Below are positions 1 through 64,000 of a stretch of DNA of 64,000 nt, in pieces (position 1 is the stretch's first letter; every line of letters starts with the position of its first letter). The notes under the pieces are model-generated. The model did no database searches, was not told where the DNA came from, and worked only from the letters and a program-made list of their open reading frames with translations. This stretch comes from Prochlorococcus sp. MIT 0604 (GTDB lineage: Bacteria > Cyanobacteriota > Cyanobacteriia > PCC-6307 > Cyanobiaceae): the NCBI RefSeq assembly GCF_000757845.1, contig NZ_CP007753.1:1116001-1180000 (forward strand). The letters are read 5' to 3'. The position numbers and the translations under genes were made by a program.

Positions 1-249
1 GGCTTCATATAGCCTATTGGCTCTTATGATTTTTTCTCTTATTTGTAAGAGGTTATTCATGGTCTTTTGCAGTTAATGAGAATCCCGTTCCCTACTCCCA
101 TTTCATGCGTCCAGAGATATAAACTTGGATGAACGTAAATGAACAATAACATCTTTAAAAAAATTCTGCGAGAGTAATTTTTACTAAATTTTTCTCAAAA
201 AAATAAATATTGCATAGATAGTATAAATAAGGTTTTAATATTTCCTAAA

Positions 250-525
250 TTAGGATAAGAAAATTGTTTGCGACCCATCATTATTATCCTGAATCACTAT
301 TTTTTTATTAGGGAAAATATCTGATAATATTCTCTTCAAATTTGAACTATCTGAATGAATTATATTACTCATATTTTTTGAATTAATTTTCCAATTTTCA
401 TCTACAAATAGTTCTTTATCATCGCCTTTTTCATTCTGAAGTGATGTTTTATTTAGAATCTTAAGTAACAGTTCTGAATCATAATTTTTAAATTCTTCAG
501 GGCCCTCTTTAAAATTTTTAATCAT
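250..525 (-). CDS. hypothetical protein, 91 aa
   Basis: I do not recognise this protein. It is Asn/Lys/Asp-rich and soluble-looking, with no signal peptide or membrane segment. The C-terminal third (KKIVIQDNNDGSQTIFLS) could form a beta hairpin. It stands alone: about 225 bases without an obvious gene separate it from the next ORF, and nothing is visible upstream to the window edge. The single ATG at 525 is the only good start. It is probably a lineage-specific gene of unknown role. Confidence 0.5.
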   Translation of the reverse strand: MIKNFKEGPEEFKNYDSELLLKILNKTSLQNEKGDDKELFVDENWKINSKNMSNIIHSDSSNLKRILSDIFPNKKIVIQDNNDGSQTIFLS

Positions 526-751
526 TATTTAGAAATCTAATTTTCCTAAATCTTGCATAAGAAATTTGAAGAATACAAGGTATTAATTACCTAAAAATCT
601 CTCTTAAGATAAAAAAATCTAGATGCAATTAAAATAATTTTCTTTAGAAAATTTAATTCCAAAATAGCTAAAGAATGATATTTAAAAAGATTAATTAATC
701 ATTTACACCATTTATTTACTTGTTAGGTTGCAATTAAGGGAATCAGAAAAG

Positions 752-883
752 ATGCCAAGAGTAATTAACAAAAAAATTAGACTTTTAAGATGGTTAAACT
801 CAGGCATGATACTACCATTTATCATTATGGCTGCATCTTCATCAATCATTCTTTATGGTGTTTTATTTATCCTAATAAAATAG
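752..883 (+). CDS. small single-pass membrane protein, 43 aa
   Basis: This short ORF begins MPRVINKKIRLLRWLNSG, a basic amphipathic head, followed by one hydrophobic segment at residues 19-42 (MILPFIIMAASSSIILYGVL). Small one-helix proteins like this are common in picocyanobacterial genomes, and some turn out to be subunits of thylakoid complexes. No family is recognised. The basic N-terminus and hydrophobic C-terminus support a real membrane peptide rather than a chance ORF. Confidence 0.5.
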   Translation: MPRVINKKIRLLRWLNSGMILPFIIMAASSSIILYGVLFILIK

Positions 884-892
884 TTTTTTAAT

Positions 893-1027
893 TTAAGCAG
901 CTAATTTTTCCTCAGATTTAGACATAATTATTGCAGCTTTTTTTAATAAACTAACTACTTCTTTTCTTCCAACTGCATTATCAGCTTGACGCATTATTTC
1001 ATAATAATTTTTATTTATTTTCTTCAT
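893..1027 (-). CDS. small hypothetical protein, 44 aa
   Basis: The ORF encodes a 44-residue, probably all-helical, charged peptide beginning MKKINKNYYEIMRQADNAVG and ending in EEKLAA. It has no membrane segment. It converges on the 43-aa membrane ORF at 752-883, with nine bases between the two stops. The product is unrecognised, and its compact coding character (no low-complexity runs) suggests it is genuine. Confidence 0.5.
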   Translation of the reverse strand: MKKINKNYYEIMRQADNAVGRKEVVSLLKKAAIIMSKSEEKLAA

Positions 1028-1210
1028 AAATAGTTTTAATTTAATCTAAAATTACAACACCATATCATTGTGTCAACTGTAAATAATTCTCATATATTAT
1101 TTCTTTGATTATTTTTTGCACAATAAAAAATTTCTCATTTATTATCCTTCAAGTTTTTTTAATTGATGATGCCAAAAAATCATAAATATCAAAATTAATA
1201 ATCCTTTTAA

Positions 1211-1426
1211 TTAAGCTATATTGAAGGATTTGAAAACATAAAATAAACCTCCGATTAGGATCAGTATCGCAGCTCCATAAAAAAGAAAAGGGATAATTGG
1301 ATACTTATACAATGTAGTCCTTACTTTTTGTTGTATGGCTTTTTTATCAAGTTGAGGTAACTTTATATCTTCTGTTTTTTCTCTAGGCGGAATACCTAAA
1401 TTTGTTCTTCTCTTTGCCTCTCCCAT
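1211..1426 (-). CDS. DUF2839-family protein
   Basis: The N-terminus MGEAKRRTNLGIPPRE is the hallmark of the cyanobacterial DUF2839 family. A lysine-rich linker follows, then one C-terminal membrane helix (FLFYGAAILILIGGLFYVF). I chose the ATG at 1426 rather than the longer frame to 1453: MGEAKRR is the conserved family start, and the longer version would overlap the upstream gene, which stops at 1429. The function of the family is unknown. The two-base gap suggests co-transcription with the upstream gene. Confidence 0.75.
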   Translation of the reverse strand: MGEAKRRTNLGIPPREKTEDIKLPQLDKKAIQQKVRTTLYKYPIIPFLFYGAAILILIGGLFYVFKSFNIA

Positions 1427-1428
1427 AA

Positions 1429-1659
1429 TTAATACTGAGGAATTCCCATACATTTTAAATAATTTTTATCCGCTAAATCTAAAATTTGATTCCATTCTTC
1501 ATGAGATGTTTCCAAATTATTTTTAAAATCTTTTTCGAATTTAAGAATACATCTTTTTTCTATATTTTCTGGAGAATTATAGTTTCTCAAAAAAGTAAAA
1601 CTCAAATACGATAATGATGAAAAAACTATAAGTACTTTAGCGATTCTAAAATTATTCAT
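1429..1659 (-). CDS. hypothetical protein with N-terminal membrane anchor, 76 aa
   Basis: A hydrophobic N-terminal stretch (residues 7-24) looks like a signal anchor. A charged region follows with two cysteines (CILKFEKDF and KCMGIPQY). It sits immediately upstream of the DUF2839 gene on the same strand, so the two are probably transcribed together. No family is recognised. Confidence 0.5.
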   Translation of the reverse strand: MNNFRIAKVLIVFSSLSYLSFTFLRNYNSPENIEKRCILKFEKDFKNNLETSHEEWNQILDLADKNYLKCMGIPQY

Positions 1660-1737
1660 ATCTTAGATCCTATTTCCTTATAAATAAATTACTTTTTGGT
1701 TTTATAATTAATTGAATCTATTAAAAAAAATTATCAA

Positions 1738-1935
1738 ATGATAAATTCGGTAAATTTTAACCTTTTGCCTATTCAGGATTTGGTTGTTTCAGGGTTAATA
1801 ATCTTTATAATGTCCACGATTATTGCCAATATTTATGACCCATTATTGGGAATAACTTATGCATTTGGGAATATACTTACTCTTACTTTTTTGAGTTGGT
1901 TATACAAAGAGACTTGGAGTGATCCAAAGAAATAA
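1738..1935 (+). CDS. small membrane protein, 65 aa
   Basis: Two hydrophobic segments (about residues 15-33 and 39-55) flank a short loop, DPLLGITYAFGN, and the tail is charged. It looks like a two-helix hairpin membrane protein. It is divergent from the 1429-1659 gene across a short AT-rich spacer. No homologous family is recognised. Confidence 0.5.
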   Translation: MINSVNFNLLPIQDLVVSGLIIFIMSTIIANIYDPLLGITYAFGNILTLTFLSWLYKETWSDPKK

Positions 1936-2159
1936 ATCAAATTCAAAAAAGATAAATAAAAAAACTACTTCTGTATTTTTAACTTTGAAGAATACTTTAA
2001 ATTAACAATGAAAGTTGCAACAAGAGATAGTATCAAAAAAAATAATAAGCTCTCTAGAGTAGATTGAGGCATCACCATAATAAGTACCAAAAATAATACA
2101 TTTCTACAAAAACGAATTCTGAAGAAAAATCAACCCTTTAATTATTTTTTATTTTCAAA

Positions 2160-3476
2160 TTAATAAATCCCAATCCCAAAAAATGAATGTGCAATAAACA
2201 ATAAACTAAATAATGTTAAGAAAATTAATCCTATCCAGCTTATTGTTTTTAGAAAAAATCCATATCTATTTTTAATTGGTACTAATTTGCTATTTATAGT
2301 ATCCATTGCCATCCATGCAAATAAAGGTGCGGTTAGAAAGCTTCCAGTCATTGCAGCAAATACAAAATCTTTTACTCCTATACCTCCAGACCTTGCAATC
2401 AGCAAAGCTATTAATGATGCAAAGATATGTATAATCATCCAAATTTGAAATCTATTTCGCTCTGCATTGGAATCCATACGTCCAAAATCAGTCCCTCTCA
2501 ATAAGCCTTGAATAGCAGAAATACTTCTTGGATATGCATCTAGACAAGTAATTGTAGTACTAAACATTGCGGCAAATGCTGCAGGTATTATGATCCATTT
2601 AGCCCAATTACCAATAGATTTAGTGTAAAGGAGTATTAACTTTTGAGCAAAGGAGACTCCACTTCCGGAAAGCATTCCATCGCCAGTACCATACATCGTT
2701 ATTGCTCCAAGAGTAAGGAAGAAAATAGCCGTAACAACAGTTATTATGTAACCGAGATTAAAATCAAATTCTGCTTCACTGATATTTGGCCTATAATTTG
2801 AATCTTTCGCTCGAGAAAACATCCATAAAGAAGGCCAAACACATAACTCTACTGGGCAAGGCATCCATCCCATTAAAGGGATCAAAAAAGCTAAATTTTT
2901 TAACTTCCATGGGCTGATTTCTGGTTCAAAAAAACTCATATTTAATGACTCATTTATTGAACCTTTGAACAAAAGCGATAAAACTGCAAATAATGTTAAT
3001 AAAGTTAGTAGAGATACTAAAATTTTTGAAATCCTATCAAGGGCTTTATATTTACCAAGAATTAATATCATTCCAGAAACAATCAGGATTCCTATAGACA
3101 AATCCATGGCTGGAAAAGCTGAGAAAAAGGGAATATTAGTTAAAAGGACACCAGAAACAAAACTTACAGCGGCTACAGTAAAAGTACCTGTAATTAGACT
3201 AACTATTAGAAATAAAGGAAGATATAAAGAATTCTGCTCTTTGAAACCTTCTAATAATGATTTACCAGTAGATGCTGTAAATCTAGTCCCAACCAATAAG
3301 AATGGATATTTTAAAAGATTAGTAAGAAGGATTAGGCCAACTAATGAAAATCCAAACCTTGCACCAGCAGTAGTTGATGACAATAAATGAGAACCCCCAA
3401 TAGCCGCTCCAGCAAGCAAAATTCCTGGACCTAAACTTTTTTGTATTCCTTTTGTTAAATTCATGTCTTTAATCAA
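2160..3476 (-). CDS. Nramp-family transporter, divergent metal-site motifs
   Basis: This is a polytopic membrane protein of about 11 helices. The opening GPGILLAGAAIGGSHLL and the overall helix pattern match the Nramp divalent-metal transporter family. In canonical Nramp proteins TM1 carries DPGN and TM6 carries MPH, which bind Mn2+/Fe2+. Here TM1 reads IGGSH and TM6 reads MPCPVE, so the TM1 Asp and Asn ligands are absent and His is replaced by Cys. The substrate is therefore uncertain: a transition metal, Mg2+ or something else. An alternative start is Met5 (MNLTKG). A 38-aa ORF with a strong ribosome binding site ends five bases upstream and is probably co-transcribed. Confidence 0.8.
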   Translation of the reverse strand: MIKDMNLTKGIQKSLGPGILLAGAAIGGSHLLSSTTAGARFGFSLVGLILLTNLLKYPFLLVGTRFTASTGKSLLEGFKEQNSLYLPLFLIVSLITGTFTVAAVSFVSGVLLTNIPFFSAFPAMDLSIGILIVSGMILILGKYKALDRISKILVSLLTLLTLFAVLSLLFKGSINESLNMSFFEPEISPWKLKNLAFLIPLMGWMPCPVELCVWPSLWMFSRAKDSNYRPNISEAEFDFNLGYIITVVTAIFFLTLGAITMYGTGDGMLSGSGVSFAQKLILLYTKSIGNWAKWIIIPAAFAAMFSTTITCLDAYPRSISAIQGLLRGTDFGRMDSNAERNRFQIWMIIHIFASLIALLIARSGGIGVKDFVFAAMTGSFLTAPLFAWMAMDTINSKLVPIKNRYGFFLKTISWIGLIFLTLFSLLFIAHSFFGIGIY

Positions 3477-3481
3477 ATGAT

Positions 3482-3598
3482 TTAATTTAATTTTTGAGCC
3501 CTTCTAAACTTATTTTTTAATACTCTTTTTTTAAACACAAAATCAGATAATGAGTGAAAAATAAAAAGAATAATTAGTAATCCTATTCGAACTTTCAT
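3482..3598 (-). CDS. 38-aa leader-type membrane peptide upstream of Nramp-like gene
   Basis: The sequence is MKVRIGLLIILFIFHSLSDF followed by a lysine/arginine-rich tail (KKRVLKNKFRRAQKLN). It has one hydrophobic helix. A strong Shine-Dalgarno (GGAGAAA, at about 3603-3609 on this strand) precedes the ATG, which is rare among genes here and argues that it is translated. It stops five bases before the transporter start at 3476, so it is likely the first gene of that operon. It could be a small transporter subunit or a regulatory leader peptide; I cannot tell which. Confidence 0.55.
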   Translation of the reverse strand: MKVRIGLLIILFIFHSLSDFVFKKRVLKNKFRRAQKLN

Positions 3599-3625
3599 AA
3601 GATTTCTCCTTCAAATATGCTTTTA

Positions 3626-3742
3626 TCAGATATTTATTTTGTATTCAACCTCTTTTCTCCATAAGATCCTCAAAAACCTATCTAAAACATCTAATTCCTT
3701 TTTATCAAAACTTTTTATTTTCTTTTTATTTTGTTTTTGCAT
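3626..3742 (-). CDS. possible 38-aa basic peptide
   Basis: The ORF begins MQKQNKKKIKSFDKKELDVL and ends in TGA. It is highly basic and predicted helical, with a Trp-containing amphipathic stretch (LDRFLRILWRKEVEY). There is no clear Shine-Dalgarno. It lies upstream of the small leader ORF and the Nramp-like gene on the same strand. It could be genuine or a chance AT-rich ORF. Confidence 0.3.
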   Translation of the reverse strand: MQKQNKKKIKSFDKKELDVLDRFLRILWRKEVEYKINI

Positions 3743-3833
3743 AAATTATTACTTAAGTATTTCAACTTTAAACTGAGCTAAAAAACACACAATAAGCAAA
3801 ACTTCTTAAAACTCAAGGTAGTTTGGATTGTTT

Positions 3834-4190
3834 TTAATTTGATATATATTTTTCTGCTCTTCTTAATGCTTTTATTGCACCTCTATAATCAAGATTTTTT
3901 AATTTTTCCTGACTTTTACGTTCCAACATTTTCACTATTTCATTTATCTTTATTGCATTAATTTTAAGTTTATGATCGAATATAAGATCAAATTTTGAGC
4001 AATACAAACTAGATAATTCTTTTCTATATTCTTGAATCATTTTTTCATCACAAGAATTAGATTTCAATATTGCATTAGCTTTAATTTTGTCTTCTAAAGC
4101 GCCTTTAAAATTTCCTCCTTTAAATTTATTTTCACTTGATCTAGTCAGCTTAATAAGATTTTCCAATATCAATCGCCCAGAATCTTCCAT
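3834..4190 (-). CDS. helical repeat-like hypothetical protein
   Basis: Using the ATG at 4190 (MEDSGRLILENL) gives 118 residues that look entirely alpha-helical. There are repeated helix-turn-helix pairs around NFKGALEDKIKANAIL and NLDYRGAIKALRRAEKY. Both contain a YxGAIKAL/FKGALED pattern resembling TPR or related solenoid repeats. A longer frame to 4241 exists but begins with a hydrophobic stretch ahead of an A-rich run and is less likely. Its role is unknown; such folds usually mediate protein-protein contacts. Confidence 0.55.
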   Translation of the reverse strand: MEDSGRLILENLIKLTRSSENKFKGGNFKGALEDKIKANAILKSNSCDEKMIQEYRKELSSLYCSKFDLIFDHKLKINAIKINEIVKMLERKSQEKLKNLDYRGAIKALRRAEKYISN

Positions 4191-4265
4191 TTTTTTTTTT
4201 TCTAAATTCAAGACAATCCTATCAGCATAAAGAAAAAACAACTTAATTTTTTAATACTAAAAAAA

Positions 4266-4565
4266 TTAACCAATAACAAGTCCTTTTTCAAGAAGTAAAT
4301 CGAAAACCTCCACACTTTTCGTTTTTCCAAATTGGGTGGGCTTATGTAAATCTAATAATTGAGCAAGGCACATAATCCAATAAGTATCTTTTTTTAAATT
4401 TAGACCTTCGCAAATATGGGAGGGTGCCAATTTAAAACAGCCAAAATCTGTAGATATATTAATATTCATTATTTGAGTTTCAAGTTCCAGATTTAAGAGT
4501 TCTATTTCTTGCTCAGAAAGGGATGACCCAAGAGAATATGATTCAATTAAAAGTTGGTAATTCAT
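4266..4565 (-). CDS. hypothetical protein, paralogue of the 9684-9974 gene
   Basis: The 99 residues align along their length with the protein at 9684-9974. Shared features include an early ELxxLxxEL helix, the motif APxxICxxLxL, a Trp-x-x-Cys pair (WIMC versus WHLC), and LDxxxP followed by VxxFxxL. This defines a small family present at least twice in this window. No function is recognised. It is probably soluble and helical. It lies just downstream of the DUF3764 gene on the same strand (16 bases apart), so the two may be co-transcribed. Confidence 0.6.
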   Translation of the reverse strand: MNYQLLIESYSLGSSLSEQEIELLNLELETQIMNINISTDFGCFKLAPSHICEGLNLKKDTYWIMCLAQLLDLHKPTQFGKTKSVEVFDLLLEKGLVIG

Positions 4566-4581
4566 AAAAAAAATTATTTTT

Positions 4582-4863
4582 TTAGGAAATCCAGCGAGTG
4601 ATTTTTGTCCCCTCGTAAATATGTCCTGAAGCTTCTACTATAGGTTTTGTTTCAGGATTCATAAAAATATCATATAAAACATTTTCTGGTCCTTGAAAAA
4701 TTACAGTCGCCCTTTGAGGATCATCTAATGATTTACCAATATAAAATGTTTTAACTCCCATTTCTTTAAACATTGTCTGCTGTTCTTTTGCATTCATATG
4801 TGATTCATACTCCTCATAGGTATTACTTAGTTGAAAATCTAAAATAGTCGTTTCAGTAGTCAT
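4582..4863 (-). CDS. DUF3764-family protein
   Basis: The 93-residue protein (MTTETTILDFQLSNTYEEYE) has the compact alpha/beta pattern of the marine-picocyanobacterial DUF3764 family: an N-terminal strand, a helix containing HMNAKEQQTMF, then VKTFYIGKSLDDPQRATVIF. This is likely a dimeric alpha-beta barrel (antibiotic-monooxygenase/EthD-like) fold, but no reaction is known. It precedes the 4266-4565 gene on the same strand by 16 bases. Confidence 0.65.
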   Translation of the reverse strand: MTTETTILDFQLSNTYEEYESHMNAKEQQTMFKEMGVKTFYIGKSLDDPQRATVIFQGPENVLYDIFMNPETKPIVEASGHIYEGTKITRWIS

Positions 4864-4998
4864 AAGAATAATTAAAGTTTTTTAATTCTAAAATCTTTAT
4901 CAAAAAATTAATCTAAAAAAAATTAGTTTTTATTAAGCAAAGTGTTAACTAATTTTCATTTATGAGTTATAAATCAACTATAAAAAAAGATTTTAATT

Positions 4999-6342
4999 TT
5001 GGACTCAAAAATTTCTCAGAGAGAACAATGGACTAGTAAGCTAGGATTCATTCTCGCAGCTGCTGGTAGTGCAGTAGGTCTAGGCAACCTTTGGGGTTTT
5101 GCTTACAGAGCATCTCAAGGTGGAGGTGCGGCTTTTGTACTTTTATATATATTGATCGTTTTAATTGTATGTCTTCCGGTATTTGTTGCTGAAATGGCTC
5201 TAGGAAGAAACGCAATGGCAAGCACATTGCTTGCGCCTGTTAAGCTGGCTGGTAAGAATTGGTATCCATTAGGAATTCTTTTCTTCATAGCTCCTTTAGG
5301 AATAGCATCATATTATTCAGTGATAATGGGATGGACTGCAGATACCTTGTTCCATTCTTTATTTTTTGGATTACCAAAAAATTTAACTGAAGCAGAAACC
5401 TTCTTTGGCTCGATTAGTAGTGGCAGCAGTGTTTTATTGGGCCATCTATTAAGTCTAGTACTTACAGCAATAATAGTTTCATCAGGTATAAAAAAAGGTA
5501 TAGAAAAGGTTACTAGATATTTCATGCCAATCCTTTTCATAATTATTGTAATTCTTGCTATTTGGGCTACTTCACTTTCAGGAGCATGGGAAGGATATAA
5601 AACATTTCTACTTAAGTTTGACTTTAATGAATTGAGAAATCCTCAAACAATAAGAAACGCTTTTACACAAGCATTCTTTTCATTAAGCTTAGGGATTGGA
5701 ATTATGGTTACCTACGCATCCTATTTAAATAAAAAAAGTAATCTTCCAAAACTAAGTGTTGGAGTTGCATCATTAGATACTTTGGTTGGACTAATGGCTG
5801 GATTTATAACTTTCCCAATAGTTTTAACATTCGGTTTAAGTGACGCTATTTCTGAATCCACTGTTGGTGCTTTATTTATCTCAATTCCAACAGGTCTAGG
5901 TTCATATGGTGCGGCAGGTAGAATTGTAGCTGTTGCATTTTTTGCATTAGCTTATATCGCAGCCATAACTTCATCTGTTTCATTATTAGAGGTTCCAGTT
6001 TCCTCTTTAATGGATAAATTCGGCTTTAAAAGAGAAAAATCAGTTTGGCTGATAACTCTTTTCCTATTTTTAGCAGGCATCCCTTCTGCATTAAATTTAA
6101 ATATTCTTGGAACAATTGATTCGATTTTTGGTGGCGTATTACTTATCTTTGGTGGATTCTTGGTTACTTTCTTTATGGGATGGGTGGTCCCTGGAAAATT
6201 CAATGAAGAGCTTAGTGATTCAAAAGTTGGAATCAAAACGACACGTTATTTGAAATTCATGACAAGATGGGTTGCCCCTCCAATTATTGGTTTTGGACTA
6301 TTTATTAGTGTTTTTGATTTGCTGAAAGGCTGGGTAAGTTAG
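4999..6342 (+). CDS. sodium-dependent transporter, NSS (LeuT-like) family
   Basis: The protein (447 aa) has 11-12 membrane helices and opens with GSAVGLGNLWGFAYRASQGG, the TM1 signature of neurotransmitter:sodium symporters, which co-transport amino acids or similar solutes with Na+ by the LeuT fold. EMALGR at the end of TM2 is also typical. The start is TTG at 4999; no ATG is available upstream of the conserved TM1. LeuT-like proteins usually have Arg after the TM1 unwound region (GNxWRFP), which forms the outer gate; here it is Gly (NLWGFAY). The substrate cannot be read from the sequence. Confidence 0.85.
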   Translation: MDSKISQREQWTSKLGFILAAAGSAVGLGNLWGFAYRASQGGGAAFVLLYILIVLIVCLPVFVAEMALGRNAMASTLLAPVKLAGKNWYPLGILFFIAPLGIASYYSVIMGWTADTLFHSLFFGLPKNLTEAETFFGSISSGSSVLLGHLLSLVLTAIIVSSGIKKGIEKVTRYFMPILFIIIVILAIWATSLSGAWEGYKTFLLKFDFNELRNPQTIRNAFTQAFFSLSLGIGIMVTYASYLNKKSNLPKLSVGVASLDTLVGLMAGFITFPIVLTFGLSDAISESTVGALFISIPTGLGSYGAAGRIVAVAFFALAYIAAITSSVSLLEVPVSSLMDKFGFKREKSVWLITLFLFLAGIPSALNLNILGTIDSIFGGVLLIFGGFLVTFFMGWVVPGKFNEELSDSKVGIKTTRYLKFMTRWVAPPIIGFGLFISVFDLLKGWVS

Positions 6343-6507
6343 GCAATACTTTGCTGCGGAACTTTTTTAAGTAAATATTAAATTTTAAGTTCTATTAAAT
6401 TTTAAAAGTAAAAGCATAAACCATCCCTGATAAGAAAATATATAAGATATATCTAGATGTTGAATTTAAAGAAATTACAACGCAATCAACAATAGATTAC
6501 AAATTTA

Positions 6508-8211
6508 ATGTCAACCACGTCTAATTCATTTAAAGAAAAGCTTACGAAAAATTTTTCTGAATTTTCTCAATTATCTGACTATTCTTTTATGAATTGTCTC
6601 AAAGCAGATCCTCAATCAACAAAAGATGGAAATGATCATAAGCCGCGTTCAGTATATTCAGGCCATTACGTACCAGTTCTCCCAACTGCTATTCAAGATC
6701 CAGAATATATTTCTCATAGCAACAAACTTTTTAAAGAACTAAGGCTAAGCTCAGATCTTACTAAAGACCAAAATTTTTGTCGTTTTTTCTCAGGTGATAT
6801 TTCTGTTGCTAAATATCCAATGAGCCCTTTTGGTTGGGCAACAGGTTATGCATTATCAATTTACGGGACTGAATATACCCAACAATGTCCTTTTGGAACT
6901 GGCAATGGTTATGGCGATGGCAGAGCAATTTCTGTTTTTGAAGGTTTATTCAATGGGAAAAGAATGGAAATGCAACTTAAAGGAGGAGGTCCAACTCCCT
7001 ATTGTCGCGGAGCAGATGGTAGAGCTGTCTTAAGGTCTAGCGTACGAGAATTTCTCGCACAGGAATTAATGAATGCCTTGGGAATCCCCACCTCAAGATC
7101 TTTAACACTTTATGTCTCACGTTCAGAAATAGTAAGAAGACCGTGGTATTCCAAAGGGTCCAGATATTTTGAACCTGATATCATGATTGATAATCAAGCG
7201 GCAATTACTACGAGAGTCGCTCCATCTTTTTTACGTGTAGGCCAGATTGAACTTTTTGCAAGACGAGTTCGTAATAATGCGCATGATGAGGCCCTCAATG
7301 AACTAAAGATGATAGTTCAACATCTAATTGATAGAAATTATAAAGATGAAATTGAATATGAGATTTCAATTGAAAGTAAAGTAATAAAACTGGCTTCTTT
7401 ATATAGATCAAGACTTATGTCACTTATAGCCAACTGGATGAGAGTTGGTTATTGCCAGGGTAATTTCAATAGTGATAATTGTGCTGCTGGAGGTTATACC
7501 TTGGATTATGGCCCCTTTGGATTCTGTGAATTATTTGATCCAAGATTTCAGCCATGGACAGGTGGAGGTGAACATTTCTCATTTTTTAACCAGCCTTCTG
7601 CAGCGGCAATCAACTTTAAAACATTCTGTTCATCTCTTAGTCCGTTACTTTCACAAAGCAAACAAGATCAAGAAAAGTTAGATCAAATCGAAAAAGAATT
7701 TTCTGAATTAATGAATAAGGAATTGATGAAAATGTGGGCAAACAAGCTTGGTTTAGAACATTACAACGAAACTATAATAAATGAATTTTTTAATCTCATG
7801 GTCATTTCAAAAGCAGACTATACAATTTTGTTCCGTAAACTGTCTGAAATACCTGATAACTTAGATTCTTTAAAAGACTGTTTCTATTTACCAATTAATG
7901 ACGAGCTCAATAATAGTTGGGAAGTATGGCTTGAAAACTGGCAATCAGTCTTGAAGAAAGAGGGAAATATTAAAGCAAAATCGGCATCAATGAAATCCCT
8001 TAATCCAGTCTATACTTGGCGCGAATGGATGGTCGTTCCCGCATATGAAGAAGCTGAAAAGGGAAATTACAAAAAAATAAAAGAGTTACAGGATGTCTTT
8101 AGCAATCCATATGTAGAACAACCCCCAGAAATAGATCAAAAATATAATCGACTAAAGCCAAGCCAGTATTTTAACTATGGAGGAGTATCTCATTACAGTT
8201 GTTCTTCATAA
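6508..8211 (+). CDS. selO: SelO/YdiU protein adenylyltransferase (pseudokinase fold)
   Basis: SelO (UPF0061) transfers AMP from ATP to Ser/Thr/Tyr of target proteins and is linked to redox stress. Diagnostic blocks are present: SPFGWATGYALSIYG, MQLKGGGPTPYCRGADGRA, AVLRSSVREFLAQE, and the metal/catalytic region FNSDN...DYGPFGF, with Asn and Asp equivalent to the Mg-binding residues. The C-terminus ends in CSS, placing Cys at the antepenultimate position where eukaryotic SELENOO has selenocysteine, so the protein is full length. At 567 residues it is longer than the E. coli protein (about 480). It is a stand-alone gene. Confidence 0.9.
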   Translation: MSTTSNSFKEKLTKNFSEFSQLSDYSFMNCLKADPQSTKDGNDHKPRSVYSGHYVPVLPTAIQDPEYISHSNKLFKELRLSSDLTKDQNFCRFFSGDISVAKYPMSPFGWATGYALSIYGTEYTQQCPFGTGNGYGDGRAISVFEGLFNGKRMEMQLKGGGPTPYCRGADGRAVLRSSVREFLAQELMNALGIPTSRSLTLYVSRSEIVRRPWYSKGSRYFEPDIMIDNQAAITTRVAPSFLRVGQIELFARRVRNNAHDEALNELKMIVQHLIDRNYKDEIEYEISIESKVIKLASLYRSRLMSLIANWMRVGYCQGNFNSDNCAAGGYTLDYGPFGFCELFDPRFQPWTGGGEHFSFFNQPSAAAINFKTFCSSLSPLLSQSKQDQEKLDQIEKEFSELMNKELMKMWANKLGLEHYNETIINEFFNLMVISKADYTILFRKLSEIPDNLDSLKDCFYLPINDELNNSWEVWLENWQSVLKKEGNIKAKSASMKSLNPVYTWREWMVVPAYEEAEKGNYKKIKELQDVFSNPYVEQPPEIDQKYNRLKPSQYFNYGGVSHYSCSS

Positions 8212-8253
8212 AAGTTAAATCCTCATACTGATAGAACAACTCTGAGAAAAATC

Positions 8254-8676
8254 TTATTTATTTATGGCCGTAGGCATTCCAACTACTGATACAACTCCCA
8301 CATGAAGTATGGCCGGCTTCTTTCCAACATTTTTCACATAGTGTGGGGCACCATTATTACTCTCAATAAATGCATCACCTGCTTTAAAGAAATTAATTTC
8401 TTCACCCCTCACATGCTTTAATCTTCCTCTGGTGACATGAATCAACATTGGGGAAGGATGAGTATGAATTGGAGTTTTCAACCCAACTGGAATTTTTACT
8501 TTTAAGAGTCTCAATTCAGGCTTACCCTCGAGATAATTAAAATTTTTACCACTTAGTCCTTTTGAACTTTGAATAATAGGTATAACTTCAATCTTTTCTT
8601 CAGCAAGAGAAGGTTGTGGTAAAGCTAAAGTCCCAATAAAAAGGAAACAAAATGGAATAAATGTTTTTATTTTCAT
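8254..8676 (-). CDS. secreted cupin-domain protein
   Basis: I use the ATG at 8676 (MKIKTFIPFCFLFIG), which gives a clean signal peptide ending near QPSLA; a start six codons upstream (8694) is also open. The mature part is a single cupin barrel with motif 1 around TPIHTHPSPMLIHVTRG and motif 2 near HYVKNVGKKPAILHVG. The His residues suggest a bound metal. It is probably periplasmic. No enzyme activity can be assigned. Confidence 0.75.
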   Translation of the reverse strand: MKIKTFIPFCFLFIGTLALPQPSLAEEKIEVIPIIQSSKGLSGKNFNYLEGKPELRLLKVKIPVGLKTPIHTHPSPMLIHVTRGRLKHVRGEEINFFKAGDAFIESNNGAPHYVKNVGKKPAILHVGVVSVVGMPTAINK

Positions 8677-8729
8677 TAGATAAATGAGATTCACTAATAA
8701 TAGGTAGTTTGCAAAAATAATAAACTAAT

Positions 8730-8891
8730 TTATTTTTTATATAACTTTTCTAATTGCTTAATTTCCTCTCTTAAATCCTTACCTCTCTTATTTAATTTAT
8801 TATTTTTAATAACTATTGGGATAATCCACCAGGATTGAAGACCTAAAAAGATAAATACTAAGATCAATAATTCAAAAGTACCTGGCTGCAT
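8730..8891 (-). CDS. small single-helix membrane protein, 53 aa
   Basis: This ORF reads MQPGTFELLILVFIFLGLQS and continues WWIIPIVIKNNK. One N-terminal transmembrane helix is followed by a charged coiled-coil tail (RGKDLREEIKQLEKLYKK). The architecture resembles tiny twin-helix or anchor proteins of cyanobacterial membranes. The first residues, hydrophobic block and tail form a coherent protein, which makes chance unlikely. No family is recognised. Confidence 0.55.
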   Translation of the reverse strand: MQPGTFELLILVFIFLGLQSWWIIPIVIKNNKLNKRGKDLREEIKQLEKLYKK

Positions 8892-8964
8892 TTGATAAAT
8901 AACCCTTCTTTCTTAATAACATTATTCTAAAAGTTATTAAACATTCATGAGATTTGGAATTTTC

Positions 8965-9147
8965 CTAGGCTGCCTCTAATTCAATATTAAGTTCAACTCC
9001 CTTTGAAATGATTGCTTCTTTAAATTCAATAAGTTTGGAAATTATTCTTTGCTTCTCAGGATCAGTTTTGTGAATATCATCTACAACTTCCTGCATTGCA
9101 AGTGTTACTTTTTGTAGTTTGATTTCTAGATCTTCCCTGTAATTCAT
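8965..9147 (-). CDS. small coiled-coil hypothetical protein, 60 aa
   Basis: The product (MNYREDLEIKLQKVTLAMQE) is charged and helical throughout with heptad-like spacing of Leu/Ile/Val, so it could form a short coiled coil. It has no membrane segment or cysteines. It precedes the 8730-8891 gene on the same strand. No function is recognised. Confidence 0.5.
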   Translation of the reverse strand: MNYREDLEIKLQKVTLAMQEVVDDIHKTDPEKQRIISKLIEFKEAIISKGVELNIELEAA

Positions 9148-9221
9148 AAGCTTAAAGAAATTATCTTATTTATTAAAAAACAAAATAATTATTAGTAAAT
9201 AAGTACTTAACCTTAAAAGGA

Positions 9222-9248
9222 TTGACAGCAAAACAAGGAGGATATAAT
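9222..9248 (+). promoter_or_regulatory. candidate sigma70-type promoter for the DUF1651 gene
   Basis: TTGACA at 9222-9227 and TATAAT at 9243-9248 are exact consensus hexamers separated by 15 bases, slightly shorter than the usual 17. They lie about 50 bases upstream of the ATG at 9297. An AGGAGG within the spacer is too far upstream to act as its ribosome binding site. Confidence 0.5.
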
Positions 9249-9296
9249 TTATAGTACAAACGTATTAATAGTCAGTCGGCCGATTAAAGGTAAAGT

Positions 9297-9566
9297 ATGG
9301 AGCCTAAGTACTCATTTGGTTGTAGCACTAGCAAACCCAACGGATGCCTACTAAATCCCGAAGGCAGCAGAATCATATTTTTCGAAGAATGCAAAAATTC
9401 TCCTAAACCTAATTTAAAAATTCATACTCATCTTTTCTACACAAATCACCTCGGAGAACCTGGAGGGTACAAATCCTCTGAAAAATTCAACATAGATTCA
9501 GCCTGGGAAAAGTGGCACGAACTGCACCAAAAAGGATGGACAGAAGTATCTCATAATTACGGATAA
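9297..9566 (+). CDS. DUF1651-family protein
   Basis: The 89-residue protein contains the core of the marine-picocyanobacterial DUF1651 family: an early NGCLLNPEGSRIIFFEE segment and the C-terminal AWEKWHELHQKGWTEV, with the conserved W-x-x-L-x-x-x-GW pattern. The family is small, soluble, often multicopy and of unknown function. It has a good candidate promoter upstream and is probably monocistronic. Confidence 0.7.
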   Translation: MEPKYSFGCSTSKPNGCLLNPEGSRIIFFEECKNSPKPNLKIHTHLFYTNHLGEPGGYKSSEKFNIDSAWEKWHELHQKGWTEVSHNYG

Positions 9567-9683
9567 GTGATCCGGCCAAGAAAAAGCCTTTATAGATGAA
9601 AGGTGTAAACTAGCTCCTTTTTTTTTATCTTGCTATAAAAATAATAAAAGATGATTTAACTTCTTCTGCTTCAATGAAATATT

Positions 9684-9974
9684 GTGGAATTAACTGAGCT
9701 AATTAGGGATTACGTTGCTACAGAATTATTATCAAGTATTGAACTTGACTTTCTTGAAGGAGAATTATGGGAAACTACACAACATATCGCAGAAATAAAT
9801 ACACTAATCAAAGCCCCTAAAAACATATGCAAGAAATTAGGACTAGATGAAAAATCTTGTTGGCATTTATGCAGTGCAGCAGTTCTTGACACCTCAAGAC
9901 CATTAAAAAATAGACAAAATAGAGTTGATGATTTTAAAAAACTAATTAATCTAAATGAAATCAGCTACATATAA
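9684..9974 (+). CDS. hypothetical protein, paralogue of the 4266-4565 gene
   Basis: This starts with GTG at 9684 (MELTELIRDYVATELL); an ATG ten bases upstream is out of frame. It shares with the 4266-4565 protein the block KAPKNICKKLGL, a W-x-x-C motif (WHLC), LDTSRP and VDDFKKLI. The 3' end overlaps the start of the next gene (9955) by 20 bases, so the two are probably translated together. Function is unknown. Confidence 0.6.
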   Translation: MELTELIRDYVATELLSSIELDFLEGELWETTQHIAEINTLIKAPKNICKKLGLDEKSCWHLCSAAVLDTSRPLKNRQNRVDDFKKLINLNEISYI

Positions 9975-10281
9975 AAAAGACTCAATTATACGTTTACTTA
10001 TTGCATCAATTCTTTTTTTTATACCACTAGAAGGTTTTGCTGATGAAAAGCAAAGAGAAATTGAGAATGAAGCTATAAATCTTGTCATTAAAAAATATGG
10101 AAAAGGCCTAGAAAATAGATTAAAAGGAACTGGAGTAACCCCCAGTTATCGAAGTTGGTATGAAAATGATTGTTTTGTAAGTATTGCAGCAGGTACATAC
10201 CAGGAAGATACTTGGTCGGCAATAAAGTGGTTTAGCGTTAATGTCTGTTCTGAATCAGCTGAAATAATGGAAAGTGAATGA
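9955..10281 (+). CDS. small secreted protein, related to island gene at 45386
   Basis: A signal peptide is visible (basic MKSATYKKDS, hydrophobic IIRLLIASILFFIPL, cleavage near EGFA-DE). The mature part contains EAINLVIKKYGKGLENRL, then SWYENDCFVSIAAGTY and WFSVNVC. The same spacing of A-I-x-L-V, Y-x-K-x-L-x-x-R, W, C, S, A, W, V and C occurs in the secreted protein at 45386-45736 inside the tRNA-Ser island, so they are probably homologues. The two cysteines could form a disulphide. Its start overlaps the preceding gene and its end overlaps the next by four bases (ATGA). Confidence 0.65.
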   Translation: MKSATYKKDSIIRLLIASILFFIPLEGFADEKQREIENEAINLVIKKYGKGLENRLKGTGVTPSYRSWYENDCFVSIAAGTYQEDTWSAIKWFSVNVCSESAEIMESE

Positions 10282-11015
10282 AGGGAATTAGACGCCTATT
10301 AGTTTTGCAGCATTTAGAAATAGAGGGGCCAGGTCTTTTTGAACAATTTGCTAAAGAAAGAAATTTAAAAATTGAAATAATTCGTTTAGATAATAAAAAT
10401 GCTCTGCCAAAAACAAAAAATGGTGACTTAATTTTAATTATGGGTGGACCAATGGGAGTTAAAGATATTGGAAGTGACAGATATCCATGGCTTAAGTTAG
10501 AAAGAGATTTTATAAAAAAAGAATTAGAAAATGAGAGACCTATGATCGGTGTTTGCTTAGGTGCTCAGTTGCTTGCGAGTGCTGCTGGCGGAGATGTAGA
10601 AATTCTTAAATATGGATCACCTCCAAAATCATTACCAGAAATTGGATGGTCTCAGATTTTTATAGACAAATCGAATAAAGACTTTAAAGCACTATTTGAA
10701 GACCCTTTTCATGTACTGCATTGGCATGGAGATAGGATTTTATTACCTAATAAAGCAGTACTCATTGCTAGTAGTGCACGTTGTAAGGAACAGTTTTTTA
10801 GGATTGGTAATTTTGCTTACGGATTACAATTCCATATAGAGACAACGGGAGGAATGATAAATAAGTGGATTAAAGAAGATAAAGAATTTGTCTTTAAAGG
10901 ATTGGGCTCAAATGGTCAGAAAATTTTAAAAGAAGAGAATAAAAAATATATTGATAAAACTTTTTACAAAAGAAAGCTTTTAATAAATAAATTATTTGAA
11001 TTATTAGATAATTAA
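10278..11015 (+). CDS. class I glutamine amidotransferase (GuaA-N-like)
   Basis: The protein is a stand-alone triad glutamine amidotransferase domain of 245 aa. The nucleophile elbow is GVCLGAQLLA (Cys near residue 92) and the catalytic His is in FHIET (near residue 183). MGGPMGVKD forms the oxyanion strand. It resembles COG0518 proteins that hydrolyse glutamine for an unknown acceptor or act on gamma-glutamyl compounds. It overlaps the upstream secreted-protein gene by four bases (ATGA), implying translational coupling. Confidence 0.8.
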   Translation: MKGIRRLLVLQHLEIEGPGLFEQFAKERNLKIEIIRLDNKNALPKTKNGDLILIMGGPMGVKDIGSDRYPWLKLERDFIKKELENERPMIGVCLGAQLLASAAGGDVEILKYGSPPKSLPEIGWSQIFIDKSNKDFKALFEDPFHVLHWHGDRILLPNKAVLIASSARCKEQFFRIGNFAYGLQFHIETTGGMINKWIKEDKEFVFKGLGSNGQKILKEENKKYIDKTFYKRKLLINKLFELLDN

Positions 11016-11040
11016 AAAGGGAATAATATAATCGTCCAGT

Positions 11041-11063
11041 AAAAAAGGGCTTGATAAAGCCCT
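11041..11063 (-). terminator. intrinsic terminator of the reverse-strand hli gene
   Basis: The seven-base stem AGGGCTT/AAGCCCT with a four-base loop (11046-11063) is followed on the minus strand by a run of six T (11041-11046). It lies 26 bases after the stop of the hli gene at 11089. Confidence 0.75.
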
Positions 11064-11088
11064 GAAAAAAAATTAAAAAGGATTTCTA

Positions 11089-11217
11089 CTAGAAAATTCC
11101 TGGAAGAATTTGACCAGTAAAATAATAAGCTCCTACAAGAGCAAACATTCCAAGCATTGCAGCTTTACCATTAAGCTTTTCAGCTTTTTCGGTCATGATT
11201 TTTTTTGCGAATTCCAT
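11089..11217 (-). CDS. hli: high-light-inducible protein (Hli/SCP), 42 aa
   Basis: The core is EKLNGKAAMLGMFALVGAYY and the end is TGQILPGIF. The ExxNGxxAMxGF chlorophyll-binding signature identifies a one-helix Hli (small Cab-like) protein. Hli proteins sit in thylakoids, bind pigment, and protect or help assemble photosystem II under excess light and nutrient stress. An internal Met8 could be an alternative start. It is oriented opposite to three more hli genes downstream and has its own terminator at 11041-11063. Confidence 0.9.
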   Translation of the reverse strand: MEFAKKIMTEKAEKLNGKAAMLGMFALVGAYYFTGQILPGIF

Positions 11218-11521
11218 AATAAAGTTAAATATATTATGTCTAAAAATTAATTATTATAATTTCAGAATGATGTAGTTTTTTCTACCAAATTGATATCTTT
11301 CTAAAGATTTAAAAATAAATACTTAAACAACGAAATGAACTCTTAATAGTTTTCGAGCCAATCTGTAAAGCGGAGCAAGCCTAAAAAACAACTATTTAAA
11401 AGTATATGTCACGTATTTGTGACAGTTATGTAGTAATTATCTTGAAAATAACTTAATTTTGGCTTAATACTTTACATTTGTTAATAGTAGTGTTACATTA
11501 GTTAACAATTACACAACTTCA
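11218..11521 (+). promoter_or_regulatory. divergent hli promoter region with TGTCAC-N6-GTGACA palindrome
   Basis: This gene-free 304-base stretch separates hli genes pointing in opposite directions. At 11407-11424 it carries a perfect inverted repeat TGTCAC-N6-GTGACA, spaced like a dimeric CRP/NtcA-type operator but with neither consensus. A weaker TGTTA-N7-TAACA pair follows at about 11492-11508. These are the only structured signals I see; light- or stress-responsive control is an inference. Confidence 0.45.
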
Positions 11522-11728
11522 ATGGCTAATTCAAACGTTACTACTGAATCAGGTGGCAGACAGAATATGTTTCCTACTGAGACACGTCCTTACATAGATG
11601 AGTCTGTTTCTTACGACAGCTACCCACAAAATGCAGAAAAAGTTAACGGTCGTTGGGCAATGATTGGGCTTGTTGCGTTAGTAGGTGCTTACGTTTCAAC
11701 CGGACAAATTATTCCTGGCATTTTTTAA
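11522..11728 (+). CDS. hli: high-light-inducible protein, 68 aa
   Basis: The C-terminal half holds the Hli helix: EKVNGRWAMIGLVALVGAYV followed by STGQIIPGIF. The N-terminal 35 residues are a polar extension rich in Ser/Thr/Glu. It is the first gene of a tight run of three hli genes. Its stop codon overlaps the start of the next gene as TAATG, implying translational coupling. Confidence 0.92.
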   Translation: MANSNVTTESGGRQNMFPTETRPYIDESVSYDSYPQNAEKVNGRWAMIGLVALVGAYVSTGQIIPGIF

Positions 11729-11988
11729 TGAGTCCACTTTCAGGTTTCCTAGCCGTAATTGTATTCTTTACAGCCATCCTCGTTGCTTATTTAACCAAAC
11801 AATTTCAAAACGAAAATTTAAACTATTCATCTTCTAATCAAATGAAAAACACAAACACAAAAGTCAAAACAATCGAAAAAGAAAAAGTTGTTGCTGAAAC
11901 TCTTAACGGCAGATTCGCAATGCTTGGATTAATTGCTGCTGTTGGAGCATATCTAACAACTGGTCAAATAATTCCTGGTTTCGTTTAA
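11728..11988 (+). CDS. hli: high-light-inducible protein with extra N-terminal helix, 86 aa
   Basis: The start is ATG 11728, which overlaps the previous stop by one base (TAATG); a longer frame from 11653 is not used. Residues 5-23 form a hydrophobic helix (GFLAVIVFFTAILVAYLT), then a polar linker, then the Hli core ETLNGRFAMLGLIAAVGAYL and TGQIIPGFV. The extra helix is unusual for an Hli and may make it a two-pass protein. Confidence 0.9.
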   Translation: MSPLSGFLAVIVFFTAILVAYLTKQFQNENLNYSSSNQMKNTNTKVKTIEKEKVVAETLNGRFAMLGLIAAVGAYLTTGQIIPGFV

Positions 11989-12023
11989 AAACCTACTATT
12001 TAACATTTCTACAAATCAGAAAA

Positions 12024-12152
12024 ATGGAAAATTCAAAAACAACTTATTGGCAAAACGCCGAGAGAACTAATGGAAGAATGGCAATGATGGGCTTATTTGC
12101 ATTAGTTGTAAATTATGGCTTATTCGGATGGATAATCCCAGGAATTTTTTAA
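12024..12152 (+). CDS. hli: high-light-inducible protein, 42 aa
   Basis: The sequence MENSKTTYWQNAERTNGRMA leads into MMGLFALVVNYGLFGWIIPGIF. The ERxNGRxAMMGxxALVxNY signature is the standard short picocyanobacterial Hli. It is the third forward hli of the run and lies two bases ahead of a 59-aa gene of unknown function. Confidence 0.92.
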   Translation: MENSKTTYWQNAERTNGRMAMMGLFALVVNYGLFGWIIPGIF

Positions 12153-12153
12153 A

Positions 12154-12333
12154 ATGAATTTAGGCTTACTTTTTCTTAAAGTAAATACTTTAGGAGTTAT
12201 AACTCTTTCTGAACTTGATTGGGTAACTAACCATCAATCTGAATTTTCAAGGCTGGATATGGCTTTAGTTATTAAAATCGGCCGTCTTATGGATTCTGGA
12301 GTAGTGGAAATTGATAATAGATTGCCTGTTTAA
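12154..12333 (+). CDS. conserved small protein following the hli cluster, 59 aa
   Basis: The protein MNLGLLFLKVNTLGVITLSE continues LDWVTNHQSEFSRLDMALVI. It looks like a small soluble helical protein, possibly a winged-helix fragment. Its ATG lies one base after the stop of the hli gene, and the run ends in a strong terminator at 12356-12392, so it belongs to the same transcript. No function is recognised. Confidence 0.7.
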   Translation: MNLGLLFLKVNTLGVITLSELDWVTNHQSEFSRLDMALVIKIGRLMDSGVVEIDNRLPV

Positions 12334-12355
12334 TTTTTAAAAAGTGATTGTCATG

Positions 12356-12392
12356 AGTGTTTGTCAATAGGGATACTGACAAACACTTTTTT
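12356..12392 (+). terminator. intrinsic terminator of the hli run
   Basis: A perfect 11-base stem (AGTGTTTGTCA / TGACAAACACT) with a ten-base loop is followed by six T. It lies 22 bases after the stop of the 59-aa gene and closes the hli cluster. Confidence 0.85.
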
Positions 12393-12407
12393 ATGAGAAA
12401 AAATATT

Positions 12408-12447
12408 AAAAAAAAAAGAGATTGTTTCTTAGCTAAAAACAATCTCT
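12408..12447 (-). terminator. intrinsic terminator for reverse-strand genes from 12.5 kb
   Basis: A perfect 11-base stem (AGAGATTGTTT / AAACAATCTCT, 12417-12447) is followed on the minus strand by a T run (12408-12416). It lies about 95 bases downstream of the minus-strand gene ending at 12541, back to back with the hli terminator. Confidence 0.75.
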
Positions 12448-12540
12448 CAATTACCTAATTCTTACATGAAAATTTCAAGTAAGCATTCAGATCTTAACTG
12501 ATTTGTTTTTATAGTAAATCCGTAAAAATGCTTTTGTAAT

Positions 12541-12756
12541 TTATCTTTTTAAACCACCTCTTTTTATCCAAAGGAACCATGTAACCCAAATAGGAGGAAG
12601 GAATCTGATTAAAAAAGAAATTTTATATATATAAAATGGGGCATTTTCACTTTGAAATAAATTCATCAAAAAGGAAGATATAGTTACCCAAAGTAAAATT
12701 ATTAATATATTTGCTCCCAACAAAGCGAACTTATTTTGTTTGAATATTTTTGGCAT
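12541..12756 (-). CDS. small membrane protein, 71 aa
   Basis: There are two hydrophobic segments (about residues 11-32 and 44-64) with a basic C-terminus (WIKRGGLKR). It is probably a two-helix inner or thylakoid membrane protein with positive-inside topology. Unrecognised. It is the last minus-strand gene before the terminator at 12408-12447. Confidence 0.5.
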   Translation of the reverse strand: MPKIFKQNKFALLGANILIILLWVTISSFLMNLFQSENAPFYIYKISFLIRFLPPIWVTWFLWIKRGGLKR

Positions 12757-12814
12757 AAAATAGATTTTTTATATTCTTAATTTTAAATAATCTCGGGAAA
12801 TAAATTATACATTT

Positions 12815-13066
12815 TCAAAAAAACTTCAAATTTAAAATCCATATCCAAATAAAAAAAGTACTAAATTTCAATCCCTCTCCAAATAACAATCCAAAAGCGA
12901 TAGGAGGAGAAAATATTAAAAAAAGAATAGAGAATAAACTAAATAACGCAAATGATCCTCTTTGAAAAAAATTCTTTCTTTTTGTTCTCCTTAGATTTTT
13001 TAAAGTATTCCACTCCCATTCGATAAACTTATAGAACTTTTCTGATAATAAAAAAAAATACTTCAT
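12815..13066 (-). CDS. small membrane protein, 83 aa
   Basis: The N-terminal half is polar and basic (WNTLKNLRRTKRKNFFQRG), followed by two closely spaced hydrophobic segments to the C-terminus (residues 37-60 and 66-82). No family is recognised. It shares strand and type with the neighbours at 12541 and 13120. Confidence 0.45.
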   Translation of the reverse strand: MKYFFLLSEKFYKFIEWEWNTLKNLRRTKRKNFFQRGSFALFSLFSILFLIFSPPIAFGLLFGEGLKFSTFFIWIWILNLKFF

Positions 13067-13119
13067 TAATATATTTAATTTCTATCGGCTTTTCTTATTT
13101 ATAAAATTAATTTCACCTG

Positions 13120-13410
13120 TTAGCAATAAACCTTATCCCCTTCTTCAGAAAGATAGTAAATTTTATTTTCTGAACTTACGAAGAAAGTTAATCCCTTATA
13201 TTGTGATCTTTTAAATTTATCTAATCTAAGTTTGTGTAAATCCCAATTATCAGTACTTATGTCAGGATTAAATTCTTGTTCTTTTAAGAAAGGTACATAA
13301 GTTGGACTAATTGTTGTTTTTTGGGCTAACCCTCTATTTCGTTTTGAATAAAAAAGTAATAAAAATAAAAGTACCAAAAAAAGAATTAATAATATATTTG
13401 TCATTGTCAA
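13120..13410 (-). CDS. membrane-anchored hypothetical protein, 96 aa
   Basis: A very hydrophobic Leu-rich N-terminal helix (residues 5-21) is followed by a basic stop-transfer (YSKRNRG) and a soluble domain of about 70 residues. That domain ends GLTFFVSSENKIYYLSEEGDKVYC, which looks like a small beta structure. It is probably an N-terminally anchored cytoplasmic domain. Unrecognised. Confidence 0.5.
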   Translation of the reverse strand: MTMTNILLILFLVLLFLLLFYSKRNRGLAQKTTISPTYVPFLKEQEFNPDISTDNWDLHKLRLDKFKRSQYKGLTFFVSSENKIYYLSEEGDKVYC

Positions 13411-13547
13411 TTTTTCTAATTTGAAAAAACTTTATTTGGAGAATCAAGAACTTTTCACAATAAATTTCTTAGTAAGTAAAAAATCCTATTTTTATATTCT
13501 TGTATTTTTGAATACTTATCAAGGGGTTACCTAAATCAGATTATAAA

Positions 13548-13709
13548 ATGAGTCGCATTTTCAACATGACTCAAAATTCCATGAATACTCCTTATGCAAA
13601 AAGAGTAGCTGAAAAATTTAGAGAGGCTCAAAACTATTTAAAAACTAATGGTTTTAGTAGATCAACTAAACATTTACTGGAAGATATTGAAAATTCTGTT
13701 GAAAAATAA
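13548..13709 (+). CDS. small hypothetical protein, 47-53 aa
   Basis: Two in-frame ATGs are possible: 13548 (MSRIFNMTQNSMN) and 13566 (MTQNSMNTPYAKRVAEKF). The main part is helical and charged (EKFREAQNYLKTNGFSRSTK). The stop overlaps the ATG of the next gene as TAATG. Unrecognised. Confidence 0.5.
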   Translation: MSRIFNMTQNSMNTPYAKRVAEKFREAQNYLKTNGFSRSTKHLLEDIENSVEK

Positions 13710-13867
13710 TGCCTATACCCCCTCACTTACCTCAACTACAATATGGCTACAATGATGGCTTTACAACCATTGTTTTTGGGTTGATAGGAAGTTGCTTAGG
13801 ATGTATCTTAATTTTATTAATTTCTTTTTTTGAATTTAAATTCAAAAAGCATAATAGTAAGCCTTAA
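13709..13867 (+). CDS. small membrane protein, 52 aa
   Basis: It starts at the ATG overlapping the preceding stop (TAATG), so it is probably coupled. MPIPPHLPQLQYGYNDGF precedes one Gly/Cys-containing membrane helix (IVFGLIGSCLGCILILLISF) and a short Lys-rich tail. No family is recognised. It converges on ychF. Confidence 0.5.
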   Translation: MPIPPHLPQLQYGYNDGFTTIVFGLIGSCLGCILILLISFFEFKFKKHNSKP

Positions 13868-13875
13868 GATACTTA

Positions 13876-14967
13876 CTAAACGTTAAATAAGAACTCCATT
13901 ACATCACCTTCGTTAACAATATATTCCTTACCTTCACTTCTTAAAAGACCTTTAGTTTTTGCATTAGCAATTGAACCTGAATCAATTAAATTTTGATACG
14001 AAATAGTCTGAGCTCTTATAAATCCTTTTTCAAAATCAGTATGAATTACTCCTGCTGCCTGAGGCGCAGTCATCCCATCTTTTATTGTCCAAGCTTTTGT
14101 CTCCTTTTCTCCGGTAGTGAAATAAGTTTTTAATCCCAATAATTTATATGTTGATCTAATTAAAGAACTTAATCCCCCTTCATCTACTCCTAAGCCAATA
14201 AGGTAGTCTTTTTTATCTTCTGGTTCTAACTCTATTAATTCAGATTCAACTTGCGCTGATATTTTTATACATTCTGTATTTTCATTGCTTGCAAAACTCT
14301 GAACTGTTGATGAAAAATCATTACCTTCAGCTAAATCATTTTCATTCAAATTAGTTGCGTAAATAATTGGTTTAGCAGTGAGGAAGCCTAATTGCTTAAT
14401 TATTAAATTTTCTTCTTCATTCAAAGATATTGATCTAACTGAAAGACCTTTCTCTAGCTCTTCTTCAATTTTTTCTAGTAAGGAATCTTCTTTTGCTGCC
14501 TCTTTACTAGTTCTAACCTGTTTTTTAATTCTTTCTCTTCTTTTTTGGAGTTGAGATAAATCAGCTAAATTCAATTCTAGATTAATTATCTCAATGTCAT
14601 CCAAGGGATCTACCTTTCCGGAAACATGAATTACATCACTATCTTCAAAGCACCTTACAACATGAACTATTGCATCAACCTCCCTAATATTTGATAAAAA
14701 TTTATTTCCCAAACCTTCGCCTTTACTAGCTCCTTTTACTAGTCCTGCGATATCTACAAATTCAATTTTTGTTGGGATAATATTTTGGCTACAACTTAAA
14801 TTACCTAACTCTTGCAATCTTTGATCTGGGACTGAAACTATACCTTTATTAGGTTCTATAGTACAAAAGGGAAAATTAGCCGCTTGGGCCTTAGCATTTT
14901 CTACAAGTGCATTAAATAGAGTTGATTTTCCAACATTTGGTAATCCAATAATACCTGCTTTTAACAT
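13876..14967 (-). CDS. ychF: redox-regulated Obg-like ATPase YchF
   Basis: YchF is a universally conserved P-loop NTPase of the Obg family that prefers ATP, binds ribosomes and modulates translation and stress responses. The G1 loop GLPNVGKST (residues 8-16), G3-type DIAGLVKGASKGEGLGN (residues 73 on) and the C-terminal TGS-like domain (TGEKETKAWTIKDGMTAPQA, then a beta-grasp) are all present. Its 363 aa is the family norm. It is divergent from the adaptor/polA operon across about 140 bases. Confidence 0.97.
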   Translation of the reverse strand: MLKAGIIGLPNVGKSTLFNALVENAKAQAANFPFCTIEPNKGIVSVPDQRLQELGNLSCSQNIIPTKIEFVDIAGLVKGASKGEGLGNKFLSNIREVDAIVHVVRCFEDSDVIHVSGKVDPLDDIEIINLELNLADLSQLQKRRERIKKQVRTSKEAAKEDSLLEKIEEELEKGLSVRSISLNEEENLIIKQLGFLTAKPIIYATNLNENDLAEGNDFSSTVQSFASNENTECIKISAQVESELIELEPEDKKDYLIGLGVDEGGLSSLIRSTYKLLGLKTYFTTGEKETKAWTIKDGMTAPQAAGVIHTDFEKGFIRAQTISYQNLIDSGSIANAKTKGLLRSEGKEYIVNEGDVMEFLFNV

Positions 14968-15111
14968 TTGAAAAAACTTATGGAAAAATTATCAAGAAAA
15001 CATCTTCTAGTAATATAGTATTTACTTAACCAATCTTGGATAAGTTAATTATAATCGTCTTGATTATTTATTTAGTTCCTAAATATTATCTACTTCTGCT
15101 TTTAAAAAGAA

Positions 15112-16173
15112 ATGTTTGATTTAATAAAAAAAAATATTAATTTAAGAAGTGGAGTTATACTGCTTTCTCTAGCTATATTTTTCGTTTTTATAACTAATTC
15201 CTTCAAGAAAAATAAGTCAAAAGATATTTCTGATTTTGTAGTTCAAGTTGAAAAAGGAATCCTCTCAGATTCAATTAATACTAGTGGTGAAGTAAAAGCA
15301 ATAAGGGCAAGCAATATTGGGCCTCGGAAGCAAGGCGTAATAAAAGAAATCAAAGTAGATGAGGGCGATCTTGTAAAAAAAGATCAGATTTTAGCCTCTC
15401 TTGATGATGAAGACTTTATCTATAAAATTGAAGAACTTGAATTAAATGTAAAAAAACAAAAATCTGAATTTTTAAGAAGGGAATATTTATATCAAGAAGG
15501 CGCGGTAAGTAAAGAAGACTATGAAAGTTATAAAAATAACTACAACATTAGTAGCGCAAAACTTAATGATGCAAAAGCTGAAAAAAGTTTCTATCAAATT
15601 AAAGCTCCTTATGGAGGGAAAATAACTGCAAAATATGCTGAGATAGGATCTTATGTCACACCAAGTACAAACTTAAGTTCAGACCCTAAAACCAAAAACT
15701 TTATTTTTGAACTATCAGAGGGCTTAGAAATTGTTGCTAAAGTTCCTGAGAGTGACATTGGCAGAATAAAAATAGGTCAAGAAGCCTCAGTAAGAATTGA
15801 GGCTTATCCCTCACAAAAATATAGTGCCATAGTTAAAAAAATAGCTACAAGAGCTGTAAAAGATAATAATGTAACCTCATTCGAAGTAACTTTAAATTTT
15901 AAAGATATTTCTGAAGAAATTAAAATTGGAATGACTGCAGATCTTGAATTTAGAGTCGAAGGTAAAGAAGAAAAAATCCTAGTGCCAACAGTTTCTATTG
16001 TTACAGAAAAAGGTGAGAAAGGAATTTTGAAAGTTGATAAAAACAATTCTCCCAAATTTGAAAAAATCGAAATTGGTATTAGTAGTGGAAATAAAACTTC
16101 AGTCATTGATGGATTAGAACCTGGAGAGCAAATCTTTATTGATATTCCACCTTGGGCTAAGAAGAGAAAATGA
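15112..16173 (+). CDS. membrane-fusion (HlyD/RND adaptor) protein
   Basis: There is one N-terminal membrane anchor (residues 14-30). The biotinyl-lipoyl-like half motif around GVIKEIKVDEGDLVKKDQIL comes next, then a coiled-coil hairpin (residues 105-155), the second lipoyl half (IKAPYGGKITAKYAEIGSYV), and the beta-barrel and membrane-proximal domains. Such proteins bridge an inner-membrane exporter (ABC or RND) to the outer membrane. No partner is adjacent. It overlaps polA by four bases (ATGA), an odd pairing that probably reflects genome compaction. Confidence 0.85.
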   Translation: MFDLIKKNINLRSGVILLSLAIFFVFITNSFKKNKSKDISDFVVQVEKGILSDSINTSGEVKAIRASNIGPRKQGVIKEIKVDEGDLVKKDQILASLDDEDFIYKIEELELNVKKQKSEFLRREYLYQEGAVSKEDYESYKNNYNISSAKLNDAKAEKSFYQIKAPYGGKITAKYAEIGSYVTPSTNLSSDPKTKNFIFELSEGLEIVAKVPESDIGRIKIGQEASVRIEAYPSQKYSAIVKKIATRAVKDNNVTSFEVTLNFKDISEEIKIGMTADLEFRVEGKEEKILVPTVSIVTEKGEKGILKVDKNNSPKFEKIEIGISSGNKTSVIDGLEPGEQIFIDIPPWAKKRK

Positions 16174-19106
16174 GTTTAAAATCTGAAAACTCTAAAAAAC
16201 CAATTTTACTTTTAGTCGATGGCCACTCACTTGCTTTTAGAAGCTTCTATGCATTTAGCAAAGGGATTGATGGAGGTTTAACTACCAAAGAGGGATTTCC
16301 AACAAGTGTTACTTATGGATTCCTAAAAAGTCTTCTGGATAATTGCAAAAATATTAGTCCTGAGGGTGTTTGTATTACGTTTGATACCGAAAAACCAACT
16401 TTCAGACATGAATTAGATCCAAATTATAAGGCCAATAGAGATGTGGCTCCAGATGTTTTTTTTCAGGATATTGAACAACTAGAAATCATTTTAGAAGAAA
16501 GCCTTAATTTACCAATTTTTAAATCTCCAGGATACGAAGCAGATGATCTCCTAGGCACAATTGCGAATGATGCTTCTTCTAAAGGATGGTGCGTGAATAT
16601 TCTTTCTGGAGATAGGGACTTATTTCAATTAGTAGATGATCAAAAAGATATTTATGTACTTTATATGGGTGGTGGTCCATATGCGAAAAGTGGAAATCCA
16701 ACTCTTATGAATGAAAATGGAGTAAAAGAAAAATTAGGTGTTGCGCCAGAAAGAGTAGTTGATCTTAAAGCCCTAACTGGTGATAGTTCTGATAATATTC
16801 CGGGTATTAAAGGGGTAGGTCCAAAAACTGCAATTAATCTACTAAAAGAGAACGACACGCTTGATGGAATCTATCAGGCTTTGGACAAGATTCAGCAGAA
16901 CAACGATAAGAAATATAAAGGATTCATCAAAGGTTCAGTTATAGAAAAGCTAAGAAACGATAAACATAATGCTTTTCTTTCTAGGGATTTAGCAAAAATA
17001 AATACTGAGGTGCCTTTAATTTTAAGTAACGGTTATGAATTAAAAAATATAAATCAAGAACTACTTTCAGAGTCACTGCAAAAACTAGAACTATCAACAC
17101 TACTTAGACAAATTGATATTTTCAATTCAACTTTCAGTAAAGGTGGTTTTGACAAAAATAATGCAGCTAAAGAGGAGGAGAAGGAGAAGGCACCAAAAGT
17201 TTCAAGTTCTAATGAATTAGAAAATAGTGAGAATAAAATACCTAAAATCAATGTAACTGTTGTAAATGATTTCGAATTACTTGATAAATTAATCCAAAGA
17301 TTAGATAAGACCAATCAAATAGTTTCTTTAGATACGGAGACCAATAGTTTGAATCCAATCGATGCAGAACTTGTTGGGATAGGGTTATGTCTTGGAGAAG
17401 AAAATGATGATTTATTTTATATTCCTCTTGGTCATCAAACAAAAAAAGAGACTTCCAATCAATTATCAATTGAAGATGTTTTCTCAAAGCTAAGATATTG
17501 GATAGAAGATCCAAACAAAGAAAAGGCACTCCAAAATTCTAAATTTGATAGGCAAATATTTTTTAATCATGGACTTGATCTTAAAGGCGTAACCTTTGAC
17601 ACCTTGTTAGCAGACTACCTTCTTAATAATCAGGAGAAACATGGGTTAAGTGAAATTAGTTTTAGATTATTTGGATTTAAGCCCCCCTCATTTAAGGAAA
17701 CCGTTGGGAAAAATAAAGACTTTTCATTTGTTGATATTGATGAAGCAAGTATTTACTGCGGTTATGATGTTTTTCTAACTTTTAAGATTGTCAAAATTTT
17801 TAAAGAAAGTTTTTCAAAGGAAAAAGATGAATTAATCAAATTGTTCGAAGAAATCGAGCTGCCTTTAGAGCCGGTATTGTCCCAAATGGAAATGAATGGC
17901 ATAACCATCGACATCCCTTATTTGGATAAACTCTCAAAAGAATTAAAAAGTACCTTAGAAGATATTGAAAGTAAAGTTTATGAGTTAGCAGAGGAGAGTT
18001 TCAATCTATCTTCACCAAAACAACTTGGTGAGATCTTGTTTGAAAAATTAAATTTGGATAAGAAAAAATCACGGAAAACAAAAACAGGATGGAGTACAGA
18101 TGCAGTAGTTCTGGAACGATTAGTCGACGAACATGAAATAATCCAACATTTAATCAAACATAGAACTCTTAGCAAATTACTTAGCACCTATATTGATGCT
18201 CTTCCAAATCTTATTAACGAAAAGACAGGAAGAGTTCATACAAACTTTAATCAAGCTGCTACAGCGACTGGGAGACTAAGCAGTAGCAATCCTAATCTTC
18301 AAAATATCCCGGTTAGGACTGAATTTAGTAGGAGAATCAGAAAAGCATTCTTGCCTGAAAAAAATTGGAAACTTTTGTCAGCTGATTATTCTCAGATCGA
18401 ATTAAGAATACTCGCTCACTTAGCGGATGAAGAAATACTAATAAATGCATTTCATAAAAATGATGACATTCATTCTTTGACTGCAAGATTAATTTTTGAA
18501 AAAGAAGAAATTTCTTCTGATGAGAGGAGAGTTGGGAAAACAATAAATTTCGGAGTTATCTATGGTATGGGAATTAAAAAGTTTGCACGTTCTACAGGAG
18601 TAAGTACTCCAGAAGCAAAAGAATTCCTAATAAAATACAAAGAAAGATATTCAAAAATTTTCAAATTTCTTGAACTTCAAGAAAGGCTTGCCTTATCAAA
18701 AGGTTATGTAAAAACAATTTTTGGTAGAAAGAGAGAATTTAAGTTTGATAAAAATGGACTTGGAAGACTAATAGGAAAAGATCCTTACGAAATTGATTTA
18801 CAATCCGCAAGAAGAGCTGGCATGGAAGCACAGTCACTAAGAGCCGCAGCCAATGCCCCAATTCAGGGTTCAAGTGCAGATATTATTAAAATTGCAATGG
18901 TTCAACTAAATAAAAAATTCATAGAAATGAATGTTCCAGCAAAAATGCTTTTACAAGTACATGATGAATTATTGTTTGAAGTTGAACCAGAATCTTTGGA
19001 AATTACGACGAAATTAGTAAAGAAGACTATGGAAGATTGTGTAAAATTAAATGTGCCTCTTTTAGTTGATATTGGAATTGGAGACAATTGGATGGAGACA
19101 AAATAA
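16170..19106 (+). CDS. polA: DNA polymerase I
   Basis: The protein (978 aa) has all three domains of Pol I, which fills gaps and removes RNA primers in replication and repair. The 5'-3' nuclease begins LLLVDGHSLAFRSFYAF. The 3'-5' exonuclease has DTETNSL near residue 388, NSKFDRQIF and YCGYD, so its acidic residues appear intact. The polymerase carries motif A DYSQIELRILAHLAD (about 737), motif B with KTINFGVIYGMG, and motif C QVHDELLFEVE (about 929). It starts inside the adaptor gene's stop. Confidence 0.98.
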   Translation: MSLKSENSKKPILLLVDGHSLAFRSFYAFSKGIDGGLTTKEGFPTSVTYGFLKSLLDNCKNISPEGVCITFDTEKPTFRHELDPNYKANRDVAPDVFFQDIEQLEIILEESLNLPIFKSPGYEADDLLGTIANDASSKGWCVNILSGDRDLFQLVDDQKDIYVLYMGGGPYAKSGNPTLMNENGVKEKLGVAPERVVDLKALTGDSSDNIPGIKGVGPKTAINLLKENDTLDGIYQALDKIQQNNDKKYKGFIKGSVIEKLRNDKHNAFLSRDLAKINTEVPLILSNGYELKNINQELLSESLQKLELSTLLRQIDIFNSTFSKGGFDKNNAAKEEEKEKAPKVSSSNELENSENKIPKINVTVVNDFELLDKLIQRLDKTNQIVSLDTETNSLNPIDAELVGIGLCLGEENDDLFYIPLGHQTKKETSNQLSIEDVFSKLRYWIEDPNKEKALQNSKFDRQIFFNHGLDLKGVTFDTLLADYLLNNQEKHGLSEISFRLFGFKPPSFKETVGKNKDFSFVDIDEASIYCGYDVFLTFKIVKIFKESFSKEKDELIKLFEEIELPLEPVLSQMEMNGITIDIPYLDKLSKELKSTLEDIESKVYELAEESFNLSSPKQLGEILFEKLNLDKKKSRKTKTGWSTDAVVLERLVDEHEIIQHLIKHRTLSKLLSTYIDALPNLINEKTGRVHTNFNQAATATGRLSSSNPNLQNIPVRTEFSRRIRKAFLPEKNWKLLSADYSQIELRILAHLADEEILINAFHKNDDIHSLTARLIFEKEEISSDERRVGKTINFGVIYGMGIKKFARSTGVSTPEAKEFLIKYKERYSKIFKFLELQERLALSKGYVKTIFGRKREFKFDKNGLGRLIGKDPYEIDLQSARRAGMEAQSLRAAANAPIQGSSADIIKIAMVQLNKKFIEMNVPAKMLLQVHDELLFEVEPESLEITTKLVKKTMEDCVKLNVPLLVDIGIGDNWMETK

Positions 19107-19130
19107 ACCTTATGAAATACTTATTTTAAG

Positions 19131-20600
19131 ATGATCAAACTTTTTAATACTTTAAGCAAAAAAGTTGAGGTTTTTAAGCCTATTGATGATGTAGTAAAAA
19201 TTTATTGTTGTGGGGTAACTGTTTATGATTTATGTCATCTTGGTCATGCCAGAAGTTATATCGCTTGGGATGTATTGAGAAGATTTTTAATTTACAGTGA
19301 TTTCAAAGTGAAGTATGTTCAAAATTTTACAGATATTGATGACAAGATTTTAAAAAGAGCGAAAGAAGAAAGCAGTTCAATGAAGGAAGTATCTGAAAAA
19401 AATATCATTGAATTTCATAAAGATATGGATTCTTTAGGGATAATGCGTCCTGATAGCATGCCAAGGGCAACGAATCATATATGCAATATCTGCTCCTTCA
19501 TAACAATCCTTGAGGACAAAGGTTATGCATACTCTAGAGATGGAGACGTTTATTATTCTGTTTTCAAAAATAAAAATTATGGAAAGCTAAGTAATCAAAA
19601 TTTACAAGAACAAAATATCAATCAGCAAGGAAGAATGGTTAATGAAGAAAATAGTAAAAAACTTAATCCGCAAGATTTTGCGCTATGGAAAAAAGCCAAA
19701 GATGATGAACCATTTTTTGATTCGCCATGGGGGAAAGGTAGGCCAGGATGGCATATTGAATGTTCGGCGATGGTTAAAGATGAATTAGGAGATACTATCG
19801 ATATCCATTTAGGTGGTTCTGATTTGATTTTTCCACATCATGAGAATGAAATCGCCCAATCAGAAGCAGCCAATGGCAAAAAGCTAGCGAACTATTGGTT
19901 ACACAATGGGATGGTCAATGTAAATGGACAAAAGATGAGTAAATCCCTTAAAAATTTTAAAACTATCAGAGAGCTAATTAAGTCAGGTATAAGCCCTATG
20001 ACTTTGCGATATTTTGTTATGACTGTGAATTATAGAAAACCACTTGATTTTACTGAAGAAGCTTTAAGGAGTGCTTCAGAAGCTTGGAAAAATATTAATG
20101 TAGCCCTTTCTTTTATGGATCTTACAAAAGGTATTTTTAGATCTATTGATAAAAATGAATCTATCGAAGAAGAATATAAAGAGAAAATAAGTTTTGAATT
20201 ATCTCAAAAAAAACTTAAATTTTCTGAGGCTCTGGGGAATGACCTCAATACAGCAGGTGCTATTGCAATTATTTACGATTTAGCGAAACCATTAAAAAAC
20301 TTTTTAAACCAATTTCAAAGGGTTGAAGGTTTTAAAATAGACCTAAATCAAAAATTCTTTCTACTTGAAAATTTTAAAACTCTTGAAAAGTTGACAGAGG
20401 TACTTGGTCTTAAAAAAGAAGTTTTAGTAAAAGAAAGTAAAATAACAGAAGAAGAAATATCATCTCTTATACATGAAAGATTGAAAGCAAAAATAGAAAA
20501 GAATTATGCGAAGGCCGATGAAATAAGAAATTTGTTAAAAGAAAAAGGTATCGAACTTATTGATCAATCAAAGGAAATAACAACATGGATAAGGGTCTAA
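19131..20600 (+). CDS. cysS: cysteinyl-tRNA synthetase
   Basis: Class I aminoacyl-tRNA synthetase that charges tRNA-Cys. The Zn-site Cys opens the motif CGVTVYDLCHLGHARSY, in which HLGH (about residue 40) is the HIGH sequence. GWHIECSAM and GGSDLIFPHHENEIAQSEA are the other Zn/active-site blocks, and KMSKS is at about 268. The C-terminal anticodon-binding helices end in ITTWIRV. It follows polA by 24 bases and is probably co-transcribed. Confidence 0.97.
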   Translation: MIKLFNTLSKKVEVFKPIDDVVKIYCCGVTVYDLCHLGHARSYIAWDVLRRFLIYSDFKVKYVQNFTDIDDKILKRAKEESSSMKEVSEKNIIEFHKDMDSLGIMRPDSMPRATNHICNICSFITILEDKGYAYSRDGDVYYSVFKNKNYGKLSNQNLQEQNINQQGRMVNEENSKKLNPQDFALWKKAKDDEPFFDSPWGKGRPGWHIECSAMVKDELGDTIDIHLGGSDLIFPHHENEIAQSEAANGKKLANYWLHNGMVNVNGQKMSKSLKNFKTIRELIKSGISPMTLRYFVMTVNYRKPLDFTEEALRSASEAWKNINVALSFMDLTKGIFRSIDKNESIEEEYKEKISFELSQKKLKFSEALGNDLNTAGAIAIIYDLAKPLKNFLNQFQRVEGFKIDLNQKFFLLENFKTLEKLTEVLGLKKEVLVKESKITEEEISSLIHERLKAKIEKNYAKADEIRNLLKEKGIELIDQSKEITTWIRV

Positions 20601-20682
20601 ATTTTAAGAAAAAAACCAATTTGAAATTTTTGTTTTTTAAATACACCATTAAATGGGAAGATATTAGAAATATCAGAGAAAA

Positions 20683-21912
20683 TTGAAATACATTACTGTG
20701 CTCGGTTCTACTGGTTCAATAGGGACTCAAACTCTCGAAATAGCTAGTGAGCAGCCTGATAAGTTTAAAGCCGTAGCTCTTTCTGCAGGAAGAAATATTA
20801 ATTTATTAACTGAACAAGTTAAAGAACATAAACCAGAGGTTGTTGCTATTGAGGATGAAAGTCTTATAGAAGATTTAAAAGAAAATATTAATAACTTAGA
20901 TTTGGATGATGCTCCCTTGGTTTTAGGTGGAAAGCTGGGGATTAACGCAGTTGCAGCATGGGATAAAGCAGATACTGTGGTAACAGGGATAGTAGGCTGT
21001 GCAGGCTTAATTCCAACAATGTCAGCAATTAATGCGGGGAAAAATATTGCACTTGCTAACAAAGAAACTTTAATTGCGGCAGGACCAATTGTTATTCCTG
21101 CATTAAAGAAAAATAATAGTAGGCTTTTACCTGCTGATTCAGAACACTCTGCTATCTTTCAATGTTTACAAGGATTACCTAATTATGAAAATGCAGATTT
21201 TTCAACAGGAGAGATGCCTAAAGGTTTAAAAGCCATACACTTAACAGCTTCTGGTGGTGCTTTCAGAGATTGGGATGTTGAGGATTTAAAGCATGTCACT
21301 GTAGAAGATGCGACTTCGCATCCTAATTGGGATATGGGGAAAAAAATAACTGTAGATTCTGCAACTCTTATGAATAAAGGATTAGAAGTTATAGAAGCTC
21401 ATTATTTATTTGGGACCTCTTACGAAAATATCGAAATAGTTATCCACCCTCAAAGTATTATTCATTCAATGATTGAGATGGAAGATTCTTCAGTATTAGC
21501 TCAATTAGGTTGGCCAGATATGAAACTACCCATTTTATATGCGATGAGTTGGCCTGAAAGATTTAAAACAAATTGGAAAAGATTAAACCTAAGTGAAATT
21601 GGAAAATTAACTTTTAAAGAGCCAGACGAGTTTAAATATCCATGCATGGGACTTGCCTATGCTGCAGGAAAATCTTCTGGGACTATGCCTGCAGTCCTAA
21701 ATGCTGCTAATGAAATGGCTGTTGAACAATTCCTCAAAGAAAAAATTTCTTTTCAGGAAATTCCAACATTTATAAGTAAAGCTTGTGAATCACATATGGA
21801 GAATTTGAATTTGAGTCCCGAATTGGAGGATATTCTTGAAGTAGACGATTGGGCCAGACTTTTTGTTAAGCAAGAAATTAAAAAAGGGAAAAAATACGTA
21901 AGTATTGGATAA
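20683..21912 (+). CDS. dxr: 1-deoxy-D-xylulose 5-phosphate reductoisomerase
   Basis: Dxr converts DXP to MEP with NADPH, the committed step of the MEP isoprenoid route that supplies chlorophyll phytol, carotenoids and quinones. The NADPH loop [14 protein letters not shown] is at the N-terminus, and the metal-binding block [17 protein letters not shown] and the [11 protein letters not shown] loop are intact, as is the [19 protein letters not shown] helix. The start is TTG at 20683; no closer start preserves the Rossmann strand. It is followed two bases later by a ferredoxin gene. Confidence 0.97.
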
Positions 21913-21914
21913 AA

Positions 21915-22259
21915 GTGAATATTAAAAAGCATCTTCTACTATGCGCAACCCCCACAAAACAGAAATGCTTTAAAGGTAATGAAGGGCAAAAAACATGGGA
22001 ATGTCTGAAAAAGACTTTAAAAAAATTTGAGAATGATCCATCTACAAAAAACGTTCATATATTAAGATCAAAAGCTGACTGTTTAAGGGTATGTAAAAAC
22101 GGCCCAATTCTTCTTGTTTGGCCTGATGGTATTTGGTACGAAAAAGTTTCTCCAGAAAAAATTTCAGAAATTTTTACCTCACATATTATTAACGGTAAGC
22201 CAATAGAAAAATGGATTTTTAAAAAAACACCATTTTTAAATAATCCTAGATACTCATAA
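21915..22259 (+). CDS. thioredoxin-like (2Fe-2S) ferredoxin
   Basis: This is the small thioredoxin-fold 2Fe-2S protein family (COG3411). The first ligand region is HLLLCATPTKQKCF and the second is RSKADCLRVCKNGPILLVWP, giving four cysteines. GPILLVWPDGIWYEKV is the family signature. It starts with GTG, two bases after dxr, so it probably shares that transcript. The electron partner is unknown; placement next to dxr may hint at supplying the Fe-S enzymes of the MEP pathway. Its last 14 bases overlap the convergent hydrolase gene. Confidence 0.85.
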   Translation: MNIKKHLLLCATPTKQKCFKGNEGQKTWECLKKTLKKFENDPSTKNVHILRSKADCLRVCKNGPILLVWPDGIWYEKVSPEKISEIFTSHIINGKPIEKWIFKKTPFLNNPRYS

Positions 22260-23334
22260 ACCAGTTCTTTACCACTTCGTCTGACCAGCAGCCATTGATC
22301 GAGTGAAAACCATTATGACCGCCTTTTTCTGTTATAAAAATAGTAAATTTATCAATAGATTCTTTTCTTAAATTCAAAGTATCCTTATATGGAACCCAAG
22401 GATCATCCTTAGAATGAATAAAAAGCATTTGAGGTAATTTTTTTATTGAGTTTTGGATTCTAAATATTGGAGAAGCTTTAACATAATAATCTTCTAAAGA
22501 ATTAAATCCCCAACTAGGAGCTGTAAATTTATGATCAAATTCCCTTATACTTTTTAAACTTCTGATTTTTTTTCTTAATTTCTCATTATTAAGAATTTTG
22601 CCTTCATCATTTAATCCTTCCCATAGCTGGTTTTTTAAGCGGTTAAGTAACCATCTTTGGTAGATATAATTTCGAGGTTTTTCAATACAGAGACTACATG
22701 ATGATAAATCTAAAGGGCTACTCACGCAGGCTAGGCCATATAAAAGTTTTTCTCCTTTGTTTTCATCGTAATCTAAGCAGGCATTTAAGAGAATTGTTCC
22801 GCCTAAAGATAATCCAACTCCGTAAATTGGAATATTGTTATTCCTTTTAATAAGATCTTTGAACTCTAAATTAATTAATTTTTTAAAATATTTTATTGCT
22901 GAAATAACATCACTGGAGCATCTAGCACAATAATTTCCTTTAGCTAAATATCTAGCAGATCCAGATCCTCTTAGATTTAATTTAAGAACTCCAAAACCAT
23001 TATTTGCTAATTTCCTAGAAATTCTTCTTAAACCAAACCGTTTAGTTGAGCCCCCTAAACCATGCGTAACGATTACAAAACCCCTAAGTGAGTTTAAGTT
23101 TTCAGGTAATTCTAAAAACCCTAGAAGATAATCAAATTCAAATTTTTTAGAAAGAATTTTATTAATCGGAAAGAGTATTTTTTTATTTTTTTTTGATTTA
23201 CCAAAATCAATAACAAAAGTATCTCTCAAAGTTTGTAAGTCGCCACCTATCCAAGGTAAGACTTCTCGAAATGGCTTATTTTTTAAGTAATCTGACAAAC
23301 CAAAAGATATACTATTATTTCTCCCCAACTCCAA
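22246..23334 (-). CDS. YheT-like alpha/beta hydrolase
   Basis: COG0429-type hydrolase of 362 aa. The oxyanion segment is VTHGLGGSTKRFGLRRISRK, the nucleophile elbow is GVGLSLGGTILLN, and the catalytic Asp and His lie in HSKDDPWVPY and EKGGHNGFHS. Members are esterase-like, with substrates largely undefined. It overlaps the end of pntB by 20 bases and is therefore likely the last gene of the pnt operon. Confidence 0.85.
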   Translation of the reverse strand: MELGRNNSISFGLSDYLKNKPFREVLPWIGGDLQTLRDTFVIDFGKSKKNKKILFPINKILSKKFEFDYLLGFLELPENLNSLRGFVIVTHGLGGSTKRFGLRRISRKLANNGFGVLKLNLRGSGSARYLAKGNYCARCSSDVISAIKYFKKLINLEFKDLIKRNNNIPIYGVGLSLGGTILLNACLDYDENKGEKLLYGLACVSSPLDLSSCSLCIEKPRNYIYQRWLLNRLKNQLWEGLNDEGKILNNEKLRKKIRSLKSIREFDHKFTAPSWGFNSLEDYYVKASPIFRIQNSIKKLPQMLFIHSKDDPWVPYKDTLNLRKESIDKFTIFITEKGGHNGFHSINGCWSDEVVKNWFMSI

Positions 23335-24754
23335 GATCCTTTAATTCTCCAATCAAATCATTCAGTACCTTTTTTGCATCACCAAAGACCATTGAGGTAT
23401 TTGGCAAATCAAATAAATCATTTTTTATTCCGGAGTAACCTGCACTCATACCACGTTTAATTACGAATACCGTTCTAGCTTCCTGCACATCAAGAACTGG
23501 CATGCCATATAAAGGAGAAGAGCTATCATTTTTAGCTTGAGGATTGACCACATCATTTGCTCCTAAAACTAAAACAACATCCGTTGCTGGAAAATCAGGA
23601 TTTACAACGTCCATCTCTTTTAGTTGTTCGTAAGGAACATCTGCTTCTGCTAAAAGTACATTCATATGTCCAGGCATCCTCCCTGCTACAGGATGAATTG
23701 CGTAAACAACTTCAATACCATTTTGCTCTAGTTTTTTTGTCACTTCCCTTAAAGTATGTTGAGCTTGAGCTACTGCTAGACCATAACCAGGAACAATAAT
23801 TACCTTGTTGGCTGCCTCTAAAGTCAATGCACATTCTTCAACACTGCAAGAAGTTATATTTGTATATTCCCCTGAACCAGAAGAGGCTGTACTTTGTGCA
23901 GATAAAGATCCTCCAAAAAGAACTGATACCAATGATCTATTCATACCCTTGCACATTACTTGAGTAAGTATTAGTCCTGCCGCTCCAACCATTGCGCCTG
24001 CTACTATCAAAAGCTGACTATCTACAACGAAACCTGCTGCTGCTGCTGCAATCCCTGAATAGCTATTTAATAAAGATATAACGACTGGCATATCAGCTCC
24101 ACCAATTGGCAAAGTAACTCCAATACCTAATAAAGAAGAAACTATCACTAAAAGCCAAATAGAACTTGTATTGCCGTTTATCAAATCAAAAAAGGCTATC
24201 AAGGAAGCAACTGCAAAAACAATATTTACAAAATGTCTAACTTTGCTCTGAGTCCATCCTGGAGTTGACAACCAACCCTGTAGCTTTGCCATCGCCACAA
24301 TTGAACCAGTGAAAGTTATGGCCCCAACAAATATAGAAACAGATATTGAAACTTCGTTAATCAGTGACTTAAAAAAATCAAAATTTTCTTGGCCACCAGA
24401 TATAGGGAAAATAGCTACTCCTAAGGCCACTAAAAGAGATGACATTCCCCCACAACCATTGAACAACGCCACTGTTTCAGGCATGGAGGTCATAGGTACT
24501 TTTTTTGCAAGAATTGCTCCCAATAAACTACCTATGATTGAACCAATTATTATCCAAATCCAAGACTGAATAGCAATTCCGGAAGTGCCTAAATAATAAG
24601 AAAGTAATCCTACTACTGATAGCGACATTGCAAATGCAGCTAATCTATTGGCATCCCTTGCTGATTTTACTTTTGACAATCCTTTTATTCCCAAAGCCAG
24701 TAAAAGTACTGCTAGAAGGTCAATAACGAATTTAATGATTACAGGAAGATTCAT
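23315..24754 (-). CDS. pntB: NAD(P) transhydrogenase subunit beta
   Basis: PntB forms the membrane channel (about nine helices, residues 1-270) and the NADP(H)-binding domain III (from about residue 300: VIIVPGYGLAVAQAQHTLRE, then DVVLVLGANDVVNPQAK). The proton-pumping transhydrogenase couples proton flow to NADPH formation from NADH and NADP+. The 479-aa length is normal. It follows pntAB by eight bases in a three-gene pnt operon. Confidence 0.97.
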   Translation of the reverse strand: MNLPVIIKFVIDLLAVLLLALGIKGLSKVKSARDANRLAAFAMSLSVVGLLSYYLGTSGIAIQSWIWIIIGSIIGSLLGAILAKKVPMTSMPETVALFNGCGGMSSLLVALGVAIFPISGGQENFDFFKSLINEVSISVSIFVGAITFTGSIVAMAKLQGWLSTPGWTQSKVRHFVNIVFAVASLIAFFDLINGNTSSIWLLVIVSSLLGIGVTLPIGGADMPVVISLLNSYSGIAAAAAGFVVDSQLLIVAGAMVGAAGLILTQVMCKGMNRSLVSVLFGGSLSAQSTASSGSGEYTNITSCSVEECALTLEAANKVIIVPGYGLAVAQAQHTLREVTKKLEQNGIEVVYAIHPVAGRMPGHMNVLLAEADVPYEQLKEMDVVNPDFPATDVVLVLGANDVVNPQAKNDSSSPLYGMPVLDVQEARTVFVIKRGMSAGYSGIKNDLFDLPNTSMVFGDAKKVLNDLIGELKDLGVGEK

Positions 24755-24762
24755 GTTAAAAA

Positions 24763-25056
24763 TTACTTCTTATTTGATGGTTTTCGACTAAACATTGCGA
24801 GCATTCGATCAGTTACAAAGAAACCGCCTACAACGTTGAAAAGAGCAAATCCAAGAGAAACTGAACCAATGATTAAAAGTGGTACGTTACCTTCTGCTTT
24901 TACAATTAAAGTCAAGGCTGCAAGCATTGTTATTCCTGAAATTGCATTTGCTCCACTCATTAGTGGTGTGTGAAGAGTAGGAGGAACTTTTCCAATTAAC
25001 TCGAGGCCCAATAAACTACCAAGTAAAAGAACCCAAAGAAGACTTATAAAAGACAT
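24763..25056 (-). CDS. pntAB: NAD(P) transhydrogenase subunit alpha part 2
   Basis: This 97-residue subunit supplies the membrane helices of the alpha chain as a separate polypeptide, as in other cyanobacteria and in Rhodospirillum. It has three helices, with the conserved HTPLMSGANAISGI in the second. It lies between pntAA and pntB with gaps of 12 and 8 bases. Confidence 0.95.
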   Translation of the reverse strand: MSFISLLWVLLLGSLLGLELIGKVPPTLHTPLMSGANAISGITMLAALTLIVKAEGNVPLLIIGSVSLGFALFNVVGGFFVTDRMLAMFSRKPSNKK

Positions 25057-25068
25057 AATTTTAAAACC

Positions 25069-26199
25069 TCAATTTTCAAAAACTTTATTTTGAAGAACAA
25101 CTCCTTCATCGCTTAATAAACATCCAGAAATGAGTTCATCCTCTTTATCTAATTTAATTACACCATCTTTTATAAATGGTGTAATCAATGATGTTAAGTT
25201 CTTAGCATAAAGTGAACTTGCATCATAAGGAACCGAAGAGGGTAATTCGCCCGCTCCTATGAGTTTTACCCCATCTTTAATAGTAGTTTCGTTTGATTTT
25301 GTACCTTCGCAGTTCCCTCCCTGAGAAACTGCTAAATCAATAACTACTGCACCAGGCCTCATTTTTTCAATCATGGGAGAGTCTATTAAAACAGGGGCCT
25401 TTTTACCTAGAACTTGCGCAGTACATATAGCAACATCAGCTTCAGATAAATATTTAGTTAAAGTTGCCTTCTGTTTTGAGAGGAATTCGGGTGTTACAGC
25501 TTTTGCATAACCTCCTGCCTCTCCAGGCTTTTCCTCAACTTCAGGAAGTTCTATAAACCTTGCTCCGAGGGACTCTACTTGTTCTTTAACAGCAGGTCTA
25601 ATATCTGATACAAATACTATTGCTCCAAGTCTTTTTGCTGTCGCAACTGCCTGTAATCCAGCAACGCCTCCACCAAGAACCACTACTTTGGCAGGTTGTA
25701 CTGTCCCTGCTGCAGTCATAAGCATTGGGAAATATCTATCTAATTCACTTGCAGCCAAAAGAACTGCTTTATATCCAGCAATATTAGCCTGTGAAGAAAG
25801 AACATCAGAAGATTGAGCTCTACTAATCCTCGGAAGCAACTCTAGTGATAAAGCTGAAATCTTATTACTATTTATAATCCTGAGAAGCTTCTTATTACCA
25901 TATGGGTTAAGAAGACCAAGCAGAACTGCGCCTTTCTTTAATTTGGTTAAATTATCCTCTGATGGAGTTTGAACACAAAAAATTAAGTCCGCTTCACCCC
26001 AAATTTTTTGATCTAAGTTATTTATTATTCTTCCTCCCGATTCTTCATATGATAAGTCACTAAATCCTGATAATTTTCCTGCTGAGCTTTCAATATAAAC
26101 ATCACATCCAAGACTTTTTAATTTCTTTACCGCTTCTGGTGTAGCTGAAACTCTCCTTTCACCAGAGCTTGTTTCGGAAGGAATAAGTATTTTTGTCAA
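25069..26199 (-). CDS. pntAA: NAD(P) transhydrogenase subunit alpha part 1
   Basis: This is the soluble NAD(H)-binding domain I, homologous to alanine dehydrogenase. The N-terminus SSGERRVSATPEAVKKL, the Rossmann motif VVLGGGVAGLQAVATAKRLG and the RPAVKEQVESLGARFIEL region are diagnostic. At 376 aa it matches split-alpha systems. It is the first gene of the pnt operon, divergent from the 26327 gene across about 130 bases. Confidence 0.97.
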   Translation of the reverse strand: MTKILIPSETSSGERRVSATPEAVKKLKSLGCDVYIESSAGKLSGFSDLSYEESGGRIINNLDQKIWGEADLIFCVQTPSEDNLTKLKKGAVLLGLLNPYGNKKLLRIINSNKISALSLELLPRISRAQSSDVLSSQANIAGYKAVLLAASELDRYFPMLMTAAGTVQPAKVVVLGGGVAGLQAVATAKRLGAIVFVSDIRPAVKEQVESLGARFIELPEVEEKPGEAGGYAKAVTPEFLSKQKATLTKYLSEADVAICTAQVLGKKAPVLIDSPMIEKMRPGAVVIDLAVSQGGNCEGTKSNETTIKDGVKLIGAGELPSSVPYDASSLYAKNLTSLITPFIKDGVIKLDKEDELISGCLLSDEGVVLQNKVFEN

Positions 26200-26326
26200 T
26201 TTATTTATTTTTCTAACATACTAAATATAAATTGAAGAAAGTCAAAAGTCTTAGATTTTTGTTAAAAATATATTTTCTTTTCTAAAAAAAATAGCTATCT
26301 AGAATATATAAGTACTAAATAATCCA

Positions 26327-26905
26327 ATGAGTATAAAAGCAATCGAATGTCCAGATGGAGTATGCCACAGTCATCATGGTGGTCATGCTGTTCCAAGGCA
26401 GGCTATGCAGAAAAATCTAGAAAAGCATGGTAAAGACTGGTGCGAGAAATTAGCAGAGAGAATTTATGAAATGTCAGTTGATACTTATTCACAGACAGTC
26501 ATGCCCAGTCTCCACTCGGCAGGTTGGCAAAGAAGACATTTAGATTGGGAATTTAAGCTGGCAGAAAATGATTCTGAACCTGATGAAGCTCTTGTTGAAG
26601 GAATTATTAATGCCACAGAAAGCTTTCTAAGGAGTAGTGAGGTTCATCGATTATTTATTCAAGAATTAGTTCAGGGCACATTCGAGGAAGCAAATGACAA
26701 AAAAATAATTTCTAAAGCAATAAAATCTATCATTGAAGAAGAAATTGTTAGTTCACTAAGAGAAAAGAAAGAAACTCTTTTAAAGAAAATATCCGCAAAA
26801 TTAATATCAGAAGAAAAAGTTAGTGAGGAACTTGCAATTAATTCCGCTAAAGAGGGTTTTGAGGAAGTTGAAAGGCTACTTGCGAATCACAGCGAGGCAG
26901 TCTAA
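26327..26905 (+). CDS. conserved cyanobacterial protein with Cys/His N-terminal motif
   Basis: The N-terminus holds a compact Cys/His cluster (ECPDGVCHSHHGGHAVPR) that could bind a metal. The rest (192 aa in all) is a mostly helical, acidic domain (QRRHLDWEFKLAEND, then long Lys/Glu helices). No catalytic family is recognised. I believe similar proteins exist across marine picocyanobacteria, but I cannot verify this here. It lies upstream of the NTRC gene on the same strand, with one small gene between. Confidence 0.65.
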   Translation: MSIKAIECPDGVCHSHHGGHAVPRQAMQKNLEKHGKDWCEKLAERIYEMSVDTYSQTVMPSLHSAGWQRRHLDWEFKLAENDSEPDEALVEGIINATESFLRSSEVHRLFIQELVQGTFEEANDKKIISKAIKSIIEEEIVSSLREKKETLLKKISAKLISEEKVSEELAINSAKEGFEEVERLLANHSEAV

Positions 26906-27059
26906 CTCTAATTCTTTATATTTTCTTTATAATTTATCAAAAAATCAGCTCAAATATAAATTAAAGATTAAATTATTGTTTGGAAGTACAAAGTTGTAAC
27001 TTATTAGACAATACATAGGTTCTCTGATGTGTTTATCTATATACAAATTAAAATTTTCA

Positions 27060-27284
27060 ATGGACAATTTCATTAGAAAAAGGATCGACATAGCGACTTG
27101 TTGGGCTACCAACAGAATTTCTGCAATGGACACTTTAGAAAGGTATGAAGACAGCTATGCAATCGCAGAAGAATTTAGAGAGTGGATATTACATATTGGA
27201 GAAAAGAACGAAAATTTAAAAGATTCTGTTTTAAATTTCCCAAAAGAATTAAAAAAGTTATTAGACCAAAAAGTCAACGATTGA
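27060..27284 (+). CDS. small hypothetical protein, 74 aa
   Basis: I use the ATG at 27060 (MDNFIRKRIDIATCWATNRI) rather than an upstream ATG at 27027, because the added 11 residues look non-coding. The product is helical and charged, with one Cys. It lies 79 bases before the NTRC gene on the same strand. Function unknown. Confidence 0.55.
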   Translation: MDNFIRKRIDIATCWATNRISAMDTLERYEDSYAIAEEFREWILHIGEKNENLKDSVLNFPKELKKLLDQKVND

Positions 27285-27363
27285 GTAATAAATCTATCGA
27301 GTGAAATCCGCCTTACATTATTTTGGTTTGTTTATTATTATAAGTAGTGAAATTAGCAAATAA

Positions 27364-28740
27364 ATGGAAAATAAAGAGAAGATTTCAAACGTAGAAAATG
27401 TTGTAATTATTGGCTCGGGACCTGCAGGTTATACTGCCGCAATATATGCCGCACGAGCAAATCTTCAACCATTACTTATAACAGGATTTAATTCTGGCGG
27501 AATTCCTGGTGGGCAATTAATGACTACAACATTTGTTGAAAATTATCCAGGTTTCCCAGATGGAGTACTAGGTCCTGAATTGATGGATCTAATGAAGGCT
27601 CAAGCAGAAAGATGGGGCACTAATTTATACGAAAGTGATGTAGTCTCAATTAATACCGATTCACATCCCTTTGAAATAAAAACTTTAGAAGGTACTATAA
27701 AATCTAACTCAATTATTATTGCAACTGGAGCAAGTGCAAATAGATTAGGCGTGATAAATGAAGATAAATTCTGGAGTAAAGGAATAAGTGCTTGTGCAAT
27801 ATGTGATGGAGCCACCCCACAATTTAGAGATGAAGAATTAGCTGTTATTGGAGGGGGCGACTCTGCATGTGAAGAAGCAGCATATCTCACAAAGTACGGA
27901 AGCAAAGTGCATTTGATTGTTCGATCAGAGAAATTAAGGGCTAGCGCAGCAATGGTTGATAGAGTAAAAGCTAATCCAAAAATAAAAATTCATTGGAACA
28001 CAAAAGTTTATAAAGCGGATGGTTCTGAATGGCTTGAGAGAATAGAAACTATTCACTCTCAAGAAGGTAAAGGGGAAATCAATATAAAAGGTCTTTTTTA
28101 CGCGATAGGGCACACACCTAATACGAAATTCTTAGACAACAAAATTGATTTAGATAATAAAGGCTATATTGCTTGCAAATCAGGAAGACCAGAAACATCT
28201 ATTGAAGGCATATTTGCAGCAGGTGACGTTGTTGATTCTGAGTGGAGACAAGGAGTTACCGCTGCAGGAACTGGATGCATGGCAGCATTAGCTACTGAAA
28301 GATGGTTAGCCGAGAAAAACTTAGCGAAGACTATAGTCAGAGAGACTCCCGAACCTGAAAAAAAACTTAATTCATCAGGGTTTAATGAAGAAGAAGTTAA
28401 TGAAGATACTTTCGATTCAAACTCTGAATGGCAAAAAGGCAGCTATGCATTGAGGAAACTTTATCACGAGAGTAAAAAACCTATCTTAGTAATTTTTAGT
28501 TCCCCAAGCTGCGGCCCGTGTCATGTTTTGAAACCTCAGTTAAAAAGAGTAATTAAAGAACTTGATGGTGCAGTTCTTGGCGTTGAAATAGATATTGATA
28601 AAGATCAAGATATTGCAAAACAAGCTGGTATTAACGGTACACCAACAGTTCAACTTTTCAAAGAAAAATTATTAAAAAATCAATGGCAAGGTGTTAAACA
28701 AAGAAGTGAGTTTAAAGAAGCCATTAAAAATATTATCTAA
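27364..28740 (+). CDS. trxB: NADPH-thioredoxin reductase with fused thioredoxin (NTRC)
   Basis: The protein joins an NADPH-dependent thioredoxin reductase to a C-terminal thioredoxin, the NTRC architecture of cyanobacteria and chloroplasts that reduces 2-Cys peroxiredoxins and tunes redox metabolism. The FAD motif GSGPAGYTAA is at residues 17-26, the reductase disulphide CAIC at about 144-147, the NADPH motif GGGDSACEEA follows, then FAD motif GIFAAGDV. The thioredoxin active site CGPC is at about 383-386. All active-site Cys are present in this 458-aa chain. Confidence 0.95.
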   Translation: MENKEKISNVENVVIIGSGPAGYTAAIYAARANLQPLLITGFNSGGIPGGQLMTTTFVENYPGFPDGVLGPELMDLMKAQAERWGTNLYESDVVSINTDSHPFEIKTLEGTIKSNSIIIATGASANRLGVINEDKFWSKGISACAICDGATPQFRDEELAVIGGGDSACEEAAYLTKYGSKVHLIVRSEKLRASAAMVDRVKANPKIKIHWNTKVYKADGSEWLERIETIHSQEGKGEINIKGLFYAIGHTPNTKFLDNKIDLDNKGYIACKSGRPETSIEGIFAAGDVVDSEWRQGVTAAGTGCMAALATERWLAEKNLAKTIVRETPEPEKKLNSSGFNEEEVNEDTFDSNSEWQKGSYALRKLYHESKKPILVIFSSPSCGPCHVLKPQLKRVIKELDGAVLGVEIDIDKDQDIAKQAGINGTPTVQLFKEKLLKNQWQGVKQRSEFKEAIKNII

Positions 28741-28749
28741 AGTAACTTT

Positions 28750-29016
28750 TTACTTATTATTCCTCTTAGGATTATTTTTATTAGTAGTAGGTCTAGCACC
28801 ACCTGAATTCCTTTCTCTATAAGTTATCCTCCCTCTAGAAAGATCATAGGGGCTTATCTCAACCAACACTTTGTCGCCAGCCAATAATTTAATTCTAAAT
28901 TTAGTCAATTTGCCTGCAGCTCTACATAAACATTGATGCCCTTCAGGTTGTTCTAAGGTAACCAAATAAAATCCATTTCCCTGCTCTTTTTCTATAACAC
29001 CTGAGGTTTCAATCAT
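28750..29016 (-). CDS. infA: translation initiation factor IF-1
   Basis: IF-1 is a one-domain S1/OB-fold protein that binds the ribosomal A site during initiation. MIETSGVIEKEQGNGFYLV starts the domain, and LLAGDKVLVEISPYDLSRGR, ending ITYRER, is the conserved C-terminal part. Unlike the 72-aa E. coli protein it has an Asn/Lys/Pro-rich tail of about 20 residues. It converges on the NTRC gene with nine bases between. Confidence 0.93.
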   Translation of the reverse strand: MIETSGVIEKEQGNGFYLVTLEQPEGHQCLCRAAGKLTKFRIKLLAGDKVLVEISPYDLSRGRITYRERNSGGARPTTNKNNPKRNNK

Positions 29017-29107
29017 TAATTAATCTTTTACTATGATCATATTATCAGAAAAAGATTGGCCAAAATTGATTTAAGAAAAATTACATAAGTAAAATATGAA
29101 ATTCAAT

Positions 29108-29320
29108 TCAAATTAAAAATTTAATTTCATTAATTATTTGAAGTTGACCATAGTAAAAATTTGCTTTCGCAATTTTTTCAGAATCTTCTAATTGATCAAA
29201 AAAAACAAACCCAAGGCTTTCCCATAATGAAGATCCGCATACATTATTCAATTCATTTTTTGCTTCTTTTGCGAAATTATCTAGTTTTCGTTCAAGATTT
29301 TTAGACTTAGAAACAGACAT
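29108..29320 (-). CDS. small hypothetical protein, 70 aa
   Basis: The product (MSVSKSKNLERKLDNFAKEA) is helical and soluble with one Cys, and ends with FYYGQLQIINEIKFLI. A perfect 7-base palindrome sits just upstream of its start (29336-29355), which could be an operator. It lies between ycf39 and infA on the same strand. No function is recognised. Confidence 0.55.
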   Translation of the reverse strand: MSVSKSKNLERKLDNFAKEAKNELNNVCGSSLWESLGFVFFDQLEDSEKIAKANFYYGQLQIINEIKFLI

Positions 29321-29335
29321 AATCCATAATATTTA

Positions 29336-29355
29336 TATAGTACAAATATACTATA
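29336..29355. promoter_or_regulatory. palindromic operator candidate TATAGTA-N6-TACTATA
   Basis: A perfect seven-base inverted repeat separated by six bases lies 16 bases upstream of the minus-strand start at 29320 and 20 bases after the ycf39 stop. It contains -10-like sequence on the minus strand. A dimeric repressor site overlapping the promoter is plausible. The AT-rich arms make chance possible. Confidence 0.4.
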
Positions 29356-29374
29356 AAAGTCTAAAATTGCAATA

Positions 29375-30337
29375 TTAAAAAGGTAATCTCTTTTTTTCCT
29401 CAATATTCAGGTCTGCTTCCATTTCCCTTAATCTTTTAAGTATTTGTTGGTAGTACTCTTTTAAATAACTTTCTAGTGAGGTCATATCTTCTTTTCTAAG
29501 TTCCAATATTTCGTAAGTTTTGCTCATGTCAGCATCCAATGATTCACCACTACTAGTTACTTCAGCGAAAGCCAATCTCTCAGCAACATTTAAAGAGTCT
29601 TGGAAAAAAGAAACTACTTTCTGAGTGATACTAATCAGAAAAGGTGAAACTCTAAAAATTTTAGCCTTCTTTTCGCTAAATTTTTCACATAAGGATATGA
29701 CTTCGGTTGAATCCCATGCTTTTGGACCAACCAATGGCAATGATACTCTATGGGTTTTTGGATTATTAACTGCTGCGACAATAATTTTTGCCATGTCTTG
29801 AGTATTCATGTATGCGATCTTAGTTGGAGTTCCACTCATCCATACTGCTTGACTATCTAAAATTGGGATAGCAAATTGACCTATAACTCCTTGCATAAAA
29901 GCTGCGCATTTGAAAATTGTATATTCTAGATCAGATTTCTCAAGAAGTTTTTCAGTACAATGTTTAATGTCCATTAATGGAACATTTCTAAATTTTTCTG
30001 TTAAAAGAATTGAAAGGAATATTACTCTTTTTACATTTAAAGATTCACAAGCGTTGAACAAGTTAACTTTTCCATCCCAATCTATTTCATAAATACTTTT
30101 AGGATCATCTGGTTTACTTGTAGCAGCATCAATAACAACTTCAATATCTTGCAATGCATATTCAATATCAGAAGAATTCAATAAGTTTCCTTTTGTCAGC
30201 TCACAACCCCACTCTTGAAGAAAGGAAGCTTTTCTTGGGTTTCTTACAAAGCATCTAACATCATGTCCATCCTCTATAGCTTGCTTAGCTATTTGTCTCC
30301 CAAGTGTCCCTGTTGCTCCTACTAAAAGAATCTTCAT
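29375..30337 (-). CDS. ycf39: Ycf39-type atypical SDR (photosystem II assembly)
   Basis: The 320-aa protein has an N-terminal Rossmann motif VGATGTLGRQIAKQA and NmrA-like features but lacks the YxxxK catalytic pair of classical SDRs. This matches Ycf39/HCF244. In Synechocystis this protein pairs with high-light-inducible proteins and delivers pigment to nascent D1 in the PSII reaction-centre complex. Four hli genes about 18 kb away fit that partnership. petM lies just upstream on the same strand. Confidence 0.88.
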   Translation of the reverse strand: MKILLVGATGTLGRQIAKQAIEDGHDVRCFVRNPRKASFLQEWGCELTKGNLLNSSDIEYALQDIEVVIDAATSKPDDPKSIYEIDWDGKVNLFNACESLNVKRVIFLSILLTEKFRNVPLMDIKHCTEKLLEKSDLEYTIFKCAAFMQGVIGQFAIPILDSQAVWMSGTPTKIAYMNTQDMAKIIVAAVNNPKTHRVSLPLVGPKAWDSTEVISLCEKFSEKKAKIFRVSPFLISITQKVVSFFQDSLNVAERLAFAEVTSSGESLDADMSKTYEILELRKEDMTSLESYLKEYYQQILKRLREMEADLNIEEKKRLPF

Positions 30338-30395
30338 ATTTTAAGATTTACTTAATTTGTAGACAATAACTCAAATTGTGATGTGTTCGTGAGAA

Positions 30396-30494
30396 TCAAT
30401 CTCCCTGAAACTTTAATAATAGTGCTCCACCAACCAATCCTATTGGTATCAGTATCCAAAAAACTGCCGCAATACTAAAAATTTCTTTTGCCAT
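30396..30494 (-). CDS. petM: cytochrome b6-f complex subunit 7 (PetM)
   Basis: The 32-residue [23 protein letters not shown], continuing [12 protein letters not shown], matches PetM, a single-helix subunit of the cytochrome b6f complex that moves electrons from plastoquinol to plastocyanin. The Pro-containing helix and the LKFQGD end are typical. It is divergent from the 30570 gene and precedes ycf39. Confidence 0.92.
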
Positions 30495-30569
30495 AGTAAA
30501 ATTGAATGATTACTATAATCTACATTCAATATACATTTATTTGTTAAAAAAGTAGATAATGCAAATATC

Positions 30570-31532
30570 TTGAAAATTTTTAAATATATGAATAATAATT
30601 TTGAAGAAGAAAATATTAATCTTCCTAATTTCTGGAATTGGAATGGTTTTAAAGTTTGTTGGAGTGTTTCAGGAGAAGATAATGAAATTCCAATTATCTT
30701 TCTTCACGGATTTGGCGCCAGTCGAAAACATTGGAGGAAAAATATAGAATATTTCACGAAAAGGAATTGTGCCTCATATTCCTTAGATTTAATAGGATTT
30801 GGAGATTCAGATCAACCAGGGATAAGACAAATTGGAGAATTAAATAATAAGATTTGGTGTAATCAAGTAAAAGACTTTATCTCACAGGTAATTAGACCAA
30901 AGAACTCTTCGAAAGTAATTCTCATTGGCAATTCCCTCGGATCATTGATAGCTTTAACATGTGCTGTTTCATTTAATGATCAGATTGCAACAGTTATTGC
31001 ATCGCCTCTGCCAGATCAAATCCAAGAGAATAAACAGTCAAAAACAAAAAAATCATCACTTATAAAATTTAAAGATAAATTCATAAGAATATTTTTTATA
31101 TTTTTCCCTTTAGAGATTATTTTATTTTTAATAACAAAATTAGGGGTTATAAAACTGGGATTAAATTCTGCCTATTTCAAAAAAGACAATATTGATTGCG
31201 AACTTATAAATTTGGTGACAAAACCAGTTTTAAGAAAAACTTCAGCGAGATCATTAAGAGCAATGTGCATTGGAATGTCTACAAGAGATGAAAAATTTAA
31301 AGCTTCTTACCTTTTGAGAAAACTATGCGCCTCAAAAAAAGTTCCTTTTTTATTGATTTGGGGGGAAAAAGATAATTTCATACCTTTATTTGTTGGTAAA
31401 AAGATTGCAAATTTCCATAGATGGGTAAAATTAAAAATAGTATCTAATTCAGGGCATTGTATCCATGATGAAGATCCATCAGTATTCAATAGAATCTCTT
31501 ATGAATGGATTAGAGATTTAAAAATCTTTTAA
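30570..31532 (+). CDS. alpha/beta hydrolase
   Basis: The oxyanion motif is IFLHGFGASRKHWRKNIEYF, the nucleophile elbow is IGNSLGSLIALTCA (Ser near residue 128), and Asp/His are in IWGEKDNFIPL and SNSGHCIHDED. The start is either TTG 30570 or ATG 30588 (MNNNFEEENI); no Shine-Dalgarno settles it. Family members include esterases and haloperoxidase-like proteins; the substrate is unknown. It is three bases upstream of ilvH. Confidence 0.82.
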   Translation: MKIFKYMNNNFEEENINLPNFWNWNGFKVCWSVSGEDNEIPIIFLHGFGASRKHWRKNIEYFTKRNCASYSLDLIGFGDSDQPGIRQIGELNNKIWCNQVKDFISQVIRPKNSSKVILIGNSLGSLIALTCAVSFNDQIATVIASPLPDQIQENKQSKTKKSSLIKFKDKFIRIFFIFFPLEIILFLITKLGVIKLGLNSAYFKKDNIDCELINLVTKPVLRKTSARSLRAMCIGMSTRDEKFKASYLLRKLCASKKVPFLLIWGEKDNFIPLFVGKKIANFHRWVKLKIVSNSGHCIHDEDPSVFNRISYEWIRDLKIF

Positions 31533-31535
31533 AAT

Positions 31536-32060
31536 ATGAAACATACATTATCAGTTCTCGTAGAAGACGAATCTGGAGCCTTGAGTAGAATCTCAGGTCT
31601 CTTTGCTAGAAGGGGATTCAACATAGATAGTCTTGCGGTAGGGCCTGCAGAATCCAAAGGGATTTCGAGATTAACAATGGTAGTAGAAGGTGATGATGAA
31701 ACTCTTCAACAAATGACTAAACAGCTTAATAAGTTATTTAATGTTCTGGGAGTTGTAGATTTTACTAATCTCGCAGCTGTTGAGAGGGAATTGATGTTAC
31801 TAAAAGTTTCATCAAAAGAAGATACCAGGAGTAATATCCTTGATATAGTTCAGATTTTCCGTGCAAAAGTTGTTGATGTATCAGATATGGCCTTAACTCT
31901 CGAGGTGGTTGGAGATCCTGGGAAGTTAGTTGCTCTAGAGAAATTACTCGAGCCATACGGCATCCTTGAAATAGCGAGAACTGGTAAGGTAGCTCTTAAA
32001 CGCTCTTCAGGGGTTAATACAGAAATGTTGAAAATAAACAAATATTCTCTAGAAATTTAA
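31536..32060 (+). CDS. ilvH: acetolactate synthase small (regulatory) subunit
   Basis: Regulatory subunit of acetohydroxyacid synthase, the first common step of branched-chain amino-acid synthesis. It confers valine feedback inhibition. The N-terminal ACT domain ([20 protein letters not shown], then NIDSLAVGP) and the C-terminal domain ending [15 protein letters not shown] are both present in 174 aa. It follows the hydrolase by three bases and converges on the cyclophilin gene, overlapping it by four bases. Confidence 0.95.
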
Positions 32061-32713
32061 TTAATTATCTTGACTGCCTTGATGTAGTCTTCTTTATTAA
32101 TTTTTTTGAGTACATCTAATCCTTTTATAATTTTTCCAAAAATTGAATATCTTCCATCTAATTCTGGGATATTAGTAGTTACAAAGAAGAATTCAGTTGA
32201 TGAAGACTTATTGTTAGAGCTCTTAACCATAGCAATTGAACCATTATCAAAAGTATTAACTAAATTTTCAGTTTCGTTAGGATTTTTTATTTGATAGTTA
32301 TATCTTGGGTTACTTTCTTCTTTGAATTTTATTTCTAAAGGTATTGATAGACTTGTCTTATTCGGGTTTTGATTTCTTTCAAAATAATTTTTATTTTTTG
32401 GATTAACACCACCATGTATAAATCTTATTTGGCTAAAGTTTATTATTTTATAAAATTTTTGATTTAAGTAAATATCATTGTCTATGTTTTCCAGAAAGTT
32501 TGATACTGTTACTGGGTTATCTTTACCAAATAATTCAACCTCAAAATCACCTTTTGTAGTTTTAAAATTAACTATTTTATTACTCTGAATACAACTAAAA
32601 CCAAGTTTTTGGCAGTAATAATTTGTATCAATCTTATTTTTATAACTACAAGCTTGAAACAAAAACAAAACCTGTAAAAAAGATAATGTACTTATAAAAA
32701 AATTTTTTTTTAT
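32057..32713 (-). CDS. cyclophilin-type peptidyl-prolyl isomerase, probable lipoprotein
   Basis: The catalytic domain begins [20 protein letters not shown] and contains [18 protein letters not shown] and FFVTTN, as in cyclophilins that isomerise Xaa-Pro bonds. The shortest start (TTG 32668) would cut off a clear lipoprotein signal, [21 protein letters not shown], with its lipobox ending FQAC. The frame stays open to an ATA at 32713, four bases into the ycf4 stop (ATAA overlap). No ATG/GTG/TTG occurs between. I therefore extend to 32713 and suspect ATA initiation. It is probably periplasmic and membrane anchored. Confidence 0.75.
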
Positions 32714-33267
32714 TTTAAGCCCTCCAAATTAACATCCAAAAATTTAGCCAGACGAGCTCCTTCTTCTTCAACTTGAAGCAGTGGTTTAAGTTCACCTGCT
32801 CCGCTTAAAGGGAGAGGTTTTTTTCTTCCTTTCAATACTAATGCAATTCTTCTTCTAGGATTAAATCCCTCACTTATATCTAACTTGACCGATTTAATTT
32901 CATCGAAATTTAATTTAACTTCAATATCTTTGAATAATCCTTTCCTTCTTATTTCTACAGATTTTGATGATTTATCAAAATAATTACTTCCTGAACCAAA
33001 ATTTATGTAAACCAAATACCACAAGTAAAAATTTAATAAATTGGCTATTACTCCATATGCTCCCATTATTATTCCTTGAGGGATAAACAATAAACTTGAA
33101 GGATTTCCTAAAGGTAATAAATCCCTTCCTGTGTAGCTAGATATAGAGGCCAAAACAAAACCAATACCTCCTATTGTTAGCATTCCTCCAATAATGTAAT
33201 TTGAAATTTTTCTTGATCCACCAATTTTTTGTTCGATTTTATCGAAAGACTTAAGGTCTGATTTCAT
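32710..33267 (-). CDS. ycf4: photosystem I assembly protein Ycf4
   Basis: Ycf4 (185 aa) is a thylakoid protein that scaffolds photosystem I assembly. It has two N-terminal helices around YIIGGMLTIGGIGFVLASIS and FIPQGIIMGAYGV, then a C-terminal domain with RRRIALVLKGRKKPLPLSG. It is upstream of the cyclophilin gene, whose frame overlaps the stop by four bases, and is divergent from psbD. Confidence 0.95.
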   Translation of the reverse strand: MKSDLKSFDKIEQKIGGSRKISNYIIGGMLTIGGIGFVLASISSYTGRDLLPLGNPSSLLFIPQGIIMGAYGVIANLLNFYLWYLVYINFGSGSNYFDKSSKSVEIRRKGLFKDIEVKLNFDEIKSVKLDISEGFNPRRRIALVLKGRKKPLPLSGAGELKPLLQVEEEGARLAKFLDVNLEGLK

Positions 33268-33450
33268 TTTTATTCCTTTTTTAGATCCTAATTCAGATAA
33301 TTTAACAAATTAAGGGAGTATTCTTACCTAATTTTTAATAAAAAAGTCAGGAAAGCTTTACAAGGCATTTCAGATATACAAATATTTCCCCACATTACTC
33401 TCAATCTTTGTTACAGTCACTGCGTATCCCGAAGCTAAAAACGATTTCTC

Positions 33451-34527
33451 ATGACGATCGCAGTTGGTAGCGCCCCACAAAGAGGATGGTTTGATGTCCT
33501 CGATGATTGGTTGAAGCGCGACCGCTTTGTATTTATTGGTTGGTCCGGACTACTTCTACTTCCTTGTGCATATCTTGCTATAGGTGGTTGGTTTGTCGGA
33601 ACAACATTTGTTACCTCATGGTACACACACGGAGTTGCAAGCTCATACCTTGAAGGTTGTAACTTCTTAACAGCAGCTGTAAGCACCCCTGGTGATGCCA
33701 TGGGACACAGTCTTCTATTTTTATGGGGTCCTGAAGCCCAAGGTAGTTTCGTAAGATGGCTACAACTTGGAGGTCTTTGGAACTTCGTTGCATTACATGG
33801 AGTATTTGGCCTTATTGGTTTTATGCTTCGTCAGTTTGAAATTGCTGGCCTTGTTGGAATTAGACCATACAACGCACTAGCTTTCTCAGCAGTAATTGCA
33901 GTATTCACAAGTATTTTCCTTATTTACCCTTTAGGACAGCATAGTTGGTTCTTCGCACCTTCATTCGGTGTTGCAGCAATCTTCCGTTACATTCTGTTCA
34001 TTCAAGGTTTCCACAATATCACTTTAAATCCATTCCATATGATGGGAGTTGCTGGAATTCTTGGTGGTGCTCTACTTTGCGCTATCCATGGAGCTACAGT
34101 ACAAAATACTTTGTATGAAGATACAAGTATTTACACAGATGGTAAGGTCCAAAGTTCAACATTTAGAGCTTTTGATCCAACTCAAGAAGAAGAAACTTAT
34201 TCAATGATTACAGCGAATAGATTCTGGAGTCAAATTTTCGGTATTGCTTTTTCAAACAAGCGTTTCTTACATTTCTTGATGCTATTTGTACCTGTTATGG
34301 GTATGTGGACATCTTCAATAGGTATTGTCGGCTTAGCACTAAATTTAAGAGCTTATGATTTTGTAAGCCAAGAAATCCGTGCAGCAGAAGATCCAGAATT
34401 TGAAACTTTCTATACAAAGAATATACTTTTGAACGAAGGTATGCGAGCATGGATGTCTTCTGTGGATCAACCACACGAAAACTTTGTATTCCCTGAGGAG
34501 GTTCTTCCACGTGGAAACGCCCTTTAA
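33451..34527 (+). CDS. psbD: photosystem II D2 protein
   Basis: D2 forms the PSII reaction-centre core with D1 and binds P680 chlorophyll, pheophytin, QA and the non-haem iron. The 358-aa sequence has five helices, with [15 protein letters not shown] at the start and [15 protein letters not shown] in the helix carrying Fe/QA histidines. The 5' region has no clear Shine-Dalgarno. It overlaps psbC in the classical way. Confidence 0.99.
34495..34501 (+). promoter_or_regulatory. Shine-Dalgarno of psbC within psbD
   Basis: GAGGAGG, inside the 3' end of psbD, lies nine bases before the GTG at 34511. It fixes the psbC start at that GTG rather than at the upstream in-frame ATG at 34484. Confidence 0.8.
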
Positions 34528-35893
34528 TAATTTATTAAGAGCTCCAAACCAAAGTATTGAGGAAACTGGTTATGCCTGGTATGTAGGTAACGCTAGATTA
34601 ATCAATTTATCTGGACGTTTATTAGGAGCTCACATTGCTCACTCTGGACTAATAGTCTTTTGGGCGGGAGCAATGATGCTCTTTGAGGTTAATCATTTTA
34701 CTTTTGATAAACCAATGTGGGAGCAAGGTTTAATCTGTATGCCACACGTTGCAATGTTTGGCTATGGGATAGGCCCAGGTGGTGAAGTTACTGATATCAT
34801 GCCTTTCTTCCAAGCAGGCGTGGTTCATTTGATAGCTTCCGCTGTACTTGGTTTTGGTGGTATTTACCATTCATTAGCAGGTCCAGAGAAACTTGAAGAA
34901 GATTTTCCATTTTTCTCAACTGATTGGAGAGATAAAAATCAAATGACAAATATCCTTGGATATCATTTGATTGTTCTAGGTGTTGGTGCATTAGCATGGT
35001 CAGTAAACTGGTGTTTTATTGGCGGTGCATATGACACATGGGCACCTGGTGGTGGTGAAGTCAGACTTGTAAACCCAACTCTAGATCCAAGAGTTATTCT
35101 TGGTTATCTATTCAGATCTCCATGGGGAGGAGCTGGTTCAATAATCGGTGTTAACTCCATTGAAGATATTGTTGGTGGACATGTTTATGTTGGTATTACT
35201 GCAATTATTGGAGGAATATTCCACATCTTTACTAAACCTTTTGGATGGGCGAGAAGAGCATTCATTTGGAACGGTGAAGGACTATTAAGTTATGCACTTG
35301 GTGGAATTTGTGTAGCAAGTTTTATTGCTTCAACATTCATCTGGTTCAACAACACTGCTTACCCTTCAGAGTTTTATGGCCCAACAAATGCTGAAGCTTC
35401 ACAAGCCCAAAGCTTTACTTTCCTAGTGAGAGATCAAAGAATTGGAGCTAACGTAGGTTCAACAATGGGACCAACAGGTCTAGGTAAGTATCTCATGAGA
35501 TCTCCTACTGGTGAAATTATATTTGGTGGTGAAACAATGAGATTTTGGGATTTCAGAGGGCCATGGTTAGAGCCTTTAAGAGGACCTAACGGATTGAGCC
35601 TCGAGAAAATCCAAAATGATATTCAGCCTTGGCAGGTAAGAAGAGCAGCTGAATATATGACTCATGCTCCTAACGCTTCTATCAACTCTGTTGGTGGAAT
35701 CATTACAGAGCCTAATGCTGTTAACTTCGTCAACTTAAGACAATGGTTAGCTGCAGCTCAATTCTTCCTAGGATGGTTTACATTCATCGGTCACCTTTGG
35801 CATGCTGGACGTGCTAGAGCGGCCGCTGCAGGTTTCGAAAAAGGAATCGACAGAAAGAGTGAACCAGCTCTAGAAATGCCTGATTTAGATTAA
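34511..35893 (+). CDS. psbC: photosystem II CP43 protein
   Basis: CP43 is the inner antenna of PSII, binding chlorophyll a and contributing to the Mn cluster. The GTG start gives [20 protein letters not shown] and 460 aa, the usual cyanobacterial form. It is supported by the GAGGAGG at 34495-34501. The start overlaps psbD by 17 bases. Six helices with paired histidines and a large lumenal loop ([17 protein letters not shown] region) are visible. A terminator follows at 35917. Confidence 0.98.
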
Positions 35894-35916
35894 TTTCTAT
35901 CTCAACTAAAAAAATC

Positions 35917-35941
35917 CCTATCTTCGGATAGGTTTTTTTTT
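35917..35941 (+). terminator. intrinsic terminator after psbDC
   Basis: The stem CCTATC/GATAGG with a stable TTCG tetraloop is followed by nine T. It lies 24 bases after the psbC stop. The convergent maf gene ends 12 bases downstream. Confidence 0.9.
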
Positions 35942-35953
35942 GGCTCAATTTTA

Positions 35954-36565
35954 TTATCTATATAAATTTTCTCTAAGCCATGGCAAACTTAATCCCATTA
36001 CATTACTGAAGCAACCCTCTATTTTTTCTATATATTTACCGCCTATACCTTCCAAAGCAAATCCTCCGGCGCAATATAGAGGTTCATTTGTATCTACATA
36101 ACTCTTGATTTCCCAATCTTCCAACTTAGAAAAATAAACTTTTGAACTTACTGTTTCTTTTATTATTTCAGTGATTTTAAAATTTTTGGAAGTTGAGTCA
36201 AAACTTCCAACTATTAGAGTATGACCAGTATGTAAAAATCCAAATTCTCCAGACATTTTTTTCCATCTAATAATTGCCTCTTCTTTATTAGATGGTTTTC
36301 CATAAGCTTCTCCCTTAAATTCAAAAATCGAATCACACCCAAGTATTTCCAAAGAACCGAAATTAAACTCTACAGGCAATGATATTGTTTGAATTTTTTC
36401 AGATAAACTATTAGCCTTTTGAAAAGATAATTCTAAAGCTAAATTAAATATGTTCTTTTCTTGAATAGTAGTTTCATCAAAGTCACTTGATATTTGGATA
36501 AATTCAATTTGACAATTTTCAAGTAATTTCTTTCTAGATTTGGATGCAGAGGCTAGAATTAACAC
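35954..36565 (-). CDS. maf: Maf-family nucleotide pyrophosphatase
   Basis: Maf proteins hydrolyse non-canonical or modified nucleoside triphosphates and are linked to septum control. The N-terminal [14 protein letters not shown], the SSDFDET loop, LGCDSIFEF and [17 protein letters not shown] blocks match the family. Its length of 203 aa is normal. It converges on psbC and is divergent from cobQ. Confidence 0.93.
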
Positions 36566-36631
36566 AAATTTTTTACTAAATTATAATTCAATTTTCTAAT
36601 TAATAAATTTTAAAATTAATTTAAATTACTA

Positions 36632-38161
36632 ATGGATTTAGAAGGAAAATTACATGAAATAAAAAAGCCAATAATGGTCCTAGGAACTTCCAGTGGAGCA
36701 GGAAAATCTCTAACGGTTACTGCTATTTGTAGGATTCTTAAAAATTTAGGAGAACAACCAATCCCTTTTAAAGGACAAAATATGAGTAATAACGCTTGGG
36801 TTGACTGGGAAGGTGGAGAGATGGCATATTCACAAGCACTCCAAGCTTTTGCTTGTGGTATTAAACCCTCTACAGAGATGAATCCCATTTTATTAAAACC
36901 ACAAGGAAATTCAATAAGTGAGGTGATTCACCTTGGCAAAAGTATAGGAATAACAACCGCCAAAAATTACTACCAAGACTGGTTTGTTCCAGGTTGGGAA
37001 GTAATTAAAAAAAGTCTAAATTCTATTTATAAAAAAAAACCAAATTGCCGTTTAATTATCGAAGGAGCTGGAAGTCCAGTAGAGATGAATTTAATTCATA
37101 GAGATCTCACTAATTTAAAAGTTGCTAAGTATTTAAATGCAAATTGCATTTTAGTTACTGATATTGAAAGGGGAGGGGTATTTGCACAAATAATCGGAAC
37201 CCTTGAATTAATGAAACCAGAAGAAAAAAAACTTATTAAGGGAATTATTATTAATAGATTCAGAGGAGACATCTCATTATTTGAAGAAGGGAAGAAATGG
37301 ATAGAAAGTAAAACTAAAATCCCTGTTATTGGAATTATTCCATGGTTAAATGATTCTTTCCCCCCCGAAGATTCTTTAGATTTATTAGAAAAAAAATCTC
37401 ATTTTAGGAATCCTGAAATTAAAGTTGGGATAATAAAATTACCATCTATAAGTAACTTCTCAGATTTTGATCCATTAGAAAATGAGGATTCAATATTAAT
37501 TGAATGGATTGAAGAATCTCAGAACTTAAAGAGGTATGACTTTATTATTCTTCCTGGCAGCAAACAAACTATTAAAGATCAAATATTTCTTGAAAATTCT
37601 GGCTTATCTCAGAACTTAAGGGAATATGCAAATAATCAAGGAAATATTATTGGCATTTGTGGAGGATTACAAATGCTAGGCACAACACTTGAAGATCCTT
37701 ATTTGAAAGAAGGTTCCAAAAATTATTCTGAACAAAAAATTAAAGGCATTGGATTACTACCATTAAAAACGACTTTCTTTAATAAAAAATTAACACGTCA
37801 AATCAACTCTGAATCATTATGGCCATGCCAATCAAAAATTAATGGCTTTGAAATTCATAATGGCCAAACTGAATTAGATAAACAGCAAGGCTCATTAAAG
37901 ATTAAAACTATTTTCAAAGACTTAGATCTAGGTTGGTATAAAGAAAATAAAGAAGGTGGAATAATTGCCGGTACATATATTCATGGGATATTTGAAAATG
38001 ATAAGTGGAGAGATCAATATATAAATTTGATAAGAAAGAGAAAAAAATTACCGCCATTAAAGAAAAAAACAAGGTCTTATAGAGTTAAGAGGGAATTAAT
38101 AATTGAAAATCTCGCAAATGAATTTGAAAAGCATTTAAATCTCTCATCATTATTAATTTGA
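36632..38161 (+). CDS. cobQ: cobyric acid synthase
   Basis: CobQ amidates four carboxylates of adenosyl-cobyrinate a,c-diamide in B12 (pseudocobalamin in cyanobacteria) synthesis, using glutamine and ATP. The N-terminal ATPase motif is LGTSSGAGKSLTVTA, then PFKGQNMSNNAWVD and IIEGAGSPVEMNL. The C-terminal amidotransferase has GICGGLQMLG (Cys near 341) and HGIFEND (His near 451). It overlaps the ferredoxin gene by four bases. Confidence 0.96.
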   Translation: MDLEGKLHEIKKPIMVLGTSSGAGKSLTVTAICRILKNLGEQPIPFKGQNMSNNAWVDWEGGEMAYSQALQAFACGIKPSTEMNPILLKPQGNSISEVIHLGKSIGITTAKNYYQDWFVPGWEVIKKSLNSIYKKKPNCRLIIEGAGSPVEMNLIHRDLTNLKVAKYLNANCILVTDIERGGVFAQIIGTLELMKPEEKKLIKGIIINRFRGDISLFEEGKKWIESKTKIPVIGIIPWLNDSFPPEDSLDLLEKKSHFRNPEIKVGIIKLPSISNFSDFDPLENEDSILIEWIEESQNLKRYDFIILPGSKQTIKDQIFLENSGLSQNLREYANNQGNIIGICGGLQMLGTTLEDPYLKEGSKNYSEQKIKGIGLLPLKTTFFNKKLTRQINSESLWPCQSKINGFEIHNGQTELDKQQGSLKIKTIFKDLDLGWYKENKEGGIIAGTYIHGIFENDKWRDQYINLIRKRKKLPPLKKKTRSYRVKRELIIENLANEFEKHLNLSSLLI

Positions 38162-38409
38162 AAAACTCAAAAATTAAAATTCGATGGCCAAATGATAATG
38201 AGACCTTTGCTTCAGAGGGTGATGATTGGTTCTTATCTGCACAAAAAGCTGGTTTAGCAATTCCCTCAGGCTGTCTTACAGGAAGTTGCGGTGCATGCGA
38301 AATAGATGTAAATGGTGAAACTATAAGAGCTTGTATAAGTGATATTAAAAATAATAAAAAAGGCTTATTAAAAGTTTCATTAACTACAGATCCTTTTTGG
38401 GAAACCTAA
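38158..38409 (+). CDS. plant-type [2Fe-2S] ferredoxin
   Basis: The 83-aa protein has the cluster motif CLTGSCGAC (C-x4-C-x2-C) and a fourth Cys in IRACIS. The start is TTG at 38158, overlapping the cobQ stop (TTGA), which implies coupling. It is shorter than photosynthetic PetF and more divergent, so it probably feeds a specific reductive step. Coupling to cobQ raises the possibility of a role in cobalt reduction during corrin synthesis, but this is inference. Confidence 0.85.
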   Translation: MKNSKIKIRWPNDNETFASEGDDWFLSAQKAGLAIPSGCLTGSCGACEIDVNGETIRACISDIKNNKKGLLKVSLTTDPFWET

Positions 38410-38414
38410 ATTTT

Positions 38415-40238
38415 TTAAAGTAAAAAATTCATCTTAATTCCTAATCTATATTCTTTATCTTTAAGGAGTTGTCCAATGTCTTGAACCCCTGCAGCATTAG
38501 AATAATATAAATCTAATGACTTTTCAGGTGAGAGAGAATATCTCAATGCGATAGTAGTATTAAAATTCGAATCGTTTTTAATTGAAGTATTTATTTCTGG
38601 AATAAGCATTAAACTTTCTGACAAATTCAAGTAACTTGAGAAGCCTATCCCTCCAAAACTTTCCACTCCACTAAAAAAATATTTGGGACTTATATTAAAT
38701 GTTAATCTATTATTTAACCTAAAAGTATTGATTAATTCTGTGAATAAATATCCTTGATTAGTATTGTCATTTCTACCAAACGATGATCTTAATGAAGCCC
38801 AATAAAGGTCATCTTTTTGGGGACTAAATAATAAAAGTTTCCCGCCTAACCTAAAATTAAGATTATTTTCAGCTAAGTAGGTTGAATATAAATTTGATTT
38901 TTTATTTCCACTAAGGTTTAAATCATTAAAACTACCAATATTTAGAAGCTCTAATTGGAATATATTTGATAAAGAATAACCATAAAAACCAAACAAATTT
39001 CCTCTGTTATCATAGTTAAAGTTAAATTGAGAAGTTCCAGCTCTTGGTATTAAGGCATTATTTACAGTAATTCCACCATTACTAATTAATTTGTCTCGTT
39101 CATTAAGAGGGTTAAGGTTTGTATCCTCTCCGTATGGTCTATAAGATATGTTAGCTGAATAAAGTGGAAGATTATCTGATGGAATAGTAAGTAATCCCGT
39201 AGAGGGTGAAGCCCCATATGAATTGGTTATTTTTCCTTCAATTCCAATCTTTGGATTAATATCCCATCCCAAACCAAAGCTATATATAGACTTTCTAGAG
39301 TAATTTAAATCACGGTCAAAAGAATTATTGCCTGGACCTAAAGGGGTTGTATATGAGAAAAGAAGATTAAGATTATCAGCCACATCATAGACAAGGCCAC
39401 TTCCAATATAAAAATTATTGCCATACGCATTTTTGCCAATTCCTTTGGATCCTAATTTCTCAGGTAAAAATGTAATGCCAGGGACAATTAAAGCAGTAAA
39501 TTTGTCATTAAAATTTTTTGATATAGGAAAAGATATAGCCCCAACTAATTCTTCAAATTTGTCTTTACCGAATGAATTATCTTTTTGATTATAGATGCTT
39601 TTCGCTGTTTCAGATCCACTAGCGAGCCTCCAATATTCAAGAGTGGATACCCATGACAATCCAAAATTAAAATTTTTCTCATCTATAAATTTTTTCTTAA
39701 ATGAAATTGCGTAATTTTGCCAATAATAGTTAATTGTCTGACCACCAACTAAGTTATATAAGTCATCATCAGCTCCAGTTATATAAATAGAAAGAAGGGA
39801 GGAATCTGAGATTCCATAATCCAAAATAAATGAAGGGTTTTGTTGCCCAGTTCCGCCCGATATACCTCCGTCAAAAGATGATTTCCACCTAACAGATGTT
39901 TGAAAATTTCCATATTCAAGGTAATTATTGAGTGGTAAAAAAGGTTCAATTTCGGTGAGAAAAAAAGCTGATTTATTTAAAGGTTCATATATTATCTCTT
40001 TACTTAAAGGATCAAACTTAGTTTTAGAAGCTTCGTTTACATTTACATTCTCAAAGATGTTTTCATCATTATTGTAGGATTTCCATATAATCTTTTTCAA
40101 AGGAATAGATTTTGTTTCGGAAACCTTTTTCCAATTAATTTTATTTAATTCGGGCTGATCTTCGTTTACTTTCTCTGCAATAACCCCCATAAAATTGAAG
40201 ATTTGACTCAACAAATATATATATAAAATCAACCTCAT
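38415..40238 (-). CDS. large outer-membrane beta-barrel protein
   Basis: The 607-aa protein starts with a hydrophobic segment that may be a signal peptide (LILYIYLLSQIFNFMGVIA). After about 100 polar residues it has a long series of alternating strands ending in aromatic residues, such as LSIYITGADDD, FNFGLSWVS, FYIGSGLVYD and LNLLFSYTTPLG. These suggest an integral outer-membrane barrel of 20 or more strands. The final strand YRLGIKMNFLL does not end in the classical Phe. No specific family is recognised; transport or surface exposure is plausible. Confidence 0.65.
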   Translation of the reverse strand: MRLILYIYLLSQIFNFMGVIAEKVNEDQPELNKINWKKVSETKSIPLKKIIWKSYNNDENIFENVNVNEASKTKFDPLSKEIIYEPLNKSAFFLTEIEPFLPLNNYLEYGNFQTSVRWKSSFDGGISGGTGQQNPSFILDYGISDSSLLSIYITGADDDLYNLVGGQTINYYWQNYAISFKKKFIDEKNFNFGLSWVSTLEYWRLASGSETAKSIYNQKDNSFGKDKFEELVGAISFPISKNFNDKFTALIVPGITFLPEKLGSKGIGKNAYGNNFYIGSGLVYDVADNLNLLFSYTTPLGPGNNSFDRDLNYSRKSIYSFGLGWDINPKIGIEGKITNSYGASPSTGLLTIPSDNLPLYSANISYRPYGEDTNLNPLNERDKLISNGGITVNNALIPRAGTSQFNFNYDNRGNLFGFYGYSLSNIFQLELLNIGSFNDLNLSGNKKSNLYSTYLAENNLNFRLGGKLLLFSPQKDDLYWASLRSSFGRNDNTNQGYLFTELINTFRLNNRLTFNISPKYFFSGVESFGGIGFSSYLNLSESLMLIPEINTSIKNDSNFNTTIALRYSLSPEKSLDLYYSNAAGVQDIGQLLKDKEYRLGIKMNFLL

Positions 40239-40527
40239 ATTAAAACCTTCTTACGTCTGGGAATTTTATAATAATACTCTATAAAAAATCGAAAAATCAA
40301 TTTTAAAAATTTTCAAGCATATAATTTCCAAGGTCATAAGAGAATTTCTGAAGTAGATTTTGTATTTTAGAGAGTGACTGATATTATCCAGCACCAAAAA
40401 TCCAGTTACGAAAAACTACCAATCATATATATATTGAATTATTAAAAGGCATTTTTTAGTTTTAAATTAAAAATATCTTCTTAAATAAAAGAAAATATCT
40501 TGACAAGGGTCTTAATTTATATTGCCT

Positions 40528-40686
40528 TTAGTAAACTTTGCAATGAGAACTTGTTGGGTGGTCTATACATTCTTTTTCCCAATAATCTTGTCTTTGATTT
40601 TTAGGTAGTTGATAATTAAAATCATGCATTCCCCACATATCTGAAGTTGCATTTCTTAGAAAGGTGAATGGAGAAGTTAGTTTCAT
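40528..40686 (-). CDS. small protein with C-terminal Cys motif, 52 aa
   Basis: I choose the ATG at 40686 (MKLTSPFTFLRNATSDMWGM) because a strong Shine-Dalgarno, AAAGGAGG, sits directly upstream; the longer frame would include it. The end ECIDHPTSSHCKVY has the C-x3-P-x4-C-x-x-aromatic pattern seen in several tiny stress-associated picocyanobacterial proteins. The protein at 54469 ends in a similar way. Function unknown. Confidence 0.65.
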   Translation of the reverse strand: MKLTSPFTFLRNATSDMWGMHDFNYQLPKNQRQDYWEKECIDHPTSSHCKVY

Positions 40687-40770
40687 AAAACCTCCTTTAT
40701 CTCTACGTTTCAATTATCCTACTTTTAGCTTGAAATACATAGAGTATTATTACCCGAATATTATTGCTTT

Positions 40771-40904
40771 GTGGTTGTCACGACTATCTTTTCTAATGCA
40801 GTAGGAATAGAAATAGTACAGGATTCAAAAGCACTTCATCGACTTTGTGGACAGAGAGGTGAATACGACTTCAAGAGAGCAAACAAATGCTCTCTTATTT
40901 TTTT
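40771..40904 (+). ncRNA. candidate small RNA ending in strong terminator
   Basis: A -10-like TATTAT (about 40745) precedes a segment that ends in a clear intrinsic terminator at 40873-40904. The only ORF (GTG 40771, 67 aa) runs straight through the terminator hairpin and has no Shine-Dalgarno, so a short non-coding transcript is at least as likely as a protein. It does not show the core motifs I know for Yfr1. A short protein, MVVTTIFSNAVGIEIVQDSK onward, cannot be excluded. Confidence 0.35.
40873..40904 (+). terminator. intrinsic terminator without an obvious upstream gene
   Basis: The nine-base perfect stem AAGAGAGCA/TGCTCTCTT with a six-base loop is followed by A and seven T. It implies a transcript from the preceding 130 bases on the plus strand. 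Confidence 0.75.
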
Positions 40905-41020
40905 CAATTTTAATAATGTTTTTTCAATAATTAAACCTATGAGGAAATCTTACTTTTTCTTATTAGAAGTATAATAATTAAAATCTCTTTGAAAAAGTTC
41001 AAAAAGTATTTAGAGAATGT

Positions 41021-41200
41021 ATGAGCACCAAGCGGGATGACAAATCATGGCAGAAAGATTTCTTAAACATGAAGTCACATTCTCTTTCAGATGCGAAACT
41101 CTTAATGGGAGGTATAAAAGGATTAAAAGATGCATGGCGTCTTGGTGTTCTGCATGTTGAATACGAAAGACTAAAGAAATTACAGGAGCAACAGCAATGA
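41021..41200 (+). CDS. small hypothetical protein, 59 aa, pair member 1
   Basis: The sequence MSTKRDDKSWQKDFLNMKSH is followed by a Gly-rich helical segment (LMGGIKGLKDAWRLGVLHVE) and a Gln-rich tail. It overlaps the next gene by four bases (ATGA). The two proteins look related: both have a W-Q-K near the start and, further on, a G-x-x-L/F-x-x-x-x-x-LG-x-x-x-x-x-Y pattern. Function unknown. Confidence 0.55.
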   Translation: MSTKRDDKSWQKDFLNMKSHSLSDAKLLMGGIKGLKDAWRLGVLHVEYERLKKLQEQQQ

Positions 41201-41367
41201 CAGAGAAAATAAACTGGCAGAAAGAATTATTAGAAAGTAGAAAATTTAATAATAAATTTTCAAAAAATCTTATAGAGCATGGAGCAAAAAACTTTATGCA
41301 AGGAATCTATCTTGGATATATGTATTCCAGATGGAGAGAAATAAGAGGTTTAGATAAATATGAATAA
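41197..41367 (+). CDS. small hypothetical protein, 56 aa, pair member 2
   Basis: MTEKINWQKELLESRKFNNK leads to HGAKNFMQGIYLGYMYSRWR. It starts inside the stop of the 41021 gene (ATGA) and appears to be its diverged copy. No signal peptide or clear membrane helix. Function unknown. It lies just outside the left edge of the tRNA-Ser island. Confidence 0.55.
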   Translation: MTEKINWQKELLESRKFNNKFSKNLIEHGAKNFMQGIYLGYMYSRWREIRGLDKYE

Positions 41368-41437
41368 TTAGAAAATACAGTTCAAATGCAATCATCATTC
41401 AAAGAATTTGAAAATAATTAACAGAATTAATCGTCCC

Positions 41438-42064
41438 TTAGAAAGTTCTATTTAATTTAAAATTAAACGAAAGACTTATTCTTTCCTCATCAGATAAATT
41501 AATCTCAACCGCGTGAGGAACCCAGGAAGGAAAAACAACTAGCAAATTTTCCTTTGGTGAAATTGTATTAATGGGATAGTCATATCCTTGCATTTGGTAG
41601 CCTTCTTTAAAAAGACCCATATATTCTGAGGAAATGAAGTCAGCTTCATTAAAATTCCTATAGAAAAGAAATCTTCCTCCTTTCATTTCTTTTGGTACTT
41701 TAATGAAAAATACACCTGAATAAGTTAAGCCTGAATGAGTATGAGGCGTATTAGAAGAACCTTTTCCACTTATATTTATCCAAAAATTTGTTAATTGTAG
41801 GTCACCTTTTCTGCTGATTTGATGAATTGTATTAACAGCATTAATAATTTGCTTTAATAAATGATTGGTTCCTGGAAGATTATTTAAATCTCTAATGTCT
41901 TTTGAATGATATGATTGAAAACCAGAATTACTTTTAACAACACCATCTTTATCATTTTTTCTGATCAAATAAGCCTCTTTTTGTAATTGCTCTATATTTT
42001 CATTTAGTTCAGCAGTCCAAAACTGTGTTGGGAATAAAAAACCAGGTTTAATTTGAATTTTCAT
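41438..42064 (-). CDS. putative 2-oxoglutarate/Fe(II) oxygenase
   Basis: The 208-aa protein matches the TIGR02466-type 2OG-Fe(II) oxygenases, which are frequent in marine cyanobacteria and cyanophages. The metal His is in NTPHTHSGLTYSGVFF, and the distal His is in FPSWVPHAVEI, followed by SDEERISLSFNF for 2-oxoglutarate binding. The substrate is unknown. It is the last ordinary gene before the island. Confidence 0.8.
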   Translation of the reverse strand: MKIQIKPGFLFPTQFWTAELNENIEQLQKEAYLIRKNDKDGVVKSNSGFQSYHSKDIRDLNNLPGTNHLLKQIINAVNTIHQISRKGDLQLTNFWINISGKGSSNTPHTHSGLTYSGVFFIKVPKEMKGGRFLFYRNFNEADFISSEYMGLFKEGYQMQGYDYPINTISPKENLLVVFPSWVPHAVEINLSDEERISLSFNFKLNRTF

Positions 42065-42485
42065 TTATAAAAAATTTATAAATCATTTCATCAGTGTAAA
42101 TATAAAAATTATTTAAAAACATCCATTTTAAAAGATTGCTATCTCCTCTTTTTGAAATGCGTAAGGTACAAATTAGAATAGTTAGCTAGAACTAAAAGCA
42201 ATAATAAAAAAAGTATTTAAATAATTCAAATTGATTTTTGATATTTTATTACTCTTAAATCTATCGTCAAATAACTAAAGTGGGAACTCTTGTTTTTAAC
42301 TTTTGTGATTAACCCGTCAACAGCTTTTTAAATTCCCGCCAACAAAACCGCCAAAATCAATTATTCTTTCAGGTTAAATTTAAGAAGTACTTTAAAATTT
42401 TAATCATACAAGATTGATTTATAACTATAAAATCAGAGAAATTTTAATAAATTTATCGTCCGTGAAATTAGATAATTTAAAAACG

Positions 42486-42494
42486 TACGGAGAG
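42486..42494 (+). repeat. partial tRNA-Ser 3'-end copy (possible outer att remnant)
   Basis: TACGGAGAG matches the first nine bases of the 13-base tRNA-end repeat found at 45186 and 52455. Only nine bases agree, so chance is possible. Its position at the boundary between ordinary genes and the island supports a degraded att site. Confidence 0.35.
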
Positions 42495-42568
42495 TCTAGA
42501 AGTTGAGTTCAGTCCATATGTGCTTTTATGGGAACAATAGGGAAGGGTAAACCAACTCATAGTTGATA

Positions 42569-42604
42569 ATCCCACAACACATCCCACAACACATCCAACA
42601 ACAC
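42569..42604 (+). repeat. three tandem 12-bp repeats, ATCCCACAACAC
   Basis: Copies at 42569-42580 and 42581-42592 are identical; the third (42593-42604) differs by one base. The same unit recurs three times at 45047-45091 in the same orientation, so the two arrays bracket the Mrr-helicase gene. Confidence 0.8.
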
Positions 42605-42629
42605 AGAAGCCAGACTTAGTTTTTGGGAA

Positions 42630-44960
42630 CTATGAATTATGACTCCTAAAAAAAGAAATTAATTTATTGAAGCCTGCACTATACATACTTTTACCTCTAA
42701 CGTCTAAAGCTTTGTTCTCAGGCACAGATAACCATTCATTTTTTAATTCTTCTAAATCCTCATTTCTTACTAATTCATCAACAGTTGAATATTGAGGTTT
42801 CATTTTTAAAATCTCATTGGTAATTTTATAAACCGCACTGACATATTTCCCAACAGAACTGTCACTCAAATTTGTTTCTTTTCTCATCCAATCTGAAAAT
42901 GGAGCATCATACATAAAGGTTTTTGCAAAACTCAACCTATTCCATATTTTTAAGTCAATATTTGAATAAAACTCTTTTAGATTAATTGAACTAAATACTT
43001 CCTCATCTTCAATGAATTTAAAAATTCTTTCTTTTGGAACTTTTCCTTGTGCGATTTGTTGAAACTCAGCAATAATTCTCTCATCACTCATTCCTAAGGC
43101 AGATAACACTGTAATTATTTGTTTGAAAGCATTCTCCTGAACGGAACTATTATCTTCCCCCTCAAGTACTATCGGCAAAATAATATATCCAAATTCTTTA
43201 TTTTGGGAAACTCTCATTGCCCTTCCAGCTGCCTGCACTATATCTACCTTGCTATGCTTTGGATCCGCAAAAAGTACTGCATCAACTTCTGGGATATCAA
43301 CCCCCTCAGTAAGGCATCTTGCATTAGTTATTAAACTTGGATCTTCATAAATAAATCTATTAAGTGCTTCTGATCTTTTCCCGGTACTATCTTTTCCAGA
43401 AATATGAAAAGAATGAACATATCCAAATTCTCCTCCTAATTTATTTACTTCCTCATTTAATTCTCTAAATTCCTTAGCCCTTTTTATATTCCTATGAAAT
43501 GAGATTATATGTTTTACTTTATGTTCTTTGATAATCTTCCTTAAAGTAATTAATGCTGCGAATGTAGAGGCATCAGCTTCAAAAGACCACAACTTATTAC
43601 CAGCAGTAAGAAATTCATTATTATCAATTAATTCTTTTATCTGATCTTTATAAATCACTGTGGAGAAAATTTTATAATCGGAAAGAATTGGAGGTTTTTG
43701 TTCTAGAGCAGATTTAAATGAGATTTGATCAACAACTTTTCCATAAATTTGCTCATCATCCATTGAGACAATCTCCTCAGAATCTCCTTTAAAAACTCTT
43801 TCAGTAGCTGTCATAAATAATCTTTTTGTGATTTGAATATTTTCATCGTAAAGAAGTTGTGCGAAAGGTTTTTTCTTATTACCTACAGTTTTATGTGCCT
43901 CGTCAAATATTCCAATATCGAAAATTAAACCTGAATCTTTCCCAGCTTCTATTATTTTTTTTCCACTTTGATAAGTAGTAATTACAATTTTTATTTTGTC
44001 AGAATCTTTTTCTAAGAACGAGGAAATTATTTGATTATCAGTATTAACCTCGATACCAATTTCAAAAGTATTTAAAGCTGGATCATCAAGATTTTTGACA
44101 TCATCATCACTACAAACGGCAATCCAATCAATTTCTATCCCTTCACATAGAAATTCTCTAGCCCAAGTTTTAAGAGTTTGTTTTACAAGCTGTAAGCTAG
44201 GAACAATGATTATCGCATTTCGACCATTCATATATCTGAAAAACCAGTACCCAGTTAAACTTTTTCCAGAACCACAAGGATGTATTAGTTTGCCTCTAGA
44301 TTCTCTAGAGAAATAATCAAGACAATTTCTCAGGGCTATCTTTTGATGTTCCCTTGGCTCATATTTACTAAGTATTATTTTTTGATTATCTAAAATTGAA
44401 TGAAAATTTTTAAAATCTTCATTATTGAGTTGGGAGAAATCTGAATATGTTAAAAAACCTAATTTTTCTCTATGAACATTTGAAATTTTCTTACTAACTT
44501 CTAACGCTGATGAACTTATAATCCGATGTCTTATTTTGCTATAAGTTATTTCTCTTTCTGTAATCCCAAAAAAAGTACTGACCTCATCATAAGAAACGTT
44601 TTTGTTTATATCCTCGTGATATTTGCATTGAATTGCCCAAAGATTCCCATCATTTGATTCAGCTATAAGATCAACACCAACTTCTGGTTTCTGCAAATCT
44701 AAACAATCAAATATTTGATTTGGAACATTGGTATGGTGCCAAAGATTTACTAATTTACTAGAAAAAATAGGATTATTTACGAAATAAAGGGAAGTTAATA
44801 ATTCGAATACATCCCCCTTTTTTTTATTATTTTCTGGACTTGATCCAAGTTGAGTTATATTTTTGGAAAACTCATCCCAATTATTTGAGGCAAAAACTAA
44901 ATCTTTTGTTTCTGGTTTCTTAAAAAGATCTATAACTTGAATTGATCTTTCTGAAAGCAT
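42630..44960 (-). CDS. Mrr-like nuclease fused to SF2 helicase (restriction/defence)
   Basis: The 776-aa protein has an N-terminal restriction-endonuclease fold: GVDLI (Asp near 97) and the QCK pair (near 111-113) form a PD-(D/E)xK-type site of the Mrr kind. A DEAD/DEAH helicase follows, with Walker A PCGSGKS at 228-234, DEAH at 353-356, ITTYQSG (motif Ib/II region) and QAAGRAMR (motif VI). The nuclease-helicase order matches the front half of Type ISP restriction enzymes, but no methyltransferase or target-recognition domain follows. It is the only gene between the two 12-base repeat arrays. Confidence 0.85.
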   Translation of the reverse strand: MLSERSIQVIDLFKKPETKDLVFASNNWDEFSKNITQLGSSPENNKKKGDVFELLTSLYFVNNPIFSSKLVNLWHHTNVPNQIFDCLDLQKPEVGVDLIAESNDGNLWAIQCKYHEDINKNVSYDEVSTFFGITEREITYSKIRHRIISSSALEVSKKISNVHREKLGFLTYSDFSQLNNEDFKNFHSILDNQKIILSKYEPREHQKIALRNCLDYFSRESRGKLIHPCGSGKSLTGYWFFRYMNGRNAIIIVPSLQLVKQTLKTWAREFLCEGIEIDWIAVCSDDDVKNLDDPALNTFEIGIEVNTDNQIISSFLEKDSDKIKIVITTYQSGKKIIEAGKDSGLIFDIGIFDEAHKTVGNKKKPFAQLLYDENIQITKRLFMTATERVFKGDSEEIVSMDDEQIYGKVVDQISFKSALEQKPPILSDYKIFSTVIYKDQIKELIDNNEFLTAGNKLWSFEADASTFAALITLRKIIKEHKVKHIISFHRNIKRAKEFRELNEEVNKLGGEFGYVHSFHISGKDSTGKRSEALNRFIYEDPSLITNARCLTEGVDIPEVDAVLFADPKHSKVDIVQAAGRAMRVSQNKEFGYIILPIVLEGEDNSSVQENAFKQIITVLSALGMSDERIIAEFQQIAQGKVPKERIFKFIEDEEVFSSINLKEFYSNIDLKIWNRLSFAKTFMYDAPFSDWMRKETNLSDSSVGKYVSAVYKITNEILKMKPQYSTVDELVRNEDLEELKNEWLSVPENKALDVRGKSMYSAGFNKLISFFRSHNS

Positions 44961-45046
44961 TTTTAAAAAAAAGTTAAAACAAATATACTCCCAACAAAAT
45001 TATAAAACTAAATCGAAATTTACAACTTTAATAAAAAGTGAGCTCA

Positions 45047-45091
45047 ATCCCACAACACCGCACTCAAATACCACAACAAATCCCACAACAC
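45047..45091 (+). repeat. second array of the 12-bp ATCCCACAACAC repeat
   Basis: There are exact copies at 45047-45058 and 45080-45091 and a two-mismatch copy at 45068-45079, with a nine-base spacer after the first. Orientation is the same as the array at 42569. It lies about 87 bases upstream of the helicase start. Confidence 0.75.
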
Positions 45092-45185
45092 AAAATAAGA
45101 AATTGAAAAGTTAAGACCAAATTTCTGGAAAATCTTCAAGTCTATGACTAATACCTAAGTTAAAATTTTCGGCTAAAAAATATTT

Positions 45186-45198
45186 TACGGAGAGGGTG
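45186..45198 (+). repeat. 13-bp copy of tRNA-Ser 3' end (att-like site)
   Basis: TACGGAGAGGGTG is identical to 52455-52467, which is the 3' terminus of tRNA-Ser(CGA) plus two flanking bases. Such partial tRNA-end repeats are left by tyrosine-recombinase integration. With the tRNA copy it brackets the secreted-protein and Type III genes. Confidence 0.7.
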
Positions 45199-45275
45199 TA
45201 CATAGAATTCAATCTAGAATTCCAGTATAGACCTACTCTGACCACAGTTTAGTTTAGTAATTCATATAAAACCAA

Positions 45276-45293
45276 GAGACAACCTAGAGACAT
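45276..45293 (+). repeat. left copy of GAGACAAC-N-TAGAGACAT element
   Basis: The element GAGACAACCTAGAGACAT here and GAGACAACATAGAGACAT near 52316-52333 differ by one base in 18. Both lie close to the att-like ends of the right module, so they may be recombinase-binding arm sites or end-specific repeats. Confidence 0.6.
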
Positions 45294-45385
45294 TTTAGTT
45301 TTTATTACCTAAGAGACCTAATTTACACCCTCTTTAATTTTTTGATATTGACACGGTATTTAAAATTAGTTGAAGGATAATAATT

Positions 45386-45736
45386 TTGAAAAAACTACTT
45401 CTTTTATTTTTACTATTTGGTTTTAATACTCCTGTAAATGCGGAACAGTATCCCAGGCATAAATTGACCTGCCCAGAATCGCAAGGTGAATGCTCTGAGG
45501 GAGAAAGAGCAGCAATTAAATTAGTTAACGACACCTATTGGAAAATGCTTACAAAAAGGATTGAACGTAATACTCATTACAAATATCCTTGGTATTGGGT
45601 TTATAAAAGGGGAGAGTGTAAATATTCAGTCGGTGCAAAAGAGGATATGCCTACTCATACAGTCACTATGGAATGGATAGAAGTTGATATTTGCGAGAAG
45701 ACCACTAAGTTAATAGATCTTAGTCGTCGTAGGTAA
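45386..45736 (+). CDS. island secreted protein 1, homologue of the 9955 protein
   Basis: The start is TTG at 45386 with AAGGA eight bases upstream. A signal peptide (MKKLLLLFLLFGFNTPVNA) is followed by a mature domain with four Cys. The block AAIKLVNDTYWKMLTKRI and the later W, C, S, A, W, V, C positions match the secreted protein at 9955-10281 outside the island. The stop overlaps the next ATG by one base (TAATG). It probably acts in the periplasm or at the cell surface; function unknown. Confidence 0.7.
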   Translation: MKKLLLLFLLFGFNTPVNAEQYPRHKLTCPESQGECSEGERAAIKLVNDTYWKMLTKRIERNTHYKYPWYWVYKRGECKYSVGAKEDMPTHTVTMEWIEVDICEKTTKLIDLSRRR

Positions 45737-46287
45737 TGAAACTCTTCCTCCTTTTGCCACTTTTATTAGGTGTTATTCCTTCAGTTAAGGCAGACTCGAT
45801 TTGCACTCTTACAAGTGAAGTAGAACCAGATGTAACTATAACTTTAAAATATATTGGTTCCGCTGGTGGTATTGGGACTTTAAATTATAAAAATAAACCT
45901 TCATTAGGTTTCTATGTAGGTATCTGGAATGGATACGGAGGTCAATATTACACTGCGATGACATATTCACCTGAATTATTAAACGAAGAAAAAACCTATC
46001 AGGAAAGAACAAAAAATACAGAAAAGATAAGAACAGGACATTTTATGAATTTTGTTGGAAATCAATTAGGAAGAGCGACTTCAATAGAAGATAGGAAATC
46101 TGGGAAGTTAAGAGCATTAATGCCATCACTGTCACAAGGTTATTATTATTCGATTCCTTTCACTAAAGATGGTGAATTTGGAAGACAAAAATTATCAAAA
46201 GAAATGAAAACCATTATTGATGCTACCGAAGGTTTTTTTGTTAATTCAGGTGGGTGTAGAAAGTTCTTTCCTTATGGATGGGATTAA
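45736..46287 (+). CDS. island secreted protein 2
   Basis: A signal peptide (MKLFLLLPLLLGVIPSVKA) leads to a beta-rich mature domain of about 160 residues: TLTSEVEPDVTITLKYIG, SLGFYVGIWNGYGGQYYTAM, and a C-terminal GGCRKFF. It has two cysteines (SICTL near the start and GGC near the end) that could bridge the domain. It overlaps both neighbours by one base (TAATG at each end). No family is recognised. Confidence 0.65.
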   Translation: MKLFLLLPLLLGVIPSVKADSICTLTSEVEPDVTITLKYIGSAGGIGTLNYKNKPSLGFYVGIWNGYGGQYYTAMTYSPELLNEEKTYQERTKNTEKIRTGHFMNFVGNQLGRATSIEDRKSGKLRALMPSLSQGYYYSIPFTKDGEFGRQKLSKEMKTIIDATEGFFVNSGGCRKFFPYGWD

Positions 46288-46679
46288 TGAAAAAACTTTT
46301 ATTTGGTATCTTATTTTTAAGTTTTTTATCTCCCATTAATTCTGAAACAAAGGATAAAAAAGAATATGACAAATATGATTTCTATTCAAAATGTTTAGAT
46401 GATGCTTTGCCTAAAAAAATGAATAATGCATTAGTCTGGGAATGCTCAACAAAAGCATCAAAAAAACTTGATTCTTTAATTCAAAAGCAAATATCCTCTA
46501 GAGGTGATTGCGATAAAGAGGGATTTGAATCACATGCTTGCCAATTAAAGAGAAGTCAAACTGCGTTTAAGACTTATTATCAAACCGAATGCACTTGGAA
46601 TAAATATGGTCCTCATTATGAGTATTGTGAAATGATTCTCAAAAAAGATCGATTAAAATGGTTAGATAAAACTCTTTGA
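46287..46679 (+). CDS. island secreted protein 3, LprI/DUF1311-like
   Basis: I use the ATG at 46287, which overlaps the upstream stop (TAATG); an ATG nine bases earlier is less likely. Signal peptide MKKLLFGILFLSFLSPINS. The mature part has several Cys and the motif QLKRSQTAFKTYYQTECTWN, close to the L-x-x-SQ-x-A-W-x-x-Y-x-x-x-EC pattern of DUF1311. That family includes the lysozyme inhibitor LprI and YecT. An envelope-protective or lysozyme-inhibitor role is plausible but inferred. Confidence 0.7.
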   Translation: MKKLLFGILFLSFLSPINSETKDKKEYDKYDFYSKCLDDALPKKMNNALVWECSTKASKKLDSLIQKQISSRGDCDKEGFESHACQLKRSQTAFKTYYQTECTWNKYGPHYEYCEMILKKDRLKWLDKTL

Positions 46680-46806
46680 AGATGCAATAAACAAAAAATA
46701 AATTTATGCTAATTTAAAATTGATGAGGGTTGGTTACCTCATTGATAAACGAGAAAACAATCTTTTCAATTTGTCTACAATAACTCTCTAAAAAATTTCA
46801 TAATAA

Positions 46807-49064
<2,258 letters not shown>

Positions 49065-49065
<1 letters not shown>

Positions 49066-51707
49066 TGCCAATACCTCCAGGTCTTTCAAAATCTCCGTTT
49101 GAGATAAATATACCCAGCGAAAGATGGAAACCAGATATTGATCTAGTTAAAAAACCAATTCAACAATTTAATGCACCCTTTGTCGAGAAAATCCGAGAAG
49201 AAGTGCATGAATGGAGACAGTTTGGATATGATGGCGTTTCAGATACATCAAAATACTTACTTAATTTCTGGTTTAATTATCAACATAAGAATGATTTTCA
49301 GTATTATTTTGCTCAAAGAGAATCAGTAGAATCTATTATTTATCTTTTTGAATACAAGAAGGTCAGATCTAATAGAGATTTGCTTACTCTAGACTCTTGG
49401 GGTATCACAGAGGATTTTCTCCAAGATGATTGGTTAAGGTTAATTATTAAACAGGCAACAGGTAGTGGCAAAACAAAAGTATTGTCTTTATTAATTGCTT
49501 GGTCATATTTTCATTCTTTATACGAAAGCGATTCTATCCTTTCCAAAAATTTTTTAGTAATGGCACCTAATACTATTGTGTTGGACAGATTAAGGACTGA
49601 CATAGAAGGATTAAATATATTTAATAATGATCCAATTATTCCTCTCAACGGGTACGAAAACAGATCATGGAGTTTTTCTCCTAAAGTTCATATCCAAGAC
49701 GATATCAAAAGTATATCTGATCTGGGCAATATTTTTTTAACTAACGTGCAGAGATTTGCAGAGAGGAATAAACAAAACAATGAATATGATTTAAAAAGTA
49801 AATTCTTAGGACCTGAACCTAATATTAAAAAAGGTGGGATAAAGAATACTGTAAAAGAAACAGTTAAAAAACTAGATAACCTTATCGTATTAAATGATGA
49901 AGCACATCACGTTTACGAAAATACTGCCTGGAAAAGATCAATAGAGGATATTCATAACTCTTTAAAACAAAAAGGGCAAAAACTTGTTTTGCAAATTGAC
50001 GTGACAGCAACCCCAAAAAATAAAAAAGGAGAAATTTTTACTCAAACAATTTCTGATTACCCATTAGTAGAAGCAATTTATCAAGAAGTTGTTAAGAAAC
50101 CTGTAATTCCTGATTTACCAAGTAGAGAAAAGTTAAAAGAATATCCTTCATCAATTTTTTCTGAAAAATATCGTGATTATCTTCATCTAGGGTATGAGAC
50201 TTGGAAGAAACAATATGAAAAACATAAAAAAATGAACAAAAAAGCACTTTTGTTCATAATGGTTGACGATACAAAAAATTGTGATGACGTAGAAAATTAC
50301 TTAAAGTCTACTTTCCCACTCTTAAAAAACGGTATTTTTGTAATTCATACAAAAGATAATGCGAGAGATTCAACAGGCGAAATAAATGAAAATACCTCAA
50401 AAGGGAAAGAAGAATTACAGAGATTAAGAAGATTAGTTAATACTGTTGATGATTTAGATAGTCCAATTAAAGTTATTATTTCGGTGCTTATGCTCAAGGA
50501 GGGTTGGGATGTACGGAATGTCACAACTATTGTCGGTCTAAGAGCATATGCTTCTCATATATTGCCAGAACAAACCTTAGGAAGAGGTTTGAGAAGAATG
50601 TATTTTGGGCAACAGTTAGACGAAGAATTAGATGTTATTGGAACAGATAACTTTATTGATTATGTAAAAAGTATTTCTGAAGAAGGGGTTGAACTAGAGG
50701 AAATACCGACGGGGGGAAGTAATCCATCCTCTGGACCAGTAGTTATAAATGTAGATGAGGAAAATGGATCAAAGAATATAAATGAATTAGATATTGAAAT
50801 CCCCTCTATTCCAAAAAGGTATGGTAGGGATTTTCTTTCCTTACAATTATTGAATCCTAATGAATTCAAATTTAAACCTTGTAAATTAAGAAACTACTCT
50901 AAAGAAGAATCAATTAAAGAGATAATTTTTAAAGATATAATCGAAGACTCTGAACAAAAGTCAATTAAATTTGATAATCTTGAATATTTAACTTCTACTA
51001 CAGTATTGAGATTTTTTACTGAGGTTATTATAAAAGATCTTGGTTTTTCAAAATTAGGAGTGAATCATTTTATATATGGAAAGTTAAAGATTTTTGTATC
51101 AGATATTTTATTTGGAAAACACGTTGATATTGATGATTTAAATATAATTAGGAATCTATCGGAACCCTTTATTACCAGTCAAATAATAGAAACTTTTAAA
51201 AAAGAAATTAATAATTTGTCCTTGAAAGATTTAGGTTTTAAGGATTCAAACCTTTCCACATTTGTATCTAATACAAAACCCTATTTGTCGTCAAGAAAAA
51301 AGATTTATTATTCTCCTAAAAAATCTATTTTTAATTTTATTGCTGGAGATAGTAAATTTGAAATTGAATTTGCTAAGCATCTAGATAGTTTTGATGATGT
51401 AGTATCTTTTTTCAAAAATGACATTCAAATGAAGCAGTATATTGAATACGTTAAACATGATGGAAGGATAGGGAGTTACTACCCTGACTTCTTCATTAAA
51501 TTAAAGGATGAAAGTATTTGGATTGTTGAAACCAAAGGAGCAGAAACATTGAATGATCCTTTGAAATATAAAAGACTAGAAACCTGGTGTAAAGATGCTA
51601 CTAAGACTCAAAATATTAATTGGGATTGTCTTTACTTAAGACAAGAAGTTTGGAATTCTATAAAAGTTAAACCTAATTGTTTTTTTGATTTGTTAAATAT
51701 GATTTGA
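49065..51707 (+). CDS. Type III-like restriction helicase-endonuclease (Res)
   Basis: The 880-aa protein has Walker A ATGSGKT (about 131-137), NDEAHH (DEAH near 278), DVTATPKN (motif III), LMLKEGWDVRNVTTIVGLR and QTLGRGLRR (motifs V and VI). The C-terminal nuclease is PD-(D/E)xK: YYPDFF (about 806) and VETKG (about 820). This is the full Res layout, with ATP-driven sliding and cleavage when two sites meet. All motifs appear intact, so the system is probably active. Its ATG overlaps the mod stop. Confidence 0.92.
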
Positions 51708-51738
51708 TAAAAAATTTTTAATCTTACATTCGAACCCA

Positions 51739-51777
51739 TTTCACCAATATTTTCAAATTCCACCAATATTTCTCAAA
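51739..51777 (+). repeat. two tandem ~19-bp repeats, CACCAATATTT core
   Basis: TTTCACCAATATTTTCAAA (51739-51757) is followed directly by a near copy, TTCCACCAATATTTCTCAAA (51758-51777). They lie between res and the small gene at 51862. They could be an operator or recombination arm site, or local slippage. Confidence 0.5.
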
Positions 51778-51861
51778 ACACCTTTTTAGTTATTGACAGA
51801 ATAAATTAATATAAAGATTATAAATCTAAAGAAATTCCATATCCAAGAAAAGTAAAACATC

Positions 51862-52056
51862 ATGATTACTAATAAAAGATACCAAACGCTATTAATGCTT
51901 GCGACTACAGGCAAACCTTTAAATAAAGACGCTACAGAAGAAGAAAAGAAATTCTACGAAGAATGTAAACATGACTATAAAGTTATGCATGAAACCGCCA
52001 AGAAACATGGCATAAAGAATCCGATTTTAGAAATACCAATGGAAGTAGATTTTTAA
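51862..52056 (+). CDS. small charged protein in the island, 64 aa
   Basis: The protein MITNKRYQTLLMLATTGKPL continues with an acidic/basic helix (ATEEEKKFYEECKHDYKVMH) and ends IPMEVDF. It is probably soluble, with one Cys. It is followed seven bases later by another small acidic gene. Unrecognised. Its place between res and the tRNA end suggests part of the mobile module, perhaps regulatory or anti-restriction. Confidence 0.5.
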   Translation: MITNKRYQTLLMLATTGKPLNKDATEEEKKFYEECKHDYKVMHETAKKHGIKNPILEIPMEVDF

Positions 52057-52063
52057 AGAAAAA

Positions 52064-52255
52064 ATGCAACCACCAAAGACTTCTGAAGAATTAGAAGAAA
52101 TGTATCCCGATCTAGAACCTTGGCAAAGGGATGAACTAGAGGTTTGGCACAGAGGATGGATTACTAAATTGATGACAGGAGAATCAACATCTGAAGAATA
52201 CAATGCCGCGACACCTCCTCATCCAGACCCACATCATCCTGAAGAAGATGAATAG
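52064..52255 (+). CDS. small acidic protein in the island, 63 aa
   Basis: MQPPKTSEELEEMYPDLEPW is followed by DELEVWHRGWITKLMTGEST and a Pro/His-rich acidic tail (PPHPDPHHPEEDE). The strong net negative charge is reminiscent of DNA-mimic or metal-binding peptides, but no family is recognised. It lies about 200 bases before the tRNA-Ser 3' end and likely shares a transcript with the 51862 gene. Confidence 0.5.
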   Translation: MQPPKTSEELEEMYPDLEPWQRDELEVWHRGWITKLMTGESTSEEYNAATPPHPDPHHPEEDE

Positions 52256-52315
52256 AAAACAACCTTTAAAATTATTTGTCCCTTAAAAACCTAGAGACTT
52301 TTAAAAAATAACCTT

Positions 52316-52333
52316 GAGACAACATAGAGACAT
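52316..52333 (+). repeat. right copy of GAGACAAC-N-TAGAGACAT element
   Basis: GAGACAACATAGAGACAT is the one-mismatch partner of 45276-45293. Nearby CTGAC-containing segments (52419-52435) also resemble those at 45237-45245. This marks the right end of the module just before the tRNA. Confidence 0.6.
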
Positions 52334-52454
52334 AAGTGGTCATTGTGGTAAATTATAAAAGTCAAACGGGTTAAAGAATACCTAAAATAACTCAGTCATA
52401 ACAGTCAATCTGGACATTCTGACCAATTCTGACTACATCTTATTTGTATAGAAA

Positions 52455-52467
52455 TACGGAGAGGGTG
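52455..52467 (+). repeat. tRNA-Ser 3'-end att-like repeat, right copy
   Basis: TACGGAGAGGGTG covers two flanking bases and the last 11 bases of tRNA-Ser (reverse orientation). It is identical to 45186-45198 and defines the presumed attachment core. Confidence 0.7.
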
Positions 52468-52541
52468 GGATTCGAACCCACGAATAGTTTCCTATTAAAC
52501 GATTTCGAGTCGTTCGCTTTCGACCACTCAGCCACCTCTCC
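52457..52541 (-). tRNA. trnS-CGA: tRNA-Ser(CGA)
   Basis: The minus strand folds as a class II tRNA with a GGAGAGG/CCTCTCC acceptor stem and discriminator G. The anticodon arm is AACGA-CTCGAAA-TCGTT, giving anticodon CGA. A long variable arm and the T arm GTGGG-TTCGAAT-CCCAC are also present. CCA is not encoded. Its 3' end is the apparent integration site of the neighbouring island, which lies on its 3' side, as usual for tRNA-targeted elements. The tRNA itself is intact. Confidence 0.95.
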
Positions 52542-52604
52542 GCCTGTTTATTAAGTATGCACGTAATAATGAGAAAATTATGAACTACATAATTATCTTA
52601 ATTT

Positions 52605-53627
52605 TTAATTCCAACCTGCATCTTTCATCAATTTAATAGCTAAAGAATTTTGCTCTCCAAGGTCTTCGACGGTTACACTATCAGGCGTAAACTCTCCAAA
52701 GTTCTTAACTATTTCATTCTGATTAACTTCCTTCAAAGGATGTTCAAAAGTAGGAGCAGCTAAACCTTTACTGCCTTCGGGAGAAGCCAAGAATTCAAGC
52801 AGCTGAATAGCTTCATTTTTATTTGTTGCATATTTTGCAACACCACCGGCACTAATATTTACGTGTGCAGGATTAGGAGTAAGGACCTTTGTTTTTTTTG
52901 CATACAAAGCATCTCTCCTTCCATTAACACCTGCTAACATTCTTGCGACGTAATAATGATTAACAATTCCTACCCCGCATTTTTTCTTAGAAACTGCTCT
53001 AATTATTGAAATATCACCTGGGAAAAATGGTTGGGAAACATTTGAAATCATCCCGCTTAACCAAGCTTTAGTTTCTGATTGGCCTTTGTTAATTATTTGA
53101 TTGGCAACTAAAGATTGATTATATGGACTTTTTCTATTTCTCAAACATACTTTCCCTTTTAGAGAAGGATCAGCCAAATCAGTGTAATCATTAATCTTGC
53201 TAAAATCTACTACTTTTGGATTGGCTATCATAACTCTTACTCTTCTTGTTAATGCATACCATTCCTTATTTGGGTCTTTTAATCCAACTGGTACATCATT
53301 TTCTAAATTAGAAGATTTTATTGGTTGAAGTAACCCAGCTTTGGCTGCGTTAGTAATTCTTGCAGCATCTACTAACAATATTAAATCTGCTTGAGAATTC
53401 TCCCCTTCGCGTTTCAATCTTTCGATTAAAGAAATTCCTGCTGCCTCAATAAGTCTGACTTTTATTCCTGTTTCTTCTGCAAATTTTTTATAAATACTTC
53501 TATCTGTGTTGTAATGTCTACCTGAATAAACTTTGACTTCTTTTTCTGTTGAATTGGCGGGTATATTAACGTTTAGCAAAAATGTACATGTTAGTGCTGA
53601 ATAAAAAAGTTTTTTGAGATTTTGCAC
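52605..53627 (-). CDS. futA: iron(III) ABC transporter substrate-binding protein
   Basis: FutA/IdiA-type periplasmic iron-binding protein of 340 aa. A signal peptide at the N-terminus is followed by VYSGRHYNTDRS, a Tyr-bearing iron-ligand loop, and later NHYYVARML, the paired Tyr ligands of the family. It is a core of iron acquisition and PSII protection in marine cyanobacteria and is normally induced under iron limitation. It diverges from piuC across a 102-base region with palindromes. The transporter permease and ATPase are not in the window. Confidence 0.92.
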   Translation of the reverse strand: MQNLKKLFYSALTCTFLLNVNIPANSTEKEVKVYSGRHYNTDRSIYKKFAEETGIKVRLIEAAGISLIERLKREGENSQADLILLVDAARITNAAKAGLLQPIKSSNLENDVPVGLKDPNKEWYALTRRVRVMIANPKVVDFSKINDYTDLADPSLKGKVCLRNRKSPYNQSLVANQIINKGQSETKAWLSGMISNVSQPFFPGDISIIRAVSKKKCGVGIVNHYYVARMLAGVNGRRDALYAKKTKVLTPNPAHVNISAGGVAKYATNKNEAIQLLEFLASPEGSKGLAAPTFEHPLKEVNQNEIVKNFGEFTPDSVTVEDLGEQNSLAIKLMKDAGWN

Positions 53628-53729
53628 TTTTTAAAATTAGTATCTATGGTTACTTTATACCCATCAAAAGAGTTCAAACTCTTAAAGCCATCTTCGATAC
53701 ATTGAAGTGTATCATTTTTTATATGCCAT
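53628..53729. promoter_or_regulatory. futA-piuC divergent regulatory region with two palindromes
   Basis: This short spacer contains two perfect inverted repeats: AAGAGTT-CA-AACTCTT at 53668-53683 and GATACA-N6-TGTATC at 53696-53713. The second has GATA/TATC outer arms and a length close to a Fur box. Iron-responsive repression of both genes by Fur is a reasonable inference given their products, but the core does not match the consensus closely. Confidence 0.5.
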
Positions 53730-54395
53730 ATGAATTATTTAACTCATCAGTTATTAAATGCTGAAGAAATAAATTTTATAGAAAAAGAATTAGAACAAGA
53801 AAATCAAGGTTGGGAAGATGGAAAAAAAACAGCTGGCAGTCACGCCTCAATCGTAAAAAATAATTTGCAATTAAAAAGAACATCAGATATTTCGAAAAAA
53901 TTATCCTTGTTAATTAAACAAAAAATTTTAAATAATGATTTAATAAAAAGCTTTACTTTACCAAAAAATATTCATGGAATCATGTTTACTAAATCCTCCA
54001 AAGGGATGAAGTATGGACGACATATCGATAATGCATATATGTCATCAGGCAGGGCTGACTTATCTTTCACAATTTTTCTTACCAAAAAAAATCTATACGA
54101 GGGGGGTGAACTATTAATTGAAAATCTTACTTCAGAAAACAAATTTAAACTTAATAGTGGAGAAATTTTAATTTACCCAAGCACATTTTTACATTCAGTT
54201 CAAGAAGTTCTCAATGGAGAAAGAATAGTATGCGTTGGATGGATTGAGAGTTATATAAAAAGTATTGAAGAAAGAGAATATTTATTTGATTTAGAAGCAG
54301 GTGCAAGAAGTTTACTGGCAAAGCATGGCAGATCGGACGAACTTGATCTTATTTTCAAATCTTATTCAAATCTCTTAAGAGTTATGGGGGATTAA
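53730..54395 (+). CDS. piuC: PKHD-type Fe(II)/2-oxoglutarate oxygenase (PiuC/YbiX)
   Basis: The 221-aa protein shows the YbiX/PiuC layout: NIHGIMFTKSSKGMKYGRHIDNA (HxD metal site, His/Asp near 94-96), FLHSVQEV (distal His) and GERIVCVGW (2OG-binding Arg). The family is often linked with iron uptake genes in bacteria, and its placement opposite futA fits. The target that it hydroxylates is unknown. Length is normal. Confidence 0.9.
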   Translation: MNYLTHQLLNAEEINFIEKELEQENQGWEDGKKTAGSHASIVKNNLQLKRTSDISKKLSLLIKQKILNNDLIKSFTLPKNIHGIMFTKSSKGMKYGRHIDNAYMSSGRADLSFTIFLTKKNLYEGGELLIENLTSENKFKLNSGEILIYPSTFLHSVQEVLNGERIVCVGWIESYIKSIEEREYLFDLEAGARSLLAKHGRSDELDLIFKSYSNLLRVMGD

Positions 54396-54468
54396 GAAGA
54401 ATCATTTTATACAACAAAAAGAATCTAAGTCTGAAGTTGATTATTATATATAAAAAAAGAATAAACTA

Positions 54469-54708
54469 ATGCCTAAAAAAAGTTCGATTTCAATTTTCAT
54501 TGCAGCCACAAGCGCACTAGCCATTTCCACAGCAAATACCAATTATGTTAATTCAGGTGATAATGATTTAGGTGGATTAAAAGAATGGAATACTGATATG
54601 CCTTTAGATGCAGATTTCGAATTAGATGCCGAAGCTCAAAAAATAGCTGATGAAGCTGCAAAATCTAGTACTTGCATTCCAATAGGAGAGGGTGAAAATT
54701 GCTGGTAA
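54469..54708 (+). CDS. small secreted protein with C-terminal Cys motif, 79 aa
   Basis: The N-terminal 20-25 residues (SISIFIAATSALAISTANT) resemble a signal peptide. The mature part is acidic (DADFELDAEAQKIADEA) and ends SSTCIPIGEGENCW. The C-x8-C-W ending recalls the 40528 protein. It lies between piuC and the porin, so it may belong to the iron-response group. Function unknown. Confidence 0.6.
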   Translation: MPKKSSISIFIAATSALAISTANTNYVNSGDNDLGGLKEWNTDMPLDADFELDAEAQKIADEAAKSSTCIPIGEGENCW

Positions 54709-54722
54709 AAAAAATTTTAAAT

Positions 54723-54755
54723 AAAAAAAGGGCCTCAAATATGAGGCCTTTTTTG
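54723..54755. terminator. bidirectional terminator between 54469 gene and porin
   Basis: The stem GGCCTCA/TGAGGCC (extended by A/T pairs) with a short loop has an A run on the left and a T run on the right. It can stop transcription of both the plus-strand small gene and the minus-strand porin. Confidence 0.85.
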
Positions 54756-54771
54756 GTTTCAAATTTTAAAT

Positions 54772-56091
54772 CTAGAATTTGAAGGTTGTAGAAAGTACTG
54801 CACCAAAGATATCATCTTCGGTTGTCTCTTCTACATCAGATCCACCAAAGATTGCTGGTGTGACTTCAATAGAATCATTTGGTCTAAATGAGTAGTATAT
54901 TTCCCATAAGAATGGATCTACTTCGCTTAAAGTAGCTCCAGCAACTGCTTTAGTTGCTTTCATAGGTTGTCCAAATGCAATACCAATTTTATCACTTGGT
55001 TGGAACATATCAGCCCAGTTAAAGCCAACAAAATAACCACTACCTTCAGCTATGTCTGAACGCCCAGAAAAACTCATGGTGTCATATCCAACTGAAACTG
55101 AAGGAGTTGCTGTTCCTGTTTCATCTGGTCTCCACCATGCTCTTAAAGCAACAGAATCGGAATCAACTGTTAACGCATCAGCACCTGTATAAAGGTCTTT
55201 TGTTGCGTAATAAGACCAAGCATTCCATCCTTGCTGTCTTGAATAAGTAGCAGAAAGATGATAATTATCTTTAGTGTATGCAGTCTGGACGTTTATTTTA
55301 TTATTGTCTTCGTTAGTTAGGAAACCATTAGTCCCCGCTGCGTCCTTGGAATTAACTGTTGTACTAACAGCAAAGCCATTATCCGCAACATATTTAAGAC
55401 CTGCACCTGTAGAAGTACTGGCTCCGAAAGCGGCTCCATTACCACCTAGTTTGAAAGCTTTTAATGCTCCAGGTTTATAAACCGATGGAGTAGCTGCAAG
55501 CATGTAATAGTTTTCAATTGCTGGTCCAACTGTGGCAGTGAACTTATCTCCTATGGGGAATGTGTACCACATCTTGTCGACTTTAAAGTTGGTCGAACCA
55601 TCAGTAAGACCAGTTTCTTTTGCTTCTATATGGTAAGTAGATGTTTTTTGGTCAAAAGCTCCGTCCCAACCATCACCAGCTTTAAGTCTTACATAGAGAT
55701 TATCATCACCAGTAAAACTTGTATTCAAGTTCATTTGATAAACAAAAGCTGCTTGAACCACTTCAGTTCCGTTAGAACCAAGATTGTCACCACCATCAAC
55801 TGCACCTATCGCCATAACAACTTTCCCATCAAGGGTAGTAGTGTCATTAAAGCTACCGGCTTCGAAATTATTTTGTTTAGCTTCTAGGCCATCAATACGA
55901 CCTTTTATTTTTGCTAGGTCTTCACTAACTTCGTTAATGAATGTATTGCTGTCAAGTCTTGAAGAAGTTTTTTTGCTACGAGTGTAGCTATTCATTTCTT
56001 CAATATTAACTATATCGGAAGCTTGAGCAGCCATTGGAGCTATTAAGCTCAAAGTTGCTCCTGCTACCAACATTTGTTGGAAGAGTTTCAT
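54772..56091 (-). CDS. outer-membrane porin
   Basis: The protein is 439 aa with signal peptide MKLFQQMLVAGATLSLIAPM ending at AQA-S. A coiled-coil stretch comes next (DLAKIKGRIDGLEAKQNNFEAG), then a barrel of about 16 strands ending ATTFKF-like (VLSTTFKF), with terminal Phe as usual for outer-membrane proteins. It resembles cyanobacterial Som-type porins but lacks the usual N-terminal SLH domain, which the short coiled coil may replace. A hairpin leader precedes it at 56111-56126. Confidence 0.85.
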   Translation of the reverse strand: MKLFQQMLVAGATLSLIAPMAAQASDIVNIEEMNSYTRSKKTSSRLDSNTFINEVSEDLAKIKGRIDGLEAKQNNFEAGSFNDTTTLDGKVVMAIGAVDGGDNLGSNGTEVVQAAFVYQMNLNTSFTGDDNLYVRLKAGDGWDGAFDQKTSTYHIEAKETGLTDGSTNFKVDKMWYTFPIGDKFTATVGPAIENYYMLAATPSVYKPGALKAFKLGGNGAAFGASTSTGAGLKYVADNGFAVSTTVNSKDAAGTNGFLTNEDNNKINVQTAYTKDNYHLSATYSRQQGWNAWSYYATKDLYTGADALTVDSDSVALRAWWRPDETGTATPSVSVGYDTMSFSGRSDIAEGSGYFVGFNWADMFQPSDKIGIAFGQPMKATKAVAGATLSEVDPFLWEIYYSFRPNDSIEVTPAIFGGSDVEETTEDDIFGAVLSTTFKF

Positions 56092-56110
56092 TGTACCTCA
56101 CACTTTAAAA

Positions 56111-56126
56111 ACCCAATAAAATGGGT
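56111..56126 (-). promoter_or_regulatory. hairpin in porin leader, ACCCA-N6-TGGGT
   Basis: The minus-strand leader forms a five-base GC-rich stem about 20 bases before the porin ATG, just after a -10-like TATAGT (about 56132). Followed by several T, it could be an mRNA-stabilising 5' stem or a short attenuator. GAGGT before the ATG serves as ribosome binding site. Confidence 0.4.
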
Positions 56127-56232
56127 AACTATACTGTATCGAGCGCAACAGAAAAGGAAAGGCATATAAGTTTCATTCCAATGTAACTTTTGATACCATT
56201 AACTTCTTTATTCTCTGAATATATCTTATGTA

Positions 56233-57102
56233 TTAATTCTTTATCAAAGGGAAGTTAAGGGATTCTCTGTCGTCTACCCATGACGATGCAACTTCTCTTG
56301 CTAATTTTCGAATCTTTTCAATATATTGTGCACGATCTGTAACTGAAATTACTCCTCTAGCATCAAGAAGGTTAAATGTATGACTACATTTCAAAACAAA
56401 ATCAAGCGCAGGGTAAGTTAATTTCTTTTCTATTAAAGAGATTGCCTCGGCTTGATAAATATCAAATAATTTCCTTAGATTATCAGGACTAGATTCTGTA
56501 AAATTATAAGAGCATTGATTTTTCTCAAATTGAAGCCAAATATCGCTATATTTCAAATCTTTGTTCCAATTTAAATCCCAAATACTTTCTTTATCCTGCA
56601 AAAACATTGCAATCCTCTCTAGTCCATAAGTGATTTCAATTGGAATTGGATGGCAATCTATCCCCCCGCATTGTTGGAAATAAGTAAATTGAGTGACTTC
56701 CATTCCGTCCAACCAAACTTCCCAACCTACACCCCAAGCTCCAAGTGTTGGAGACTCCCAATTATCTTCCACAAATCTTATGTCATGATTTCTAGAGTTA
56801 ATTCCTAGAGATTCTAGAGAAGTCAAATATTTTTCCTGAATTCCTTCCGGGGAAGGTTTAATTATCACTTGATATTGAAAATAATGTTGCGCCCTATTTG
56901 GATTATCGCCAAATCGCCCATCAGTAGGTCTTCTACATGGCTCGGCATATGCGACACTCCAAGGCTCAGGTCCAATAGCCCTTAAAAAAGTATGCGGATT
57001 CATTGTCCCAGCACCCTTTTCGGTATCATATGGCTGCATAATCAAACAACCTTCTTTTGACCAAAAATTATTTAAATCTTTAATTATATCCTGAAAAAAC
57101 AT
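56233..57102 (-). CDS. glyQ: glycyl-tRNA synthetase alpha subunit
   Basis: GlyQ is the catalytic subunit of the bacterial alpha2beta2 glycyl-tRNA synthetase (class II). Diagnostic blocks are [40 protein letters not shown] and [15 protein letters not shown]. At 289 aa it is full length. The beta subunit glyS is not in this window, so the pair is split in this genome. Confidence 0.97.
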
Positions 57103-57259
57103 TTAATTAAAATAGTGGGAAAATTTAGATCAATGCCATTAGACATAATAACAAAGCTTTAAAGTAAAAAATATTTTGAAATCCAAGTACTCAAAAATAT
57201 AATCCGATAAAAAGCTGTCATTAAATTAGATCCTTGATAAAAAATAAATGATGAATTAA

Positions 57260-57646
57260 TTATGTAAAAAAATCTAATGGCAATGGTCCAAAAGTATTAG
57301 ATTCTTTAGCATCTTCGTCATACTGACATGTTATTAAAATTCCTTCTCCAAGACCTTTCTCGGATCTGACAAAAACATTACCAGTTTTTTGATTAGCTTT
57401 TAAAAAAACACCTCCTTCAGCATTTAGGGAACCTAGATTTCCAAATTTAATTGAGGAATATTTCTTAGAGATTGATTTTAATGCTTCAATAGCTCTCTTG
57501 TTGCCAGGTGCCATTATTCCTATTGTAATCCAATCGGCATTAAAAATATTTACCTCTAGTTCCTCGAAAAGTTTTTTTGCTTGACCATTTCTTAATTGAG
57601 GGGCAGTTCTAAGATTATTTAAATCGACTAATTTATTTATTTTCAT
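57260..57646 (-). CDS. DUF1824-family protein
   Basis: The cyanobacterial DUF1824 family is 120-150 aa and soluble. The start MKINKLVDLNNLRTAPQLRN and the core NADWITIGIMAPGNKRAIEALKS are typical. I place the start at ATG 57646, because the longer frame to 57721 would overlap the MIF gene (ends 57669) and adds non-conserved residues. It follows the MIF gene by 22 bases. Function unknown. Confidence 0.8.
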   Translation of the reverse strand: MKINKLVDLNNLRTAPQLRNGQAKKLFEELEVNIFNADWITIGIMAPGNKRAIEALKSISKKYSSIKFGNLGSLNAEGGVFLKANQKTGNVFVRSEKGLGEGILITCQYDEDAKESNTFGPLPLDFFT

Positions 57647-57668
57647 TAGCTTAGTATCCCAAAAATCC

Positions 57669-58001
57669 TTAACTGAATGTTCTTCCATTCCAAGCCCACA
57701 ACGAAGCTGGCACATCCTCAAAAGAAATATAAATCCTATCTATTGGGACCGCCATCTTCTCATTTACAAAATCTGATATTGGCTTTGCCATTTCTGAAGG
57801 ATTTATAGAACCTATTGATTTGATTTCTAAAAAGCAAGAAGGTGCCTCATCATTAAAATACATTTGGCAATTATCATCTATCTTCGCCATAACAAATCGT
57901 TTTGATTTGTTAGTTAAAGATGAAATTAGAATTGAAATTTCTTCGAGAAATTTTTCTTTATCATTTACCTTTGCTGAAGTCGAAACGTTAATATAGGGCA
58001 T
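57669..58001 (-). CDS. MIF-family tautomerase
   Basis: The protein begins MPYINVSTSAKV; after Met removal Pro is the N-terminal catalytic base of the tautomerase superfamily. SIGSINPSEM and WAWNGRTF complete the MIF signature, in a 110-aa chain that would trimerise. Prochlorococcus MIF homologues are known; the natural substrate is unclear (phenylpyruvate-type enols in vitro). It is the middle gene of a three-gene operon (58004 gene, MIF, DUF1824). Confidence 0.92.
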   Translation of the reverse strand: MPYINVSTSAKVNDKEKFLEEISILISSLTNKSKRFVMAKIDDNCQMYFNDEAPSCFLEIKSIGSINPSEMAKPISDFVNEKMAVPIDRIYISFEDVPASLWAWNGRTFS

Positions 58002-58003
58002 CT

Positions 58004-58177
58004 CTAGGCAGCAAAGTGATCTTCTTTAGCATCATTTTTCAGAAAAACAGTTTTATTTTTTAAATTTCTTTTTGATGAAAGATATGCCATATCGTATGAA
58101 CTTATTCCGTTTTTATAAGGATTGAAAAGAGCATTTTTAGACCTATTTTTTTTGCTCCTTTTAAACTCAATCATCAT
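58004..58177 (-). CDS. small basic protein upstream of MIF, 57 aa
   Basis: The product (MMIEFKRSKKNRSKNALFNP) is very basic in its first half and ends KEDHFAA. It has no membrane segment. It stops two bases before the MIF start, so co-transcription is very likely. The second Met could be the true start. Unrecognised; basic charge hints at nucleic-acid or acidic-partner binding. Confidence 0.5.
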   Translation of the reverse strand: MMIEFKRSKKNRSKNALFNPYKNGISSYDMAYLSSKRNLKNKTVFLKNDAKEDHFAA

Positions 58178-58327
58178 TATTAGATCATTATTTAATAATT
58201 TAACTTTTTTTAAATAGATGTCTAGTTTTTTTGAGAATTTTTAATTGATTAAAATAAAATATAACTCTAATACACAATTAGAATTTCAATTTATTAGATT
58301 TGCTAGAAATATTCTAAATTAATTATT

Positions 58328-58966
58328 TTGGAAGTCTTAAATAATTATCAAAGGAAAAAAATTGATGAGAGTAATGATGAAGAATTTTATTCTGATCCAA
58401 AATTTGTTTATCACTTAGATGCAAACTTCAGGCAAAATCTATCAAATCTATACGAAAGAGAAATTGATAATTGTTCAACTGTCCTAGATTTAATGTCAAG
58501 CTGGGATAGTTATTTACCTAAAGGGAAAAAATATAAAAAAGTAATTGGACATGGTTTAAACAAACAAGAACTTGAAAAAAACAAAATTTTTGATTCTTAT
58601 TGGATACAAAATTTTAATTTAAGTCAACAAATTCCGCTAGGTAAAGAAAGCATTGACTATTGCTTGATGGTGGCAGCATGGCAATATTTACAATATCCAG
58701 AGAATTTAACCAAAGAAATTGCAAGAATATTAAATAGTCAAGGCAAAATAATTATTGCTTTTTCAAACAGAGCATTTTGGCATAAAGCTCCTAAAATATG
58801 GACTTCATCTACTGAAGAAGAGAGGGTACAATATGTACGCAAAGTATTAATCTGCAACGGATTTAATGAGCCAAAAATTATCAAGAAGTTTACTGAACCA
58901 ACAGTTAATATTTTTAATTTTTTAAATAAAGACCCATTTTATTGTTTAATCGCAACTAAGGAATAG
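58328..58966 (+). CDS. SAM-dependent methyltransferase-like protein
   Basis: The 212-aa protein starts with TTG (58328). The early part contains NCSTVLDLMSSWDSYLP, a type-I methyltransferase strand with Asp-Leu but without the usual Gly-rich loop (SSW instead of GCG). VIGHGLNKQELE and DYCLMVAAWQYLQYPENLT match motifs II and post II. So the fold is a methyltransferase, but the loop is unusual. The substrate is unknown. Confidence 0.7.
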   Translation: MEVLNNYQRKKIDESNDEEFYSDPKFVYHLDANFRQNLSNLYEREIDNCSTVLDLMSSWDSYLPKGKKYKKVIGHGLNKQELEKNKIFDSYWIQNFNLSQQIPLGKESIDYCLMVAAWQYLQYPENLTKEIARILNSQGKIIIAFSNRAFWHKAPKIWTSSTEEERVQYVRKVLICNGFNEPKIIKKFTEPTVNIFNFLNKDPFYCLIATKE

Positions 58967-59075
58967 ATTTTTAATTGCATTGAACTAAACAACAATTCTG
59001 TGAAAATTTTATCAACTATTTTTCATAGCCATACTTTAAAATTTTTACTAATATTGGGTAGTTAAATTTAATCAT

Positions 59076-59321
59076 ATGGGTTCTAAAAGAGAAAAATATC
59101 CTGAAAAATGCCCTTGGGATCTAGGACCTAATCAGCATTTAGCCAAAGAAGAGAACTGGACTTTAAGATTAGGAGAGGCAAATGTATGCTTTAGCAAAAA
59201 TAAATTAGATAATAATTATTTTCATGTAATTAGTAATGAAAATGAAGAGCAAATTCTAGCTTTTAGAGCGAGACTCCTATATCAAAAACTACTTGATAAA
59301 GGGTTTAGATTGGTTGAATAA
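59076..59321 (+). CDS. conserved small protein, 81 aa
   Basis: MGSKREKYPEKCPWDLGPNQ is a distinctive Pro/Trp-rich N-terminus, followed by a small alpha/beta part (LRLGEANVCFSKNKL, then a helix AFRARLLYQKLLDKG). It converges on the DUF3386 gene with four bases between. No function is recognised. Confidence 0.6.
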   Translation: MGSKREKYPEKCPWDLGPNQHLAKEENWTLRLGEANVCFSKNKLDNNYFHVISNENEEQILAFRARLLYQKLLDKGFRLVE

Positions 59322-59325
59322 AACC

Positions 59326-59982
59326 CTAATTTAATAAGCATATATCCTCGAAAACAAACTTTTGCGTCTCTTCTTCTTGTTTTTTGTTTAGGTATTTTAT
59401 TTTTCTCGAATTTAATATCCAATAATCGTCTTTACCTATATTTGTAAATTCATCCTCGTATTCCAATTTTTGAGAATTTGCCTTAAGTGTATCTGGATCA
59501 ATTTGTTGACTACAATATTCTTTACTAAGGGAACCGATTCCTGTATCTAAGAATTCTTCAACAAAAATTTCAATTATAGTTCCATGAATTTTTCTATAGA
59601 CCATATTAATGCAGTCATTTTTAACTCTATATTTATCACCTTGATTCTTACCTGAAACACTCATTTCAATCCCACTTTCAGAATTTTTGAGTAAATTAAA
59701 ACTATTTTCTGAATGAATAGAATTAAATTCTCTCTTTACCCGGTGTATACACACTTCAAATAACTGAGAAGCAATACTTTTAACAATTTTCTCATCTTCT
59801 ATTTTTTGAATATTTGGTTTAAAGTCTTTACCTAATAAGAATTCGCCTTCATGAATATTATTATTATTAACAAAAAAAATACATTTGCCTTTGTAACCAT
59901 TAAATTCATTATTCCAAGTGTACCTATTTTCATAAGCCTTTCTGAAAATCTCTTTACAATTAATTTCTCTTAGAATCTCCAT
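59326..59982 (-). CDS. DUF3386-family protein
   Basis: The N-terminal AYENRYTWNNEFNGYKGKC is the hallmark of the cyanobacterial/chloroplast DUF3386 family. The rest (218 aa in all) is beta-rich and ends in the WILNSRKIKYL segment. The family is of unknown function; no active-site pattern is visible. It lies just downstream of the pcb terminator. Confidence 0.78.
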   Translation of the reverse strand: MEILREINCKEIFRKAYENRYTWNNEFNGYKGKCIFFVNNNNIHEGEFLLGKDFKPNIQKIEDEKIVKSIASQLFEVCIHRVKREFNSIHSENSFNLLKNSESGIEMSVSGKNQGDKYRVKNDCINMVYRKIHGTIIEIFVEEFLDTGIGSLSKEYCSQQIDPDTLKANSQKLEYEDEFTNIGKDDYWILNSRKIKYLNKKQEEETQKFVFEDICLLN

Positions 59983-60012
59983 TAATTTATTAAATAATTT
60001 AAATAAGTCTAC

Positions 60013-60048
60013 AAAAAAAAACCTCCCTATTATAAGGAGAGGTTTTTT
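60013..60048. terminator. terminator between pcb and DUF3386
   Basis: The stem AACCTC.CCT/AGG.GAGGTT (one bulged base) has A and T runs on both sides. It lies 13 bases after the pcb stop on the minus strand and would also stop plus-strand read-through. Confidence 0.8.
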
Positions 60049-60060
60049 TATTAGATTAAA

Positions 60061-61119
60061 CTAGTTTTGGGTAATTTTTGTATTTTCAATATTGTCAAAT
60101 GCTTGACCAATTTTCTTAAAGTCAAATCCCATTGCTCTTAATGCATGCCAAAGATGACCTTGTAAGAAAAAGAATCCCAAATAGAAATGAGTATTAGCTA
60201 GCCAAGCTCTTGAGCTATATGCTCCTGAACCTAAATCAACCGTATCAGTAAAATAAGGTGCGAATTCAAATTGAAGCTTTAAAGGCTCTCCATAAAGATC
60301 AACTGGATATATTGTGGTATTTGAAGCACACCAAAAAGCAGCTACAAAAGCCATATAAGAAACACCAACTACTGAGTATGAAAGAATAGCCTCAGCGCCA
60401 AGTAATCCCTTTCCTTTAAATTCTGTATATTCTCCAAATTGTTTAGTACAAATATGGAAAACTCCTCCAATTATTTCAAGAAAAGCTAGGAAAGCATGAC
60501 CTCCCATAACATCTTCAAGACTATCTATTTTTAGAAAATCAAATTGATGATTCCATATAGCCGCGATGTCTAAATTGTAAACAACTTGTCTTGTAGATCC
60601 TATCGCTGGGTCATAAATTCCATGAATGCGAGCCCATTCGACAAACATTATTGCTCCAAGGCCAAGAAAGATCAGATGGTGACCAAGAATAAATGTCAAT
60701 TTGTCTGGATCATCCCACTCGAAATCAAATTTTTGTGGCTTACTATTCTCTGGATAATCTCCAAGATCGCCTGCAAATTTATTGGAATGTAATAATCCTC
60801 CAGCACCTAACACCGCTGAAAAAATTAGATGTAATGTGCAAATTACAACAATTCCATATGGTTCTGTAATAACACCATTTTCAATTCCACCAATTCCAAT
60901 ACCCGCAAGGTGAGGCAAAACAATTGCTTTCTGTGCACCCATTGGAATACTAGCGTCGTAACGAGCTAATTCGAATAATCCAAAAGCTCCTGCCCAAAAC
61001 ATCATTAAACCTGCATGGGCAGCATGAGCTGCTATGAATTTACCTGAACGGCCAACAACACCAGAATTCCCTGCGTACCAGTCATAGGTGACATCAGATT
61101 TTCCGTAAGTTTGTAACAC
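60061..61119 (-). CDS. pcb: Pcb/IsiA-type chlorophyll-binding antenna protein
   Basis: The 352-aa six-helix antenna is related to CP43 and IsiA and binds divinyl chlorophylls in Prochlorococcus. MLQTYGKSDVTYDWYAGNSG, then HAAHAGLMMFWAGAFGLFEL, EWDDPDKLTFILGHHLIF and FFFLQGHLWHALRAMGFDF show the paired His residues and absence of the CP43 lumenal loop. The N-terminal half (AGLMMFWAGAFGLFE) is closer to IsiA than the PcbA sequence I remember from MED4. It is directly behind flavodoxin, echoing the isiAB arrangement, which suggests iron-stress induction. Confidence 0.93.
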   Translation of the reverse strand: MLQTYGKSDVTYDWYAGNSGVVGRSGKFIAAHAAHAGLMMFWAGAFGLFELARYDASIPMGAQKAIVLPHLAGIGIGGIENGVITEPYGIVVICTLHLIFSAVLGAGGLLHSNKFAGDLGDYPENSKPQKFDFEWDDPDKLTFILGHHLIFLGLGAIMFVEWARIHGIYDPAIGSTRQVVYNLDIAAIWNHQFDFLKIDSLEDVMGGHAFLAFLEIIGGVFHICTKQFGEYTEFKGKGLLGAEAILSYSVVGVSYMAFVAAFWCASNTTIYPVDLYGEPLKLQFEFAPYFTDTVDLGSGAYSSRAWLANTHFYLGFFFLQGHLWHALRAMGFDFKKIGQAFDNIENTKITQN

Positions 61120-61262
61120 TTGATTTAAGTAAACAGCAAGTTGAGCTTATTGCTTATCAGATGGTTTTTTACATGATCTTTACAGATTTAATTACTTTTG
61201 TAAAAAAAACATATTTTGAAAGAACAAATGTTACAAACTTGGGAAGTAATATCTTTGAAAGC

Positions 61263-61787
61263 TTACGCCAATGAAGGGATTTCACCCTTTAGCTGAGAAG
61301 CCCATGTCTCAAGACGTGAATCAGTCAAATCAGATTCACTATCCTCATCGAGAGGTAAACCACAAAAGCTCTCTCCGATAACACTTTTAGACTCATCAAA
61401 TGTGTAAGAGGATTTATCTACATAACCAACCATTTCAGCGCCTGCTTTAGTGAAGTAGCTATGAAGTTCTTCCATTGCATCACAATAGTTTTCTGTATAC
61501 GTAGAAGAATCGCCTAAACCAAAAATAGCAACTTTTTTTCCTGATAGACTTAGTTCACCAATGTCTTCTAGGATTGAATCCCATGCAGTTCCTGATCTTT
61601 CTTCATCAGCACCAGTATTCCAAGTAGGTATCCCACAGATAATTCCATCAAGACTTTCAAATTCCGAAAGATCATCCACATCAGACACATCTTTGGGTGC
61701 CTCTGCTGAAGAGATAAAGTTGTGAAGACGATCAGCTACGTCTTCAGTTTTTCCAGTTGTAGTTGCGTAATAAATTCCTACAGTCAT
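61263..61787 (-). CDS. isiB: flavodoxin
   Basis: Long-chain flavodoxin of 174 aa that replaces ferredoxin under iron limitation. The FMN phosphate loop is YATTTGKTEDVA (residues 7-18), with CGIPTWNTGAD and GLGDSSTYTENYCDAM forming the isoalloxazine and long-chain insert regions. It is very acidic, as expected. It is upstream of pcb, with 143 bases between and no terminator visible, so they may share a transcript. It is divergent from the 61928 gene. Confidence 0.97.
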   Translation of the reverse strand: MTVGIYYATTTGKTEDVADRLHNFISSAEAPKDVSDVDDLSEFESLDGIICGIPTWNTGADEERSGTAWDSILEDIGELSLSGKKVAIFGLGDSSTYTENYCDAMEELHSYFTKAGAEMVGYVDKSSYTFDESKSVIGESFCGLPLDEDSESDLTDSRLETWASQLKGEIPSLA

Positions 61788-61927
61788 AACTTCAAAATGT
61801 TTACATTAAAATAATAAAATCTAAAAACGTTAAATTAATTTCTTTAAAAACTTTTTCATGTAAAATTTTATACTAATCAAGGTAAGAAAAATTTTTTGAG
61901 AATAATTTATAAAACATTTAAATCATC

Positions 61928-62662
61928 GTGACTGACAAATTTCAAAATAATATCAATCATCTTGTTGAGGAATTTAACTTTAATGGGCAGAAAAAATTCA
62001 AATTAATTATTTTATTTGGTTTATTGGGAGATTTTGATAGCTTTGAATATGCAATAAATTTGAAAAGTTTTATTGATAATAATCAAGATAAAAATTTAGA
62101 TATTTTTGCAATTGCTATTGGGAACCAAAATGGGAAAGAAAAATTTTGTAACTTTACTGGCTTTCGTAAAGAAAATTTAATAGTCGTTTCTGATAACAAA
62201 ATTCATAATAATCTTCAAGCCTCGACAGGATTAGATATAGGTTTAGGAGGTTGGATCAATATGCTTTTGATGTTATCTGGAATAAATTCTTTAAAAACAA
62301 TCAAAGAAGTTACTAGAGGTTATCTCGGAGATCGGAAAGCAAAGCAAATCTATTCAGAATTTGACAAAATTGAAGTCTTTAAATTTTTAAAATTTTCAGG
62401 TAATTCATTTAGACAGGTTTTCGGAGATGGTTATTTGAGACCATTTGAATTGGCAACATTTAGATTAAACAACATGAACGAAATAATTAAAAATTGGAGT
62501 GATTATATTCTTAACGAAAAATACCTTCCTCAAAGAGGGGCTTCTTTTTTATTGAATAATAAAAATCAAGTAATTTATAAATTTTTTTCTAATGATGTGC
62601 TTGGATATTCATCAAACATGAGGAACCCCTTAGGATTTCTAACTGATTTAATTAAAGAATAA
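61928..62662 (+). CDS. peroxiredoxin-like (AhpC/TSA_2-type) protein
   Basis: The start is GTG (61928). The 244-aa thioredoxin-like protein has IILFGLLGDFDSFEYAINL near the start and ends GYSSNMRNPLGFLTDL. It resembles the PRXL2/AhpC-TSA antioxidant family common in cyanobacteria. A catalytic Cys is not in the canonical position; the only obvious Cys is in KFCNFTGF. It may therefore be a non-catalytic or reshaped member. It is upstream of a SemiSWEET gene. Confidence 0.7.
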   Translation: MTDKFQNNINHLVEEFNFNGQKKFKLIILFGLLGDFDSFEYAINLKSFIDNNQDKNLDIFAIAIGNQNGKEKFCNFTGFRKENLIVVSDNKIHNNLQASTGLDIGLGGWINMLLMLSGINSLKTIKEVTRGYLGDRKAKQIYSEFDKIEVFKFLKFSGNSFRQVFGDGYLRPFELATFRLNNMNEIIKNWSDYILNEKYLPQRGASFLLNNKNQVIYKFFSNDVLGYSSNMRNPLGFLTDLIKE

Positions 62663-62676
62663 TTTTTAAACATTTT

Positions 62677-62934
62677 ATGAATGAAGACATATTTGGATAT
62701 CTTGCCGCGATTTTAACAACAGCGGCATTTTTACCTCAATTGTTAAAAACTTTAAAAACAAAAAAGGCAGAAGATGTCTCATTGACAACATTAATAATGT
62801 TTATTATCGGAGTTTTGTCTTGGATTATTTATGGTTATAAAATTTCATCTACACCAATATTGATTGCAAATTTAATAACTCTGATCTTAAATTTATTGAT
62901 ATTAATCTCAAAAGTATATTTTTCAAAAAACTAA
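62677..62934 (+). CDS. SemiSWEET (PQ-loop) sugar transporter
   Basis: An 85-aa three-helix protein with the PQ-loop motif AAFLPQLLKTLKTKKAEDVS in helix 1. SemiSWEETs dimerise to move sugars or related small molecules by passive transport. The length, helix count and PQ motif all agree. It lies 14 bases after the peroxiredoxin-like gene and may be co-transcribed with it. Confidence 0.88.
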   Translation: MNEDIFGYLAAILTTAAFLPQLLKTLKTKKAEDVSLTTLIMFIIGVLSWIIYGYKISSTPILIANLITLILNLLILISKVYFSKN

Positions 62935-63019
62935 ATTGAGTAAAAATTTATTCTAAAAGTTTTAAGTTTTAGATCTATTACTTAAATCTTGATTAAGATA
63001 GACTAAAAATTTACTGATC

Positions 63020-63244
63020 TTGAAAACTTCAAAATGCTGGGTTTGGTTTAAAGGTAGTCTTAACAAGGGTGGATATTGGAAAGAAGGGTTTACTTGTACT
63101 TTTGATGAGAGCCCAGGGGTTTTAATAGAAAGTCCTGCTTACGTAACTTGTAGAGTTCCTTCATGGAGAGTTTTAACAAGAGAGCCAGAGAATTTATATA
63201 AATCTCCTCAAATCCCTGAAAAAGCGATATGGAAAATAATATAA
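63020..63244 (+). CDS. small hypothetical protein, 74 aa
   Basis: The start is TTG at 63020. The protein is Trp/Cys/Pro-rich (KCWVWFKGSLNKGGYWKEGF, TCTFDESPGVLIESPAYVTC, RVPSWRVL), probably a compact beta fold. It vaguely resembles the DUF1651 group but lacks its C-terminal Trp helix. Unrecognised. Confidence 0.5.
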   Translation: MKTSKCWVWFKGSLNKGGYWKEGFTCTFDESPGVLIESPAYVTCRVPSWRVLTREPENLYKSPQIPEKAIWKII

Positions 63245-63251
63245 ATTTTCA

Positions 63252-63341
63252 ATGCGAAATAAAAACTTTTTGACTGAACTACGGCAAGTTAATATTGCTT
63301 TATTAAAAACTTTATTAATACCATCTACTCTCTTTTCATAA
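63252..63341 (+). CDS. possible 29-aa ORF or displaced N-terminus of AEC carrier
   Basis: MRNKNFLTELRQVNIALLKT ends in a hydrophobic LLIPSTLFS before TAA at 63339-63341. Its stop overlaps an ATA in the AEC frame as ATAA. It may be a leader peptide, a chance ORF or the true N-terminus separated by a frameshift. Confidence 0.3.
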   Translation: MRNKNFLTELRQVNIALLKTLLIPSTLFS

Positions 63342-64000
63342 ATATTATCCCCTTTTTAATCTTTGGTTTTCTTCTGGGAAAACAAAACCCAAAGATTTCA
63401 AAATATATTGCAAGACCTCTAATAAGATTTGGCATTCCATTAAGTGTCATGGGTCTCCTACTAAAGGAAGGTATAGATATAAACCTAATTAAAAGTGCAT
63501 TTTTAGCATTCTCAATAATTGGATTTTCAATAGCTTTAATAAACATAATCCCAATACTTAAAAAGAGGCTTCCAAATTACTCTTTGCAGTTGGCAGGTCT
63601 AATAGGTAATACATCATTTCTTGGGATACCCATTGCAATAGCTCTTCTACCTTCAACAACTATCAACTTTACTATTGGATTTGATTTAGGAACAACACTT
63701 TTCGCTTGGATATTTGGACCTTTTTTTCTTCAAAAAAAATCCAACAACGAGAACATACCAAATATGAAGAGATTTTTAAATGCATTGATAAATAGTCCTG
63801 CATCAAGAGGGATAATTGGCGTACTTTTTGCATATCTTTTCCAAATAGATGAAATATTAGGTAATTACCTTTGGATTCCTGCAAGAATAGTTATTGCTTT
63901 AGCAATAATAATTGTGGGCACAAGACTTGGAATAATCGCGAATCAAAATGGAAGGATATTAGATCTAGATGAAGAAATTAAATACTCAATTTTATTAAAG
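63302..64000 (+). CDS. AEC (auxin efflux carrier) family transporter, 3' end outside window
   Basis: The frame encodes about five helices: NIIPFLIFGFLLGKQNPKIS, ARPLIRFGIPLSVMGLLL, LAGLIGNTSFLGIPIAIALL (with the conserved GN-x-x-x-LG-x-P motif) and more, typical of the N-terminal half of AEC/BASS-like carriers. It is cut by the window end. No ATG, GTG or TTG precedes the first helix; the frame opens after TAA at 63290. Candidate starts are ATT 63302 (MKNFINTIYSLF) and ATA 63338. A 29-aa ORF in another frame (63252-63341) could be the true N-terminus if there is a frameshift. Confidence 0.75.
   Translation, partial: MKNFINTIYSLFINIIPFLIFGFLLGKQNPKISKYIARPLIRFGIPLSVMGLLLKEGIDINLIKSAFLAFSIIGFSIALINIIPILKKRLPNYSLQLAGLIGNTSFLGIPIAIALLPSTTINFTIGFDLGTTLFAWIFGPFFLQKKSNNENIPNMKRFLNALINSPASRGIIGVLFAYLFQIDEILGNYLWIPARIVIALAIIIVGTRLGIIANQNGRILDLDEEIKYSILLK

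Follow-up and report, generated by a model that had tools for sequence, protein, structure and literature searches.

Three overlapping genes of Prochlorococcus sp. MIT 0604, encoding the predicted exported proteins P1, P2 and P3, form a compact operon that appears to travel between genomes as cargo of small integrative cassettes. The operon structure and the mobility are well supported by the sequences compared here, and the function is a hypothesis: tentatively, with somewhat less than even confidence, we read the trio as a self-contained, coupled operon on mobile cassettes whose proteins may act in conflicts on the envelope side of the cell. Prochlorococcus cells are among the most abundant photosynthetic cells, with a small genome and under phage pressure, and anti-phage defence has mostly been described as intracellular. 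If the reading is right, a portable set of exported proteins travelling together with restriction systems would amount to an outer layer of defence of an unusual kind, small genomes would gain a portable outer plus inner layer, and orphan island genes would gain functions.

Three overlapping genes with signal-like N-termini

The analysed stretch (the window, 64,000 nucleotides) runs from base 1116001 to base 1180000 of a genome assembled as one contig of 1,780,061 bp; excerpts of PMC4421930 list MIT0604 as HLII Prochlorococcus with genome CP007753. The ORF map of the window places P1, P2 and P3 consecutively on the + strand at 45386-46679 (Table 1), and both the P1-P2 and the P2-P3 junction read TAATG, which bears out the preliminary description of three overlapping genes with signal peptides, the latter judged here by eye. 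For P3 the ATG inside TAATG is taken as the start; the ORF listing begins at an earlier ATG (46278). P1 starts with TTG, with GAAGGA just before it. By eye, all three N-termini resemble Sec type I signal peptides, with K or KK, a Leu/Phe-rich stretch and then ..VNA, ..VKA or ..INS, and without a lipobox. From their sequences, P1-P3 are predicted to be exported and to carry disulphides.

Comparison of the leaders upstream of P1 showed that likeness to most other P1 loci begins near 45336, and a consensus promoter scan of the leader scored no better than shuffles. Parts of this leader recur at L065 13798-13844, before a restriction helicase gene, and once each at L067 14084-14146 and L091 7789-7844 (E 1e-4 to 1e-3; L numbers denote loci and G numbers genomes). 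A hairpin-like stretch 3' of P3 was considered as a terminator and rejected, as the scan found none. Elsewhere in the window, at 9955-11015, a second P1-family gene encodes a short form of 108 aa and overlaps the next ORF, glutamine-amidotransferase-like by eye, by 4 nt.

Table 1. Features in and around the trio cassette, in positions of the window.
Feature	Position	Strand	Length or remark
Mrr_cat_2 + ResIII helicase, restriction-like; left of the cassette, outside	42630..44960	-	
Direct 13-bp copy of tRNA-Ser(CGA) 3' end; outer cassette border (att-like)	45186..45198	+	~190 bp before P1
P1 leader, conserved; promoter-like TTGACA...TTAAAATT and RBS	45336..45385	+	likeness among P1 loci
P1, predicted exported, 4 Cys; modelled helix + 4-stranded sheet, cystatin-like arrangement	45386..45736	+	116 aa
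P2, predicted exported, invariant C23 and C174; modelled beta-rich fold	45736..46287	+	183 aa
P3, predicted exported; C-terminal part LprI/DUF1311-like (sub-threshold)	46287..46679	+	130 aa
Type III methyltransferase (Mod), DPPF and FVGSGTT motifs; same cassette as trio	46813..49065	+	
Type III restriction subunit (Res), Walker A, DEAH and PD-ExK motifs; same cassette	49065..51707	+	
Small ORF inside cassette; also at same hotspot in G438	51862..52056	+	64 aa
Small ORF inside cassette; also at same hotspot in G438	52064..52255	+	63 aa
tRNA-Ser(CGA), integration target	52456..52542	-	3' end 52455-52467 = inner cassette border

Small cassettes at tRNA and guaA ends

The gene-like ORFs between the two borders, 7.3 kb in all, are the trio, Mod, Res and the two small ORFs; lying between the 13-bp copy and the tRNA-Ser gene, the trio and the Type III genes look like one small integrative cassette. 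With up to 1 mismatch allowed, the window contains two occurrences of the 12-mer ACGGAGAGGGTG, where 0.04 would be expected. Besides Mod and Res there is no integrase-size ORF between the borders, and among the six Phage_integrase matches of the MIT 0604 genome those listed, at 496833 and 635240, lie outside the cassette. At two other loci a tyrosine recombinase gene sits inside the repeats (L071, by Pfam; L073, same cluster).

Across loci carrying trio genes, exact 12-26 nt repeats of the tRNA 3' end were found at 11 of 25 tRNA ends, and the interval contains the trio-family gene in 10 of these 11 cases (in L069 the contig ends first). For comparison, a GC-rich repeat of at least 12 nt occurred in 14 of 2940 random 20-nt windows, or about 1.9% per 70-nt end. 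The other 14 tRNA ends have no repeat, and in 17 of 49 loci the stretch examined lacks both a tRNA and guaA. Of 7 guaA ends, 2 have an exact repeat 12 nt or longer, in both cases with the trio-family gene inside; the corresponding background, repeats of any composition, is 181 of 2940 random windows, and the guaA repeat in L065, at 11 nt, is weaker still. (The counts 25, 7 and 17 were read by hand from the repeat searches, with tRNA-Tyr beside tRNA-Thr not counted as ends.) Because only 2 of 7 ends have the repeat and the background is high, the case for guaA leans chiefly on four additional copies in L066 and on the same motif in L072, and we regard guaA as a possible further integration target.

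Trios elsewhere lie at tRNA-Ser, tRNA-Asn or guaA. At the same tRNA-Ser site as in the window, G408 (L067, 5781/9718) shows that the trio is accompanied by an HNH gene, and in G462 (L069) three tRNA-Ser end copies are stacked. The remaining borders are formed by tRNA-Asn (L071, L073, L092, L149), tRNA-Cys (L070, L084), tRNA-Thr (L085), a tRNA-Ser of different end sequence (L112) and guaA (L066, L072). In the smallest units an operon stands by itself: in G356 the trio is alone in ~1.6 kb between guaA-end copies 7208 and 8834 of L066, and in G470 a diverged operon is alone between tRNA-Asn end copies 6180 and 8593 of L149. Such single-operon intervals show how small Prochlorococcus mobile units may be. 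That the trio would move between genomes as cargo of small tRNA-end cassettes is a well-supported reading of these borders.

Two side observations concern the same contigs. Five copies of the guaA-end motif at L066 4695-8834 appear to stack several small cassettes, and L149 6180-8606 (2.4 kb) holds four adjacent or overlapping genes with signal-like N-termini, including the diverged P3-like and P2-like genes.

Patchy distribution of the trio

A profile search found P3 in 7 of 151 genus genomes, and a single-sequence query found it in 3 of 400 family genomes, where the match in G374 is weak and falls on the P1 gene. P2 is present in 31 of the 151 genus genomes. P1 matches at E<=0.01 extend to 98 of them, with 12 strong matches (E<1e-20) in 11 genomes; most of the others are short paralogues of ~100-110 aa that align from residue 38-42 onward. 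This patchiness (P3 7/151, P2 31/151) rules out a housekeeping role, and the trio is indeed island cargo, as first proposed. MIT 0604 itself carries a second copy of the trio, at 40268-41561 of its genome.

The 36 named loci with P2 relatives comprise 33 from Prochlorococcus, 1 from Synechococcaceae and 2 titled SAR116. Both contigs titled SAR116 are short, at 3.5 and 4.8 kb; their P2 has 54% identity, and their GC of 0.30 is compatible with contamination. On these contigs (L125, L126), repeated recombinase-like HTH fragments, recognised by eye, flank the P2 relatives and could mark gene cassettes. A phage or plasmid origin of the trio was considered and set aside: phage records contain no trio relative by trio DNA or by protein, plasmid records no P2 match, and viral contigs no relative of P2 or P3.

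Coupled slots that exchange alleles

In the 49-locus set P1 and P2 are adjacent in 16 loci, and the start codon overlaps the preceding gene by 1 or 4 nt in 15 of these, the exception being L084, whose P1 has an internal stop. P2 and P3 are adjacent in 10 loci with a 1-nt overlap in nine (eight by script, L071 from ORF coordinates); the tenth, L122, has a gap of ~330 bp from P2 to the P3 match. With 15 of 16 and 9 of 10 adjacent pairs overlapping, these junctions are not due to chance. The set omits L095, L097 and L099-L104, which hold P2 remnants or short P1 paralogues only, and the contigs among L105-L140 taken as duplicates of other loci.

The association of P1 with P2 goes as far as fusion. 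In L128 (SCGC AAA795-M23, 7269-9709) P1, MORN_2 repeats and P2 constitute one 421-aa ORF, whose end is overlapped by an HNH_2 nuclease ORF, and MORN_2-like repeats also occur on P2 in G408 and G374; the repeats were identified by Pfam matches in L098 and L128 and by sequence likeness in L067. Similar repeats are known from MORN_2 repeat proteins of the type presumably named YwqK; some loci have them fused to P2 or P1-P2, and the P2 of the window lacks them. A fourth gene often follows the trio genes, either encoding a predicted exported, Cys-bearing protein (L068, L071, L073, L113, L122) or a protein of 547-570 aa with a hydrophobic N-terminus (L098, L107, L122; shorter in L108). The diverged operon of G470 combines a P3-like protein (28% identity to P3) with a P2-like one (P2 profile E 3.5e-9). 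Adjacency in 16 loci, 15 overlaps and the one fusion suggest that P1 and P2 work together; P3 would usually take the third position, often with one more exported or membrane protein after it.

Within this shared layout the alleles appear to mix freely. Across nine complete trios (the tenth, L122, was excluded for an extra P2-like gene) the pairwise identities of the P1, P2 and P3 slots are uncorrelated, with Spearman coefficients of 0.035, 0.028 and 0.062. The two copies in MIT 0604 share 76, 86 and 95% identity in P1, P2 and P3, and L107 shares 99, 98 and 62% with the second MIT 0604 copy. The three slots reassort, swapping alleles between cassettes. Free mixing of this kind speaks against a tightly co-evolved three-part complex, and we infer that a changing external target, one for each protein, is a likelier counterpart than a co-evolved partner. 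All pairs of seven trios gave dN/dS of 0.13-0.45, indicating purifying selection between copies and giving no sign of diversifying selection.

Restriction genes near trio loci

Mod and the adjacent Res carry the motifs expected of Type III restriction-modification and lie directly downstream of the trio, with the Mrr/ResIII helicase on the other side, so that the earlier claim of an adjoining Type III system is confirmed. The MIT 0604 genome has an intact-looking Type III system (46813-51707) and a IIG-like gene (L065 3800-7144). According to excerpts of PMC7523629, MIT0604 was among strains chosen for a lower likelihood of restricting DNA.

Proximity to restriction-modification (RM) genes was scored with four Pfam families, which occur in 6 (PF01555), 30 (PF02384), 27 (PF07669) and 75 (PF13156) of 151 genus genomes; PF13156 matches are mostly weak and were used only at E<1e-10, and a site matched by two families was counted a single time. 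Of 31 P2-family loci, 7 have an RM gene no more than 10 kb away, compared, among the matches listed, with 2 of 150 DUF3764 loci (p 6.5e-5) and 1 of 45 integrase loci (p 0.0067). The integrase control consists of 45 loci hand-picked among the matches listed, representing neither the near-universal ~389-aa form nor fragments. P1 loci without P2 gave 0 of 3 at the same distance. Within 5 kb the figure falls to 2 of 31 P2 loci, both from MIT 0604, and the controls, among the matches listed, to 1 of 150 and 0 of 45. Three of the seven RM-near P2 loci belong to one DISARM-like lineage and two to MIT 0604; collapsing the lineage leaves 5 of 29 (p 0.0013 and 0.03), and dropping MIT 0604 as well leaves 3 of 27 against 2 of 150 among the matches listed (p 0.026).

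PADLOC matches at E<1e-10 occur beside 17 of 49 loci, in a scan limited to hand-chosen large neighbours and run without a matched control. Fourteen come from the direct scan (the window, L065, L072, L079, L085, L086, L088, L090, L105, L106, L113, L118, L128 and L131) and three from clustering (L081, L087, L089), and the kinds found are Type I, II, III and IIG, DISARM DrmD, HNH and helicase-nuclease. Weak matches were obtained at L067 (HNH), L098 (Cas4-like) and L092, and L096 has an N6_Mtase ~8 kb from P2 on the same contig. Chosen neighbours without a PADLOC match include the 570-aa protein of L098, the 414-aa protein of L071, the 404-aa protein of L113, two of L074, and those of L077, L096, L107, L112 and L122; among the few neighbours scanned in G465, L107 and L122 there was no defence gene. 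Half of the complete trios, 5 of 10, have an RM or HNH gene in the stretch of sequence retrieved around them: the window, L065, L067 (weak), L113 and L068, the last counted because its HNH gene clusters with that of L067, and a T5orf172-type gene in L073 was left uncounted. As a separate observation, the P2 locus recurs beside a DISARM DrmD-like gene in L086 and L131 (scanned) and in L087 and L089 (by cluster).

The preliminary description had the trio carried together with restriction. This holds for the single cassette of the window and for the tendency of P2 loci to lie nearer RM genes than the controls do, and fails as a fixed link to Type III. We rejected such a coupling since PF01555 is present in only 6 of 151 genomes and in none of the six other P3-bearing genomes, and since the G356 trio stands alone.

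A somewhat unlikely alternative, yet the one that survives best, is that the trio is ordinary accessory cargo for envelope upkeep, surface display or stress, and that its proximity to defence genes reflects common integration hotspots. The solitary trio of G356, the solitary diverged operon of G470, the purifying dN/dS and the scanned neighbours of L077, L107, L112 and L122 (P2) and of L074 (P1 only), which gave no defence match, would all be expected from such cargo. That 7 of 31 P2 loci have an RM gene nearby, compared with 2 of 150 and 1 of 45 among the controls listed, argues for a closer tie, assuming that the controls resemble P2 islands.

Folds and families of P1, P2 and P3

Structure prediction, which the preliminary description had proposed for P1 and P2, yielded models and no confident structural relative for either protein. 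The P1 model (mean pLDDT 76.8) consists of a helix and four strands, and the P2 model (mean pLDDT 80.4) is beta-rich. Foldseek searches against PDB (P1 and P2) and against viral models (P2) returned nothing at E<=0.001, and VIA-align gave middling Z values only. In profile searches of PDB sequences P2 and P3 had no match, and no row for P1 was better than E 0.34. No Pfam family matched P2. P1 reached 16.4 bits (E 0.0097) against DUF6678 (PF20383), below the 24.5 cut-off, and 9 of 19 P1 family members match this family at E<=1 (best 0.007). Searched with PADLOC models, P1, P2 and a further seven proteins, either relatives or partners in the operon, gave no match at E<=1, and P3 gave a single weak one (E 0.042).

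The best VIA-align score of the P1 model, Z 6.4, is to a designed cystatin fold; lower scores were obtained with the T6SS immunity protein chain 4kt3_B (4.7) and the colicin M immunity protein 2xgl (4.6), both presumably guarding against wall-directed toxins. The P1 model shares a helix-plus-sheet arrangement with these proteins, and they are absent from its search of PDB sequences. The literature, in the excerpts available, also regards LprI-domain proteins as probably conferring immunity to T6SS effectors that cut peptidoglycan. P1-P3 might accordingly be conceived as a periplasmic immunity set that guards against competitors' toxins or wall hydrolases and not against phages. We consider this improbable: the P1 Z values are of a size that common folds also reach and too low to demonstrate relatedness, and the neighbours of the trio include DNA-directed defence.

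P3 had been described as LprI/DUF1311-like, and this may hold in part, through a C-terminal motif and a weak profile likeness. Its score against the LprI/DUF1311 profile (PF07007) is 14.6 bits (E 0.043), under the Pfam cut-off of 22; the profile matches 4 of 7 P3 family members at E<=1 (best 0.021) and, searched against the whole genome, nothing at E<=0.001. An hhalign comparison of P3 with 23 LprI domains gave E 0.00076 and a probability of 25% over 41 columns only (E 0.00093 and 23% with two further P3 sequences added), and the P1 and P2 profiles, used as controls, gave E 0.12 and 0.51. All six cysteines of P3 are invariant in a 7-sequence alignment. By eye, C53, C102 and C114 and an LxxSQxAF...YxxxC motif align with LprI, and part of this motif is also present in the profile alignment. 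P3 has in common with PF07007 proteins, including ScwA and T6SS immunity proteins, the predicted export, conserved Cys and the C-terminal motif; it differs in falling under the family cut-off and in its position: of eight close copies in the genus sample, seven come directly after P2 and one, L148 of G470, is alone.

The aligned cysteines and motif could also suggest that P3 prevents phage lysis or entry by inhibiting a lysozyme-like endolysin, a proposal we find very improbable. Lysozyme or endolysin inhibition by P3 is weakly based, with the LprI match sub-threshold, and in excerpts of PMC7933661 the LprI-domain protein ScwA confers no lysozyme resistance, and the second domain of M. tuberculosis LprI, MliC, suffices for it. 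A block of endolysin, moreover, would come too late to save the cell, which would leave entry lysins as the only sensible targets. Given ScwA and the likely T6SS immunity role of LprI proteins, a general binding or inhibition of factors that attack the envelope is favoured over lysozyme inhibition. We give scarcely any credence to a role serving the element itself, with exported proteins that exclude related elements at the surface or ride membrane vesicles, which would suit the link to cassettes at several site kinds and the tyrosine recombinase inside L071 and L073 and finds no sequence match to transfer functions and no plasmid record matching P2.

A possible envelope-side role

Our preferred reading, the trio as a mobile operon acting in envelope-side conflict, can be put together as follows. 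A translationally coupled operon would be carried by small integrative cassettes at tRNA 3' ends and beside guaA, the tRNA sites being backed by sequence and the guaA sites weaker. P1-P3 would reside in the periplasm or be released, where they may bind or inhibit envelope attackers such as phage entry proteins, peptidoglycan cutters or rivals' toxins, and the nuclease that is often in the same cassette or island would target invading DNA. Pointing to the envelope are the predicted export, the cysteines, the LprI-like part of P3 and the likeness of the P1 model to cystatin folds and, weakly, to the two immunity proteins. Because these exported proteins often stand beside enzymes that cut foreign DNA, they may act at the envelope against phages or rivals. 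A fuller version, in which P1, P2 and P3 with a variable P4 form a modular, allele-swapping exported set on minimal tRNA or guaA cassettes, repeatedly joined with diverse DNA-cutting defences as a previously undescribed mobile envelope-side conflict system, is unlikely to hold in every part. In either version the trio provides defined test genes for questions of envelope defence and of the minimal mobile unit.

Comparison with known mobile elements

Literature searches returned, among their best matches, no description of the P1-P2-P3 trio, and a reassorting operon of exported proteins as cassette cargo would set it apart from known tRNA-targeted elements, none of which, among these matches, was found to carry one. 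The nearest relatives in lifestyle are of two kinds. The additive flexible islands of Methylophilaceae, as excerpts of their description present them, have recurring tRNA-end copies, comparable with the three in L069 and the five guaA-end copies in L066; they belong to other organisms and have other cargo, with no secreted trio in the parts available. Tycheposons, according to excerpts of PMC10872708, are 4-200 kb long, use a tyrosine recombinase and in Prochlorococcus carry mainly nutrient cargo. Like the trio cassettes, they integrate at tRNA genes and hold their cargo between direct repeats, and L071 and L073 have an integrase as well. Set against these tycheposon excerpts, the ORF maps of the intervals in the window, L066 and L149 show no additional gene of recombinase size, and several trio intervals span only 1.6-7.3 kb, encode predicted secreted proteins, in some cases together with nucleases, and include guaA as a possible target.
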